Assembly (NCBI GenBank): GCA_024516035.1
Contig: CM044962.1
Coordinates: 9,009,595 to 9,073,594 of the forward strand
Source: Bactericera cockerelli
Taxonomy: Eukaryota; Arthropoda; Insecta; Hemiptera; Triozidae
DNA: 64,000 nucleotides
Reading direction: 5' to 3'
Shown here: positions 1 to 64,000 of the stretch, one piece after another
Position numbering within the stretch: the first letter of the stretch is position 1
Layout: every line of letters begins with the position of its first letter
The notes under the pieces: model-generated
The model's database searches: none
What the model was told of the DNA's origin: nothing
The model's input: only the letters and a program-made list of their open reading frames with translations
Translations under genes and position numbers: made by a program

Positions 1-111
1 AAAGAGGTCTAAAGAGCATGAAAACACTGCAAATGATATCGATGTTTTTTGTGTTATTTCTTCGAAGTCTTCATGGAAATTTGGCTGTTACTTACCTCTT
101 AGTATCTGGTA

Positions 112-1333
112 TTACCCCCTTCGAGCTTGTATGACAGCCTGCAATCGATTTCTCATGGACTTGATTAGGTTGGCAGCCGTTTCTTGATCGATAGTCTCCC
201 ACTCCTCATAAAGCGCCTGTTTCAGGTCCCTGTGGTTCATTGGGGGCGGGTTTCGAGCATGGACACGTCTTTTAAGCTCGTCCCAGAGGTGTTCAATAAG
301 ATTAAGATCAGGACTGTTGGCTGGCCAGTTGAGGGTTCGAATACCGTATGACAGCCTGCAATCGATTTCTCATGGACTTGATTAGGTTGGCAGCCGTTTC
401 TTGATCGATAGTCTCCCACTCCTCATAAAGCGCCTGTTTCAGGTCCCTGTGGTTCATTGGGGGCGGGTTTCGAGCATGGACACGTCTTTTAAGCTCGTCC
501 CAGAGGTGTTCAATAAGATTAAGATCAGGACTGTTGGTTGGCCAGTTGAGGGTTCGAATACCGGCCTCTTGGAGAAAGTCACTTACAATACGTGCTGTAC
601 GAGGTCGGGCATTGTCTTGCATTAACACGAATCCATCACCCACAAAACCTGCATAAGGGACAACATGATCTTCAATGATGTCAGTGACATACCTCTCTGC
701 AGTTAGGTTACCTCCTTGTCCTCCACAATTGATGATAACGAGCTCTGTTTTAATTTCCATAGAGATTCCACCCCAGAAGATACAAGATCCTAAACCAAAA
801 CTCACAGTTTCTTGAATATAACATTGATTATACCGTTCACCTGGTCTTCTATACACCCTTTTACGTCTGTCATTGAAGAACAAGCAGGGTCGGCTCTCAT
901 CCGTGGACAGAACGTGCCCCCATTCCCCATTTCCTCAATCAGCGTGTTCAAGGGCAAATTGTAAATGACGTTGTCGGTGTTGTCTGTTGAGTTTGGGTCC
1001 CGTAGCTTTTCTTCTTGGTATGAGACCTTTCTTTTTCAAGCGTCTCCTTACTGTCCAAGGGCTGACATCAACACCAGTGGCCATAACAAGCTGCTGTTGG
1101 ACCTCAACACCAGACATGTCTCGATTTCTTAAGCTTGTCATGACAGCAAATCGGTCCTCCTGGGCAGTTGTCTTCTTTGGTCTCTGATCATAGCTACCTG
1201 TCTGCCGATACCTTTGGTAAATTCTGTTCACCTTAGACTTCGACAAATTTAGCTCCTTAGCAACATTTCTTTGCTTAACACCTTGACTCACAAGTAAAAC
1301 CACTTTCACAGCTATGGAGTGCGATGTCTCCAT
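112..1333 (-). mobile_element. Decayed Tc1/mariner (DD34E-type) transposase
   Basis: Reading down from an ATG at 1333, the frame encodes an N-terminal helix-turn-helix region (KVVLLVSQGVKQRNVAKELN and following) and then a DDE core with STDESR, MQDNARPRTA and NSPDLNLIEHLWDELKRR, the classic Tc1 signature. The frame is continuous from 1333 to 308 apart from one in-frame TGA at 935-937, where relatives usually have a Trp (HADW), so it is a point-mutated pseudogene. A 217-bp tandem duplication (129-345 and 346-562) then repeats the region after the second catalytic Asp and changes the C-terminus. The original C-terminal end (AVIQARRG, stop at 112-114) survives in the outer copy. I could not define the element's terminal inverted repeats. 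Confidence 0.93.
129..562. repeat. 217-bp tandem duplication inside the Tc1 transposase
   Basis: The segment starting gtatgacagcctgcaatcg at 129 starts again at 346. The two 217-bp copies are almost identical (for example gttggctgg against gttggttgg), so the duplication is younger than most of the transposon's decay, or arose by slippage or assembly. Confidence 0.9.
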
Positions 1334-1339
1334 GATGAA

Positions 1340-3160
1340 AAGAAAAATTCAACTGAATTTCCTTCCTCATAGTGTTGCATTTAAGGAAATTCAATAATTT
1401 ACTGGCCAAAAAAGCGTTATCACAACAAAAAATCAAATTTAAAATACCCTCGGTGCACGTGTTTTCATCAACAAAATGAGGTGTTTCTGGAAAGTGGCCA
1501 TTATCATTGTTGCATAGTACATAACCCGGACACATTGTGTATTTTCTGAAAGGTATGAGTACAAGCTTTTCAAATATATGCATACTTTAACAACTTCATG
1601 CCACACAAATTGACGAGGACCAACTGAAACGGTGAAATGTCCTGTCCCGAATTTATTGCTCTCAAGTGTATATTGAAAATACCGGGCCAGATTATTTTTA
1701 AGTCCAAAAAAAAATAATAATTTATAAAAGAAAGTAATATAACATAATCTTTTGTATTAGTAATTTCTACCTTGACAAAACACAAAAAAATATTCGACAA
1801 AGAGAGTGATATTTCAAAAAAATCATGCACAATTCAGTTTTTATGTCAATTACTGAAAATAAAATTTAATAAAGAGAGTGATAAATCAAAATTTACGCAA
1901 ATATCACTATATTCCAAGAACTGTACGTCTCGATCCAATGAGCTCTTGGTAACAACTGATCGTAATACCATCTTGTTCCAACCTCCTCCACTTTTTCGAC
2001 ATAATCAATAAACAACACTAGTGCTATCTCGGGAACGGTAAGGGCTAGAATTATAATTCTTATACCAAACGAAAGGTCTCGTTTCGCTTATTTCGATAGA
2101 GTAATAAAAAAAAATTCATGATTTTTGACATATCACCATCTAATTCTGAGGGTGCGGTATATATTAAGTATTAGATGGATGTGAAATTAAGCTTGAAACC
2201 CCCGTCGTGTATGACCATGCAGTTAAAAAACGATCAAACTCAAATAAAACAAACGAACTTGAAAACCATGTCTTACTCTTACGATGTTTGGAGAAAATTG
2301 AACGTATGCTATCCACCAAACAGCTTGAATTTACCTCAACCATTTGACCCAGAATGAGCCAAAAGGCTGGATTGTGCAAGAGGACAGAACTGTAGACAAC
2401 CATTGTGTTAGTGAGACTGACGTGGTGGACTTTCCAACCGTCTGGCTTCTAAAGAATATTTTGCCTTGTTTTTGTACTAATGAGTGACTAATTGGCAAAA
2501 AAGACATTTATCAGTGCTCGATGTAAGAGTAGTTGCTTCTGTGAAACACCTGTTGAAATCTGACGTCATCTAATACCACTGAGATCATATTATAACATAG
2601 AGGGATCCTTACCTATCTCGAGTTGAACAAATTTATGCGTCCAACTTTGAACAGCTGATGGTCCCTCTTTCAACAAATCCCGGCTTCTGATTGGTTCAAT
2701 TTTTTTGAATTTTTTGTTTACCTCATGCAGTGCCGGATATCTAAACATCCTTCATTTTCACGTCAGATATCAAGTCTTATATTACTACATAATAAGTAGA
2801 AAATAAGGAAAGTAAAAGAGGAAACAAAGACAAAAAAAACTAATACGTAAGTATGAAAAAAGTAAAAATATTATTTTAGAAGAATTAGGTAGTTTAACTA
2901 CCCACTCCTTCGCGAGAGAAAAATTACTACAACTCCGGCACTGATTTTGAAATCAGCTGATGGTCCCTCTTGGACGCAAATGTTGATACATCGGGTTCCC
3001 TCTATGTAGTATGTTATATGATCTCAGTGTCTAATACACTCAACAAACACAAACTAGTTCAATACAACTTGCAGAACTATGTTACCTATAGATACATATT
3101 ACATATGTACGTGGAAAGCATTTCTGTTCCTCGGCTCGTTTATTATAATTCATTTTAGTG
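1340..3160. other. Gene-free AT-rich stretch
   Basis: Only short chance ORFs and AT-rich sequence are visible. Around 2020-2110 there is weak similarity (ctcgggaacggtaagggc) to the internal part of the MITE family copied at 6916 and 58252. Confidence 0.5.
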
Positions 3161-3162
3161 TA

Positions 3163-3240
3163 GTCATCGTAGCCGGGTGGTGTAGCCCACCCGGGTTCGA
3201 TCCCCAGCGGAGTCGGATTTTTTAGGCTCTGCATTACTTT
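3163..3240 (+). mobile_element. tRNA-derived SINE head fragment (family A)
   Basis: An A-box-like region (gtagccgggtggtgtagc) is followed by a good B box (gggttcgatccccagc) and then ttaggctctgcattactttggatg, which is the start of the shared family A body. Confidence 0.65.
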
Positions 3241-4215
3241 GGATGTTATTATTAAACATATTGGATCAAGTTTTATTTACATTGAATATATACAATACAT
3301 AGAAAATGAAATTAATAGAACAAAACTTGATCAAGGGCGGTGCTAATGCCAACGGCATTCTCTTCGGGGTCCACTCCATACCTCGTGAAGTAAAATTAGA
3401 GGTTTGCAAAACCGGGTACTTTTGGCTTTTTTTTTTATATAGAAAAGCTCTTTTAATGAAAAATTGTGCACTTATTAAAAATTATAGGTCCTGGAGCATA
3501 AAAAAGAACTAAATTCATCACAAGTACCTACATTTTTTCCCAAGTTTCTAGCTATTATAGAAAAGCTTCTAAGGCTATATAAAATAAAAAGTGGTACCCG
3601 GTTTTATCCGACTTTTCCCTTCTATAATTTTGCACTATCTAGGTACTATTTTTTAATTTGTGTACCGCTGTGAAACACTCATTAATAAAACATCTTTCTG
3701 TCTCTCTCGTGATCTATGAGCAGTTGTAGGAACTGTTCAATTACACGCGCACACTTCTGAATCCGACTTAACCCGTTGAGAGAAAAAAAAAAACACGCTG
3801 AAATTGTCGAAAACAATGTTATCTGGTTTCCTCTTTAATTTGTAAATATCTAACACCCATGATAGATACATAAAACCTGATTGACTTGTGAAGTTAAAGG
3901 AATTTAGACTTACCTCCGATAGGTAGTATTTTTATTATTATTTGAACAAAATAAATAAACTTGTATGACACCACACAACTTTCCTTATCACTCAAATATA
4001 AATAAAATCCGCAATTGCATGGTGATTGAATGACGAGTTAACGAAAAATAAATATTATCAAATTCGTAATCAACACATCAAAAGCATTTTATTTGATATG
4101 TCACAACCCCCATCCAGGATGTATAATAAATAACCGCCAGATGGCGGTCGAAAAGACCCCACCGATTTCAAGTTTTGTGCCGCATCTTCTTCCTACATGA
4201 GTTTTACCTTCCAAA
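3241..4215. other. Gene-free stretch
   Basis: AT-rich DNA with no supported exon. The 68-residue ORF at 3306-3512 shows no recognisable motif and lacks splice context. Confidence 0.45.
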
Positions 4216-4218
4216 GTT

Positions 4219-4353
4219 TAAGGGCGAAATTAATAGACGTTTTTGTAATGCCTCTTGGGCGCTAAGTCACGGATTGCGTACGGTGTAAGATAGGGAAAAC
4301 CGACAATTAGCAAGGACTTAAGTTATTGATGATGTCTATTAATTCCGCCCTAA
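4219..4353. mobile_element. MITE with TTAGGGCG-type terminal inverted repeats, copy 1
   Basis: The ends are near-perfect inverted repeats (taagggcgaaattaatagac at the left and gtctattaattccgccctaa at the right). The central part (gcgctaagtcacggattgcg) recurs in the copy at 48923-49057. Confidence 0.8.
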
Positions 4354-5154
4354 GTCTCTAGCTCTTACCGTTCTTAAGATATTCTGTTTACAAACAGATA
4401 GACACACGGACCAATATAACTGAAACTTTGGATTTAGGCTCTGCGGGCTCTAAAACGTTTTTTTTGGCACTGAAAACTGACGATTGAAAATTTTGTGTGG
4501 AACAACTACCTACTTTCCTTTCTCTAAGAAAAGGAAATTAAAAAGGCTGTAGAAGTGTAGAACCACTCATAAAAAAAATCCATCGGATTTTTGTAACGGT
4601 CATTGTATAAATTCCATTTTCTGTTAAAGGCAAAAGAAAAACATATCCACATGCATATCAGCACCCTTGTCACGTAGCCAAGGTATCTTTTGAAAGCTGA
4701 AACCCAGACATTTTCTCCGCTAAGAAACGTGACGTGATGGTCAGTGCGTGCGTGGCTATTTTGCTGTTACTTCTTTATTTTATGTAAAAGAAAGGTATAA
4801 GTTTATTCAACTTATCTTTATCTACATTAATACAAACACAGTAATTACAAATTCAAACACAATATCTACAAATACAAAAATAATATCTATAAAGTATCTA
4901 CAAATGATGAAGCATCAGCATCTCTTCAATATTTTCTTCATTCGTTGTCTAAAAATAGGTACTAAGCAAGAAAAAAAGAGAGAAAAAGATAATAAAATAC
5001 CTACAGTATTTTTTTAACAACCACCTCTCTTTTTCATTAAAAAAAAAAAAATTAAGGAGGGAAAGCAAAGTTTACAAAACACCATTATTATTATTATTTA
5101 TTCCTTTCACAAAATACAAAGAGCGCGTCCATACTTAATTCAATTATTCACGGT

Positions 5155-5369
5155 CGAAAGGTGTAGAGGCAGAAAAGGGAGAGAGAGTGAGAGAGAGAGA
5201 AAGAAAGGGAGAGAGTGAATGAGGAGAGAAGGTGGGAGGAGAGAGAGAGAGAGAGATGGAGGGAGAGAGAGGGAGAGAGAGAGAGATGGAGGAAGAGGAA
5301 GAGAGAGAGATGGAGGAAGAGAGAGAGAGGGGGAGAGAGAGACGGAGGGATAGAGAGAGAGTGAATGAG

Positions 5370-5400
<31 letters not shown>

Positions 5401-5420
5401 GAAAGAAAAGAGTAAAAGAA
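5155..5420. repeat. GA-rich microsatellite tract
   Basis: Imperfect (GA)n with interspersed GGA and GAAA over about 260 bases. Ser/Leu-rich ORFs in several frames here are low-complexity artefacts. Confidence 0.95.
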
Positions 5421-5584
5421 AAGATAAGGCAATATTTAAAGTTTGAAAACACAAAATTGAGAGGCTACAAAGGGTGGGGGCTTTTAAAAATTCAGGGGTG
5501 AGGTAAAAATGTCTTTTAATTACCTTATCCAGTCCTGCGCAAACTACTTTATGTCCAGAGGTCGTGAGTTCAAGTCTCGAAAAA

Positions 5585-5800
5585 GTCAAGTGGTTAACGC
5601 GCTAGTTTGGTAACCTAGGTAGCGTAGAGTTTGGTAACCCAGTGCATGATTTTTTTCCTCATAATGTCGTTTGAGTTTTTTTGACCAGTTAGTAATAAGA
5701 CTCTGAGGGTTAGGTGGTAGAAAATGCTTTGAGCATTAACCATAACCACGCCTGGTGTGGTGGTTTCCTTCCACTAAAGAGTGTTATTGTATTATTATAA
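5585..5800 (+). mobile_element. tRNA-derived SINE (family G)
   Basis: A tRNA-like segment (caagtggttaacgcgctagt) is followed by the diagnostic tail ctctgagggttaggtggtag and the ccttccactaaagagtgtta box. Inverted copies with the same order lie near 21.1 and 32.2 kb. Confidence 0.75.
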
Positions 5801-5860
5801 AAAGGCTGATGAATTATTTTTTACCAACCAAGTAATTTACATGTGAGCTTAACATTTCAG

Positions 5861-6076
5861 GTACAAAAAAACATCAAAACAACTGCTGGAATAAAGTGTT
5901 TCTTTAGACCAAACCAGGAATTATACCGGGTGTTCATAAAGTCCGCCAACACCAGATTAGATATTTTAAAACAATTTAAAGCTGGAAAATTGAAAGAAGA
6001 ACCAAATGCATGGCTTATCCCTGATTTGTTTGAGTTAACCGACCACATAGGCACAATACTGAGGGTTAGGTGGTAG
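5861..6076 (+). pseudogene. Candidate exon or coding remnant, unknown protein
   Basis: A good 3' splice-site motif (taacatttcag) ends at 5860. A 71-codon open frame then runs to TAG at 6074-6076 and includes FFRPNQELYRVFIKSANTRL and LFELTDHIGTIL. The amino-acid composition looks like real coding sequence, but I do not recognise the family. The last codons (RVRW and stop) overlap the SINE family G motif gagggttaggtggtag, so the natural downstream boundary has been lost to a SINE or the segment is itself TE-derived. No neighbouring exon was found. Confidence 0.3.
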
Positions 6077-6079
6077 AAA

Positions 6080-6912
6080 ATTCGATTATTAACGTCCACT
6101 AAAGAGTACGTATGTTGTTGTTGTTGTTGGCTACAGCTGGAGGGGAGAGTGATGGTCTCCAGCCAACTTTATTTAAAAAGTTGGCTCGTCCTGAACCACA
6201 TATTTCTATGTGCGATCAACCATCATGAGGACTTGGACATTTCTTTATACCTAAGCCAATAAACCCATAGGAAACTGCAAGCTATCCTGGCTTGTAAGAG
6301 TTGGCTAGTCTGTTCTCTGTTTATAGTCCTCTGGCGAGAAACTGGTCTTCTCCCTGTTCAACGTCCTCCAGACAGATGGGGGACGTTATTATTATCTTCA
6401 ATCATCATCATTTAAAAATACCATTATATATGAATGATTGGATTGTGAGAATGAATTAATGACTCATTAGTTATGATTAGTGGATGAACGAATGAATGAA
6501 GAGGTACTCATAGTAACTATTCAATCTATTCATAAAATTCATACAATACAATAATAGGTACAATAGCTCTCCATGGCTCCATGCTGTCTAGAATTCTTAG
6601 ATTCCTAGAAATTCTCAAGAATGAATGAGATCACAAGTAGCTTCTGTTCTACAGTTTTCATGCAGGGCTCGGAAATGGCTGGAATCTAGGTTTTTTTCTA
6701 AGAATTTGGAAACAATTTACTTTAAAATTCTTTGGAATGTCGGCAAATACCTAATATAGATTTATAGGTACCTAATTATAATTATGTAACTGTTTTGGTT
6801 TGAGAGAAATTCTTTTATGCACCTACTTTTGTGTACCAATGTATTTGTGTAGGTAGGTACCTATATATTTATGTATACATACCTATTATTATCAAATATC
6901 GGAAGTAATATG
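6080..6912. other. Gene-free stretch
   Basis: Contains a short (GTT)n run near 6115 and a local inverted pair around the words ccaacttt / aaagttgg (6160-6185). No exon is supported. Confidence 0.45.
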
Positions 6913-6915
6913 CTA

Positions 6916-7505
6916 TTTTACTTTCCTCATTATAAAATAAGGAAAGAGTTGTATTCATCGAAAATTTGACCTACCCAGAGTTTTTCACATTTCTGGACAA
7001 ATCATAGCCTCAGGATACCAAAAAAATATTTTCAGACATTGGTCCGTGCGTCCATTAACACGATATCTCGAGAACGGTAAGAGCTATAGAAACTTGATTT
7101 TACATACCTACCACACGAATCACGAAACTTTTGGATGAAATCGGCCGCACTCTGTGGTCTCAGTGCCGTTCATCTGGATTGGTTAAAGATACAAAAGAAA
7201 GTTAGAAAACAACATTTTCTAAGATTTAAAAAAAAAATAGTTGGGATTTGCTCAGATCATTTTTTTGATATCTTGAACTTTTTGGAATCCGGCCCCAATT
7301 TACCGGTATTTTGGAGGGGTCCCGCTTGGACTAACATTTTTATTATCTATCTTATATGGGAGTTGTGAGATATCAAATCTATTGATTTTGAGATGCTAAT
7401 TAAGAATTTGACACCGATTTTCCACTATCTGTTACCGTTGACTCACCAGTGGCGGAATTTGACTTCTTTTCGAGTGATATGGAAAGTCGTGTTTTGTCAC
7501 ACCAG
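6916..7505. mobile_element. Full-length ~590-bp MITE (actttcctta family), copy 1
   Basis: It begins actttcctcattataaaat and ends gatatggaaagtcgtgt...cacaccag. The internal landmarks (aaatttgacctacccag, ttcacatttctggac, atctcgagaacggtaagagc, tttttttgatatcttgaac) occur in the same order in the copy at 58252-58850. No transposase is encoded. Confidence 0.8.
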
Positions 7506-7861
7506 TTTATTTTAGAGGTGATTTTCATAGCCTTCCGTATTTCATAAGCCATGAACAACAGACACTGACTTTTATGGTGATCTTGAGGATTGCCCATTCC
7601 GTAGTAGGTATGCCTCCCCTCCTAAGGGTCAAAAGTGACATAATATTTTCCATTTAGGTGATAAAAATTGTTAAAATAATAAGAGTAGGTATTCATTTTA
7701 ATTTAGCATTTGTAAAAAATAATTGTAAAACTTGTCATTCAGAAATTTACATGACCATTTGTTAAGTATCCAAATGTCTTTTCTAACTTTTCTTAGCGAC
7801 AGATATTTTAAATATCTTTTAGAAAAAAATAATAATTCATCAATAAAATTATGATAAATAT

Positions 7862-8440
7862 GCATTCAAAATGATCTTGATTTTCTATCAAAACATAATT
7901 TACATTTATATTTTTTTCTAGGGTCACCCAAGTTAAAAGATGAGATTGCCTAGTGCCAATTGATGACGTCATGTAATAATATTAGAATAATTACCTTTTG
8001 TACTTAAAGATATTGTACCCAAAATGAGTCATATTTTACAGCTGTACAAAATTGATAGATTTGCATAAATGATCTTGATTTTCCATCAAAACATATTTTA
8101 AATTTATGTTTTCTTTAGGGTCACCCAAGTTGAAAGATGAGATTGCCTAATTGTGCCAAAATTGATGAGATGTAATAATATTAGAATAATTACCTTTTGT
8201 ACTTAAAGATATTGTACCCAAAATGAGTCATATTTTACAGCTGTACAAAATTGATAGATTTGCATAAATGATCTTGATTTTCCATCAAAACATATTTTAA
8301 ATTTATGTTTTCTTTAGGGTCACCCAAGTTGAAAGATGAGATTGCCTAATTCTGCCAAAATTGATGAGATGTAATAATATTAGAATAATTACCTATTGTA
8401 CTTAAAGATATTGTACCCAAAATAAGTAATATTTCACAGC
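7862..8440. repeat. Tandem repeat, about 199 bp x 3
   Basis: The word agggtcacccaagtt recurs near 7920, 8117 and 8316, and each copy is followed by gatgagattgcctaa and taatattagaataattacct. Copies 2 and 3 are nearly identical; copy 1 is more diverged and carries a small insertion (gacgtcatg). Confidence 0.92.
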
Positions 8441-9050
8441 TGCACAGCCAAACTTGAATGTGGTTACCTTTTATACCAATAATCCAAAATGTATCCAATA
8501 TCTTCTTGATTCAATGTCTTTATTGCAAAATCAGATGACAAGAGAAGTGCCCTGCCCTTCTTGGCATTTTTTTTCTACTGAGATCCTTAGAATAGGTAAT
8601 TTCATAATTTCAATAATAATTAGACATACGAATAAAGTTATTTTGATTTGAATCACAATAATAATATGATCCATTGAAGATTACCATCTTATATTTTTAC
8701 CATCGCGGGGTGAATGAAGAAAGAAAATAGTACAATAGAAATGAAAATATTTACAAAAAAAAAGAAATTTGTGTGGTTGATTTTTATCTTTTTTCTCAAA
8801 TCCTGGCTGTTTCCACAAGGAGTGTCAAGTTTAATTTAATTCTATATTTCTCGTACAATGAACTCGACGAACAATACATATTAAGTGGTTATATCAGATT
8901 ATTAGCGTCATCTTGGGGTGGCGTTATCATAGCAATACCTTGCTAGTTGGGGACAATCCTCATCAAATTTTTACATGTTTTTAATTTATTTATTATTAAT
9001 TTATTTTATTTTTCAAAATTTAAATTCTATATAGGTAGTTGAACCTATAG
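8440..9050. other. Gene-free stretch
   Basis: AT-rich sequence with no repeat family that recurs elsewhere in the window and no supported exon. Confidence 0.4.
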
Positions 9051-9052
9051 GA

Positions 9053-9350
9053 GTGCGATATTAGCTCAGTGGTTAAGCACTCGCTTGCCATGTGGAAAGT
9101 CCCGGGCCTTATTTTGACATCAGGAAAGTAATCAACACAATATTATGATAACTATTTATTATTAACAAAAAACCGTGCGATATTCGTCTCTAAAAATTAA
9201 CTCTAAGATCGATAAGGCGGACGGACTTGTAATCTGGAGGTCGGTGGTTTAAGCCGGATTCAGCGTAGATTTAGTAAAGCGAGTTTGAGTAGTTGTGATA
9301 TCACGAAAGTGATTAACACAAATATGATAACTTAACTTATTAATAAAAAA
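9053..9350 (+). mobile_element. Two adjacent tRNA-derived SINE heads (families B and F)
   Basis: A family B head (gatattagctcagtggttaa, actcgcttgccatg) is followed at about 9116 by the sequence that normally ends family F (tgacatcaggaaagtaatca). A family F copy follows, with gatcgataaggcggacggac, the ggaggtcggtggttt B-box region, and a body ending gatatcacgaaagtgattaa. Exchange between SINE families appears to have occurred. Confidence 0.7.
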
Positions 9351-10030
9351 AACCGTGCGATATTCGTCTCTAAAAATGTCCTCACACCAGCAAACGAATG
9401 CCTCTCGAGAAATATGTGAGATTGTAGGTATAAGATTTTATTTATTGGTGTTCCACTGAATTTTCTATTGTGTCCTTTATTCACCGTCTAACTAGAATTG
9501 TTAAATGGAGTAGGTACATGTCTCGAAGTTGTAAGAGAACACTTCAATAATCCAATAGAGAGCCATTGTGTGGTATTGTTGCAGTATTAAGATACAATGA
9601 GATATTTTGACGTGAAATATGACGAAGCTAATTCCTCAGGTTGAGAAATATTTGGATTTCTCTGGAATGAATGAAGGTATTAGGTGTGTTGGGCATTAAA
9701 AATGATCCGAAGTGTATTGAACCCTAATCCCAAGTTACGAGGGTACTTATACTTCCCCTGATTTTGTCTTCCTCAGTAGCATGATCGAGCCGTAACCTGG
9801 AGGTCAGTCGATCGAGTCTCAAGCTGTGAAAATATAGAATTCAGATTGAGATAATATTATGAATTATTGAGACAAACCGGTATATTTATTTATTTACAGT
9901 TTATTTTTTTAGAAAACAATCAACAACAACAAATTTTAGAACATTAAATTAAAAAAAAAAAAAAAAAAAATAGAAATATGCACAAAAGAATAAAGAACAT
10001 TATTAATTTTTAATTACAGTTGTTTTGTAA
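9351..10030. other. Gene-free stretch with poly(A) run
   Basis: No exon is supported. A 19-base poly(A) run near 9951-9970 and a weak tRNA-like word (gtaacctggaggtcagtcga) near 9792 suggest an old SINE. Confidence 0.4.
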
Positions 10031-10036
10031 TCCGGA

Positions 10037-10189
10037 GGTGCGTGAAGATAGCACCCGACATTGCAGCTAGAATTATATACCACCTACCATAATTATGTAC
10101 TCTCAGGAACAACAAACCCCGAATTTCGCACTTCCAACCGTAACCGCAGGACAAAGGTTAAAACTTGTCGGGTGCTATCTTCACGCACC
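10037..10189. mobile_element. Small foldback element with 23-bp perfect inverted repeats
   Basis: The 23-base arm at 10037-10059 (core cgtgaagatagcacccgac) is repeated exactly in inverse at 10167-10189. The element is flanked by gtaatccgga at the left and gtaatccgag at the right, consistent with a target-site duplication. Confidence 0.75.
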
Positions 10190-10258
10190 TGTAATCCGAG
10201 GCGAAGTTAATGCCTTAGGCATTCTCTGCCACTTAACCAGTACAATTGTTCATGTTGT

Positions 10259-10585
10259 ACGCCAGCCTCCGTGGCATAACGGTTGTGACTACTGCCCGTA
10301 GTCTAGAGATCCTGAGTTCGATTTTCGGTTCGAGCAGACTTCTCACACAGAAAATTATTCTGTTCCGTCTGAAACAGTGAGGCTGGCTGGCATTTCCAGC
10401 CCAACCCAGGATGGGTGAGGTTAATGTAGGTAGCTGGTAGGATTTCCACCGAATCGAGGCTAAAACTTCCGTCCTAATTATTTTAAATCAATACGTTAAA
10501 ACCAAATAGAATGTTAGGACATGAAAGGAGCCTAGACATTGGATCTAGACGTCCATTAAATTCGCACACCACCCTGATAAATACA
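10259..10585 (+). mobile_element. tRNA-derived SINE (family C)
   Basis: The head is gccagcctccgtggcataac with B box gagttcgattttcggttcg. The body carries ggcatttccagcccaaccca, ggatgggtgaggttaatgta and aacttccgtcctaatta. The same order is seen at 13947. Confidence 0.8.
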
Positions 10586-10817
10586 GAAGGAATTTATTTA
10601 ATTTCATTGTACAGTTTTTGGTATCTGTACCTATTTTATGGACAAGGAATTATTATTATGATTACATTTAAGTTGTGCAGAATAATATAATTATGATGAT
10701 CTGAAGTGTATTAAATCCTAATCCATTGTGGGTGCATAGATTATTAAGTCAGACTTACTTACCATGTTTTCATATTCTTACCATCATCCCTATGTATATG
10801 TATAATAAAAACTAATA

Positions 10818-10892
10818 AAAATCCCCCAAAAAATATCGCTTCGTGACATAAAAAAAGTCCCGCCAAGTCGTTCCCCAAAAATATAAAAATAA
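10818..10892. mobile_element. Terminal fragment of the 339-bp-arm foldback family
   Basis: The sequence atcccccaaaaaatatcgct, cgtgacataaaaaaagtccc and ccaagtcgttccccaaaaat matches the outer ends of the palindromic element at 27462-28446 with a single visible change. It shows the family has more than one genomic copy. Confidence 0.75.
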
Positions 10893-11129
10893 AGAAAAAA
10901 AGTATTAAAAAAAAAACAGTTTCCCCATTGGGCTTAGCGGATCAATAGCTGAAACTACCTTCGAGCATGGGATGAAACAATCGGGCCTGTCCTGAACACA
11001 TAAAGACCCTATTCAACTATATTAGGCATGCATAAAACAACATCCCCATTGACAATACGGTCCAATTAGTCGCCTGGATACATGAATTTATAACATGGTA
11101 ACTGTTCAATTATACGAGGGGGTGGGATC

Positions 11130-11142
11130 AGATTCAGAGAGA

Positions 11143-11194
<52 letters not shown>

Positions 11195-11660
11195 GACAGA
11201 GAGAGAGAGAGAGAGAGTCTGTGATGGGGAGGGTAAGATAGAAGGGAAGGGAGAGGGAGGAAGAGAGAAAGAAAATTAGAAAAAGATAGTGTGTGTGTGT
11301 GAGAGAGAGATAAAGAGGGAAGGGAACAAGATGGGTGGAGAGCTGGAGAGAGACGCAGGGGGGCAAGGGAGGATAAGATAAGATAAATGGGGAGGATGAG
11401 AGGACAAGGAGAAGAGACAGTGAAAAGAGAGAGGTAAGAGATGAAGAGGGAGAGGGAGGAAAATAGAGATGATGGCGGAGGGGGGGACAAGGAGGAGAGA
11501 CAGTGAAAAGAGAGTGGTAAGAGATGGCATGGAGAGGGAGAGGGAGGAAGATGAAATCGAAATGATGGGGGGAGGGGGGGACAAGGAAAAGAGACAGTGA
11601 AAAGAGAGAGGTAAGAGATGGAGAGGGAGGAAAATAGAGATGATGGAAAGGAAATATAAT
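11130..11660. repeat. GA-rich tract with internal tandem blocks
   Basis: A (GA)n core at 11134-11215 is followed by a purine-rich region in which a block containing acaaggagaagagacagtga and aaagagagaggtaagagatg recurs three times (about 11403, 11488, 11580; spacing about 85-92 bases). Long Ser/Pro/Leu ORFs here are low-complexity artefacts. Confidence 0.9.
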
Positions 11661-11945
11661 GGAATGCTGAAAGGACAATGCCGACATTATGGGAGGTTTA
11701 TCTATGGGACTAATAATCCAGGTGTAATCGTGTAACGGGCACTAACGGAAATCCTACCTTGTCTAGTGATAGCGATCTCTTTACCTCTTTTTCTCTCTCA
11801 TCACTTTCTCTCTCCCTCTAATATCTACCTAGGAAAGTGAAAAATTCAGCGTTTTACATTTTTGTCATCTATTTTTTTCTTATGCAGTAATACCAAACTG
11901 TCTCTCTTTCTCTCTCTCCTCATCTCGAGATATCACCGTGTACAA

Positions 11946-11951
11946 TTTATT
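11946..11951 (-). terminator. Putative polyadenylation signal of the rsmJ-like gene
   Basis: AATAAA on the minus strand, 136 bases past the stop codon at 12087; it is the first canonical hexamer downstream. Confidence 0.5.
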
Positions 11952-12086
11952 TAACGTATTATTTGGTGTTAACTTCCTGATTTGATCTATTCAATCCCTG
12001 TGATTTGAACCAGCTAACCACATCAAATCAGTTTTCATTAAATCCTGTATTGAGCACTTTGCAACTAGTCAATAGTGGTCTAGAGC

Positions 12087-12751
12087 TTAGTTCTGGGGTG
12101 AATAAATATCAAACCGGTACCGGTTTGACTTGACGCAGTTGACCGTTTTCATTCCGCCCAAACAGGGCGCGTCCAGCGGTCGCTTCACAACGACTCTTTT
12201 CCGCGCCACTTGCAACGCCGTGTGGATAAGGCGCTCATCATTGGCTGCGTCCAGAGGCAGAAGATCCTGCAGGAATTTGATGTTCTTCTTGACTAGTGCG
12301 GAATTTTTCGTTTTGGGAAACATCGGGTCGAGATAGACAACATCGGGAATTATCGGCGACGAGAAACGACCGTCGGGAGCGCTAGTGTCGTGTGAATCGT
12401 GAGAAATGGGGATTTCGCCGTGAGAGGATTTTGCGAACTGTCCGCTAGGTGAGCTAGTTTCGATACAAATTTTACCATCAGAAAGTTTCTCTGAACGCCC
12501 ACCAGGGTCGTTGGCAAGGCTCGAGTTTGCAAGGCTTCGCAGATACGCCCAGCTGTCGCCGAATTCGAACGAAAAGCGTTCGGCAAAAGTCGGGTCCAGC
12601 TCGTTTCGGGCTCGGCGAATTCCGTCGTCCAGTAGACAAGCCACGAGGGGATGTCTCTCGAAGAGCTTTACCTTGCAGCCGTGGACCGCCAGAACGAAGG
12701 CGTCTGTGCCAAAGCCGCCAGTGGCGTCCAGTACGTAGGGGTGGTAGTTGC
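12087..12751 (-). CDS. RsmJ-like 16S rRNA guanine-N2 methyltransferase, last exon
   Basis: This exon encodes the S-adenosylmethionine-binding Rossmann core of an RsmJ/YhiQ-family methyltransferase. In bacteria that enzyme methylates N2 of G1516 in 16S rRNA. Residue numbers below use the three-exon model (312 aa). Visible motifs are VLDATGGFGTDAFVLA (98-113, SAM-binding loop), LFERHPLVACLLDDG (121-135), VVYLDPMFP (229-237), SALVKK (242-247) and KRVVVKRP (276-283), ending RFDIYSPQN and TAA. The 3' splice site is cactttcag, with AG at 12753-12752. Joining it in phase 1 to the exon at 13710 gives VKSNYHPYVLDATGG, which aligns without a gap to bacterial RsmJ. A linker of about 55-60 Ser/Asp/Pro-rich residues (about 168-226) replaces a much shorter bacterial loop. 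GC content is visibly higher than in the flanks. The core looks intact; the host substrate is unknown. Confidence 0.93.
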
Positions 12752-13478
12752 CTGAAAGTGAATTGGGAGTTGGCATTTTTAAGGGAATATGGAGAACTGT
12801 TCATTAACCCTCCAGGGCCTAGCGTGACCATACGGTCACAGCAACGGTCATTTTTGAATCGAGTGTGTGAGGAAACATGTTGTGACAAAATTAAACAATT
12901 TGAATCAGAATTATAGTGTACTTCTCCATCTTTCATAGGAACTCAAAGTTAGTAGCCTAAATTCGAGGAGTCTGTGTGTAACGGCACGGAGTTTGTACAC
13001 AGCCGTTAAATCAGATTAATTTTCCAACCCCAGTTTACCCCAGTCGTGTTCTGAACTTTGGATGAAAAGTACGAGTCAAAAATAATTCAGGCCTTCAAGG
13101 GTTAAGGTTAAGATTTTTAAAATTTTCATTTCTATGTGACAGAATTTGACTATTTTTTTAAAACTCAAATGAAATATTTGTTTGAACCTGTTCAGCATCG
13201 TCCAGCGGGAACTTGGTCACAAATTGGAACCCTCACTTGCACAATGCTGGTAGCTCTTCCACATCTAACGCAGGCTTAGTGAGTTTAACGTGAGTTGCTG
13301 TTTAGTTTCCTGTGAATAGAGGTTCAAACCCCTGTTTCGACTGACCTTTTCGTTAAAGATGTTGTACAACAAGAAGAAACGTCTACAAGTTTATTGTCAA
13401 CTCTCAGAATCGAAACCAGGATCTTGAAAGTTTCCGTGAAAGTGAAGAAAGTGAGGATCTTACTACTGAGACACTTAC
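12752..13478 (-). other. Intron of the rsmJ-like gene (727 bp)
   Basis: The donor is A|GTAAGT at 13478 and the acceptor cactttcag|GC at 12752, phase 1. No TE family seen elsewhere in the window is obvious inside. The reading frame is closed within it, which confirms that splicing is needed. Confidence 0.88.
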
Positions 13479-13710
13479 TTTTGACCCCAACAGCCCTGGC
13501 AATGGCCTCCCCGCCTCCATGATGCCTCCTCCACATGAGTTGTCCACTGGTAAGGTCCACATGGACCCCAGAGTCTCTCTGTCTTGCCTCCAGCACACCT
13601 CCTCTGAATGATAACTCTATGGAGGCGTCAGCATCATGAGTCAGGCCGTACTTCTGGGCTATGGCCAATAGATAGGTGTTGTGCCCGTATTGGTCATGGT
13701 TTAGGAACAC
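13479..13710 (-). CDS. RsmJ-like methyltransferase, middle exon (N-terminal domain)
   Basis: The exon runs from an acceptor ttctaactcattttcag, in phase 0, to a consensus donor GTAAGT (13478). Its 77 codons (model residues 15-91) include LLAIAQKYGLTHDADA, VHVDLTSGQLMWRRHHGGG and EAIARAVGVK. These match, in order and spacing, the small N-terminal domain of bacterial RsmJ (the patterns WGLEHDED, VDFVGG.MAHRRK.GGG and EAVAKAVGIK are known from the family). Finding both RsmJ domains on separate exons that splice in frame makes contamination very unlikely and shows this is a eukaryotic gene of probably bacterial ancestry. The exon has no ATG of its own that fits the alignment start (VFLNHD), so a short upstream coding exon is required. 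Confidence 0.92.
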
Positions 13711-13946
13711 CTGAAAATGAGTTAGAACAGAGAAACATGACACGAAGAAAATTAGTTCAAACCTGCAATAATTTAAAAGTAGATTTTTAAAGGTTTAATT
13801 TTAAAGTGGTCTTAATTTTGTTGATTTTATATTATTATTTTTTTCACACTAAAGAACCGTTTTATTTTGAATTTACTAAAGAAGTCAATTGTTTTATCTG
13901 TGACCAGCTTATAGTATGTAGAATAATTGTAGATATTAGGTAGGTA

Positions 13947-14275
13947 TGCCAGCCTCCGTGGTGTAACGGTTGTGACTAATGCGCCCGTAGTCCAGAGACC
14001 CCGAGTTTGAATGGCGGTTCGAGCAGACTTTTCGAAGAAAATTCTATCCAAACACGGGAGGCTGCCATTCCCGACCCCACCCAGGCTGGGTGAGGTTAAA
14101 GTGGTTAGCTGGTACGATTCCTAGCGAATGTAGGGTAAAACACCCGTCCTGACTATCTCAAATCAGGACGATAAAAACAAATATAGAATCAATGGACATG
14201 AAAGGAGCCAAGAAATCGGATCTGGGCGTTTATATAATCCTCTCACCACCGTGATATAGGTATCTGTAGCTTTTT
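13947..14275 (+). mobile_element. tRNA-derived SINE (family C)
   Basis: Head gccagcctccgtggtgtaac and B-box region gagtttgaatggcggttcga. Body gaccccacccaggctgggtg, gaatgtagggtaaaacaccc. It ends near gtgatataggtatctg and lies in the putative first intron of the rsmJ-like gene, opposite in orientation to the gene. Confidence 0.8.
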
Positions 14276-14279
14276 CACG

Positions 14280-15145
14280 TACACGGAATTATTATTATTA
14301 TTACCTATTATGTATGCACATTGTACCTACATCAATAATGTTTACTTATTTAGGTAGGGACATTGATAAAAAAAATAGACCCTAGGTTTGTCAGAACCAA
14401 CCAACCTCAAGACAAGGTTGACGAATACCGACCTAAGTAGGCTTTGGAAAAGGCTCAAAAGGCAAAGTACAGTACATACTTACATACTTTGAAATCGCTT
14501 CCAGAAACACAATTTTCTATTATCTTCAGGTATAGAAAACAGAGACACGGCAACATTTAGACTGCCAGACAGCCACAAGAAAAGCATTTAGTCCATTTTT
14601 ACTGTTGGTTATTCGCAAAAAAAAAAAAAAAACTGTAGACAAGTAACGTCTGAAAAGATTAGATTACATCAACCGCTGTCGAATTTTAGAGTAACTCTTA
14701 TCATCAGTTTCATAAGAAAAATTCAATTTTGGATAGTTCTTAACTTTTGCCTAGGTTGTTGTCACAAATTTAAAAAAAAAGTATTTAGAAAAATCGACTT
14801 ACTAACGAACGAGATTGAATAATTTCATTTCATAAGTACTTTTTTAATTCAATACTAGATATCTCCCACGTTTCTACTCAAAATACTAAAAATTTAATAA
14901 TGAAGAATTTCACGGCTTATTTTAAACAATTGCTTATTAACATTTTCTTTTTTGCAAACTTCTTCGTCCGAGAGTTGAAATTAAGTCAATTTAAACTGTG
15001 CTGTCTTCAGTGATAAGAAACAAACATTATACAGTCAACTAATACTGGGTCCGTTGTCTTTAATTACTCAGAAGTCCAACAAGGAAATGAGTCTTAGGTG
15101 TTTTTCCTAATCAAACTGCACCAGCAACACTTTTATGTCTTTTGA
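14280..15145. other. Intronic stretch without recognisable features
   Basis: AT-rich sequence with a poly(A) run near 14620. No additional exon with coding character was seen on the minus strand. Confidence 0.4.
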
Positions 15146-15148
15146 GTA

Positions 15149-15362
15149 ATCACCGTAGCAGAGTGAGTTAGCGCACTAGGCATTGCACGCACGGCGACCT
15201 GGGTTCGATCCCCATCGGGGCAGGAATTTTTCTGATCTGTACTTGGATGTTCGGGGTCCACTCATGCCTCGTGAGGAAAGCTGAGTAGTTACTTGTATGA
15301 GTAACGACCTGGGTTCGATCTCACTCTGCCTAGCGCGTTAACTCACTCTGCCACGGTGACTA
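15149..15362 (+). mobile_element. tRNA-derived SINE (family A) plus inverted head fragment
   Basis: A head with caccgtagcagagtgagtta and gacctgggttcgatccccat is followed by body words tgtacttggatgttcggggt and ccactcatgcctcgtgagga. From about 15302 a second head runs in the opposite orientation (tgcctagcgcgttaactcac, gccacggtgac), so two copies meet tail to tail. Confidence 0.75.
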
Positions 15363-15495
15363 CCTCACCACAAATAAAATCATACACTTTCATGTCTTTT
15401 GTTTTACATCAAAAAAGAATTTTATTGAGAGAACTATTATACTATATACATTATACCTACATTTATACATCCCATCCTATCAAAAATGTTCTCAC

Positions 15496-15537
15496 CTCAA
15501 AGCTATCTGGAGATCCTTCAGATCGATCCGTCGGCAT
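15496..15537 (-). CDS. Candidate first coding exon of the rsmJ-like gene
   Basis: This exon is an inference. An ATG at 15537 opens 14 codons (MPTDRSEGSPDSFE) that end at a donor GAG|GTGAGA in phase 0, exactly the phase required by the acceptor at 13710. An in-frame TGA lies directly before the ATG, so the frame cannot extend upstream. The bacterial family needs only a few residues before the VFLNHD-equivalent strand, so the length fits. The sequence around 15496-15740 is less AT-rich, as a promoter or 5' exon might be. The peptide is acidic with a single Arg, so it does not look like a mitochondrial presequence. An alternative first exon further upstream cannot be excluded. Confidence 0.45.
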
Positions 15538-15936
15538 TCAAAATCAAAGGGACCTAAAAGCCGACGCGCCGTTCACACTAAAGCTCCCGAACCCCATAAT
15601 TGAAAATTCCTCCTATTTATTATTTAAACTGCCGATTTATTAAAATCATCTTCGGAATTGCTTTCTCAGAGGGTCTGTTGCCTCCCCGGAATTAACGCGT
15701 CATTCTGATTGATGCCCGCTGAGTGTTGCTGGCTGCCCAGAAACTCGGATGGGTCTGTTGTCACAAAAAATAAGAGTTTCTTTTCTCAGACCCGAGAATT
15801 GTGGAGTCCCTTTTCTTTAGTAAATATTTTGATTCCAATATTTTGTAATTAAAAGCTAATATAAGAGGAAAAGTTCGTGCGTGTATTGGGTGGGGACTCA
15901 AAAAAAAAGGAAGCGCGAGCTAACATTGATTTTTAC

Positions 15937-16040
15937 TTTCCTTCCTATAATAAGGAAAGTACCTACCTATTGTGTTCATTGAATATTTGACCTACCCAGT
16001 TTTTCACATTTCTGGAAGAATCAGAGCCTCAAGATACTGA
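15937..16040. mobile_element. Truncated copy of the actttcctta MITE
   Basis: Contains actttccttcctataataag, gtgttcattgaatatttgac and ttcacatttctggaagaatc, then stops where a family A SINE begins. Confidence 0.7.
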
Positions 16041-16072
16041 AAATTAAACTAATATATTGCCCAAAGAAGTAG

Positions 16073-16205
16073 TCACCGTGGCCGAGTGAGTTAGCGCGCT
16101 AGGCATTGCACGCATGGTGACCTGGGTTCGATTCCCAGCGGCGTACGATTTTTTCTGCTCTGTACTTGGATGTCCGGGGTCCACTCATACCTCGTGAGAA
16201 ACGAA
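16073..16205 (+). mobile_element. tRNA-derived SINE (family A)
   Basis: The best-preserved family A head in the window: gtcaccgtggccgagtgagt, tagcgcgctaggcattgcac, gacctgggttcgattcccag. It continues into the body words tgtacttggatgtccggggt and ccactcatacctcgtgag. Confidence 0.85.
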
Positions 16206-16471
16206 ATTTGACAGTTCAGATGGAGATTCATCGGGATTTTAAGAGTGAGAGTACTTTCTGTAATGCGGCCCCAGGTCAACATTTCTTTGTACAACTGGCC
16301 CTTAAGAAGGTGAGAAGTTCGGGGGGCTGGGGGCAGTTGTCTTGCAGCGTGACGATACAAAAAAACAACACAGAAATCAAACATTCAGCTCATGTTGGCT
16401 CAAGAAGTGGTCCACCTCTCGAGCATATTAGGAGCAGGCGGCTTGTGTGATTTTATTTTTCATCATTACCA

Positions 16472-17180
16472 TTGTGTATAGTTTACATAGCCAGAAAAGG
16501 TACAGCATTATCTTTTATTGCCCCGGAACCATTTTGTGGCGGTGCAAAAAGCCACGTACAAATGGAAATCAGGCAATGGGAGAACCAAATGAAGGTCCCC
16601 ATCATTGGACCAACATTCCCGGTCACAGACAGGCGGAAATGTTTTTTTTATTGTAATTTCAACACTGTGTTTCGACCTTTAATGGTTCGAAACACAGCAA
16701 TAACTTACTGAAATGTTGTTACTAAATTTACTTATAACTCACTCGCCTTTACACATAACTTCATAACTCACTCGCCTAAAAGAACAAAAGAAATGCTCTG
16801 TCTGAGCAAAGAGGAATTAAGAATCCTTACTGGATTTTTAACAGGCCATTGTAGCCCCAACTACCATCTAAACAAGATGGGTATTGCTCAAGACGTAAAA
16901 TGCAGTCTCTGTAAAGAGGCCCCAGAGACAGCAATACACATTCTCTGTGAATGTGCATGGAGCAGTTTCTCACACCCGACTGAAACACTTCTTAAGTCTG
17001 ATTTTAACACCTAAAAAGTCACTGAAATCAGTTCTAAAAGCTATATTAAGCTTAGATCTCTTTTAGAAATTTAGAATAACATAGGCAATAGGGCACGTCA
17101 CAAACTATCGATCTTAGGTCGCAGTGACAAAGAGCTTTCGTAGCCGATAGCCCTACCTATACCAATCCCAATTGTGTAGT
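16472..17180 (+). mobile_element. LINE remnant: RNase H end and C-terminal zinc-knuckle region
   Basis: In shifting frames the strand encodes ARKGTALSFIAPEPFCGGA (end of an RNase H domain, as in I/LOA-like LINEs), WTNIPGHRQAEMFF, and after a frame change LSKEELRILTGFLTGHC, NYHLNKMGIAQDVKCSLC and ETAIHILCEC. Such C-terminal CxxC...H...C modules are typical of non-LTR retrotransposon pol proteins. At least one frameshift and an extra about 140-bp stretch (16650-16790) show it is dead. It ends near gccgatagccctacctatac. Confidence 0.85.
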
Positions 17181-17242
17181 TTCGTTGAATTCGACAGTTA
17201 ATTGTCAAATATAACGAAAGTGCACCATTAAGTTTTATTTCC

Positions 17243-17375
17243 ATGTGGGTTTTAACGTCGCTTTCAACTGCATGGTCATAATATCACGACGGAGGTTTTA
17301 CCCTCCATTCGCTGGAAACTCACAAACCTGCTACTCAAATCAACTTCACCTACCATGAGTAGGGCCGGTAATAGA
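17243..17375 (-). mobile_element. SINE body fragment (shared family C/D body)
   Basis: The reverse complement reads as the shared body: ggtttgtgagtttccagcga, atggagggtaaaacctccgt and gcagttgaaagcgacgttaa. No head is attached. Confidence 0.7.
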
Positions 17376-17638
17376 CAAGTTCTTGTAATAAAAAAACAAT
17401 AGGGGTTTTCCCAGATCATTTTTTTGATATCTTGAACTTGTTGGTACCCGCCCCCAATTTATTTTCATATTGAGTCTACACTACAGCGAGTAGATGAATA
17501 GGTCAGAGTATCATGTGATGATGCCCAGTGGGTGTAGGTGCAGTACGTATTAGATGTTGATGATGATTTTATAAATAAGTACCATGTTATTTTAATACTT
17601 GATTTAATACTTGATTTATTTTAATACTTGATAATCTA

Positions 17639-17866
17639 GATAGGGAAACTTTAAGGGTTGGGTGGAAGAGATTGCCATAGGCAATAACCCCGCCCTTTAG
17701 TTAGGACATATGTATATATTTTGTTTTTTTGTTTTGTTTTTATTTCCTTGTTTATATTATTATTACTGTCTATTTTTATATTTACCATTATTTGTCTGTA
17801 TATTGTATATATATGTTCTTCCTACTAATAAAGAGTTTATAAATAAATAAATAAATAAATAAAGTT
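17639..17866 (+). mobile_element. LINE 3' UTR with (AATA)n tail
   Basis: Contains ttaagggttgggtggaagag, attgccataggcaataaccc and cgccctttagttaggacata, and ends in (aaat)n. The same segment recurs inverted at 18600-18700, 27262-27300 and 37330-37495. Confidence 0.75.
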
Positions 17867-17868
17867 GG

Positions 17869-18232
17869 TATTGGTATAAATAGGGCTGTCGGCTACGAAA
17901 GGTCTTTGTCACTGCGACCTTAAATAGATCTTTTGTGACTTTCCCCTGTAACTCTAAAAGAGTTCAAAGCTATAAATGTCGCTTAAGATTCTTTTAGGAC
18001 TGATTTCGGTAACTTCTTTAGGTGTTAGAATCAGCCTTGAGAATTGTTTCAGTCGAGCGTGTGAGGCTGCTCCACATTCAGAGAGAATGGAGAATGTGTT
18101 TTGCTGTCTCTAGGGCCTCTTTACAGAGACTGCATTTTAGGTCTTGAGCAATGTCCATTTGTTCAGACGGTAGTTGAGGCTACAGTGGCCTATTAAAAAG
18201 CCAGTAGAGATTCCATTAAAAGAAAATGAATG
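17869..18232 (-). mobile_element. Second copy of the same LINE end, inverted
   Basis: The reverse complement carries the same peptide landmarks (CSLCKEALETAKHI and a CGAASHARLKQF-like stretch) and the same end (cgtagccgacagccctattt) as the plus-strand copy. The two LINE 3' ends face each other. Confidence 0.8.
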
Positions 18233-18599
18233 GCCTCACAATTTTCACGAGCCGTCCATGAAATTATCATGAACAAAAAATATTGAAGTTTCTAAACCAA
18301 ATCTCCTTATTAAAACACACATCACTCAGTTCTCCTGAGAGGAGGAGATATATTCAATTTCAAGTGTGAAGAAAGAGAGGTATAGCTACGTTCATACATC
18401 ATGTACAAATAGATATTCTTTGATGTACAAATAGATATGAGAGCTTTGCTTCGATGTGAGTACACTGAGAGACAAATTTAGGGGAAAAGAGGATTGATTA
18501 CTCTTATTGAAAAGTTCATTAGAAGGACCAATAATTACAAACAAATAATGAAAACAAATAAAATACAAAATGGATAATACAAGAAATAAAACAAGAAAA

Positions 18600-18705
18600 A
18601 AGGAAATTACATTGATACAATAACATATAATACAGCTGTCCTCACAATAGGGCGGGGTTATTGCCTATGGCAATCTCTTCCACCGAACCCTTATTAAATT
18701 TAATA
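18600..18705 (-). mobile_element. LINE 3' UTR fragment
   Basis: gggcggggttattgcctatg and gcaatctcttccaccgaacc are the reverse complement of the 3' UTR at 17639. The A-rich and T-rich flank (aaataaaacaagaaaaaagg) resembles a tail. Confidence 0.65.
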
Positions 18706-18884
18706 TTTTCTTTTTCAAAAAATATTTTTGTTAATACTTAACAGGAATTATGTCACATATTATTTGAGCGTTTGAATCAAAATTCGTGTTCTTTGGGACT
18801 CAAACCACCGGCCTTCATATATTATGACGAGTCCCCTTTTTTAATGTTCGAGATGTACTAAACAATTGTAACCAAATTAAGAAT

Positions 18885-18962
18885 TAAGGGCGATCGAACT
18901 CGGGGTCTTCCGCATGGCAAGCGAGTGCTTAACCGCACTGAGCTAATCACGCGCTCAACTAA
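18885..18962 (-). mobile_element. tRNA-derived SINE head (family B)
   Basis: In reverse: gattagctcagtgcggttaa, gcactcgcttgccatgcgga, and a B box region cgagttcgatcgccc. Confidence 0.7.
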
Positions 18963-19119
18963 TATATGCTAACTAAAGGGCGGGGTTATTGCCTGTGACA
19001 AAGGCCGTATTGGGGGGAGGTCAGGGGTGTCTGGACCCCCCCCCCTCCGAAATCTAAAAAAAAAAATAAAAAAACCTATCAGTATCGACAATCAGTACTT
19101 TTTAATCTCACGGAGATAG

Positions 19120-19335
19120 CCAGCGTCGATGGCGCGTTGAATGCACCGGTTCTCGTTGGATCACCGAAGTTAAGCAACGTCCAGCGAGGTGAAGACTTCG
19201 TGATGCTGGCATTCCGGCCCAACCCAGGCTGGGTGAGGCTAATGTGGGTAGCAGGTTTGTGAGTTTCCTGCGAATGGAGGGTAACACCCCCGTCGTGATA
19301 TGACCATGCAGTTGAAAGCGACGTTAAAAACCAAA
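19120..19335 (+). mobile_element. 5S rRNA-derived SINE (SINE3-type), family D
   Basis: The first about 60 bases (ggcgcgttgaatgcaccggt, tctcgttggatcaccgaagt, taagcaacgtc) match the 5' half of insect 5S rRNA, including the internal promoter (known as ...CTGAATACATCGGTTCTCG...GATCACCGAA.TTAAGCA). The body (cccaacccaggctgggtgag, gtttcctgcgaatggagggt, ccatgcagttgaaagcgacg) is shared with the tRNA-headed family C. It ends in an A-rich tail. Confidence 0.85.
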
Positions 19336-19678
19336 AAAAAATCTCACGGACACGGAATTATTACTATTATCATTTGGAGAAACAGGTGGCGGGTGATCCT
19401 CTTATTTTGTTTCTGACTATAGACAGAGCATAGAGTCTGATATGGAGATAATAGAGAGGACGTTAATGACATAGCGGCATGGATCCGACGGGCTCAAAAT
19501 GGCGGCTAATATTCGCCGAGTCATTGCTTTAGCAGATACATATACAAGGGGCCCCCCGACACCCATCCGAGAAATGTGGGCTCAGTCACGGATCACAGGA
19601 GGATGAGAAGATGGTCGATCCCTCAGCTCAAATACCACTGGGCCGTATTCATTAAGAGAAGAAAAAGCTTTTCCTTGC

Positions 19679-19760
19679 GAAATTCGAAATTAGCGCAGTG
19701 GTTAAGCACTTGCTTGCCATGCGGAAGGTCCTGGGTTTGATCCCCCGTGCCGACAAAAAT
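19679..19760 (+). mobile_element. tRNA-derived SINE (family B)
   Basis: aaattagcgcagtggttaag, cacttgcttgccatgcggaa and gtttgatcccccgtgccgac, continuing to gcaattgtttgtaagggata. Confidence 0.7.
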
Positions 19761-20520
19761 TTGTATTCTTAAATTGGTTGCAATTGTTTGTAAGGGATAC
19801 CTTCCGGTGCGCTCGCGTTGACCCAGCACCTAATAAATGGGAAGTATTGTGTCACTTCTCGTCCATCAGAGGGGAGACATACTACGGGATGGGCAGGCTA
19901 CAACACAGACCACAAGCGTCTACAGTAGCTCCTGTTTCATGGCTAAGAAATAAAAAACAGCTGTGAAACACTCATCTTAAAAAAAAATCAAATGAATTGC
20001 TACAGTCGGTATTCATAAAGTTTTGCGAGCAATTGTTTTCCCTTGAAAGCAACAACTTTAGATTCTTTGGTAGTACATAAATGGTACATGGATAATGGAT
20101 ATTCATAAAGTTGACTTTTTCCTTTTTATCAAAAGCTCCTCTGGCATCAACATGTTTGTGAGCAAACTAATTTTTGATAAAGAGTTTATTGAGCTTTAAT
20201 TTATGTATATATTCTTAGAATATGTAATATAGTTGTAAGACCAACCTTTGTAAAAATTTAATCAATAAATATATATTAAGTTTTTTACTACTATTAAGTT
20301 TAACGTAAGTATAGCATGCTCGTTTTGTTTTTCTTGGCGTTGCAAAACTCGCGTTTTGCTTGATACAATGAGTGAGCTCTTAAAGGCTGCTAGAAATAGG
20401 CACCACATTGACATGATGATTACTAACCTCCGATAGGAGAGGAACTACAAGAAGAAGAAGATATCTTCAGGAACGCCCTGTATAAGGGACGTGGAATCAA
20501 TACACATTGCTAGGGAATTT

Positions 20521-20710
20521 TTTATATATAAAAAAGTAATTGTTCCCAGGAACCGCTTTCGCATCACTTCGGGGCACTCTACCTTTACATCCATGCCATT
20601 CCGGAAATGGAAAATCTCGGGTAAATTTTTCCGCTCCGGCCGGGATTTGAACCCGCAACCTCCGGGTCAGAAACCAATGCTCTTAACCACTGAGCCACGG
20701 AGGTTGGCTT
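20521..20710 (-). mobile_element. Complete tRNA-derived SINE with 15-bp target-site duplication
   Basis: The perfect direct repeat attgctagggaattt occurs at 20506-20520 and again at 20711-20725. Between them, read on the minus strand, is a tRNA-like head (cctccgtggctcagtggtta, ttgcgggttcaaatcccggc) and a tail of A/T-rich repeats. Confidence 0.88.
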
Positions 20711-20714
20711 ATTG

Positions 20715-21000
20715 CTAGGGAATTTGTAAATCTGCCACTGTATCATCCAACTTGAAACACAGCTTGCGTACACAGTCTCTTGTTGAACACAGCTCTGGAT
20801 CAAACACTTCTTGTGTAAAGAAATCACAAGCCAGAATCACTTGAGATTCAAATCACACCTGACCCATCTCGATATCATGACGGTGTTGAAAATCTGGACC
20901 AAGAACCTGGTACAAATCGTGAACTGAGTCAAAAGTAAACATGAGGCTCACTGAGAGGTGTAGAACACGTGAAAGATGTGTTCGACAATTTAACAGCAAT
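20715..21000 (-). pseudogene. Coding-like remnant of unknown protein with one TGA
   Basis: One frame reads through LMFTFDSVHDLYQVLGPDFQ, HRHDIEMGQV, a TGA at 20853-20855 (probably a CGA mutated to TGA), then FESQVILACDFFTQEVFDPE, STRDCVRKLCFKLDDTVADL and a TAG at 20715-20717. The composition and the continuing frame look like former coding sequence. I do not recognise the family. The stop codon lies within the target-site duplication of the SINE at 20521-20710, and a family G SINE adjoins the other side. Confidence 0.32.
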
Positions 21001-21039
21001 AGATAATAATAATACTCTAGATTGGAAGGAAACCACAAG

Positions 21040-21215
21040 GCGAGGTTAGTGCTCAAAGCATTTTCTACCACCTAACCCTCAGAGTCTTATTACTGTGTGG
21101 TCACAAACTCAAATTAATGACGAAAAATTCATGCACTAGGTGGGATTCGAACCAACGGATCCCTACGCTACTTGGATTACCAGACTAGCGCGTTAACCAC
21201 TTGACTACCAGTACA
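21040..21215 (-). mobile_element. tRNA-derived SINE (family G)
   Basis: In reverse: gtagtcaagtggttaacgcg, ggttcgaatcccacc, ctctgagggttaggtggtag and ggtttccttccaatctagag, the same order as at 5585-5800. Confidence 0.75.
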
Positions 21216-21671
21216 CATAGACATTTTTTTTTATCTGTTAAGATGAGTGTTCACTGTTCACAGCCTTTTTTATTTCGATGATGATGATAATGCTAAAGTA
21301 CACTATAATATTTTCAAATTATTCAAAGTTTTTGATTTTGACGCCGCCATTTGGTAAGTTTATGCCAAATGTAAAAGCCCACCATTTTATTTTGGTGAGC
21401 AATAAAGATTCCGTTCTTGTTTGTAAAATAATTTTGAAATGAAAATATAGCACAAATAAATATTTACTTTTTATTGGTGCTCTTAACAATGTTGACGATA
21501 GGAAGGTCATTCAGCTATAAAAAGTGAATGTAGGACAGCCAGAAGTAAGCAAGCTCAATCATGAGAAAGGGTTTGAATTATGCCGATATACCGAACCAAG
21601 TAAGTTTGGGAAATGGCAAAGTGAAAGATGAAGAAAAAAGAAATACTGATGAGATACCTATTTATGATATA

Positions 21672-22105
21672 CAGGGTGGACCAAAAAAAACGTTTAAACC
21701 CGTTAATGGTAGATTACTGACGACATTTCCAGGCCGGATCTGCAATCCGTTTTTTCGGATTCGCCTTCGTAACTGCACAAAGTGATTTTTTGCAACTCTC
21801 CGAAAAAGTCCTTCTTTGGCTTATTCTTCAGGTCAGTACTTTTTTCCTGTTTAAGATGAGTTGATTCTGAACAATTTTGCAGAAAGCCAACAAAATTTCG
21901 ATGTTTCTAGCTACACTATTTGTTTTTTTACAATTGGTTTGTCATATTTTTTTACACCTGAACAGAAAAAAAAAACACCCAAAAAAAACTTTGTCCGAAC
22001 AAATTTTGGCACAGACATGGGCAAGTTTGATAAAAGTTGGCGGCCGCCCCGAGGATGCTAAAAAATAATTTTACGATTTTTTATCACGTGATCTTCTGGG
22101 AAAAA
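21672..22105 (+). mobile_element. Tc1/mariner-type element 5' portion, copy 1
   Basis: Starts with cagggtggaccaaaaaaaac directly after a TA dinucleotide. About 430 bases to acgtgatcttctgggaaaaa match the inverted copy ending at 31253. No coding sequence and no opposite end were found in this copy. Confidence 0.78.
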
Positions 22106-22791
22106 TTATTAGATGTTTGCCAAAAACTCTTCAAAAATCCTAAGAGTTTTCTAGCTGTAGACTGTGTAAGGGCGTCTTGTATTGTTTACATTGCTTTTTT
22201 TGAATACCGCGGTCTCAAATGCCTTCATCAGCCAGTTTAGGAAAATTCAAATGATAAATTTCGTGCCTCTCAGATTGTCAGTGGTGTTAGCTAGATGTGG
22301 TAGTGCTAAGAGTGATAGACGCATGACCGAGGTTCAATTCTCGACCGTCCATATTATTTTAATTATCAAAAAAAATCTGATGGAATATTTTATTCATACC
22401 TGTATCTGACCTGTTGTAACACCAACAACTTATGGATTTTTTGGGGGTAATACCAACTGTAAATTGAGTTATATCAGATACTATTGGTATCACAATACAG
22501 AATACACATAATTATTATTCATGTAAGCCCCTGAGAGACTGCCTTGATAATGTAAGGATGGTTTTTCTTATGCTTCCCTACGAGAGAAAAAAAAAACTAG
22601 CGAATTTTCCAAACGAAAATAGAGTTTATGAAATAAATCCAGGTAAGTAATATGTAGGTAGGTTCTTCTATCATAAACAATACTAATTAAATAACAAATA
22701 TTTACCGATTGCCAACTCTTAATAGAAATCTTGAAAAAAACTAGATAATATTTTGTAAAATGAATAAACTTTTGGAGTCTTTAATATGTTT

Positions 22792-23337
22792 TATCCCCCC
22801 AAAAACACCACTTCGTGGTTAAAAAAAGAAGAACGCCTCACTGAAAAGAATGATTATAATTAGCTAAAAATAAATGATATCAAATTGAGAACACCTTACC
22901 CCCTCTCTTTCTATATCTCTGCACTCCTCTCTGAATTTATTCCTCTTATGTTTATCTTTCTTTATCCTTTATAGGGGTCATCCCAAACTTGATTTCTCTT
23001 TAAATTTACTTGTTGCACGGCAATAAAAAATGGCGGTCGGAGTATGATTTTTCTGAACTTATTTGATTTGAATCGAGAAAATTACACCGCGACCGCCATT
23101 TTTTATTGCCGTGCAACAAGTAAATTTAAAGAGAAATCAAGTTTGGGATGACCCCTATAAAGGATAAAGAAAGATAAACATAAGAGGAATAAATTCAGAG
23201 AGGAGTGCAGAGATATAGAAAGAGAGGGGGTAAGGTGTTCTCAATTTGATATCATTTATTTTTAGCTAATTATAATCATTCTTTTCAGTGAGGCGTTCTT
23301 CTTTTTTTAACCACGAAGTGGTGTTTTTGGGGGGATA
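22792..23337. mobile_element. Foldback element with perfect 248-bp inverted repeats
   Basis: Left arm 22792-23039 and right arm 23090-23337 are reverse complements as far as I could check base by base, with a 50-base spacer. The outer sequence is tatccccccaaaaacaccac; a TA at both ends would fit a TA target site. No protein is encoded. Confidence 0.93.
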
Positions 23338-23924
23338 TCAGTTCTTTTTGTACGAAAATATAGGTTCATACACTACTGAAACATTATGAATAGAAAAAGT
23401 AAATAAGCTGGGAAAATGTGAATGTACCAAGTTGTCTTTTTTTTAAGATATAGTTTTAGCAGTACGTATTTAATTTTTCTAAGGTCAATATGTATTTTGA
23501 TCACATATTTGGCCCCCTGAGTCCCCAAAGTGAGTAAATAATAAATAAATTTGTAATGCAAGACCTTTTGATTCTATACTCCACATGATTATGTTTATCT
23601 TTCAATGCTAAATAGACCTCGGAGCCTCCTATGAGGGACATAAAATACCTGGATTTACAAATGCCAAAGAAATTAATTTGTAATCACCTTATCAAGGTGA
23701 GGTAATGAGTTCTCTCCTGTTGACCTTTTCTTACCCGAATTCTCTCCGGCTTGTTACAGGGGTCACCACGAGTATCTCTCCCGGAAATAAGACCATGCTT
23801 TTTTACATTAGGTATTTAAGAATATGAAAACTATAAATTTATCATTTTTATATAAGAATTGGCCTTTTATAAGGAAATCTTTAAAATCTCTAACAAATGA
23901 AAAGCAATGCTTTCAGTGTATTAA

Positions 23925-24385
23925 GGAGCGCGGTAGCGCTCCGACCCGCCAAGTCAATCGAAATAGTTCGCGCGCTACCAAGAGTATACTATACGCGACA
24001 GCATAAGTAGCACATTTCGTGTAGTTGTAGGAGAAAAAGTACAAGTGATGGAGGAAATTGAACTTTATATACAGATTGGGGCACGATAATAGACAAGCTT
24101 TTAAAAAAGAAAAAATCGAAATCGTTTGAGTTAAGTTGGTCAAAACCACACTCTAAAAACGTCATTTTTTTTCAAAAAATTCTGCTTCTTCTTTGACGTT
24201 GACCGCTCTACAGCCAAAACTACTGGACCGATTTTCATGAACGATGGTTCAAATTTTTTCTTCTGGGTGGTAGGTGTGCCTTTTTATGGTTTCATTATCC
24301 CAAAAGCTACCATTTGGCCGTTAATTAGGAAAAGGATCATTTTCAGAGCACAGAATAACATTGGAGTATAGATATTTAATCTAGT
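23925..24385 (+). repeat. Dispersed repeat, copy 1 (GCGGTAGCGCTCCG family)
   Basis: Starts gcgcggtagcgctccgaccc and continues over 430 bases with cttctttgacgttgaccgct, actggaccgattttcatgaa and aaaaggatcattttcagagc. The second copy is at 26628-27085 in the same orientation. Probably a non-autonomous TE; class unclear. Confidence 0.8.
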
Positions 24386-24472
24386 TTATTATGTATATAC
24401 CTATTCATTCACAAACCTTTCAATCCACATGTCCCGATGTGAAATTGTGTAAAGGTATACTAACCCATAAAT

Positions 24473-24635
24473 AGTCGCCGGTGCTGAGTGAGTTAGCGCG
24501 CTAAGCTTACCACGCATGGTGACCTGTATTCGATCCCCAGCTGGGCAGGAATTTTTCTGCACTTTACTTGGGATGTTTGGGGTCCACTCATCCCTCGTGA
24601 GGAAAAATGAGTAGTTACTGAATAAGTAACGACCA
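24473..24635 (+). mobile_element. tRNA-derived SINE (family A)
   Basis: gtgctgagtgagttagcgcg, ctaagcttaccacgcatggt, gtattcgatccccagctggg, then the body tttacttgggatgtttgggg and tcatccctcgtgagga. Confidence 0.8.
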
Positions 24636-25189
24636 GTGGCGGCATTACCAGAGTAAAAATAAATAAATATAATAGAATTTGAATAGTAAAGGAGGCTCTT
24701 AGTAATTTTGCGCTACCCACAAAATTTGTGAAGAGGCCTTGTGCTTGACCACAAATAAATTCATACAAACATAGCAATATTAAACCTGTAATGTCCAAGG
24801 AGTGAAAAAGACAAGATTTTTTTTTCTCAAAAATGTTGGTTATATTAGGTTCAAAAATGAAAAAAAAATCTCTAGTACCCAATGTTACATAATATGTAGG
24901 TATGTGTAACATGAATGTCATAAATGTTTGGGGACATTTCTAAGTAGGAAATGTAGAAGTTTCATAGAAAACTTTGTAAAAGCCCCTACACTACCTAATA
25001 TTATTATCTATTCCTAATTAGGAATGTAGGTACCTATTAGGTACATAGGAAGTGAAAGGCTTCCCTCCCTATCCAATTCTCTCTAGTAAAAAATATTTCT
25101 CTTACGCTGGCCGCTAAAAAGTTTATTATACAAAGTAAAGTAAAGTGAAGCTTTTATGTGTTACAAAAACCACATCAGTATGACATTAA

Positions 25190-25275
25190 TCCAGTTGGCT
25201 CAGTGGTAAAGGTATCACCGTGTGACGCTAGCGATGTCAGAGGTACGCGAGTTCGAAACCCAGTTGCGAAATCTC
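25190..25275 (+). mobile_element. tRNA-derived SINE head (family E)
   Basis: ccagttggctcagtggtaaa, gcgagttcgaaacccagttg. The matching body (cctcccatttgggattttta, gttggaataatgggacttaa) resumes at about 25518-25625, so the element is interrupted by some 240 bases. Confidence 0.7.
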
Positions 25276-25844
25276 AGTTTCATTTTTTAACAAAATACTC
25301 TTTACTTATTTTAATTTTACATGATTTACATTAAATTTAGTGAGTTTCTGAGGTACTATTTACCCTTTTTGTTGTGGGTTGTGTTGTACCTCATTTATAA
25401 TATACAATAAAAAATAACAGTTAAAAAAAAATATATTTATACATTTATTACTTGAACAACACAATAAGCTTCGTTCTCAGTATTCTTTCAAAGAAATGAA
25501 TTGTAAAAATACATAGTTATCCTCCCATTTGGGATTTTTACCACATAATAATACATCTTGGGCATACTGTTGGAATAATGGGACTTAAAAGTCCTAATTG
25601 TTATATCTGACATAAATTAAGGAAATATGTTCAGGGTGTACCCACTATCTGAACCAGTTGAGGGGCCCATCTGGATAAAATGAATGGCACCACAACACAT
25701 TGATCCTTGTAAAAATCTGTGACAAAGGGCCAATTTATGAAACGGTATTAATTTTAGAATAACCCGGACTATCTCTCTAATCGTTCTTCGACTTGAGGGA
25801 GGGTCTCGCTTGTTATCTTACCTTCTTTTAAACATAATTAACCG

Positions 25845-26350
25845 AACACAGTGAGAACAAACTCACTGAGTGAGAACAAACTCACTGAGTGAGGTTCTGT
25901 TTTAACTTGGGTACTGGACGAATTGGCTTTCGTTTGTCTGTTCTGCGAAAACTCCCGAACGGATTCTTCAAGATTGATTAAATTTTGTATACATGTTTAT
26001 TTTCTAATCCTAAAATTTTACTTATACTTTAAGTAGACCACTCGAGGCCAAATGGTGGCCGTCTTGGTGAAAAGTGAAAATGATTTTTCTTAAAAAAAAA
26101 AAAAAAACAAGTAACACTCCGTTGAAAAATATATATAAGTTCATCAGTGAAATTCGGAAATCGTGAAACCTAAGGGGGCCACACTGTGGTAAAAAATCGA
26201 TAAAGGGCCAAAAAATAAAAAAAGGCCGGTTGATATGTTTTATATAAAACTTATCGAGTGGGGTATTAAATAAAAGGTCTCGATGTCCTCATGCTTGATT
26301 GAACATTTTTAATGCGATAGTTGAATCTGTTTGAGGTTTACTGTTCAAAG
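25845..26350 (+). repeat. Dispersed repeat family (accgaacacagtgag / gccggttgatat)
   Basis: attaaccgaacacagtgaga ... gtactggacgaattggcttt recurs at 26460-26545. The part gccggttgatatgttttata ... ggtctcgatgtcctcatgct recurs at 46928-47060. A 19-20-base word (actgagtgagaacaaactc) is tandemly duplicated near 25860. Identity unknown; probably a Helitron- or DNA-TE-derived repeat. Confidence 0.6.
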
Positions 26351-26627
26351 AAACACTAGTTATTGTTGGATGGAAGAGCTTCTTTAAGGAGAACCCTGCC
26401 ATGTAAAAGAAAGCCAAAAAATAATAATATTTACGTTACACAATGTAGGACATACTATTATTAACCGAACACAGTGAGGGAGCGAAACAACCTCACTAAG
26501 TGGGGTTCTGTTTTAACTTGCATACTGGACGATATGGCTTTCGTTTGTCTGTCTCATAAATAAGGCGAGATCATTATTATAATAATAAAATGCTATCATT
26601 ATTATAACAATAAAATTTTATAATTTA

Positions 26628-27085
26628 GCAGCGCGGTAGCGCTCCGAACCTCCAAGTCAAAGTAATTCGCGCGCTACCAAGTGATATTATACGCCAGAGC
26701 AAAAGTAGCACAATTCTTGTAGTTGTAGGAAAAAAAGTACAAGTGATGAAGGAAATCGGACTATAAATACATATAGATTGGGGCACAATAAAAACAAGCT
26801 TTGAAAAAAGAACCATCAAAATCGTTTGAGTTAAGTTGGAGAAAACCAAACTTTAAAAACGTCATATTTTTCATCATTTTCTGCTTCTTCTTTCACGTTG
26901 ACCGCTCTACAGCCAAAACTGCTAGACCGATTTTCACAAATGATGGCTAATTTTTTTCTCGTGAGTGGTAGGTGTGCTTTTTTATTGTTCTATTACCCTA
27001 AAAGGGACATTCCCTTAATTGAGAAAAGGATCATTTTCAGAGCTTAGAACAAAGTTGGTGTATAGATATTCAGTATCTAGTATAT
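26628..27085 (+). repeat. Dispersed repeat, copy 2 (GCGGTAGCGCTCCG family)
   Basis: A direct copy of 23925-24385 beginning gcgcggtagcgctccgaacc, with scattered substitutions. Confidence 0.8.
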
Positions 27086-27261
27086 TATCACTCTCCACTC
27101 TCTCAGATGAGTTAAAAGTCGCATATCTATTTTTTAGGTGAAAAAATAATTTGGAGAAGGATACTTTTTTTTTAAGCTTTATTAGGAGGACAAAAAAAAA
27201 AAAAACAAATGACAAAATAAATAAGTAAAAAAAAAAAGAAAATAACACTAATGTCCTACCT

Positions 27262-27300
27262 AAAGGGCAGGGTTATTGCCTGTGGCAATCTCTTAGTTAT
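27262..27300 (-). mobile_element. LINE 3' UTR fragment
   Basis: gggcagggttattgcctgtg and gcaatctctta match the reversed 3' UTR of the LINE at 17639. The upstream A/T-rich homopolymers could be its tail. Confidence 0.55.
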
Positions 27301-27461
27301 GAATATCAACAAAAATCTTTATCTTCACATTCAAACTGTTTCATTTATCAACACTTGTTCCTTTAAAGTCATTATTTAAAATGTTAAATAGTTTTTATAT
27401 TGAAACACAACATGTATCATACACCCCACACCTATGCAGGGCCACTACAAAAAGTTATAAG

Positions 27462-28446
27462 ATCCCCCAAAAAATATCACTTCGTGACATAAAAAAAGTC
27501 CCGCCAAGTCGTTCCCCAAAAATATTGCAGTTCCCAAATTCATCCCTCCCTTCCCAAAAAATATAGTAGTTATTTGTGACCTCCCCCAAAAAAATTATTG
27601 AAATCAATTTATGGCCCCGCCTTTTATTCATTCACCTAAGTGCAACAGTATACTTATTAGTAGCCTCCCCTCTCTCTTTCTTCTAATGTCCTCTTTCTTT
27701 TGTTCCTTGTTGCATGTTGGAATGTTTCCTTTACAAACTCAGAACTTAAGTCTTATTTCCTTGCTCCTTTCACCGACTTGGGCTCTTGGCGGAGTACCAC
27801 CCAGCAGGTCCGTTCTTAGCCAAAAAAACTGATGTCTTGTTTCTTTTCTACGATTATATATAAATGTAGACATATGTAAACATGTGATCCTTGGAAATGA
27901 GCCTGAATCGTGACTTGATCTGATGGTTCAATTCTCGTTGGTGGCAGATATTTTGCGACTTAGATACAGATAATGCATCCTTGGGTCGCGGTCGGCTAGA
28001 CTTCTCATTTCCTGTTCTCCATAAGAACCACTATGTTAAATTATCTCTTTTTAATTCTTTAAACATAGCACTGTCTATTAGATTCATATATTTATCATTC
28101 CCAGTTAGTGGTACTCCGCCAAGAGCCCAAGTCGGTGAAAGGAGCAAGGAAATAAGACTTAAGTTCTGAGTTTGTAAAGGAAACATTCCAACATGCAACA
28201 AGGAACAAAAGAAAGAGGACATTAGAAGAAAGAGAGAGGGGAGGCTACTAATAAGTATACTGTTGCACTTAGGTGAATGAATAAAAGGCGGGGCCATAAA
28301 TTGATTTCAATAATTTTTTTGGGGGAGGTCACAAATAACTACTATATTTTTTGGGAAGGGAGGGATGAATTTGGGAACTGCAATATTTTTGGGGAACGAC
28401 TTGGCGGGACTTTTTTTATGTCACGAAGTGATATTTTTTGGGGGAT
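27462..28446. mobile_element. Palindromic foldback element with 339-bp identical arms
   Basis: Left arm 27462-27800 and right arm 28108-28446 have equal length and are reverse complements, so the same 60-residue chance peptide (starting MAPPFIHSPK) can be read from both arms. The spacer is 307 bases. The outer ends are atcccccaaaaaatatcact. The spacer encodes nothing recognisable. A transcript across the element would form a very long perfect hairpin. Confidence 0.94.
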
Positions 28447-28582
28447 AGTAGAGTTAGGTAAAATACATAGAAGGCCATGCCTCAGGAATATAGTAGGGTT
28501 AGGTAAATATATAGAAGGCCATGCCTTGGGTTTATCATAGGGTTAGGAAAAATACATAGAAGGCCATGCCTCAGGTCTATAT
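28447..28582. repeat. Tandem repeat, about 44 bp x 3
   Basis: agaaggccatgcctcagg-type words at 28469, 28512 and 28558, each preceded by gggttaggtaaaatacat. Confidence 0.85.
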
Positions 28583-28734
28583 CAATGATTCCTAGGTGTT
28601 TCGATTATAGTTTTTATGCTAGGCCTAAACTATTTAAGTATAAAATCAGGTAAAAATTCAAGCGACGCGCGACGCGACGGGAGACAATTTAGTGTTGATA
28701 AAACCATGAGCGGGAGAGAACTCTGTGGTGACGT

Positions 28735-28875
28735 CCCTTATCAATACCTCACGAGGTATGAGTGTACCCCGGACAAAATGGACAGAGAAAAAAAAACTTC
28801 CCTGAAGGGGATCGAACCCAAGTCATCGTGCGTGCAAGCCTAGTATGCTACCCACTTGGCCAAAGTCACTACTTT
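28735..28875 (-). mobile_element. tRNA-derived SINE (family A)
   Basis: In reverse: gtgactttggccaagtgggt, tgacttgggttcgatcccct, and the body ccggggtacactcatacctc. It lies in the opposite orientation to the copy at 24473. Confidence 0.75.
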
Positions 28876-29111
28876 GTCACAACTTTTAGTGATTAGCATC
28901 GACATTATGAGAGCTAATTCATCATATTTTATCTCCATCCAACCATGATTGTCCAAAATCAATCTCGTAATGCTGCCACAGGTCATCGGCCAAGTCTGCA
29001 ACTACTAAAATTTTCCTCGCGAGGGTAATGGGGTCGTCATGAAGATCAAATATAAAGATAGGAAAAAAACAACGTTAAGCCCAAATCGAAAATATAGAGC
29101 TAAAATTTTTT

Positions 29112-29182
29112 GTCCCCGCCAGGATTCGAACCCATGCTGACTGGGTGGCAGGTCGAGTATGCTACCAATAAACAAAGTTATC
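29112..29182 (-). mobile_element. tRNA-like SINE head
   Basis: In reverse: gtttattggtagcatactcg, catgggttcgaatcctggcg. The body is not obvious. Confidence 0.55.
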
Positions 29183-30015
29183 TTCTAAAGTAACGGACGG
29201 AAAATGAACTAACTAAATAAATACTTGGAAACTTAAACATTAAAATTTTGCAGTGAGAGAGCGAGATCATCTCGAAAAATACATACTGGCCAAGATCTGA
29301 CCACTAAGCTAAGGATTCGAAGGTACCTACCCGCCAAAGAAAATGAAAAGGCCACCAGGTGCCACCCAGTGGACCGGATGAAGGAATAAAATCAATAAAT
29401 TTGGTATCTGCTCATCAAGATCTTTCATTTGATAGCACTTAAGATTAGTATTATCCTTCGATTCCCGATTTGGGCTCCCAAAACCCGAGGCCGCCCAAAT
29501 GGGCCGCCCGCTTATAATTTAGAATTTTTTTTTGGTCCGGGCTCATCTCCATTATAACTTGATCACTTTAGACACCTCACTTAATCTTCAGTGCCAAGTT
29601 AAAGACACGAAGTCGGGTCTCAAAGGATCCGTATGAAGAAAAAAAAACAGAAAAAAAAAACAAAATTATGAATCTTTTCATGTCTTTCACGATTGTTGGG
29701 GGGTCTCGAAAATAGGGTTTCCGTTGGCCTAGGAAGTCAAACAAGAAGTCAAATCAATTTATTTTTCGACGTAGAGTCCATTTCTGCAATAAAAATCGCA
29801 ATTTTTGAAATTCATGTTGCACTTTTCGCTGGCTGAAAGTACATGAAATGCATGGGAACTATGTTTTCCGTAACCTTACACTCTGCCGGGCTGTCTCTTT
29901 CTTTGTATAGGCGTTCTTCACACCTCGGCCGAGGTGTTTGATACTATTTTGATATAACACAAAAGGTATTTAAAAAAACATTTTGTGTTAGTATGTTCAA
30001 TGAGAAACGATTAGA

Positions 30016-30075
30016 CGCGCACGATTAGCTCAGTGGTAAGCTAGTCCACCCGGTCCGAACGCCAGACCCAGCAAA
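30016..30075 (+). mobile_element. tRNA-derived SINE head fragment (family B)
   Basis: gcgcacgattagctcagtgg then a shortened sequence; the B box region has decayed. Confidence 0.5.
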
Positions 30076-30221
30076 AAATTCATGACTACAAAATAAAAAA
30101 GACAGTTGCCATTTTTTATTTTGCCATAGTACACACTATGGATTCTCCTCACACAATTTTTTGAAACCAATGGTGACTTTAATACCTTGGTTCTAACTCA
30201 GAACTGTCCCTCTACCTTCTT

Positions 30222-30226
30222 GCCTT

Positions 30227-30302
<76 letters not shown>

Positions 30303-30305
30303 CCT
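30222..30305. repeat. (CT)n microsatellite
   Basis: An almost pure (TC)n run of more than 60 bases. Confidence 0.97.
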
Positions 30306-30316
30306 TCTCAATTCCC

Positions 30317-30540
30317 TTAGAGGAACTGTTGGAAGTGGCGTCCACCTTCCTGGATGCAAAGGTTGAACCTCTTCATCATGTTCCGTCGAATGTTGCGGAA
30401 GATTCCAGGTTTTTCTGTAAGGTCATCGAATGCCAACAGGATTCTTGCTACCAGATTTCGTAAACTATGTTTTTCACGTGATCCCAAATGTTCCTGTTGG
30501 CTACTCCATATGCTAAATGCGTATCTGCCATTTCAGCATC
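30317..30540 (-). pseudogene. C-terminal remnant of a Tc1/mariner-like transposase
   Basis: On the minus strand, frames carry ANRNIWDHVKNIVYEIW and, after a frameshift, PGIFRNIRRNMMKRFNLCIQ followed by EGGRHFQQFL and TAA (30319-30317). The ending (Cys-Ile-x-x-x-Gly-Gly-x-His-Phe) is typical of Tc1/mariner-like transposases in insects. Together with the TIR at 31253 this gives the element its class. Confidence 0.6.
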
Positions 30541-30789
30541 CGAATTATAATAATGTAACTTGTACTAAAAAAAAAAACTCAAGAAGTTTAATGATAAATA
30601 TTTCATAGAATGCAGAAAAATATGCTTGAAAACTATCATCGAGAAACAAACAATCATTCATTTGACTGGCCTTTAATTAATTCCAAGGAAAATAATTATC
30701 AGGCATAAATAGCTAATTACACTTTGAGTACAAGACGACCCTACACGGTCAACACTTTTAAGATTTTGAGCATCATTTTTTGAGACTTA

Positions 30790-31253
30790 CCTGGTTTGTT
30801 TACCCAGAAGATCACGTGATAAAAAATCGTAAAATTATTTTTTAGCATCCTTGGGTTGGCCGCCAACTTTTATCAAACTTGCCCATGTCTGTGCCAAAAT
30901 TTGCTCGGGCAAATCTTGAGTGTTTCAAAGTGTAAAAAATTTACATGAGAATTTTTTTTCTATTCAGGTGTCAAAAAAGATGTCAAACCAAACCGTAAAA
31001 AACAAAGTAGTGTAATTAGAAACATCGAAATTTTGTTGGCTTTCTGCAGAAATGTTCAGAATCAACTCATCTTAAACAAGAAAAAAGTTCTGACCTGAAG
31101 AATGAGCCAAAGTCGGACTTTTTCAGAAAGTTACAAAAAATCACTTTGTGCAGTTATAAAGGCGAATCCGAAAAAACGGATTGCAGATCCGTCCTAGAAT
31201 TGTCGTCAGTAATCTACCATTAACGGGTGTAAACGTTTTTTTGGTCCACCCTG
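30790..31253 (-). mobile_element. Tc1/mariner-type element 5' portion, copy 2
   Basis: Reverse complement of the copy at 21672: it starts cagggtggaccaaaaaaacg at 31253 next to TA and carries the same internal words (tctgcaatccgttttttcgg, acatgggcaagtttgataaa, acgtgatcttctggg). The transposase C-terminus at 30317-30540 lies in the same orientation downstream, so both may belong to one decayed element of about 0.95 kb. Confidence 0.78.
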
Positions 31254-31259
31254 TAGACG

Positions 31260-32130
31260 TACTAGTACGTATATTTGGAACACTTACTGTTGTGATATCC
31301 TCTGTGTTAAAACTAACCAAGATGGCCAATTTGAAGGGACAGGTTTGAGGCATTATGATTTCTCTATTACATGGGTAAAAACTGAGAACTTGATGACACA
31401 TTATTTGACATTTCCGGTTTTTTTTTTGGTTGTAAAAAAAAACCATTCAGTCTGGCTGTCAAGTTCTACTTCTTTTTGTAATGGTACTTATGTAGATATT
31501 GAGGATTTTTATTATATCTATACATTGTTATTATGAAAACTGTTTACTGTTCTCGAGATAAAAGTACCTACATTGTGTAAGTCTATGTTTTCATTCATAA
31601 TTCCAAACACAAAGGTTTTTTCATTCATAATATTCTAAAGATATGGTTGTTATTTTCTCCATGTGGTGGTTTACTTGAGAATCGGATGTTTATTGTTTGT
31701 GATAAACTGGGCACTAATTTGTTTTTCTCTGTTGTCAATTAGTTGCTATCTGTGAATGTTTATTTTGGAGTTTTTTTTTTTTTTTAAAAATTTGGGTTTA
31801 ACGTCGCTTTCATCTGCATATCAAACGTAATTGTTGTTTGGTGTGCAGTTGTTGTTTGTTGGATATGTACATTTATAAATATCATGTCCAAGATTAAGCT
31901 TGTTATTTTAACCATTTTGACATTATGAGACTACCTGTCTTGCGCTGACAGTCTAAATAAGGCACTACTTATGTTACTGCTGAGGTTGCTTTGAGTATCG
32001 GATGTTTATAATTTGTGACAGATTGGTCACTAATTTGTTTTTCACCGTTTGTTTTGAGAGGTTTTTTTAATGGGTACCTACATCTAATAATAGGTATATT
32101 ATGTAGTTCATTCCTTATAATAATATCACT
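31260..32130. other. Gene-free stretch
   Basis: No exon is supported. A SINE body fragment (gggtttaacgtcgctttcat) lies near 31793, next to a poly(T) run. Confidence 0.45.
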
Positions 32131-32134
32131 CTTT

Positions 32135-32265
32135 AGTGGAAGGTAACCACCAGGCGAGGTTAAGCTCAAAGCATTTTCTTATTATTATTATGTGGTCACT
32201 CAAATTAATGAGGAAGAATTTATGCACTGAGTGGGATTCGAACCAACGGAGGATAACCCACGACT
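32135..32265 (-). mobile_element. tRNA-derived SINE (family G)
   Basis: In reverse: tccgttggttcgaatcccac, the tail word agaaaatgctttgagcttaa, and cctggtggttaccttccact. Confidence 0.7.
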
Positions 32266-32296
32266 ACCATCAGTGATTCCTTCTGAATTTCTTATA

Positions 32297-32536
32297 CTTG
32301 GCTGTCGCCCGCTTTGCGGGCCGAGGCATGGCCGTAAAGCAAAAAATTCTTTTTCGCCAATGACAGGTGTTGTAGCGGGAATTTCGAAAAATCCCGTCTT
32401 ATTACACATCTAGACTATAAGACAAAGCTACCTACTAAATTTCAGCTTCCTAGGACTTACCAGTTCGGAGAAACAGTGATGAATCAGTGAGTGAGTGAGT
32501 CAGTCAGTGAGTGAAACTCTCTTTTATAAGTATAGA
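32297..32536 (-). mobile_element. Non-autonomous Helitron-like element (240 bp)
   Basis: On the minus strand it begins TCTATACTTATAAAAGAGAG directly after A, and ends in a hairpin (cccgcaaagcggg) followed by cgacagccaag and host T. This is Helitron architecture: 5' TC, a 3' hairpin near a C-A/T-A-G end, and insertion between A and T. The terminal CAAG differs from the usual CTAG. A 5' fragment of the same family lies at 37766-37846. Confidence 0.78.
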
Positions 32537-32711
32537 TTTTTTAAAGGTTTCTCTACTTTACCATGTTTCTCTATATCTCTCTCTGAAGGTCCCATTTTTT
32601 TGTTCCTTTTATTCCGTTAGGGTGAAACAAAGGTCATAGGGTTCCGCCGCGCCCCGCCGTCTGATTGGCTCTTAAGTGTGAATGACGTATGACATGTTTA
32701 TGATGGAAAAG

Positions 32712-32723
32712 AGAGAGAAGAGA

Positions 32724-32755
<32 letters not shown>

Positions 32756-32757
32756 CG
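32712..32757. repeat. (GA)n microsatellite
   Basis: agagaagagaag followed by (AG)n over about 45 bases. Confidence 0.95.
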
Positions 32758-33112
32758 TGTGAAAATTGACGCCTTTTGAGTGTGAGAAATTGTGGTTCAA
32801 CAAAAATATCTAATAATTTAATAGGTGTTAATAAAAGTCGTAAGCTATTTACTGTTGTGTTTTTTTTTATTTATTTTTAGGAGAATCGAATTGAATAGCT
32901 ATAGGAACTTTATTTACATCATCAGGGGGGAAATGTTAGTACGCCTCCACGTGGTTCACCCGGGGCAACGCATTGACATGCGGCTAAAGTACTGACAATT
33001 TTGGCGATCAGACAATCACTGCCATCAGATTTCCTGATCAAGATTATTACATGTGTCTTCTCACTTTGAGATGTGTAATAAAGCCATACGATAAATAATA
33101 AAATTATAATAA

Positions 33113-33137
33113 AGACCCACGGGTCACTCGTGGGTCT
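33113..33137. other. Perfect 9-bp stem hairpin
   Basis: agacccacg and cgtgggtct separated by 7 bases. No T-rich or A-rich context of a known regulatory hairpin is evident; it is probably part of an unidentified repeat. Confidence 0.6.
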
Positions 33138-33527
33138 CTTGACTATTTTTGATGGGGCGTCTCGCCACCCGTAACGAGTAGTTACTAACTTTTTTTTTTT
33201 ATAGAAGAAACTGCACGCAGTGTTTCATTGGCTCGGAAATTCTCATGAATAAATGACGAGTCCAAAAGGGTATATACAAAGTGTTGTCCATTTCTGCAGA
33301 TCCCCAGTTGACGCTCATCAAGTTAATGTTGGACTCACCTGCTAGTCAGGCGCCTACAACTAAAACCTCGAAATCAGACTGCGTGCAGAAACAGTAACCC
33401 GGAACCGCGTTAGCAATACTTCAGGTACCAACTTACCATACCTTTGTTTAGTGGGACATCGCACTACAATATTACTAACTATCGAAAATGATGCATTATT
33501 TTCGAGTAATAAAATAATAATAATATC

Positions 33528-33752
33528 TAATTCCGGCCCTACCCGACTGGGTGGGTTATGTGGGTATAGCTGGTACGATTCCCAGCGAATGGAGGCTTAA
33601 AACTCCCGTCCTAATCCAGGACGTTAATCAAATAGAACCGTTGGCGTTAGAAAGGGCAACCAGCCGTAAAAAATGTCAAACATGAGGTTGAACAACGTCG
33701 ATCCTGCTTGCTGAGCGGGATGAGACAGAGTAAAAGAAGAAGAAGAAAGAAT
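33528..33752 (+). mobile_element. SINE body and tail (family C), headless
   Basis: aattccggccctacccgact, gggtgggttatgtgggtata, cccagcgaatggaggcttaa and gttgaacaacgtcgatcctg, ending in (aag)n. Confidence 0.7.
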
Positions 33753-34407
33753 AATATCTAATGATAGGTCATATTAGCCATCCTATCAAAACACAGCTTT
33801 CCATTGGAAATGTGAAGAGAAAAAGGAAAAGGCGCCTCCACTTAAAAGATTCCGGTTTGGGACAAAGGCCAACTATGTGATAATAATTTCGCGCAGTTGA
33901 AGTATGAATAAGTTTTTTTCTTTTTTCGACCATGTTAATGTACGAGCATATATTTTTTAGAAAAAGAATAAAAGACCAACATATTTATTAGGGGCATCCT
34001 GGTTTGGGACAAAGACAAGTGTGTTATTTCACACAATTGAAGTGTGTTACGCTGCCAGTATTTTTTTTTCTACCACTTACCATATTGAGAAGTTAATCAA
34101 AACATAGGTGCCTACTTTTTTTTACAAATCTATTTAAAAAATCCCATTTACAGGACCTTATTGTTACCCAAATTTCAATATGAATGATAGGTCCTTGTGA
34201 CGTGCCGGGTATTGAAAGGAGAACTGAAGTACGTGAACCCACACATTAAAAGAAGAAATAGCTAATGAACATTTAAAAATATATATAATACTAGGCTTCT
34301 CCTTTTTTTTTACAATACAAAACCATTCATTCTATTCACAATCTCGCACTAACGTTTCTATTTTTCAATTTGCAATGTTACCTATAAGTTTGTTAATTCA
34401 GGGGAAA

Positions 34408-34430
34408 AAAAAAAAAAAAAAAAAAAAAAC
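34408..34430. repeat. Poly(A) run
   Basis: About 25 consecutive A residues near 34406-34430; possibly the tail of an eroded retroposon. Confidence 0.8.
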
Positions 34431-34709
34431 GGTGGATTGTATCATTTGTAATCTCTGGAATAATGTTATTGTAGGTCTTTCTAATTCTTTGTAATGCCAT
34501 TATCACCCCATGTTATCGCTGGTAATACTTTGTAATTCGTGTGGGCATTGCAAGAAATTCAATACTGTTGAAGAAGCTGGTCAAGATCGTAATCGGAAAA
34601 CAGGGATGGTTTCAGCATCTTGCTAAATCGAATTCAGACACACTCGCCGATTAATTTATTAATAGACCCTTGAGTCCATTCATTAATAGCCACCGGCACA
34701 GACATATGT

Positions 34710-34915
34710 CTGTCCCGGTAGCTTAGTGATAAAGGTGACACATTGTGAATCCAGAGGTCGTGGGTTCGAAACCCAGCTGGAACGTGACAAGTTATCCTCC
34801 CATTTTCGGATTTTTACCTCATAATAATACGTCTTGGATTCACCGCTGAAATGATGGGACTTAGTAGTCCTGATCGGGCAGCATAAATAAGGCGATATTA
34901 TTATTTTTATCATTA
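34710..34915 (+). mobile_element. tRNA-derived SINE (family E), near full length
   Basis: Head cccggtagcttagtgataaa, B box gtgggttcgaaacccagctg. Body tgacaagttatcctcccatt, ataataatacgtcttggatt, atgatgggacttagtagtcc, and end cataaataaggcgatattat. Confidence 0.85.
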
Positions 34916-35211
34916 ATAATAACTTAATGAATTGGTTGACTTTTTGAGTCTTCAGTGGAAAACTGACCAACTGACAAGACAACTAGGCGAGGTCAATGAT
35001 TAGGACATTTTCTACCACCTAACTCTCAGATTTTTTTCATTTTTTTGTTTTATTTTTGTTTGAATCAGTCTTGAAAGTACCTTATCATCGGAAATTTTTG
35101 TATCATGTAAACTTCTTTATGTTTAAGTTGCATAGGAACAGTCCGCAATAAGCATTTATTTTAGTGATATGGTCAGAATAGCTGTATATGTTTTTTTTTT
35201 TTTTTTCATCA

Positions 35212-35347
35212 TATTTGTGTTAATCACTTTCGTGATGTCACAACTACTCAAACTCGCTTTACCAATATTTTGCTGAAACCGGGACTTGAACCACCGACCT
35301 CCAGATTACAAGTCCGGCGCCTTATCGATCAAGCTACTGAGGTCGGT
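35212..35347 (-). mobile_element. tRNA-derived SINE (family F)
   Basis: In reverse: cgacctcagtagcttgatcg, ggcgccggacttgtaatctg, gaggtcggtggttcaagtcc, then gagtttgagtagttgtgaca and cacgaaagtgattaacacaa, ending in A-rich sequence. Confidence 0.82.
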
Positions 35348-35887
35348 GAATAGCTGTATATGTTACCTACACTAAAAAATACTTCCCTTGTGCATTGATA
35401 ATAAAAATAAAACATGAAAAAAAGAAGATAATATTATTTGCTGCAATCCACCCCATACTGAAAAGTACATTACATTGCAGTAATTATTAAATATTGAATC
35501 AAGAATGTGTATGAATGTTAAAAGAAAATATAATTAAGTTATTGGACAAAGAAAAATTATAAAAAAAATATATGGATTCGAAATTAAAACCATCATAATA
35601 AATTACCTAATTTATTCCTAGTAGCGGCCCTATCCAACCGATGCGATGCGATGGGTTGAAGGGGCTTTGATTTTCAAATGTGAAAAGCAAATGTTTATTT
35701 AGAAAATAATTCAAGTTTCCTTCATGGGACGTCCGGTTTTCGAGTTAGCTCCTTGAAAATGAAATAAATAAAACTATTTGAATAATAAAAATAGAATCAA
35801 CCTCCATTACTCCAGTAGAGAGGTGGTAGGAAAAAATCCATTGTCCTGCTAAACCCTCTTTCTCCTGTTCAAAATTTCATCATGAGA

Positions 35888-35995
35888 TATTTCACCGTGG
35901 TCGAGTGATGTAGCGCACGAAGCTTGCACGTACGGTGAACCTGGGTTTGATCCCCAGCAGAGTAGAATTTTCTGATCTGTATTACGTGTATGTAG
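35888..35995 (+). mobile_element. tRNA-derived SINE (family A), truncated
   Basis: tcaccgtggtcgagtgatgt, cacgaagcttgcacgtacgg, cctgggtttgatccccagca; the body stops after tgatctgta. Confidence 0.75.
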
Positions 35996-36344
35996 GTAGA
36001 CGGCAGGCCCGTTTTAACCGAAAAGGCACAGTAGTTATGTGCCTAATAGAGCACTAGGTATTGACATTTTTGGGGGAGGCGCAAAAAAAATGGAAAAACA
36101 AAATTGCCTGCATGTTTACATGCATCATTTATTGCGCCACTGCCCAAAGCCGACGTAATCAGCAGGCAGGGGCATAAAAAGGGGCGCTACTCTGGGGCTC
36201 TGGCAGGGTGTAACACTGTAACACGGGCCTGGTAGACAGACCACTTGTAATTTGTGAGGAAAATTGAGTAACAACAGGTGACAGTATTAAACCTAAATTA
36301 AAAATAAGTTAAGAAAATTCGTGTGAGCCAAGTTTTTTGGGCCG

Positions 36345-36695
36345 AAAAATCATGATATCCAGTGTAAGTTAAGTCAAAAAGTCATTGAATCTATAGTGTC
36401 AGATGCGTCAAAAAGTCAGCATATCTAGGGTAAGTTTCGTTAAAAAGTAATAATATCTAGTGTAAGATGCGTCGAAAAGTCAGAATATCTAGCGTAAGTT
36501 AAGTCAAAAAGTCATTATATCTCTAGTGTAAGATGCGTCGAAAAGTCAGAATATCTAGTGTAAATTTCGTTAAAAAGTAATAATATCTAGTGTAAGATGC
36601 GTCGAAAAGTCAGAATATCTCTAGTGTAAGGTGCGTCGAAAAGTCAGAATATCTAGTGTAAGATGTGTCGAAAAGTCATAATATCTAGTGTAACT
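36345..36695. repeat. Tandem array, about 32-34 bp x 11
   Basis: Alternating units of the types ctagtgtaagatgcgtcgaa + aagtcagaatat and ctagtgtaagtttcgttaaa + aagtaataatat repeat for 350 bases. Two unit variants are interleaved, which suggests a higher-order repeat. Confidence 0.9.
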
Positions 36696-37329
36696 TGGAT
36701 TTTTCTATTAGGGGACTGTTGCCCCCCTTGCGTACGGCCATGTATGTTTTCCTTTATTTATTTATTTTTTCTCTCTCTCTTGAACTTTCTTCCTTCTATC
36801 GCAGTTCGAATTTGCTTATCTTAGTTTATGCTTAGTTTATCTATCCATTGAAATGAACACAGGGTACGAAGAGGATAGGTTCCATCTTTGTCCCAAATGG
36901 GTAATTTGTAGCGTTTGTTTAGTTTGTTATGGTTTGGCATGCAGTCCCCTTCTTTCTTTTTTTAGGAGAATGGGCCTTTTCATTGATTCTGGATTTGGTG
37001 CAACAGATAATCCCATTATTGTAACCTCACCAGTTGATCTCGTGGTAATCTCATTATGTTGGAGGGTAACGTGTCAAGCATGCCTGGTCAAAATGTCAAA
37101 ACCTATTTGAAATTCTTTACAATTATATTATAATGAAAAATCTGCCACATTAAATTGAACTAGTGAGGATTACAAAAGAACTAAACTTATAAATAAGGAA
37201 CTAGGTACCTACTTAATATCATCAACAACTATATTAGGTGTTATATTAATACAAAACCGTGTAATACTGCCACCATCCAACATAGTTCCGGAAATATAAT
37301 AGAAGAGCCCTGATTATTATTATAATGTA

Positions 37330-37495
37330 ACTCTTTATTAATATTACTTAATAAAAATTAGAATACAAAATTTAAAACAATATAAACAAGAAAAAAAAAG
37401 ATAAAGAACATAGATAGCATAGTAAAATATATACTGATGTCCTAACTCAAGGGTTGGGTTATTGTCTGGCAATATCTTCCACCCAACCCTGATCT
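37330..37495 (-). mobile_element. LINE 3' UTR fragment
   Basis: In reverse: gggttgggtggaagatattg, acaataacccaacccttgag, ttaggacatcag, ending towards an A-rich tail; same family as 17639-17866. Confidence 0.65.
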
Positions 37496-37765
37496 AGCGG
37501 GTTGAGCCGTCCGTCATGCAGAAAGGCGAAACACCACGTCGTTCTAGTGAATCCAGCATACACTTCAGAACGACAACGGTGGACAATCATCGGATAGATT
37601 TTCCAACTCATAAAAAAAAGTTTACCCTTATAAAATAGATCATTAAGAAATGGGAGGCACATACGGATGGGCATGGGCAAGCTACAACACAGACCAAAAG
37701 CGTCATCATAGAGTGGCGTCATAGTGAACGATGGTAGCCAGACAGTGGAGGAATAACTCAGCACT

Positions 37766-37846
37766 TCAAATTGTAGCTTCCTAGGACTTCAGTTTGGAGA
37801 AACAGTGATGAATCAGTGAGTGAAATTCTCTTTTATAAGTATAGAT
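37766..37846 (-). mobile_element. Helitron 5' fragment
   Basis: In reverse: tctatacttataaaagagaa, cactgattcatcactgtttc, tcctaggaagctacaatttg; it matches the 5' end of the element at 32297-32536. Confidence 0.7.
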
Positions 37847-37849
37847 GAA

Positions 37850-38350
37850 AGCATTATACATTCAAAAATTCAATTTCCCAGCATTGAATAATTCAAAATT
37901 TAATCAGCTCATGCTGGACTTTATGAACGTATTGTCCAGACCTCACTAATATTCATCCAGGATGAATCAAAATCCTCTACACACATGGACATAGACATCC
38001 TCTTCGCACAGACAGATAGACACACGGACCAATGGCCAAATGCATTTATAAGCGCTCGGGACCTTTAAAACTAGAACTGTTTCGGGGCTTGAGAGCTTGA
38101 GACTCATTCCATACCTAAATAATGCAAAAATTAAACACTTGATTTAGATTTTTATTTGTGTTACGAATGTATAGTAAATACAATTATAATATATAATAAT
38201 AATAAATATAATAATAATGCTTTTTCTTTGTGTTATTATGTCACAATTTAGTGGGTAGCGCAGAATCATAGGACTTTACCACTTTAATTTACAATATCTT
38301 GTATTATTTTTTTGCCTAAGATTCTGCCACTGGTCGCTGCTTCACATTAA
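37850..38350. other. Gene-free stretch
   Basis: AT-rich sequence with no supported exon. A (TAA)n-like run lies near 38190. Confidence 0.45.
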
Positions 38351-38357
38351 GCAGCTA

Positions 38358-38500
38358 CTCATTTTTCCTCACGAGTATGAGTGGACCCCGAACATCCAAG
38401 TACAGAGCAGAAAAAATCCTCCTCCCGCTGGAATCGAACCCAGGTCACCATGTGTGCAATGCCTAGCGCGCTAACTCGCTCTGCCACATGACTACTCAAT
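38358..38500 (-). mobile_element. tRNA-derived SINE (family A)
   Basis: In reverse: gtcatgtggcagagcgagtt, agcgcgctaggcattgcaca, cctgggttcgattccagcgg, ctctgtacttggatgttcgg and ggtccactcatactcgtgag. Confidence 0.83.
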
Positions 38501-38876
38501 TATAATAATTATTCAGTAAAAATCTTAGAGACGTTCTACATAATATTTCCTTTTTATTATATTTATTTATTTATTTATTTCTTACAAGGGTGGAGTATAC
38601 TACTATTTCACCCAGAAAAAGTTCCAACAGTTACCTCAAGTCAAGTGACTCTACTATGAAAACCTAAGGTATGAACTGATTACCTCTTCATTAGTATTAC
38701 CTCTTCATTAGTATTGTTTGTACCTAAATTGTAATTTTTACAAGTAGATTAGGTAGGTAATTAAATTTGTCAAATTTTAAAAAGCCACTTTACGTGAATA
38801 TACCCATCAAGAAAACTAAATACGAATTACATAACTTTAGAACAAGAAATATACAAAACTACTAACTCAAATAATG

Positions 38877-38882
38877 TTTATT
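38877..38882 (-). terminator. Polyadenylation signal of the cysteine-rich gene
   Basis: AATAAA on the minus strand, 105 bases beyond the stop codon at 38988. Confidence 0.55.
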
Positions 38883-38987
38883 TAAATGTAAATAAGGTAA
38901 TAATAAAATTAGAGGTCGTAGTCTTCTACAAACTCAGCTGAGGGAAGAGCCGAAAGCATACTTGCTGGCTGCTGCATTCCCCTACTA

Positions 38988-39162
38988 CTAGTTGCAACGG
39001 TTCGGGGCTAAAGTCTTATCCCATTGGCAGTTCTCATCTTTGTCACAGTTCCAGTATAACTTGTCACCATTGGCAAAGTGGCAGATTTTTGATGCATCTT
39101 CACAATTAGAACCTTTTCGATTTTGCAGGCAATCATTGCAGTTGGGCGGAGGGTAGTTATAA
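38988..39162 (-). CDS. Secreted 12-Cys protein, exon 3 (second Cys repeat)
   Basis: The acceptor is ctatcctttccctcag|T. The exon completes a GTT codon and encodes 57 residues to TAG (38990-38988): YNYPPPNCNDCLQNRKGSNC, then six-cysteine spacing through ICHFANGDKLYWNCDKDENC and ending APNRCN. The repeat CxxCxQxxKGxxC at its start matches the start of exon 2 (CVGCKQKYKGKC), so exons 2 and 3 are an exon-sized internal duplication. I do not recognise the family. Every exon junction keeps the frame and there is no stop, so the gene looks functional. Confidence 0.82.
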
Positions 39163-39524
39163 CTGAGGGAAAGGATAGATAAATAACATTAAAGGTATGC
39201 CTAGCGTCGATGGCGCGTTGAATGCACCGGTTCTCGTAGAATCACCGAAGTTAAACAACATTCTGCGAGTTGAAGACTTCGTGATGCTGGTATTCCGGCC
39301 CAACCCAGGGTGGGTGAGGTTAATGTGGGTAACTGGGTAGCAGGTTTGTGAGTTTCCTGCGAATGGAGGGTAACACCCCCGTCATGATATGACCATGTAG
39401 TTGAAAGTGACATTAAACTCAAATTAAAAAAGGCATCTTCAAAAATGCTATCAGCTCTGTAAACATAAAAGTTTGCCCCCCTCTGTGAGAGAGGCTGAGA
39501 ACAAAAGGAGATACCAATACTTAC
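39163..39524 (-). other. Intron 2 of the cysteine-rich gene, mostly a SINE
   Basis: 362 bases from donor GT|GTAAGT (39524) to the acceptor at 39163. About 230 of them (39196-39430) are a 5S-derived SINE lying opposite to the gene. Confidence 0.8.
39196..39430 (+). mobile_element. 5S rRNA-derived SINE (family D), intronic
   Basis: gtcgatggcgcgttgaatgc, accggttctcgtagaatcac and cgaagttaaacaacattctg form the 5S-like head. The body is gcccaacccagggtgggtga and cctgcgaatggagggtaaca, ending ttgaaagtgacattaaactc. It carries a short duplication (gtaactgggtagcagg) relative to the copy at 19120. Confidence 0.85.
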
Positions 39525-39657
39525 ACTTGCCACTGGTTATTACGCCAAGAGTACCTGTAACAGCCATTAGCATCATCACACGTGGTGGGGGAATTACCAA
39601 AGTTGCACTTTCCTTTATATTTCTGCTTACAGCCGACACAGTCCTCATCAGCAAGCA
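39525..39657 (-). CDS. Secreted 12-Cys protein, exon 2 (first Cys repeat)
   Basis: The acceptor is atttggtttcag|TG and the donor GT|GTAAGT. Together with the last base of exon 1 it gives V-L-A-D-E-D-C, so the predicted signal-peptidase site (LVLA|DEDC) falls at the start of this exon. It encodes CVGCKQKYKGKC, NFGNSPTTC, DDANGC and YRYSWRNNQWQ. The mature protein would be 99 residues with 12 cysteines (five from this exon, seven from exon 3), small and acidic/polar, as in extracellular disulfide-rich domains. Confidence 0.83.
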
Positions 39658-39898
39658 CTGAAACCAAATGACAGGGGTGTTTGTCAGAATTAGTACGTTA
39701 AGTTAACGCTTAAGACAACTTTTCTCCGGGTTACAAAATACATAATTAAATATCCAAAGTAGATAAATATCCAATTAACTTTGTTCTTTACCCTTCCTCT
39801 GTCTTTTTTATTTGTTTTTTTCATGTAATATTACTCTGTAGCAATTGATTGCGATTTTTTTTTTTTTTTTTTTTTTTCATCATAAATTTATTTTCTTT

Positions 39899-41543
39899 AC
39901 GGCCATTCCATATATCGCGGACACTACATTTTTACTTTTCAAAACAAATTTGTGGAACAATAAAAAGAGATAGAATTTTTTTTTTGCTCATATGATTTCT
40001 ATATTTTTATAGTTTATAAACTAGTTGTAGGTTTTTTTCTCAAAGATTCCTGGATTAGCTGTTATTCCACTTTTTGTTGCCGTTGCGGACACTACCTTAC
40101 TATTTGATTTTTTTGAGAACCTTATAATTAAATGTAAAGTTCAGTCCCTATGGAAAAAATACCTTCAAAGTGCCGTATTTTTTTTAAAGAGGAAAATATA
40201 TACTTTAAAATAATGTATTGTTCATTTTTTTATGTAGAGTAATTTTTGAGTTTTGCATTTCCAAAAATTATGTGTCATGTTGCGGACACTACATCGCGGA
40301 CTCTACAAAAAGTTCTATAGTAATTATCTTCACTCTTATGCAGTTATTTGATGGAAACACATGAACTAGAGGTACTCTAAAGCAATAAAAACAAAATGAG
40401 AAATGTTAGTACAAAAAATATTTATCACTTTATTAGAAAAAATGAAAACTTTGATATCAATTAGGTACGTACTAAGTACTTGTATATAAAAAAAAAACTT
40501 TGGGATAGGAGTCGTAATTAAAATAAAATAAATTTTCTCACTTGAATCTTTTAAAATGGAACATGAAAAGTAACAAAATTAAACATGAATACCTAATTAT
40601 AGGTAAAGAATGTTAACCAGACAGGTATACCTGCTTGTGAATTGTGACATATAGGTAGTTATGCCTAGTACATATTGCTTAGAATTTGTAGAATATTCTA
40701 CCCCCCTTCTTAATCATGTCAGGAGCAGGTAATACTCTTATCACTTGATCAAATGAGACATACTTCTCATCTGTGGCATCGGCAATGTAGAGATTATTAG
40801 CTTTCTTTAAAAACATAACTTTAAGTTCGCCTTCTGACAAATTGCATGAAATTCTTCAATTCTAATTTTAGATTGTTGATTGATGAATAGATCGTACTGA
40901 ATAATAAAACAACATATCTACTACATATTGAGTAGTAGGTTGACTTATACTCTTCAAACTGGCAAATACAGGATGTATGGACACTACATATACTATAGTA
41001 GTGTCCGTAACAGTAGTGTCCGCAACACCAAAAAAACCTATGAAGAGAATAATGAAAAAAACAAGAAAATGTATTTCACTCACCTGAAACCTTTGGTTTT
41101 ACTTTAGCCGAAATGGTTTATCAAAATTTATTTCGCTGCTTTTTTAACCTAAAAAAAACTATAAATTTTGTAACGGACACTACATTAACTTTTCAAATTT
41201 TCATCCTTCAATTTCATGAAAACAGTTTACTTCTAAGAAAAAAATCTGAAAAGGATAATAAATTGAAAGCATGTTTATTTTGAAGTTATAACAGCTGTTT
41301 ATGTCCCATCCATAAAAACAGCTCATTTGACTTCTCTAAATTAGCTCCAGAATGCCAACCAAAAATTTTCTTTTCCGACCTCTCAAAAAGTTACTGAATT
41401 TTTGTTAAAAAAATAAAAAAATCGAAAAATCAAAACGGATTTATTAATTATAAAATATTTACTATCTTCTGACAGCAATTAGGATACACAGTCATAACAT
41501 TTATTTTTCACTTTTGAATTCCTCTTTTTCGTGGAATGGCCGT
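39899..41543. mobile_element. TIR element with repeated GCGGACACTAC boxes
   Basis: The left end acggccattcca (39899-39910) is inverted at the right end as tggaatggccgt (41532-41543). Inside, at least eight copies or near copies of gcggacactac lie in both orientations: 39917, 40085, 40282, 40296 (one mismatch), 40979, 40998 (inverted), 41013 (inverted), 41174. A coding remnant is at 40679-40840. Many DNA transposons carry such subterminal arrays as transposase-binding sites. I do not recognise the superfamily, and the target-site duplication is not clear. Confidence 0.65.
40679..40840 (-). pseudogene. Coding remnant inside the TIR element (C-terminal tail)
   Basis: Open for 53 codons before TAA: LSEGELKVMFLKKANNLYIA, then ADATDEKYVSFDQVIRVLPA and PDMIKKGGRIFYKF. 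The pattern V.FL(K/R)K...(F/Y)...V...VI..LP.P....R..(Y/F).F resembles C-terminal tails of TE-encoded proteins in invertebrate genomes, as far as I recall. An in-frame TGA lies directly upstream and no partner exon was found. Confidence 0.4.
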
Positions 41544-42134
41544 TTATCATTAATCAAGTAGTAAGAAAACTTATGACTCTTTCATGCTACAGAAACTTAT
41601 AAGAATAGATATATTTTTGAAAGACCCTAGTCTTAATTTTATACATATAACAAAAATAAATGATATCATCAATAAACAAAAAAATACACTTCGTGTTAAA
41701 AAGCGGAGAACGCATAAAAATTTCCTAAGTGTATGTGATATCATTAGTGAACAACTGAATTTGAAGTGGCTTCTTGTTTTATTTCTGTGAATTGAGTAAG
41801 TTTGTAAAACTCTTATCATAACTTTTTTTAAAAGAAATAAAATTTCATCTCAAACTGAAAACGCTTCACAGTGTCATTTATATTTACTAATCTAGAGATT
41901 ATATCATTCTTCAAAAAAAAATTCATTAGGTACAAGACAGAAGTGAATAGACTAAACAAGAAATTAAAAATGTTAGCGAGGAAAACGAATGAGGCGTGTC
42001 TTAAATTTTCTCTGATCGTAAAGATCAGAGTTTCACAAACTTATTCAATTTATAGGAATGAAACAAGAGCCACTTTAGATATTTTTTAGGAAATTTTATG
42101 CGTTCTCGGTATTTTAGTTGCGATTTTAACTTAC

Positions 42135-42177
42135 CCAAAGAACATGCCGCCAACAGAATCAAAACTTTCGCCAGCAT
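42135..42177 (-). CDS. Secreted 12-Cys protein, exon 1 (signal peptide)
   Basis: The ATG at 42177 starts MLAKVLILLAACSL plus one base, followed by donor GTAAGT. With exon 2 it makes a textbook signal peptide (short positive N-region, Leu/Ala-rich core, cleavage after LVLA). The complete protein is 116 residues: 14 + 1 + 43 + 1 + 57. A TATA box lies about 70 bases upstream and a polyadenylation signal follows exon 3, so the whole gene fits into 38877-42255. Expression tissue cannot be told from sequence. A damaged paralogous copy of this exon and its 5' UTR is at 62024-62115. Confidence 0.83.
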
Positions 42178-42247
42178 ATCGATTGTTAAGGAAACAGAGT
42201 AAGGTGGACTGAGGTAGTTTGTATCAACTTCGCTTCATTTGCTGGAA

Positions 42248-42255
42248 TATTTATA
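42248..42255 (-). promoter_or_regulatory. TATA box of the cysteine-rich gene
   Basis: TATAAATA on the minus strand, 70 bases before the ATG. A TCAGT word that fits the arthropod initiator lies nearer the ATG (at about 42210), some 45 bases from the TATA box, which is further than usual, so the exact start site is uncertain. Confidence 0.5.
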
Positions 42256-42633
42256 TGAAAATTTTCTCCAGGACTCAATGCCATACATATACAATATACA
42301 TACATATGCAATATATGTATATAACTATATACAATACATAATAATATAGTGTTGGATCTTGGTCCTATTTGTTCACGTGCGCTGCAATGCCAGATTTCGG
42401 AAATTTATTGCCGTTTTCAGAACGATTCATTTTCGTTCGTCAATTTAAATTCATTTTTGATTTATTAATAAAATAGGGTAGAGTTGGTTTTTGATTTATT
42501 TATGTGTACATAAAATTGAAGGATGTTTTTTTAGACATACCTAAAGAAATAGCCCAGACGACAGGTACATTCAGATGGGAAAACGTCGGAAGTTAATGAA
42601 AATTAGGAATATTGTTCAGGAATGCTAAGTAAC

Positions 42634-42762
42634 TTAGGGTGAAATTAATTGACAAAAGCGAATTCTTAAGATATGACGAAGCACTGGTTTTCCCCATCTA
42701 AGACAAAACGCAAATCGAAACTTATTACAGAGGTATAAAAACGTCTAGTAATTTCGCCCTTT
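42634..42762. mobile_element. MITE with TTAGGGCG-type ends, diverged copy 2
   Basis: ttagggtgaaattaatt at the left and tctagtaatttcgccctt at the right are inverted. Internal words (cttaagatatgacgaagc, ggttttccccatctaagaca) correspond to the reverse strand of the copies at 4219 and 48923. Confidence 0.65.
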
Positions 42763-43439
42763 ATATTTTGACCTCTTGGTCCTTATGCAAAGTCAGGGGA
42801 AGGGAGGGTGAAGAACTGAAAAAATTGATCCACTCGATTTGTCACTAATATTTTTTTTTTCTCTACATCTTGCGGCACAAATTGCTGTACACATTTTTGC
42901 TCTCAACAGTTTGATGATTACCACCAGGAACCAAAAAGACAGCAATACTTTATCAGAATTTGGGATTAACAGATAAAAAGGTAGAATTTAACATTTTTAA
43001 ACATTTTTTATCTTGGCAAATTTATATCTCGATAGCGAATTATTAAAAAACTATCCCATATTTTTATGGGACAAGCACACCTTTTCCCAAATAAAACGCA
43101 AAAAAAAAGAATAATATTTTGCATTTTTTCAGGATCTTCGAGTTCAAAATCTCAAGTTAATGTTAATTAAACATCTAATAATAATAATATCCTAAAGTTT
43201 CATAAAATTCCGATCTTCTTCTACCAAACCGTAACATTTTCTTACCTGGCAATCGGACTAACATATATTATTTACAGATCGAGATTTAGATTACAAAGTG
43301 AGGTTTCGATTTTTCCGACCCAACAGAAATGATTTATCTACTAGGAGTGTGAATTATGTATAAATGGCATCACAGTTTGATCTACATAAATATGTGCATT
43401 GAACGAGGCATAGCCGTACAAAGAAAAAACTTCAACTTC

Positions 43440-43596
43440 TTAAGAGAAGAGAGACAAAGAGAGTCATAAAGAAAGAGAGAGAAAGGGGGGGAGGGAGAGA
43501 GAGAGAAAGAGAGAGGAAGAAAAGGAGAAGAGAGGGAGGGAGAGATAGAGAGAGAGAAAGAGAGAGGGAGAGAGAGAAAGAGAGAGGGAGAGAGAT

Positions 43597-43628
<32 letters not shown>

Positions 43629-43630
43629 TT
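43440..43630. repeat. GA-rich microsatellite tract
   Basis: (GA)n with AAAGAGAGAGGGAGAGAG-type higher-order units over about 190 bases. Confidence 0.95.
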
Positions 43631-44074
43631 GTCACAAAGTCATCTTGTGTTACCTACCGAAAAGTCAATGGCAACGCTCTTCAGGTTTTCACTTCTTGGA
43701 CTCATGAAGTCAACACACCACACACATACAGATTAACAAACAAGTCCTTCCCACGAGCAAAAGCCCCAAGATACCTAGGCATGTAATTCATGCAAGGATT
43801 TCTCTTCGAAATAATTAGAATTGTCCTCTATTGAGTATTTAGCTCCTTCAGAGGATCCCAATATCCTGTATTTCAATTTCGATGGGGAAATTCGTTAGAG
43901 GGTGATTTCCCTAACATTCCTTAGGGACAGAGAACGGTTTTGTGACAATTTTGAAAGGAGTTTTGTCCCTGCATAAAGTTAGGCCTTTAAACATTAGCTA
44001 GCCTCTGTCTTCTTCATCAACACAATCATCTTCTTCCTCTATTACATTTGAATAAAACTAGAAGCACAGGTGAA

Positions 44075-44305
44075 AGTACAGTGCAATAGAAGTAAAGGTG
44101 CAAGTAGTAGAAGTAAAGGTACAAGAAGTAGAAGTAAAGTTGCAAGTAGTAGAAGTACAGGTGTGAGTACAGTGCAAGTAGTAGAAGTACTGGTGCAAGT
44201 AGTAAATGTACAGGTGCTAGTAGTAGATCTACAGGTGCAAGTAATAGAAGTAAAGGTGCAGGTAGTAGAAGTACGGGTGCAAGTAGTAGAAGTACAGGAG
44301 GTTAA
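44075..44305. repeat. Minisatellite, about 21-bp unit
   Basis: Units of the type gtagaagtacaggtgcaagt repeat about 11 times with variants (aaagg / tactgg / tctac). Chance ORFs rich in Val/Gln or Ser/Arg cross it. Confidence 0.9.
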
Positions 44306-44615
44306 TCCTATGCAGGACCTTAATCCTATGCCTCCTTTACACGGATAATGAAAATAAAATAATGTTCTTCTTTTAAGTTCTTGAACTCAGTTTTATTCTA
44401 AAATGTATCCCACCACCAGGTTTTTCTCCCTAAAAAGTTTCTCAGAGCTTGTGATTCCTTGGAACTTAGAAAACCTTTTCATTTTGCAAATCCAGACACA
44501 TCAAAGGCGAAATTCATGGATAAATGGAGATCACAAGTTCGATTCAGTAATAATTAGTAAGTCAATGAATCAGTTAGTCAGGCGAGTGAGTATGGATTTC
44601 ATTAGGTGCGTTTTG

Positions 44616-44655
44616 AAGCAGGACCAAACATAAAGCCTTGCGGCACACCGAAAAC
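44616..44655 (-). pseudogene. Possible reverse-transcriptase motif remnant
   Basis: One minus-strand frame reads GVPQGFMFGPAS, close to the conserved GVPQGS.LGPLLF block of non-LTR reverse transcriptases. The neighbouring frames are not clearly RT, so only this short match supports the call. Confidence 0.35.
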
Positions 44656-44992
44656 ACACACACACGTCTCTCCACTCAATTTCGTCCCTCAAAAAAGGTC
44701 CCTCACCTCTGTCCCTCAATAAAATTTCCCACAAAGCTCGACGCTTGTCGAAATCCAGCCCCATGCGAAAAATCGAAACTCCTTTGTCGAACGCTCTCTC
44801 GTTTTCCGAGAAAGTTTCGGTTGTTCAAAAGCTTAAAATTAGCTTTATTTCGTGTGTATAACCTCCTCTGCGCTGTCGACAACTTCATTAGAACTTGATA
44901 CGGGGGCTTTTTACAAAGTTAGAACGCCCGGGGAGATGAGGTATAGGGTGACGTGGAAGATCCAGGAGACTTTCTGACCATGTATACTTATT

Positions 44993-45135
44993 CACCGACC
45001 TCAGTAGCTTCATCGATAAGGCGGCAGACTTGTAACCTGAAGGTCGGTGGTTCAAGTCCGGTTTCAGCGTAGATTTAGTAAAGCGAGTTTAAGTAGTTGT
45101 GATATCACCATAGTGTTTAACACATACCTATATGA
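44993..45135 (+). mobile_element. tRNA-derived SINE (family F)
   Basis: accgacctcagtagcttcat, ggcggcagacttgtaacctg, aaggtcggtggttcaagtcc, gcgtagatttagtaaagcga and gtagttgtgatatcaccata. Confidence 0.85.
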
Positions 45136-45261
45136 AAAATTAAAAAAAAAATACATACTTATTCTGGATCCTCGGAAGTTTTCAAAAGCTTTGAATAATG
45201 ATCTAAGTATTTATTGAAGATAGTACTTAGTTAAAACGTAGTAAGGTTTGTTTTACCAACC

Positions 45262-45335
45262 TCTGCAGCTCGATCCTAAGTCTCTTAACCTGGAGGTCGG
45301 TGGTTCGAGGCCCAAGTAAGGACTCAAGGTCAGTG
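45262..45335 (+). mobile_element. tRNA-like SINE fragment
   Basis: aacctctgcagctcgatcct, cttaacctggaggtcggtgg and ttcgaggccc; related to family F but diverged. Confidence 0.55.
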
Positions 45336-45339
45336 ACCT

Positions 45340-47260
45340 CAAGATAAGAGTTCACTACATCTACGATCGAGTTACCCACACCAGCATTATGCTGAAAGGG
45401 TTGTTAAATGTTTAATTCTTTTTGATGTTCATTGTTGAAAGACTGAGAATACCTAAATAAATAACGGAAAAAAACTGAGTTTAGTTGTGTTGAAACATGT
45501 TACTAACTTGAAACAGGCAAGGATTTTTTAGCAAATTATTTTCTACATACAAAGAAAACAAAAATATTATTTTATAGAGGAAAAATATTGTATTTAGAAC
45601 TTTTTGTAGCGACAACCTTTTGTAGCGCCCTGTCTGCGAGGATAAGGGACCCTCTTTTTCGGAGGGGGTGTGGTTTTACCCCTTCCCCTCTGTCTTTTGT
45701 AAATTCTGAGGGATAAAACAATTATCCTCACACAGAGAGTTTTCGAACGATAGAGAGAGAAAGAGAGATAAAGAAGAAAGGAGAGGAGAGAAAGAGAACT
45801 CCTGTTTCTCTCTCATTCTCCCCCTAGGGTAATGGACAAATTAGGCATAAGGCACATGGACCGTTTATCACTAAATTATATGAATGTAATGTACTATATC
45901 GTAGTCGTTCCTGGAACATTAGCTATGTGGCAAAAACCTAATTTTATAGGAGAAACGAAAAACGCCTTACGTCTCACAGTCATAAAAAATCAGAAATTTT
46001 ATTCAAGAAAAAAAATAGTTCAAATTTATAATCTTAAATACTTTTAAAAAATCGTTTTTTAATAATGATTTTACATTACTTTTTCTTTTATTTTGTCTTT
46101 ATCACATACCTAGTTTAAATTGTTATACTGAAAAGAGTTATGCTCTATCACATAGCTGAAATTGTCATGGTAAAAAGAGAAATGAAGAGACTCGGCTTTT
46201 TTATTATACCGTACATGGATTATAGTGCACCTATGCATGTTAGTAGATACCTTGATACCTACAAATAAGCCGTGTTCATACCGTTCAGACTTATTTTTTT
46301 GTAGGTAAGAAAAATATAACTTACTTCACATCACCATACTGACCATACATCAAATTTAGAAGAAAAAAAATGGCCCCCACAAAGTGAGATCACAACAACC
46401 ACTTTCTCAAAAAAGTTGTTATTGACTGTTTTAAAGGACTTGTATTCTTTCAATATGGTGAAAATTAAATTTTGGTATTTAATGGAAATAAATCTTGAAA
46501 ACTGGCACCAGTATATTTGTGAATTAATCTGGATACATATGTATAAAATTAATCTTCAAATATTACAACGCGTGAAACGCGTCAGTTATTTGAGCAATAA
46601 TTAACTTCCGAGAAGCACCTTGAGTGTAGACCCTTAAACTAGGACCAGTGGTTTTGAGGAAAAATTAGTAGGAAATCGTGAGGAAAAATTAGTAGTTTAT
46701 TTAATTTGAGAAGCGACCATTGGCAGTTTTATGGGAAAAATAGGATTTTAGCACATAAAACGATCAGGATAAAAGCCTTGTAACTCAGCGCTACCCACAA
46801 AAATGTACGTAATTTATTATGAAAAATACTTCAGTACGCTTTAAAAGGCTTTCCTATTACAATTACATCTTTTTGAATCTAAAAAATAGTTTTGCGCAAC
46901 TTTTGAAGTCAAATACCCAACTGTGGGCCGGTTGATATTTTTTAATTGAAACCCATCGAGTGGGGTATTGAATGAAAGGTCTCGATGTCTTCATGCTTCA
47001 TATGACATTTTTAATTTGATAATAGAATCTGTGTGAGGTTTGCAGTTCACAGAACGACTAGTATCCAGGAGGTTTCTCGTATAGTTTCTCGAGGTTTGAC
47101 CTGGGAATTGTCCTCTTATATCCAGGTTTTTCTTATGTCAAGGTTCGGCTTTATCATCTTCTTCTTCCTCTTTCTCTCTCTTTCTCCTCCCTTTCTAGTT
47201 AAGGCCTCTAACGTGATGTAGATGCGAACATTTGCATTATGGTAATTCTTATTAGACCAT
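45340..47260. other. Gene-free stretch
   Basis: No exon is supported. It includes a short GA-rich segment (45750-45800) and, at 46928-47060, a second copy of the gccggttgatat repeat from 26215-26350. Confidence 0.5.
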
Positions 47261-47271
47261 CCCTGGGGGGA

Positions 47272-47442
47272 ATTGGAGGGAGGGAGAGAGAGAGATAGAA
47301 AGAGAGAGAGAGAGAGAGAGATAGAAAGAGAGAGTGAGAGAGATAGAAAGAGAGAGATATTAGAAAGAGAGAGAGTGAAAGAGAGATGGAAGGAAAGAGA
47401 GAGAGAGAGAGAGAGAGAGTAATAGAAAGAGAGGTAAATTAG
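47272..47442. repeat. GA-rich microsatellite tract
   Basis: (GA)n with repeated gatagaaagagagag units over 170 bases. Confidence 0.95.
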
Positions 47443-47686
47443 CAATCAAGTTATCATTTAGGGCCGAATTATAAAGAGGATTAAAGCTAAGATAAGCCAG
47501 ACTGGCCCTCAAGTAAGGCTATAGTGCGCCGCGCGCTGCTTGAAACTCTGACTTGATAGCTTGTCCGACTTATTTTGAATCCTATTTGATAATTTGGCCC
47601 TTGCTGTTTAGCCCTTTAGTGAGTCTAGACTATGCGATTGACTATGTGTTATGTACTTAATTTATATTGGTACATCTACTTAGATG

Positions 47687-47837
47687 CATGGGCGTAGCCA
47701 GGATTTTGGCTGATGAGGCAAATCAATAATACCTAGTGAACAATCAATAATACTTAGTGTCGCATATTCCCTGTGGAATTTTCTAGGGGGGGGGGGGGGC
47801 AGCTGCTCCCCTTGCCCCCCTCTGGCTATGCCCATGG
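47687..47837. mobile_element. Short MITE with catgggcgtagccagg ends
   Basis: Left catgggcgtagccaggattt and right tctggctatgcccatg are inverted repeats around a 150-base interior that includes a run of about 13 G. Elements with gggcgtagccagga ends are widespread in invertebrate genomes. Confidence 0.75.
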
Positions 47838-48684
47838 TTTGATGCTCATAATACTATAGTATCTGAGTATTAATTAAATTCCATTGAAAGGAGTTGACAC
47901 TTATGATAACGGAGACACAATTATGTGGTCATACTTTTCTTTACAATATCTGGTTTTACCATAATTATCTGCAGTATGTTTCGGCCCTTCAATAAGCTGT
48001 ATAGTAAAAATATTTTATTTTAAGGGACACCCCCCGAAGATGCTCAAGATAAATAATTATTGTTGCCAAGCTGTCTGATAACGAAATTGTCCGGCTTTGG
48101 GGGACAACCATTTAGCTATCATACAAAACAAAATATTTTGACAGGTCTCCAACAAGTCTCCTAGGAAGGGTTGATCTCGCCATTGACAACTCTCTTCATG
48201 TTATTTTAAACCAAGACAAATTCCTCGTTAAATTGTGTGTTCAATACTGTGCAAAATTATTGGAAAAATATTCTGTCAAACTGTGTGTTTGAATGACTGT
48301 CAAAGGACTCGTGAATTAATATCGCCGTGTTCTTTGTCCTATTATGTTTTACTCTGTGTAAACGTTGTGAAAGGAAATTAATTGTGTGTCGAGACAGTCG
48401 ACTGTTATTGGAAATGTCAAATGACCGGAGTTTAGAATAGGGTTCACGCAGGGTGCTATCATCAGCCCATCATCTCAAGTGTCAAGGGTACACACATTGG
48501 AAAAGGGCTCTCCAATCACGATATGGACACAGACCGGTGATTGCTGTGATCTCAAGCTTCAAATCAAAGGGTTGTAGTAACCATTTTGTAACAATTGAGG
48601 GGAGTGTAGGAATAATGTTTACGTTTGTATGTGTGCTGAATTTCAAGTGTGTTCGTCCTCGATTGAGTAAGGGACGGAGCGTGC

Positions 48685-48722
48685 TGGGGTTGGGTGGTAG
48701 AGAATGCCAAAGGCACTAAATT
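48685..48722 (+). mobile_element. LINE/SINE tail fragment
   Basis: ggggttgggtggtagagaat, gccaaaggcactaaat, related to the LINE 3' UTR word at 17655. Confidence 0.5.
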
Positions 48723-48922
48723 TGTTTTGGTGAACAATTATGTTTTCGATGATAATGTGTGTACCAAGTACCTATGTCCTAGCATATGAATTAAGTATCT
48801 ATACTTAAAATATAGAAAGGTAGGTACACATACACTTACCTGGTAAGAGATGCTGTTTCATGGCTGCCAACTGTTTCATGACTACGAAATAAAAAAAGCT
48901 GTAAAAGTAAAATTCTCATCTT

Positions 48923-49057
48923 TAAGGGCGGAATTAATAGACGTTTTTGTAATACCTCTGTGGCGCTAAGTCACCGATTGCGTACTGTGTAAGATAGAGA
49001 AAACCGACACTTACCAAGGACTTAAGTTATTGATGTTGTCTATTAATTCCGCCCTAA
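48923..49057. mobile_element. MITE with TTAGGGCG-type ends, copy 3
   Basis: taagggcggaattaatagac and gtctattaattccgccctaa form the ends. It is nearly identical in length and interior to the copy at 4219-4353. Confidence 0.82.
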
Positions 49058-49059
49058 AA

Positions 49060-50130
49060 ATTAAATCTTAGAGCAAAATACGTGAGATTTCCTTGTGAAA
49101 AAAAAAACTCTTTCGCTATACAGGGATTTCAACGAATGAATTAATTTTTGAACGATCAAACGCTGGAGGTACATCAATGAATGGGACACTCTTCACTATG
49201 CTCAATGGTGTAGGACATTCTTCGAATTAATAACACAGCGTAGGGTTGTTAAAAAGGCATCAATATTTTCTTTGACTACAATAGAGAGTAGAGACATAAA
49301 CATTAGACAGATAGTGTGCCACAAACCCTTTGATTTGGTTAAATAAACTATACTTACATATTATTATAGATACAAATTACAGAAGTATTTATATATTTTC
49401 TATTATCACAACAACTTTTTTGTGACATTTCTACTCATAATAGGTACATATGACACATACTACGCATACTAATAAAATACATTTAAGTAGAAATATCACA
49501 AAAACATACTACTATTGCTAATATTAAAAATATCTAGTGTTGCAGATATTAAAAGGTATATCTAAAGGTTTTATTCAAAAATTCAAATTGTCCCGAAATT
49601 TGATGACAGTTATTGTTAGGGTCCACTCACTTTCCTTACACTCAGATAACTGTGGATGCTGTTAAGTGTTTGGTTCATTATTTCTATTGTGATTTTGGAT
49701 TGAATGAACCAAAATGATAGATATGAATGGGGCTTTCAATTCAACAGCTAATTTAATCTAAAAGAATGTTAGATATTATATTATTTTGTAAGAATGTACA
49801 ACGGTTTTGAAGATTGAACAGTAATTTAGCTAGGTAGGTAGGTACTAGCTAAATCTTTTTTTTTTTTTTTTTTGGTTTAACGTCGCTTGACTTACCTATA
49901 GAAAATAATAATCTTTAAATCAGATACTTTTAATTTTGGAATCTTTTAGGTAGATATTGTTTTATATTTTTATATTTAGTTTTGTCTAGAAAAGAAATAG
50001 GTATGCAATATACCATACCTCGAAGATTTACTTGTATATTTTTCTAAATTCCGTTCATTTTTTATAAACTAACACAGTATAAACTTCGAATTTAAGTCAT
50101 TATAAAAGAATGATAGTATGGCACCTTTTC
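49060..50130. other. Gene-free stretch
   Basis: AT-rich sequence with no supported exon. A poly(T) run with SINE-body words (ggtttaacgtcgctt) is at 49856-49890. Confidence 0.45.
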
Positions 50131-50133
50131 TCA

Positions 50134-50377
50134 TCTCTATATATAAAACAGAAAAAAGGACTACCTACCTACCTACCTATGTTTGTTTGTCCGGAGTTGT
50201 TTAGCCAATACGGTAAGAGATAGCGAAAAATGTCTCTGAATTGACCCCCCCAAAACCATTATCGCTTTGTCCAGAAAAATTATAAAAAGTTAAAAAAGGC
50301 ATTGCTGTCCAGCAGTACGGCCATGCCTTAGTAAATTTGAAATTTAGTCCCGTTGCAAAGCACGGGCAAACGGCTAG
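50134..50377 (+). mobile_element. Non-autonomous Helitron (244 bp)
   Basis: Starts TCTCTATATATAAAACAG directly after A. Near the 3' end is the hairpin cccgttgcaaagcacggg, followed by caaacgg and the terminal CTAG with host T. This is canonical Helitron structure; no Rep/helicase is encoded. Confidence 0.85.
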
Positions 50378-50689
50378 TACTTTATATAAATAAAAAAGTA
50401 CTAGAATCTATTGAATTGTACTCAATTTGTGAAACTTTCCAAACATTTGGATATTCCAGCAAAAATGGTACAACCTTTAATAATCTAGTTCTTTGCTGAT
50501 ATAACAAAATACTGGAAGCAGAAAGACAAACAATGAAGAAATTCACCGACTTGCTCTGAAACACATGATAACATGATTTAGCAAAAGCATTTCAAAGATC
50601 ATCAGACTTCACATCAAAACACAAGCGATGATAAAAAAACTGCTTGGATTGCTCAAATGCTTCCAATAAAGAACACCTAGTTAGACGAG

Positions 50690-50931
50690 AAAGTCAGATA
50701 GAAATAAAGAGAGTGAGAGATTAGAGAGGAAGAAAGGAGCGAGGGAAGAAAAAGGGAAAAAGAAAATGCTGATTGTAACAAGAAAAATAAATTCTCAAAC
50801 AACATAATCTCTCTATCTCTTTCTTTCTCTTTCTCTTGTTCCTGTGTGCACCAGAGAAAACCACAATGTTGGAAAATGCTAAAAGTTCTCTCGGAATAAA
50901 CAACTTCTCTTTTAACACTCCTCTTTCTTTT

Positions 50932-50962
<31 letters not shown>

Positions 50963-51040
50963 TTTTCTCCCTCTATCTCTTTCTTTCAATCTACTCTCCT
51001 TTTCTTCCTCTACCTCTCTCTTTCCATCTTCTCTGAAGAA
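50690..51040. repeat. Purine-rich then pyrimidine-rich low-complexity region
   Basis: A GA-rich block (50695-50765) is followed by CT-rich blocks (50805-50835 and 50915-51035). Confidence 0.85.
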
Positions 51041-51398
51041 CGGCAAGTTCACACCCGTCATTATCATTATGATCTGTTGTGTGAAGACAGCATACAACAT
51101 GGAAGCACCCCCTCCCCTTTTCTCCTTGAAAACGTGAGAAGAGTCAACCCTACCTGCTTTCCTCTAGGAGGGGGGTTAAATTTTTGGATCGAGTGCTTCA
51201 AAAATGTATATATTTATATAAAAAAATCAAGGCAAAACTTTTCATTAAATTAGTTATCTAACGACCTCGGTAACTCGATGGTTAAGGCAGAGGATCGGAG
51301 CATTGTAGATCGAGTGTCCTCAATTAGGACAAAATGTAATGAAAAGTCGCACAATGGTTGTTATTACTAATAAGATGGATATAATTTAGAAGAAGATT

Positions 51399-51812
51399 CT
51401 AATTATGAATCGACAATCTTATGAAATTGAAGAAACTATATGCGGTACGGACCACTTTCAAGAAGAAAATGCGGCTCACCACCACAGCTCCGCCCAAGAA
51501 TCGGAAATGGTTGTCTTTCTGGACGCGCCTGATCAGAATGCACAAGTCTCTGCGCATGTCACTCGAACACGAGTACCACCGAGAGTTCACGAGCGCCCGT
51601 CGCATGAGTTCGTGACAATCGTCGGATATCTCCGATGCTTGGCAGAGGATGTAGTACTCGCCGGTGACGGCTATCAACTCGGAGATGAACTTGATGTGTC
51701 GGAGTGGGGAGATTTTGACGGGACTCACCACCATTTGGTAGAAACAGAGAGAGATCATGATGTTGTTGGCAACCACGAGGCCGTACACAAGAGGGCTGAG
51801 GAAGGCATTTAA
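51399..51812 (-). CDS. Insect odorant receptor (7tm_6), exon 2
   Basis: The C-terminal 137 residues (291-427) of the receptor. The acceptor tgttctgcttacag joins in phase 0 to the donor at 52244, giving LALKTE|LNAFLSPLVYG, the usual start of the transmembrane segment 5 region. It then carries a hydrophobic segment at about 295-316 and one at about 330-348. The conserved C-terminal region of insect ORs follows: NSRWY (366-370), MRRDLCILIRRVQK (376-389) and the final TAYSFFNFIR (413-422), equivalent to the AYSYF..LR hallmark. The exon ends at TAA, 51399-51401. The receptor would form an odorant-gated channel with Orco in olfactory neurons; the ligand is unknown. Confidence 0.95.
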   Translation of the reverse strand, partial: LNAFLSPLVYGLVVANNIMISLCFYQMVVSPVKISPLRHIKFISELIAVTGEYYILCQASEISDDCHELMRRALVNSRWYSCSSDMRRDLCILIRRVQKDNHFRFLGGAVVVSRIFFLKVVRTAYSFFNFIRLSIHN

Positions 51813-52244
51813 CTGTAAGCAGAACATTTATAGTTTAGAGTATAACAACACCAACTACTAGATAGAAATTTAAAACCTCTTCAGTATAATCAGTATCAGT
51901 ATAAACAGAAAAGTGAGAAGTTGTATTAGATGTACATGAATATCAGAGCATACCTGGACAGCTGTTTCGAGCTTATTTGCTCTCATCAGCAGGCAATAAT
52001 TCTGAATATCCATGCCATCAACTTTTACCTCTCTATTTTAATCATTATAAATAGAAAATCTTTATTGGTTTTGCTTCAAAACTTCGCCAGATTTGATTTT
52101 ATGACTTTCAGTTGGGTATCTCATGTTTAGCAAATGGAAACAAGATCGATTTAAAAAAAATACTTCTCTCCGTTTTACATGAATTTTCTGATGAAATAAT
52201 CTGGGTAAATGATCTTTGTAAATATCAACGTTCTGTGTACAAAC
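51813..52244 (-). other. Odorant receptor intron (432 bp)
   Basis: Donor GAG|GTTTGT (weak, with T at +3 and +4) and acceptor tacag|TTA, phase 0. This position just before the last transmembrane block is common for OR genes. Confidence 0.88.
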
Positions 52245-53114
52245 CTCAGTCTTGAGCGCCAACAGTCTGGTATGGTACTGGATGATCTGGCGCAGAAACT
52301 GTCGCTGATACTCCCTCTCATCCTCCGACCTGAGCCGCTTGCTTACCCCGCCGTACATCTTGACCACATACCGGTTCTCCACAAGGCTCGTGTAGTAGAC
52401 CCGATTTCCCAGCGCGTCCCAGTGTGGTCTTCCTATCCTAGCGACGTGTCGGGCGAGGATCTGGTACTGGCCGCGGATCTGAATGGCGATGATGGTCGAG
52501 AAAATCACAGAGAGACTCGCCCAGAAGAGAAAGAAGACCGTCACGTATGCGACGCATGCGTAGAGAATCTCGTACGTGTAGGATTCCGTTTCGTCGACGA
52601 ACGGAACGCGTAAGCTGAAAGGCAGACTCCTCTCCGGATGTTTCGTACGATACACCTCGTGACGAATCCTCAACTCACTCTCGCTCACTGGCAAGAGTGT
52701 TTCGCCATAAGATCCTGCGAGAGCTGAGAAAACGAGCGCGAAGATGGATGCTAGAACCATGCGACATTGCCGCGCACACTTTTGGGTTACCTCCGGGTAG
52801 GCGTGGCTTAAGAAATACTCCAGACAGTCGTTCATGTAGTTGATGCGACGGTATTCCTTTCGAATGATGAGCACGGCGTACAGCAAATACATCATAATCC
52901 AGTCCTCCAGGAATCGCTGCACGAATTCAGGCCGGTAGCGGATGGCCCGCGTCACCGTGTTGTAGGTGTGACCGAGCGCAAATAATAGATAGATGGTGAT
53001 ATGAATGAACACGTAGACACTTTGGAGCCGATCCTGCCAGACTGTGGGGAAGCGATGGAAGTTGATCATGCCCGCCTTCTGGCACCACAGGCAGAGGAAG
53101 TTGAGAGATACCAT
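52245..53114 (-). CDS. Insect odorant receptor (7tm_6), exon 1
   Basis: This exon encodes residues 1-290. The ATG at 53114 has a good context (cctcgccATGG), and an in-frame TGA lies 15 bases upstream with no acceptor in between, so it is the real start. The N-terminus NFLCLWCQKAGM and the following hydrophobic stretches (about 33-50, 70-86, 118-136 and a long one at 181-213) fit the first four transmembrane helices, with an intracellular N-terminus. The extracellular loop 2 region (137-180) and the long intracellular loop 2 (214-290, rich in Arg/Gln/Tyr) have normal length. The full protein is 427 residues, typical for insect ORs. Only one intron interrupts it, fewer than many ORs have. There is no stop or frameshift, so it is probably functional. 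No second OR lies in the window. Confidence 0.95.
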
Positions 53115-53256
53115 GGCGAGGATGGTTCACCAAGAAGATGAACTTGAACAATCGGGACTTATTATGAACGCATGCACAAACTTCAAATATGAAATCCACT
53201 TCATTCAGAAATACAATAACCTGCATTTACAAAAGTAACCGATAGCAAAACTTGTA

Positions 53257-54273
53257 TAGTATGTTTCAGAAAAGGTGGCCACCCCCTAGTAAGTTTTGAA
53301 CACGATGGAATTTTTTAAATTCTGTAACTTTCTAAGGATAGGAAGTGCCCTATGACCCATCCTGTGGTCATACTTATTTAGGGCCCCGGCTGGCCCTTCC
53401 GGCCTTTAGGCCGTATTTTTGTATTTTTCTCGCGGATTTTAAATGAAATGCGATATTTTTTATCCCTGTGAATTATAGCCTAAATTAGGCTGAGTATAAT
53501 GATCATTTTAAATTTCAAATCTTGTCAGGGGCGGAGCTGGTAGGGTGCAGAGTTCAAAGGTTCTTTACATATACTCATACTATTGTTTCGCACCGTATGA
53601 AAAAATCTTGGTGGCTTTTTCCTAGGGGCGTAGATAAATTTTCGTAAAAGTACTTCTTTTTTCCCGTCATTTTTGTTGTTGAAATAACGGTCTTTTAGAA
53701 AATGGTTTTTTTTGGGGTGAAAGTCTGTGGTAACCTATCTTTTTTATGCTTTAAACGAAATAAAACGAAAATTAAAAGCATTTAGAGTTGTAAAAAAGGC
53801 CATTTGACCTGCAAGATTTTTTACAACAGAGTAAGGTAAAGTGGGTAATTTTAGAAATATTGCACTTTTTCGAGGAAAACACACTTTCCCGGTTAAATGT
53901 TGTGAAAAATCTTGCAGGTTAATTGGCCTATTATATAACTCTAAATGCTTTTATATATTTTTTTTTTTTCTCTTTTCAATACATAAAAAAGATAGGTTAA
54001 AACAGACTTTCACTCCGAAAAAAGGCCTTATCTGAAAAACCATTATTTTACCCAAAAAATGACATGAAAATGAAATACTTTTACGAAAATTTATCTGCGA
54101 CCAAGTCAACCAAGTGAAAAGCCAACAAGATTATTTTTTGGCCGGGCTCCAAAGTAAGTATGACCACAGGATGGGTCTCAAGGCACTTTCTATTCTTAGA
54201 AATTTACAGAATTGAAAAACTCCATCGCGTTCAAAAGTTACGAAGGGGTGGCCACCTTTTCAGAAACATACTG
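53257..54273. mobile_element. Palindromic Tc1-like MITE/foldback (1017 bp) with TA target
   Basis: Left end tagtatgtttcagaaaaggt and right end accttttcagaaacatactg are inverted and flanked by TA (53255-53256 and 54274-54275). Inversion continues inward over almost the whole element: acccatcctgtggtcatact at 53358 against agtatgaccacaggatgggt near 54155, and cctgcaagattttttacaac near 53810 against gttgtgaaaaatcttgcagg near 53900. It is thus a diverged full-length palindrome without coding capacity. It sits about 140 bases upstream of the odorant receptor start codon. Confidence 0.85.
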
Positions 54274-54929
54274 TACAATTATGTCTTAAGAAGTAAAAAA
54301 AAAACAAACTTTTTACCGTATAGTGACATCACAATCATGGGTGATTACCTAACCCTTTAACTCCGACCTGGGTTCGATTCGGTGACCTGGGTTCGATTCC
54401 CAGCTGGGAGACTCTAGAGTAGATATTCCTTTTAGCGGGTACGGGGTATGCAACCGGATATAAACCAACTTTGTGCGCGGAGTATTCAAGGATCTATTTT
54501 TGGCGGTCGTTCTTTCAGATCTTCCAGGAAAACAGGACTTGAAGAAGACAAAGTTTTTCACTTCAATGAAAGAAACATGGCAGTATAAGGGTTAATTTGA
54601 ACATAAGAATAATTATTAATAATCATTGCGACTCTGCAATTAATAAGTTTAGTCATACTTATCAAAGTAAGTTTCCCTGTTATTAATAGAGAAGTAACAC
54701 CTGAGAAATAAAATAAACTGGTGTGACATCACACAACTTTCCTTATCACTCAAAAAGAAAGAAGTTAAAGTCCGCAATTGGCAAAGCAACGTTAACGGTC
54801 AACGGACTCAGTTAACTAAAAAATAATATCAAATTCATAATACGGCCCTCAAAAAGATTCGATTTGCTCTGTCACAAGCCAAAGCCCGTATCTACAAAAC
54901 AAATTAGTCCAAACGGGAAAAATACCAGT

Positions 54930-55170
54930 AAGTTGGAAGGTTTTCCAAAAAGTTTAAGATATCGAAAAAATGATCTACACATATTCGTTTAGACTTCAAT
55001 TATTTTTTTGTTCTAAGATAATTTGTTTGAAAAATCATATCTCATACCTTTTAACGAGAACCACCAAACGCTGTAAAAGGCAGTCGAAAAGTTTGACACT
55101 GAAAACTAATATTTATTGAATTTTTTGGGTGATTCCATTACTTTCCTTTCTATAGGATAAGGGAAGTAAA
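54930..55170. mobile_element. Internal/terminal fragment of the actttcctta MITE, reversed
   Basis: tttaagatatcgaaaaaatg and actttcctttctataggata occur near its ends, with poor conservation between them. Confidence 0.45.
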
Positions 55171-55274
55171 AAAACACGAGACAAATAACAGCCCTGACAT
55201 CTGACCAAATTATTTAAACACGTGTAAGGCTTGGATCTGTGGATCGAATCTTGAACACGTTTTTTAAAATAAAT

Positions 55275-55620
55275 TCTAACTGCCGCCCTCCCTTCTCCTT
55301 CTCTCTTCCTCCTTCTCAATTCCTCCTCTTCTGTCCTTCTCTCTCCCTCCTTCACTCTCCTTCTCTCCCCTTTTCTCTCCTTCTCTCTCTCTCCTTCTCG
55401 CTCCCTTCTCTTCTGTCCTTCACTCTCCTTCTCCCTTCCTCCTCTTCTGTCCTTCTCTCTCTCTCTCTTTCTCTTCCCATTTCTCTCCTTCTCTCTCTCT
55501 CTCTCTCTCTCCTTCTCTCTCTCCTCCTTCTCTCTCCCTCCTCTTCTCTGATGCTAGTCCTAATTCTGCCTCTGAAATTCTTGGCTTGGTAATCTTCTCT
55601 CTCGCCTCTTCTTTCTCCTC
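55275..55620. repeat. CT-rich microsatellite tract
   Basis: Imperfect (CT)n / (CTTCT)n with recurring ctcctcttctgtccttctct words over 340 bases. Confidence 0.95.
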
Positions 55621-55682
55621 CATCTTCTCTTGCTTCTCATGTTTTCCTCCTTTCTCTTTGTTCCTCCTTCTCCTTCTACTTC

Positions 55683-57777
55683 TCCTATCTTCTCCTCCTC
55701 CAATTGCTTTGCCTTGTAATTCCTCTTGCTTCTCCTTCTGATATCTCTTTCTCTTTTCCCCTTCTTTCTCCTGCTTTGCTCATGCTTCCAATCCCTGTTA
55801 TGCCTCCTTTCTCTTTGTTCCTCCTTCTCCTTCTACTTCTCCTATCTTCTCCTCCTTCAAATGTCTTGCCTCGTTATTCCTCTTGCTTCTCCTTCTGATA
55901 TCTCTTTCTCCTTTTCCCCTCCTTCTCCTAATTCTCCCCATGCTCCCAATCCCTGTTATGCCTCCTTCCTGTTTTACTTCTCCATCGCCTTCCACTTCTC
56001 CTATCTTCTCCTCCTTCAAATGTCTTGCCTTGTAATTCCTCTTGCTTCTCCTTCTGATATCTCTTTCTCCTTTTCCCTTCCTTCTTCTAATTCTCCTCAT
56101 GCTCTCAATCCCTGTTATGCCTCCTTTCTCTTTGTTCCTCCATCTCCTTCCACATCTGCTACCTTCTCCTCCCCCAAATGTCTTGCCTCGTTATTCCTCT
56201 TGCTTCTCCTTCTGGTCTCTCTTTCTCCATTTCCCCTCGTTCTCCTAATATTCCTCATGCTCTCAATCCCTGTTATGCTTCCTTCCTCTTTGTTCCTCCT
56301 TCTCCTTCTACTTCTCCTATCTTCTCCTCCTTCAAATGTCTTGCCTCGTTATTCCTCTTTCTTCTCCTTCTGATCTCTCTTTCTCCTTTTCTCTTCCTTC
56401 TTCTACCTTGCCCATGCTTCCAATCCCTGTTATACCTCCTTTCTCTTTGTTCCTCCATCTCCTTCCACATCTGCTACCTTCTCCTCCCCCAAATGTCTTG
56501 CCTCGTTATTCCTCTTGCTTCTCCTTCTGATCCTTATTTCTCCCTTTTCCTTCCTTCTCCTGCCTTGGTCATGCTTCCAATCCCTGTTATGCCTCCTTTC
56601 TCTTTGTTCCTCCATCTCCTTCTACTTCTGCTACCTTCTCCTCCTTCAAATGTCTTGCCTCGTTATTCCTCTTGCTTTTCCTTCTGATATCTCTTTCTCC
56701 TTTTCCCCTCCTTCTCCTAATTCTCCTCATACTCCCAATCCCTGTTATGCCTCCATCCTTTTTGTTCCTCCATCTTCTACCTTCTCTTCCTTCAAATGTC
56801 TTGCCTCGTTATTCCTCTTGCTTCTCCTTCTGATATCTCTTTCTCCTTTTCCCTTCCATCTCCTAATTCTCCTCAATGCTCCAATCCCTGTTATGCCTCT
56901 TTCCTTTTTGTTCCTCCTTCTCCTTCCACTTCTCCTACCTTCTCCTCCTCCAAAGGCCTTGCCTCGTTATTCCTCTTGCTTCTCCTTCTGATCTCTCTTT
57001 CTCCATTTCCCCTCGTTCTCCTAATATTCCTCATGCTCTCAATCCCTGTTATGCTTCCTTCCTCTTTGTTCCTCCTTCTCCTTCTACTTCTCCTATCTTC
57101 TCCTCCTTCAAATGTCTTGCCTCGTTATTCCTCTTGCTTCTCCTTCTGATCTCTCTTTCTCCATTTCCCCTCGTTCTCCTAATATTCCTCATGCTCTCAA
57201 TCCCTGTTATGCTTCCTTCCTCTTTGTTCCTCCTTCTCCTTCTACTTCTCCTATCTTCTCCTCCTTCAAATGTCTTGCCTCGTTATTCCTCTTTCTTCTC
57301 CTTCTGATCTCTCTTTCTCCTTTTCTCTTCCTTCTTCTACCTTGCCCATGCTTCCAATCCCTGTTATGCTTCCTTCCTCTTTGTTCCTCCTTCTCCTTCT
57401 ACTTCTCCTATCTTCTCCTCCTTCAAATGTCTTGCCTCGTTATTCCTCTTTCTTCTCCTTCTGATCTCTCTTTCTCCTTTTCTCTTCCTTCTTCTACCTT
57501 GCCCATGCTCTCAATCCCTGTTATGCTTCCTTCCTCTTTGTTCCTCCTTCTCCTTCTACTTCTCCTATCTTCTCCTCCTTCAAATGTCTTGCCTCGTTAT
57601 TCCTCTTGCTTCTCCTTCTGATCACTCTTTCTCTTTTTCCCTTCCTTCTCCTAATCCTCCTCATGCTCCCAATCCCTGTTATGCCTCCTTCCTTTCTATT
57701 CCTCCTTCTGCTTCCACTTCTCCTACCTTCTCCTCCTTCGAATGTCTTGCCTTGTCATTCCAAGTCTCTCACTAACA
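55683..57777. repeat. 158-bp polypyrimidine satellite, about 13 copies
   Basis: The unit word atgtcttgcctcgttattcc recurs at 55861, 56019, 56178, 56336, 56493, 56652, 56796, (56954), 57112, 57270, 57428, 57584 and 57742, with spacing mostly 156-159 and one unit of 144 bases. The plus strand is almost entirely pyrimidine, broken by conserved words such as caatccctgttatg and tctgatctct. Since 158 is not divisible by 3, long Leu/Ser/Pro ORFs cross it in all three frames. These are not genes. Confidence 0.96.
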
Positions 57778-57855
57778 GAGAAAGAAGAGAATGTTCAGGG
57801 TGTTGTGGAATACATTAACCTACCACTCAAATGATACTTAACATCTGTGTTCTGA

Positions 57856-57965
57856 GCAGTTACCGTGGACGCGAGGAGTAGCGCACCAGGCTTGCACGCA
57901 CGGAGATCTGGGTTCGAATACTGGGAGGCGTTTTTTTTGCTCTGTCTTTTGGATGTCTTCAATTT
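57856..57965 (+). mobile_element. tRNA-derived SINE (family A), truncated
   Basis: agttaccgtggacgcgagga, gcgcaccaggcttgcacgca, gatctgggttcgaatactgg, then gctctgtcttttggatgtct. Confidence 0.75.
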
Positions 57966-58251
57966 CCTCTTACACCATATGCGAACTCATCAATAATTGA
58001 TCTGTTTATCTTGCTTTACAAGCTTGAAAACTGAGTGTAGATATAAAGTTTAAAAAATGTCCCGGTTCATGAAAAATGAGTAGTTACTTGTATCAGTGTA
58101 CCTGCAGTGCCGGCCTTGCCATTTTGCTTGACCTCAGGGGTAGATTTTTTTTGTTTGTTGAGAACTGGTGTATTCTATCTCTATCTGCCATTGACGTTGG
58201 CTTGGGAGTTTGATTTTCTTATAAATGTTAGTACAGACAGGTTGGAGTGTA

Positions 58252-58850
58252 TTTTTTTACTTTCTTTATCCTATAATAGGAAAGTATTGTATTCGTCGAA
58301 AATTTGACCTACCCAGCTTTTCACATTTCTGGACGAATTATAGATTCAGGATACCAAAAAAGTTGTTTTCAGCCATTAGTCCGTGCGTCTGTCTATCTGT
58401 CTCTGTGTGTGTGAACAGTATATCTCAAGAACGGTAAGAGCGAGAGACTTGAAATTTGGCATGGTAATTAATTTGAGACACCAGACAAACCGCATTCTGC
58501 GGCCGCAGGGCCGCAAATATTAGCCGCAAGCGCCGCTACTTTGAATTGGTTAAAGATACAAAAAAGTTGAGGAACGACATTTTATTAGATTAAAAAAATA
58601 ATAATTTTTTGATATCTTGATCTTTTAGGACCTCGGCCCCAATTTACCGGTATTTTGGGAGGGACCCGCTTTGACTAACTTTTTTACTATACATCCTAGA
58701 TGGGGGTTGTAACATATCAAATTCAAAGATTTGAAGTGCTAAATACGAATTTGGCATTTATTTTTAGCTATCCGTTACCGTTGAGTGACCAGTGGCAGAA
58801 TTCGACTTCTTCTTAGGGATAAGGAAAGTCGTGTGGTGTTTACACCAGAT
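58252..58850. mobile_element. Full-length ~590-bp MITE (actttcctta family), copy 2
   Basis: Begins tactttctttatcctataat and ends gggataaggaaagtcgtgtg...acaccag, with the internal order of the copy at 6916-7505. A short (tgtctg)n-like run is inserted near 58388. Confidence 0.82.
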
Positions 58851-59030
58851 TTTTTTACATGTGTAGAAATGTTTCAGTAAGGCATCTTTCGACACCCTGT
58901 AGGAATTTTCCGAGACATAACGATATGCAAATTGCGCCGTCGAAGTGAAATGTAAAGTTGTAGGTACGTTTGTATTTTGTATTTTAATGTTTGTTAAGCG
59001 AGAATGCTACGGAATACATTAGCGTCAATG

Positions 59031-59490
59031 TTGAGGGATGAGCGGAGGTTGGAGGTTTTCATATAGTTGAGGTTTGAGTAGGGTAGGATGGTGAGGTGTG
59101 ATGGTGTTGCAAAATGGTGTTTCTTGCAGTGCGGGTAGCTCAGTGGTGGAGGCGTCGGTCTGGTAAGCCAGAGGTCGCAGGGTCGAATGTTGAGGGATGG
59201 GCGGAGGTTGGAGGTTTTCAGATAGTTGAGGTTTGAGTAGGGTAGGATGGCTAGGGTGTATGGAGTTGTTGATGGTTAGGTGTGATGGTGTTTTTCTTGG
59301 AGTGCCGGTAGCTCAGTGGTGGAGGCGTCGGTCTGGTAAGCCAGAGGTCGCAGGGTCAAATGTTGAGGGATGGGCAAAGGTTGGAGGTTTTCATATAGTT
59401 GAGGTTTGAGTAGGGTAGGATGGCTAGGGTGTAGGGAGTTGTTGATGGTGAGGTGTTATGGTGTTGCAAAATGGTGTTTCTTGCAGTCCC
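59031..59490 (+). repeat. Tandem array of a SINE-head-containing unit (about 158-172 bp x 3)
   Basis: Units start gttgagggatgagcggaggt (59031), gttgagggatgggcggaggt (59189) and a third with gttgagggatgggcaaaggt (59361). Each carries a tRNA-like head (gtagctcagtggtggaggcg, tcggtctggtaagccagagg, tcgcagggtc) joined to a non-SINE segment (gtagggtaggatgg, gatggtgtt). So a family E head was captured into a minisatellite. Confidence 0.88.
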
Positions 59491-59640
59491 GGTAGCTCAG
59501 TGGTGGAGGGCATCACTTGGGTCTCAGTAGCGATAATCCAGAGTCGGTCTGATAATCCAAAGGTCGCGGGTTCGAAAGTAAGCGGGGACATGACAAGTTG
59601 TCCTCCTATTTGGGATATTGAATATTGACCACATCAAGCA
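59488..59640 (+). mobile_element. tRNA-derived SINE (family E)
   Basis: cccggtagctcagtggtgga, aggtcgcgggttcgaaagta, ggacatgacaagttgtcctc and ctatttgggat. It closes the tandem array and has the full family E body start. Confidence 0.78.
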
Positions 59641-59644
59641 AAAC

Positions 59645-60325
59645 GGTCGTTTCGCGGGAGGACACCTCCCAGAAACTACAGTACTTAGGTAACTGTAAAT
59701 ATAGTTTCTATGTATTTTGTCGTCTTGAAAAGTCAATGTTGCAATGAACAAGAGTCACATATTATTTTAAAAACCAATTATTTCGTGACAAAGGAATATG
59801 TTTTCATAGTATTTTTTTTTAATTTGCCGTACCCTGTAGAAATTTTGATAAAATTTTCAGCAACGTATTTTATGCTTTCCTGTTTAATAGTCTAGATTTT
59901 TTTAAATTTTGACCCTTTTTATTTTTTGCTACCTTAGGCGTATATTACAAAAAATACGCCACCTCGGTTTGGCGAGCAAAACACTCGATATACCTACTGC
60001 ACTAGCGCTAATTTGACGAATCCTTTTGGAACTAACGTTCCTAATCCCCCGGTTTCGTGTTTTTCAAGTGAAAAACACGATTCGTAGAACCGAGCTTATG
60101 TGAATCCGAGTTTTGTAATCAAAGAATGTTTCGCGAAAAGTGTTTTTTTTCTAGAACCGGGCATAATTCTAGCTTTAACAGCTGTTCTGCGAGACTTTAT
60201 TTGTTATCTGATCGTCTCATGACTGTGTAAAATCTATAATAGATCGTGAAGTTGCATCAGTAGAGTGAACCATATTTTCAAAAACCAGAAAACTGAAAAT
60301 GGTTCGATTCAACACCTCTGTAAAT
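59645..60325. other. Gene-free stretch
   Basis: No exon is supported. Confidence 0.4.
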
Positions 60326-60328
60326 ACT

Positions 60329-60410
60329 TGAAGTCAGTTCTTCACTCATCATCAAGCAGGAACCATGGAAGTCAGTTCTTCACTCATCATCAAGCAGGAA
60401 CCAGGAACCA
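60329..60410. repeat. 38-bp direct duplication
   Basis: gaagtcagttcttcactcat + catcaagcaggaacca occurs twice in tandem, and the last aggaacca is repeated again. Confidence 0.9.
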
Positions 60411-60734
60411 TGGTATTGTTTACTTTAAATTGGTTCATATATTTACATAAACTATTTACACTTACCTATATCACTGACAGGCTCTGTGGGTGTTAAAATT
60501 TGGTTCTTAAGACAGGGAGCTAAGTCAACATTTCAACATTACCTATGACAAATATTGTGGACAGGTATAGCTGTTTGGGCCTGGTTCCAAAAACTACTCT
60601 CACTCCCCCAAAACTCACTTTCAACCGTCACTGTACACATGTCATAGTAAAAGTACACATGCATATACCCTGCAAGCACAGAACCTGGAGTACAGTATAG
60701 TACCTGGAGGGAAATTAAAATGTAATGAAACATT

Positions 60735-60815
60735 GAGCGCGCGATTAGCTCAGTGGTTAAGCACTCGCTTACCATGCGGAAGGTCCCGGGTTCGGTCCGA
60801 CAAAAAATTGTATTC
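60735..60815 (+). mobile_element. tRNA-derived SINE (family B)
   Basis: gcgcgattagctcagtggtt, aagcactcgcttaccatgcg and aaggtcccgggttcggtccg, with a short body ending gtattcttaa. Confidence 0.8.
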
Positions 60816-61244
60816 TTAATTGAGTGCTTTCTGGTACGAGGGCCAGGTATCAATAAACTTATATTAGAATGACCATTAGTTTTAAGCTTACAGGTGATTC
60901 ACAGCAGCTTTTGCAAAATATGCATCATCAATAGTATGGCCAATCGGTCAGTTTTTATTCCCCCCCCCCGGTTTAACGGCGCTTTAACAAGGCGGTAGGC
61001 CTGTCGTTCACGCCGGAATCGGTCAGTTTGTCGAAAATGAGCTGCGACAATTTTAGACGTTTTAACTCCATTTCCCCTGTAAGGGGAGCTATTGAAAGAT
61101 TATTTTGATTTTTTTTTATCGGAACAAGGTTCATATAATTCCTCTTTCAACCAAATGGTTGCTTGTCACAGCTGTGGAATAAATATGAGGAACACTATTT
61201 GTGCATAATATTTACATTCTAATATTGATCCATTACCATCAATT

Positions 61245-61625
61245 CTTCCCTCTCTATCATCTTCTCCTTCTCTCTCTCTCCACTTCTCTCTATCTCTCCT
61301 CTCTCTCTCTTTCTCATTCCTCTTATTTATTCCAGGTGTCCCTCCCCTCAAAATATCCCTTCCCTCTCTATCACCTTTTCTCTCTCTCTCCTCTTCTCTC
61401 TATCTCTCTCTCTTCCTCCTCTTTTTCTCTCTCTTTTATTCCCTTAGTCCCTCCCCTCCAAATATCTCCCTCCCAGTTCACCTTCCTCTTTATCTCCATC
61501 TCTTTCTTCTCTCTCTCTCTCTTCCTGCCCCCCTCTCCTTCTTCCATTCCTTCTCTCTCATACATTTTCCTGTCTCTCAATTACATCTATTACCTCTCTG
61601 TCTCTACATTTTTCTTACTCCCTCT
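61245..61625. repeat. CT-rich region with tandem blocks
   Basis: ccctcccctc.aaatatc blocks recur (61337, 61449) among (CT)n runs; spacing about 110 bases. Confidence 0.88.
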
Positions 61626-61807
61626 TACCCCTTTTCCCCAGAGGCTTTTTGAAGTGAAAAATATTTATGAAACAACATTTTTTTTTAAGCTCGAAGAGAC
61701 AAATTTTATATTTCGTTTTTTTTACTCTATCATTTCATGAAACGTTTTTTTTTACCTATTTGTGAAACTTGAATACATAAAACACATTTTGTCCTCTCCT
61801 TACACAG

Positions 61808-61854
61808 CACCTCTCTCTCTCTCTCTTACTCTCTCTTTCTCTTTATTCTCTCTG

Positions 61855-61909
<55 letters not shown>

Positions 61910-61920
61910 ATCTCTCTGTT
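61808..61920. repeat. (CT)n microsatellite
   Basis: Nearly pure (TC)n over more than 100 bases. Confidence 0.97.
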
Positions 61921-62023
61921 TAAAAAAAAGTTAAATTCACTTTCCAAATTTTGGCCTTGAAACGCACGTGGATAAATAAGAATCAGCACGTTGGCCCAGG
62001 AACTAGACTTCTGAAGGAAATCT

Positions 62024-62115
62024 AACGGAGGTGACACCAACCACATCAGTCCACTTTACTCTGATTCCTTAGCAGTTTGATATGCTGTGGCGAAAGTTTT
62101 GATTCTGTTGGCGGC
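62024..62115 (+). pseudogene. Broken paralogous copy of exon 1 of the cysteine-rich gene
   Basis: From catcagtccactttactctg to gttttgattctgttggcggc it matches the 5' UTR and signal-peptide exon of the gene at 42135-42210, with weaker similarity reaching about 20 bases further upstream (gtgacaccaacc). A two-base insertion after the third base of the second codon (atgctgtggcg against atgctggcg) shifts the frame into a TGA. The match stops just before the equivalent of the donor, where sequence of the actttcctta MITE family begins (acccagtttttcacatttct). No copies of exons 2 or 3 were found. Confidence 0.8.
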
Positions 62116-62189
62116 AATCGTCAAAATTTTGTACCCGTAACCCAGTTTTTCACATTTCTGGAGGAATCATAGCCTCACTTGTTTGGCGG

Positions 62190-62292
62190 GGACACAATTT
62201 TCTTCGAAAAGTCTGCTCCAACCGGAGTCGAACTTGAGACCTCTGGAGTATTGGGCATTAGTCATAACCGTTACGCCATGGAGGCTGGTTTT
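62190..62292 (-). mobile_element. tRNA-derived SINE head (family C)
   Basis: In reverse: ccagcctccatggcgtaacg, ttatgactaatgcccaatac, cagaggtctcaagttcgact and gagcagacttttcgaagaaa. Confidence 0.78.
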
Positions 62293-62299
62293 ATTATTA

Positions 62300-62885
62300 T
62301 GTAACCACTGTAAAAGTTTAAAATGACATTAAACCCTTGAGCAAAAAAGTTATTGAACAGAAAAGAGCCCCTGCAACTCCTTTGAGGTTTGATCCTTCAA
62401 CAAGATTCGAGTGTGGAGCAAATTGAATTGGGAAAGTAGAAACCCTATCTGCCTAATCAGAGGGAAGATTAATTTATTCCAGGAAATAAAATATGATAAT
62501 AATAAAGTTTACTGTACATTAAAATAACATCTGAGTCTCTCGTGTTCCTACAAGCAACTAATTACTTCGCAAACCCTTTTAGGTGGGTAAGAAAGTAGGT
62601 AAACATATATAGGTACTAAGTCCTGATTAATTGTACATCACAAGTTAGATAAATAAACCTTTATTTGGAATAAATTACATACAAAATGACAATTAAAAAT
62701 AAATTAATAATAATTAATAGTATTCCAATTCAGTTTTTTGCTGAGGTTTTAGTAAAAGAAAGTTAGTAAAAACATAAATTAAGTAATAAGAAGGTCATAC
62801 CCACCCTCAAACAAAAAATATCCTCTGCCGAAAACGTGGCACATGCAAAAGACCTTAAATTTAAAAGTAGAAATTTTTTTTCGAC
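62300..62885. other. Gene-free stretch
   Basis: AT-rich sequence with no supported exon. Confidence 0.45.
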
Positions 62886-62948
62886 CACACAGGAATCGAA
62901 CCCGGGTCACCTGTGCGTAAGCCCAGTGCGCCACTCGCTCGACCACTT
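62886..62948 (-). mobile_element. tRNA-like SINE head
   Basis: In reverse: gtggtcgagcgagtggcgca, ctgggcttacgcacaggtga, cccgggttcgattcctgtgt; the nearest relative is family A. Confidence 0.65.
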
Positions 62949-63117
62949 AACTGTATAAGAAGCAGTAGTGGTTCAGTGGAGGGGGGTGGGTGGGGGCAAG
63001 GGGAACATCTGATCACACAGAGGATAGTATCGGGTTACGTCCGCGCGATTTCATTATGTCATCTCACCAATCAGTGGCGTGAAAGAGGAAATTTTGAGGG
63101 GAGAAAATAATATTTTC

Positions 63118-63562
63118 ATGTCGCGATAACTCAAGTGGTCAATGCATCGGTCTGGTAATCCAGAGGTCACGTGTTCGAAACCCAGCCGGGTCATGACATT
63201 TTATCCTCCCATTTGGGATTTTGACCACAATAATATCGCCGGCTGGAAGGTAAAACTGACCATCTGCATTTGGACCATCTCCATTTGGTCATTGAAATCT
63301 CCACCAGTCTTTCAGGTAAAAATTGTTTTTCGCTTTTTCCCGCGCATATGTTTGAATACTACCGAACTTTGATTTTTAGCGAATAGTTAGTTTAATTTCC
63401 GACCAGAGTAACGAAAAATCAATAAATGACCATCTGTCACTTGGTCAGTTTTACCTTCTAGCCGACGATATAAGTCTTGGACTTACTGCTAGAATAATGG
63501 GCCTTAATATTATTCCTAATTGGGTACTTGGGCAGCATAAATAAAGCGATATTATTGGAATA
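63118..63562 (+). mobile_element. tRNA-derived SINE (family E) split by a MITE
   Basis: Head cgcgataactcaagtggtca with B box cacgtgttcgaaacccagcc, body tcctcccatttgggattttg up to 63236. The body resumes at 63468 with atataagtcttggacttact and ends cataaataaagcgatattat. The gap is the MITE at 63237-63467. Confidence 0.85.
63237..63467. mobile_element. 231-bp MITE nested in a SINE, ATAT target duplication
   Basis: Left cgccggctggaaggtaaaac and right ttttaccttctagccgacg are inverted repeats. ATAT flanks both sides (63233-63236 and 63468-63471). The interior repeats gaccatctgc / gaccatctcc words. Confidence 0.88.
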
Positions 63563-63603
63563 ATTGAACTCTTTAACCCTAATCGTACAGTATAAATAAG
63601 TGT

Positions 63604-63790
63604 AGCTAGGATCACCGAAGTTATGGAACGTCCGACGAGGTGAAACTTCGTGATGCTGAAATTCCGCCCAACCCAGGCTGGGTGAGGTTAATGGGGGTAA
63701 TAGCAGGTTTGTGACTTTCCTGCGAATGGGGGGTAGCACACCCGTTGTGATATGACCATGCAGTTGAACGCGACGTTTAGCCAAATTAGA
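63604..63790 (+). mobile_element. 5S rRNA-derived SINE (family D), truncated head
   Basis: Starts inside the 5S part (aggatcaccgaagttatgga) and continues through cgcccaacccaggctgggtg, ctgcgaatggggggtagcac and catgcagttgaacgcgacgt to aaattagaataaataaat. Confidence 0.8.
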
Positions 63791-63839
63791 ATAAATAAAT
63801 GAGTAATAAGTGTCTATTGTATATATTATTGTATATTTA

Positions 63840-64000
63840 TAATAATAATAATATCGCCTTATTTATACTGCCCGATTGAGACTATTAAAGTCCCATTATT
63901 CCAACAGTAAGCCCAAGAAGACATATTATTATGTGGTAAAAATCCCAAATGAGAGGATAAATTGTCATGTCCCGGCTGGGTTTCGAACACACGACCTCTG
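63840..64000 (-). mobile_element. tRNA-derived SINE (family E), cut by the window end
   Basis: In reverse: gaggtcgtgtgttcgaaacc, cagccgggacatgacaattt, atcctctcatttgggatttt, actgttggaataatgggact and gcagtataaataaggcgata. Confidence 0.85.

Follow-up and report, generated by a model that had tools for sequence, protein, structure and literature searches.

A psyllid RSMJ gene of bacterial origin in Bactericera cockerelli, with a probable upstream exon encoding a hydrophobic leader

RSMJ has been reported among the horizontally transferred genes of psyllids and was placed there among gammaproteobacterial methyltransferases (PMC10558732). The same source gives its up-regulation in the bacteriome as a logFC of 11.70 in Bactericera cockerelli and 5.87 in Diaphorina citri, and in 2023 its authors called the precise role of RSMJ uncertain. 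The gene is also recorded in Dyspersa apicalis, D. pallida, and Trioza urticae (PMC12203342), and its first description, in Pachypsylla venusta, is credited to Sloan et al. 2014 (PMC12203342), a work that is credited in PMC10558732 as well. Our search of the accessible literature for psyllid, Carsonella and rsmJ together, or for a psyllid rRNA methyltransferase, gave nothing beyond these two papers. In the accessible text of PMC10558732 and PMC12203342, the words 'signal peptide' and 'leader' have 0 occurrences. A precedent for the delivery of a host-encoded bacterial protein is aphid RlpA4, the product of a transferred gene with a 23-residue signal peptide, which was found inside Buchnera (PMC12176269).

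We analysed a 64,000-nucleotide stretch of the B. cockerelli genome (GCA_024516035.1, contig CM044962.1, positions 9,009,595 to 9,073,594 of the forward strand), hereafter the window. A preliminary description of the locus knew of no standard animal gene of this family and held that a functional RsmJ in an insect would be new biology. This novelty is overtaken by the psyllid RSMJ already in print (PMC10558732, PMC12203342, as far as their accessible text goes), and the gene itself is a known psyllid transferred gene, not a discovery.

Gene structure and family membership

Two exons on the minus strand, at 13710-13479 and 12751-12087, encode an RsmJ/PF04445 methyltransferase. Splicing from 13479 to 12751 excises 727 bp (GTAAGTGTC...CACTTTCAG) with GT/AG ends in phase 1, and the resulting frame has 298 open codons with the stop at 12087-12089. 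At the junction, GVK-S-NYHPYV, no gap is needed to align the product with bacterial proteins. The coordinates and motifs of the preliminary description were exact on these points, and the gap-free bacterial alignment that it described after removal of the intron was borne out. Its two-exon account was right for both exons but incomplete, as the second of them reaches the C-terminus and an upstream exon likely lies at 14556-14488 (Table 1).

Table 1. Features of the RSMJ gene and its candidate parts, in window positions
Feature	Positions	Strand	Description
Probable exon 1	14488..14556	(-)	Hydrophobic leader MLPCLCFLYLKIIENCVSGSDFK; in-frame stop immediately before it; donor AAA|GTATGT in phase 0
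Possible alternative donor, intron 1	14482..14483	(-)	GTAT|GTAAGT, four bases downstream of main donor; phase 1; can join exon 3 directly
Probable intron 1	13711..14487	(-)	777 bp, GTATGTAAGT...CTCATTTTCAG; contains a SINE at about 13944-14256
Exon 2	13479..13710	(-)	N-terminal part of RsmJ, VFLNHDQYG...GVK, and first base of a codon
Intron 2	12752..13478	(-)	727 bp, GTAAGT...TTTCAG, phase 1
Exon 3	12087..12751	(-)	SAM-binding and catalytic part to stop, NYHPYVLDATGGFGTDAF...YLDPMFP...KRVVVKRP...YRFDIYSPQN*
Possible poly-A signal AATAAA	11946..11951	(-)	Sole AATAAA/ATTAAA hexamer in the 386 bases 3' of the stop; weak evidence

The spliced 298-residue protein matched PF04445 at 7.2e-62 with 209.2 bits, well over the gathering score of 26, and each exon matched the family separately (4.3e-49 and 6.2e-07). 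The E. coli-type YhiQ/RsmJ chain 2pkw_A was matched at 5.8e-45, in two stretches. Against the RsmJ equivalog NF008012 of NCBIfam, the window protein scored 194.3 bits, below the curated cut-off of 422. That cut-off is reached by P0006 and missed by P0003 (D. citri), P0004 (Cyamophila), P0058, and P0097. We consider the cut-off strict, because it is missed by these psyllid proteins and also by two of three bacterial proteins that we scored (391.2 and 251.8 bits). With this shortfall, functional equivalence to RsmJ is not certified.

The D/A/T/G/G residues of motif I and the DPM-P and KR motifs are invariant in the 8 proteins of alignment A1, and most of these residues are also invariant across the 30 proteins of alignment A2. 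Before YLDPMFP, exon 3 encodes a low-complexity insert of 45-50 residues (about 12270-12510). This insert has its greatest length in the window protein; it is shorter in D. citri, barely present in Cyamophila and Cacopsylla, and missing from the four bacterial rows of A1. Taking family scores and motifs together with the relatives described below, the gene is almost certainly the psyllid RSMJ gene, and its product is probably a catalyst acting on an rRNA guanine.

Upstream of exon 2 by 777 bp, a stop is followed immediately by an ATG that begins MLPCLCFLYLKIIENCVSGSDFK, and this frame ends at AAA|GTATGTAAGT in a phase matching exon 2, so that a three-exon model comprises 321 residues. In the proteins of D. 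citri, Cyamophila, and Cacopsylla, 31-35 residues precede the position equivalent to residue 3 of bacterial RsmJ, and these leaders have a hydrophobic stretch and a net charge of 0 or +1. The candidate at 14556-14488 was picked after the fact: it surfaced only once the filter asked for a phase-0 donor following K, N or R. A strict scan (13712-35000; hydropathy > 1.8, donor score > 3) gave no candidate, a looser one (13712-64000) gave 15 rows among which 14556-14488 is absent, and tblastn with the leaders of the three relatives did not match this stretch; the donor-score matrix for these scans was entered by hand. As a control, the whole window was searched on both strands for runs from an ATG to a phase-0 donor with GTRNGT. 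This gave 27 candidates, 3 of which end in K, one of these three reading exon 2 itself out of frame, and 7 of the 27 reach a hydropathy of 1.8. The hydrophobicity of the leader is not unusual and counts for little by itself, 64 of the 612 open ATG 23-mers in the window reaching it.

Support for exon 1 that played no part in finding it comes from the tandem donor. The Cacopsylla protein P0005 is without exactly the stretch of exon 2 and has the junction STKV-C-NYHPYV. When the second donor of the window is joined to exon 3, the product is in frame and reads FKV-C-NYHPYV, in which KVCNYHPYV equals the junction of P0005. The UniProt proteins of this Cacopsylla species presumably derive from transcripts. 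This fit suggests that the two introns lie at the same positions in Cacopsylla. We consider exon 1 at 14556-14488, and with it the three-exon model, probable.

Relatives and origin

A protein search gave 634 matches, of which 120 were listed. The three best were psyllid proteins, from D. citri (P0003; 57% identity over 100% of the query), Cyamophila willieti (P0004; 49% over 94%), and Cacopsylla melanoneura (P0005; 52% over 74%). Bacterial proteins came next, with up to about 40% identity over most of the query among the 120 listed. Besides these three psyllids, no eukaryote was found among the organism-named matches in the 120 listed of 634. A profile search with alignment A1 was drawn to bacteria and gave no further insect protein among 120 listed of 7999, and no psyllid-type relative was confirmed in viral contigs.

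The psyllid rows formed one clade among Gammaproteobacteria in all three trees that we built, with support 100 every time, the support values being those of the tree program's own tables. The trees contained 89 rows (4 psyllid), 85 rows (3 psyllid), and 79 of the 89 rows (2 psyllid). The 85-row tree omits L044, L058, Psy_Cacopsylla, and P0006; the 79-row tree omits these four and also Psy_Cyamophila, P0007, P0009, L068, L077, and L059. In the 89-row and 85-row trees the stem branch of the psyllids is long, at 2.25 to 2.87 changes per column, and the window sequence branches first among the psyllid rows. The psyllids joined two proteins of Candidatus Erwinia haradaeae in the 85-row tree, a placement that we rejected as a long-branch join on the program's warning. 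With these two and other long rows omitted (79-row tree), the psyllids came to lie next to Enterobacteriaceae, and starred support was limited to the psyllid pair. The bacterial sample was the best 80 of at least 562 confirmed stretches, picked by likeness to the query, and because of this choice a donor within Gammaproteobacteria cannot be named.

These results bear on the two origins offered by the preliminary description. Bacterium-to-insect transfer followed by intron gain is supported by the psyllid clade among Gammaproteobacteria and by the introns; the relatives in related insects and the tree with bacterial RsmJ that it proposed as checks are now in hand, the former as the three best matches and the latter with the clade at support 100. 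An overlooked, patchily retained eukaryotic gene found no support, the three psyllids being the sole organism-named eukaryotes in the 120 matches listed out of 634.

The introns, together with the open reading frames (ORFs) of odorant-receptor and Tc1/mariner type, mark the window as an insect-type nuclear region. Odorant-receptor exons lie at 51402-53126 (-) (PF02949 7tm_6, 3.1e-11 and 1.5e-08), with 3 protein matches at 43-48% identity. ORFs of Tc1/mariner-type transposases (PF13358, PF01498) lie at 311-1348 (-) and 129-563, and a 217-bp tandem duplication (99% matches) overlaps their 3' part. SINE-like repeats are found at 13944-14256, 10257-10579, and 19119-19370, two of them tRNA-like and the third 5S rRNA-like at the head (Rfam RF00001, 53.4 bits). 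All three share a tail and a middle section around CCCAACCCAGGCTGGGTGAGG, and one genome thereby holds 5S-headed and tRNA-headed SINE families with a common body. The window also contains a pyrimidine-rich tandem array at 55646-57761 (158-bp unit, about 13.5 copies, 472-bp higher-order period) and a repeat at 15142-15300, which has copies that are 78-88% alike at 16068, 24472, 38349, and other places in the window.

Proposed function and alternative explanations

The best overall explanation, to which we give a probability of roughly 0.8, is a bacterial rsmJ acquired by psyllids, furnished with a secretory leader, and serving the methylation of helix 45 in the symbiont. The symbiont Carsonella is housed in an organ, the bacteriome. 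A bacterial rsmJ was acquired by a psyllid ancestor and is now a nuclear gene with introns, whose product is a predicted SAM-dependent RNA guanine-N2 methyltransferase. A hydrophobic N-terminal leader would have been gained ahead of the original bacterial start codon and may route the protein via the secretory path towards the symbiont. There, RSMJ would methylate the guanine of helix 45 that is the counterpart of G1516 in E. coli 16S rRNA. Whether the target is Carsonella 16S we consider an even question. A more specific proposal, which we regard as doubtful, is that the exon-1 leader sends a host-encoded rRNA methyltransferase into the symbiont and that a conserved tandem donor, GTAT|GTAAGT, yields both the full enzyme and an in-frame short form that is without the N-terminal part. 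If this is true, the host would control a modification in the decoding region of symbiont ribosomes.

The gene could be foreign to the insect altogether, as bacterial contamination or an assembly chimera, and the GC content of the exons (0.54 vs 0.37 for the window) would agree with this. However, the locus has spliceosomal introns, the ten ORFs scanned include no bacterial neighbours, odorant-receptor and Tc1/mariner-type genes lie in the same window, and the nearest relatives are psyllid and not bacterial. Chimerism is unlikely because the orthologues of other psyllids have the same gene body and because the window also contains insect-type genes and transposons; we consider an artefact of either kind practically negligible. 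The copy could also be decayed or pseudogenised. Against decay, the frame is open through both exons, the splice sites are canonical, the motifs are invariant, and the C-terminus is conserved, in line with the "apparently intact" gene of the preliminary description. In a rough, one-rate neutral simulation, stop-free frames survived in 0 of 300 runs at 44% amino-acid identity and in 1 of 300 at 64%. The real pair is open at 57% identity, so the open frame points to selection, and we judge a pseudogene very improbable.

Two further explanations accept the same gene and differ in its use. The main rival is that the target is mitochondrial 12S rRNA, which has a helix 45 similar to that of bacteria. 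Every host cell has mitochondrial ribosomes, and these are of bacterial type, which favours this target; leaders for mitochondrial import are expected to be basic. The psyllid leaders, in contrast, are hydrophobic with a net charge of 0 or +1, and published expression is concentrated in bacteriomes (PMC10558732). On this balance a mitochondrial target seems unlikely. The enzyme may instead have changed its substrate or taken on a secreted or regulatory role, for example via a short form that skips exon 2 and is without the N-terminal part. The Cacopsylla protein that lacks the exon-2 stretch, the in-frame FKVCNYHPYV given by the second donor of the window, the low-complexity insert, and the long psyllid stem branch are all consistent with such a change. 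However, the catalytic motifs are retained, and the single short protein on record may represent a rare or aberrant transcript. Accordingly, we give an altered role a low probability and prefer methylation of the symbiont's helix 45.

The window gene bears out a case, already in print, in which an animal has put bacterial DNA to use. What merits follow-up is the leader and the tandem donor; together with the exon map and the possible short form, they lead to concrete tests of the location of the protein and of m2G in Carsonella 16S. If this m2G is host-made, it would represent a step from symbiont towards organelle.

Comparison with known systems

Aphid RlpA4 is a works-like precedent only. 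There too, a gene of bacterial origin is encoded by the host, has a short hydrophobic leader, and is expressed in bacteriocytes (PMC12176269), but the protein is unrelated to RSMJ, and entry of psyllid RSMJ into the symbiont is a proposal. With bacterial RsmJ/YhiQ (E. coli; PDB 2pkw, 2pgx, 2oyr), the window protein has the domain, the motifs, and the C-terminus in common, whereas the window gene differs by its introns, its probable N-terminal leader, its insert, and a score below the NCBIfam equivalog. The closest system is the psyllid RSMJ described from Pachypsylla venusta, Diaphorina citri, Bactericera cockerelli, Dyspersa, and Trioza. The window gene belongs to the same family and the same tree clade, and its protein is 57% identical to that of D. 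citri over the whole query. It differs in that the low-complexity insert before YLDPMFP is longer in the window copy.
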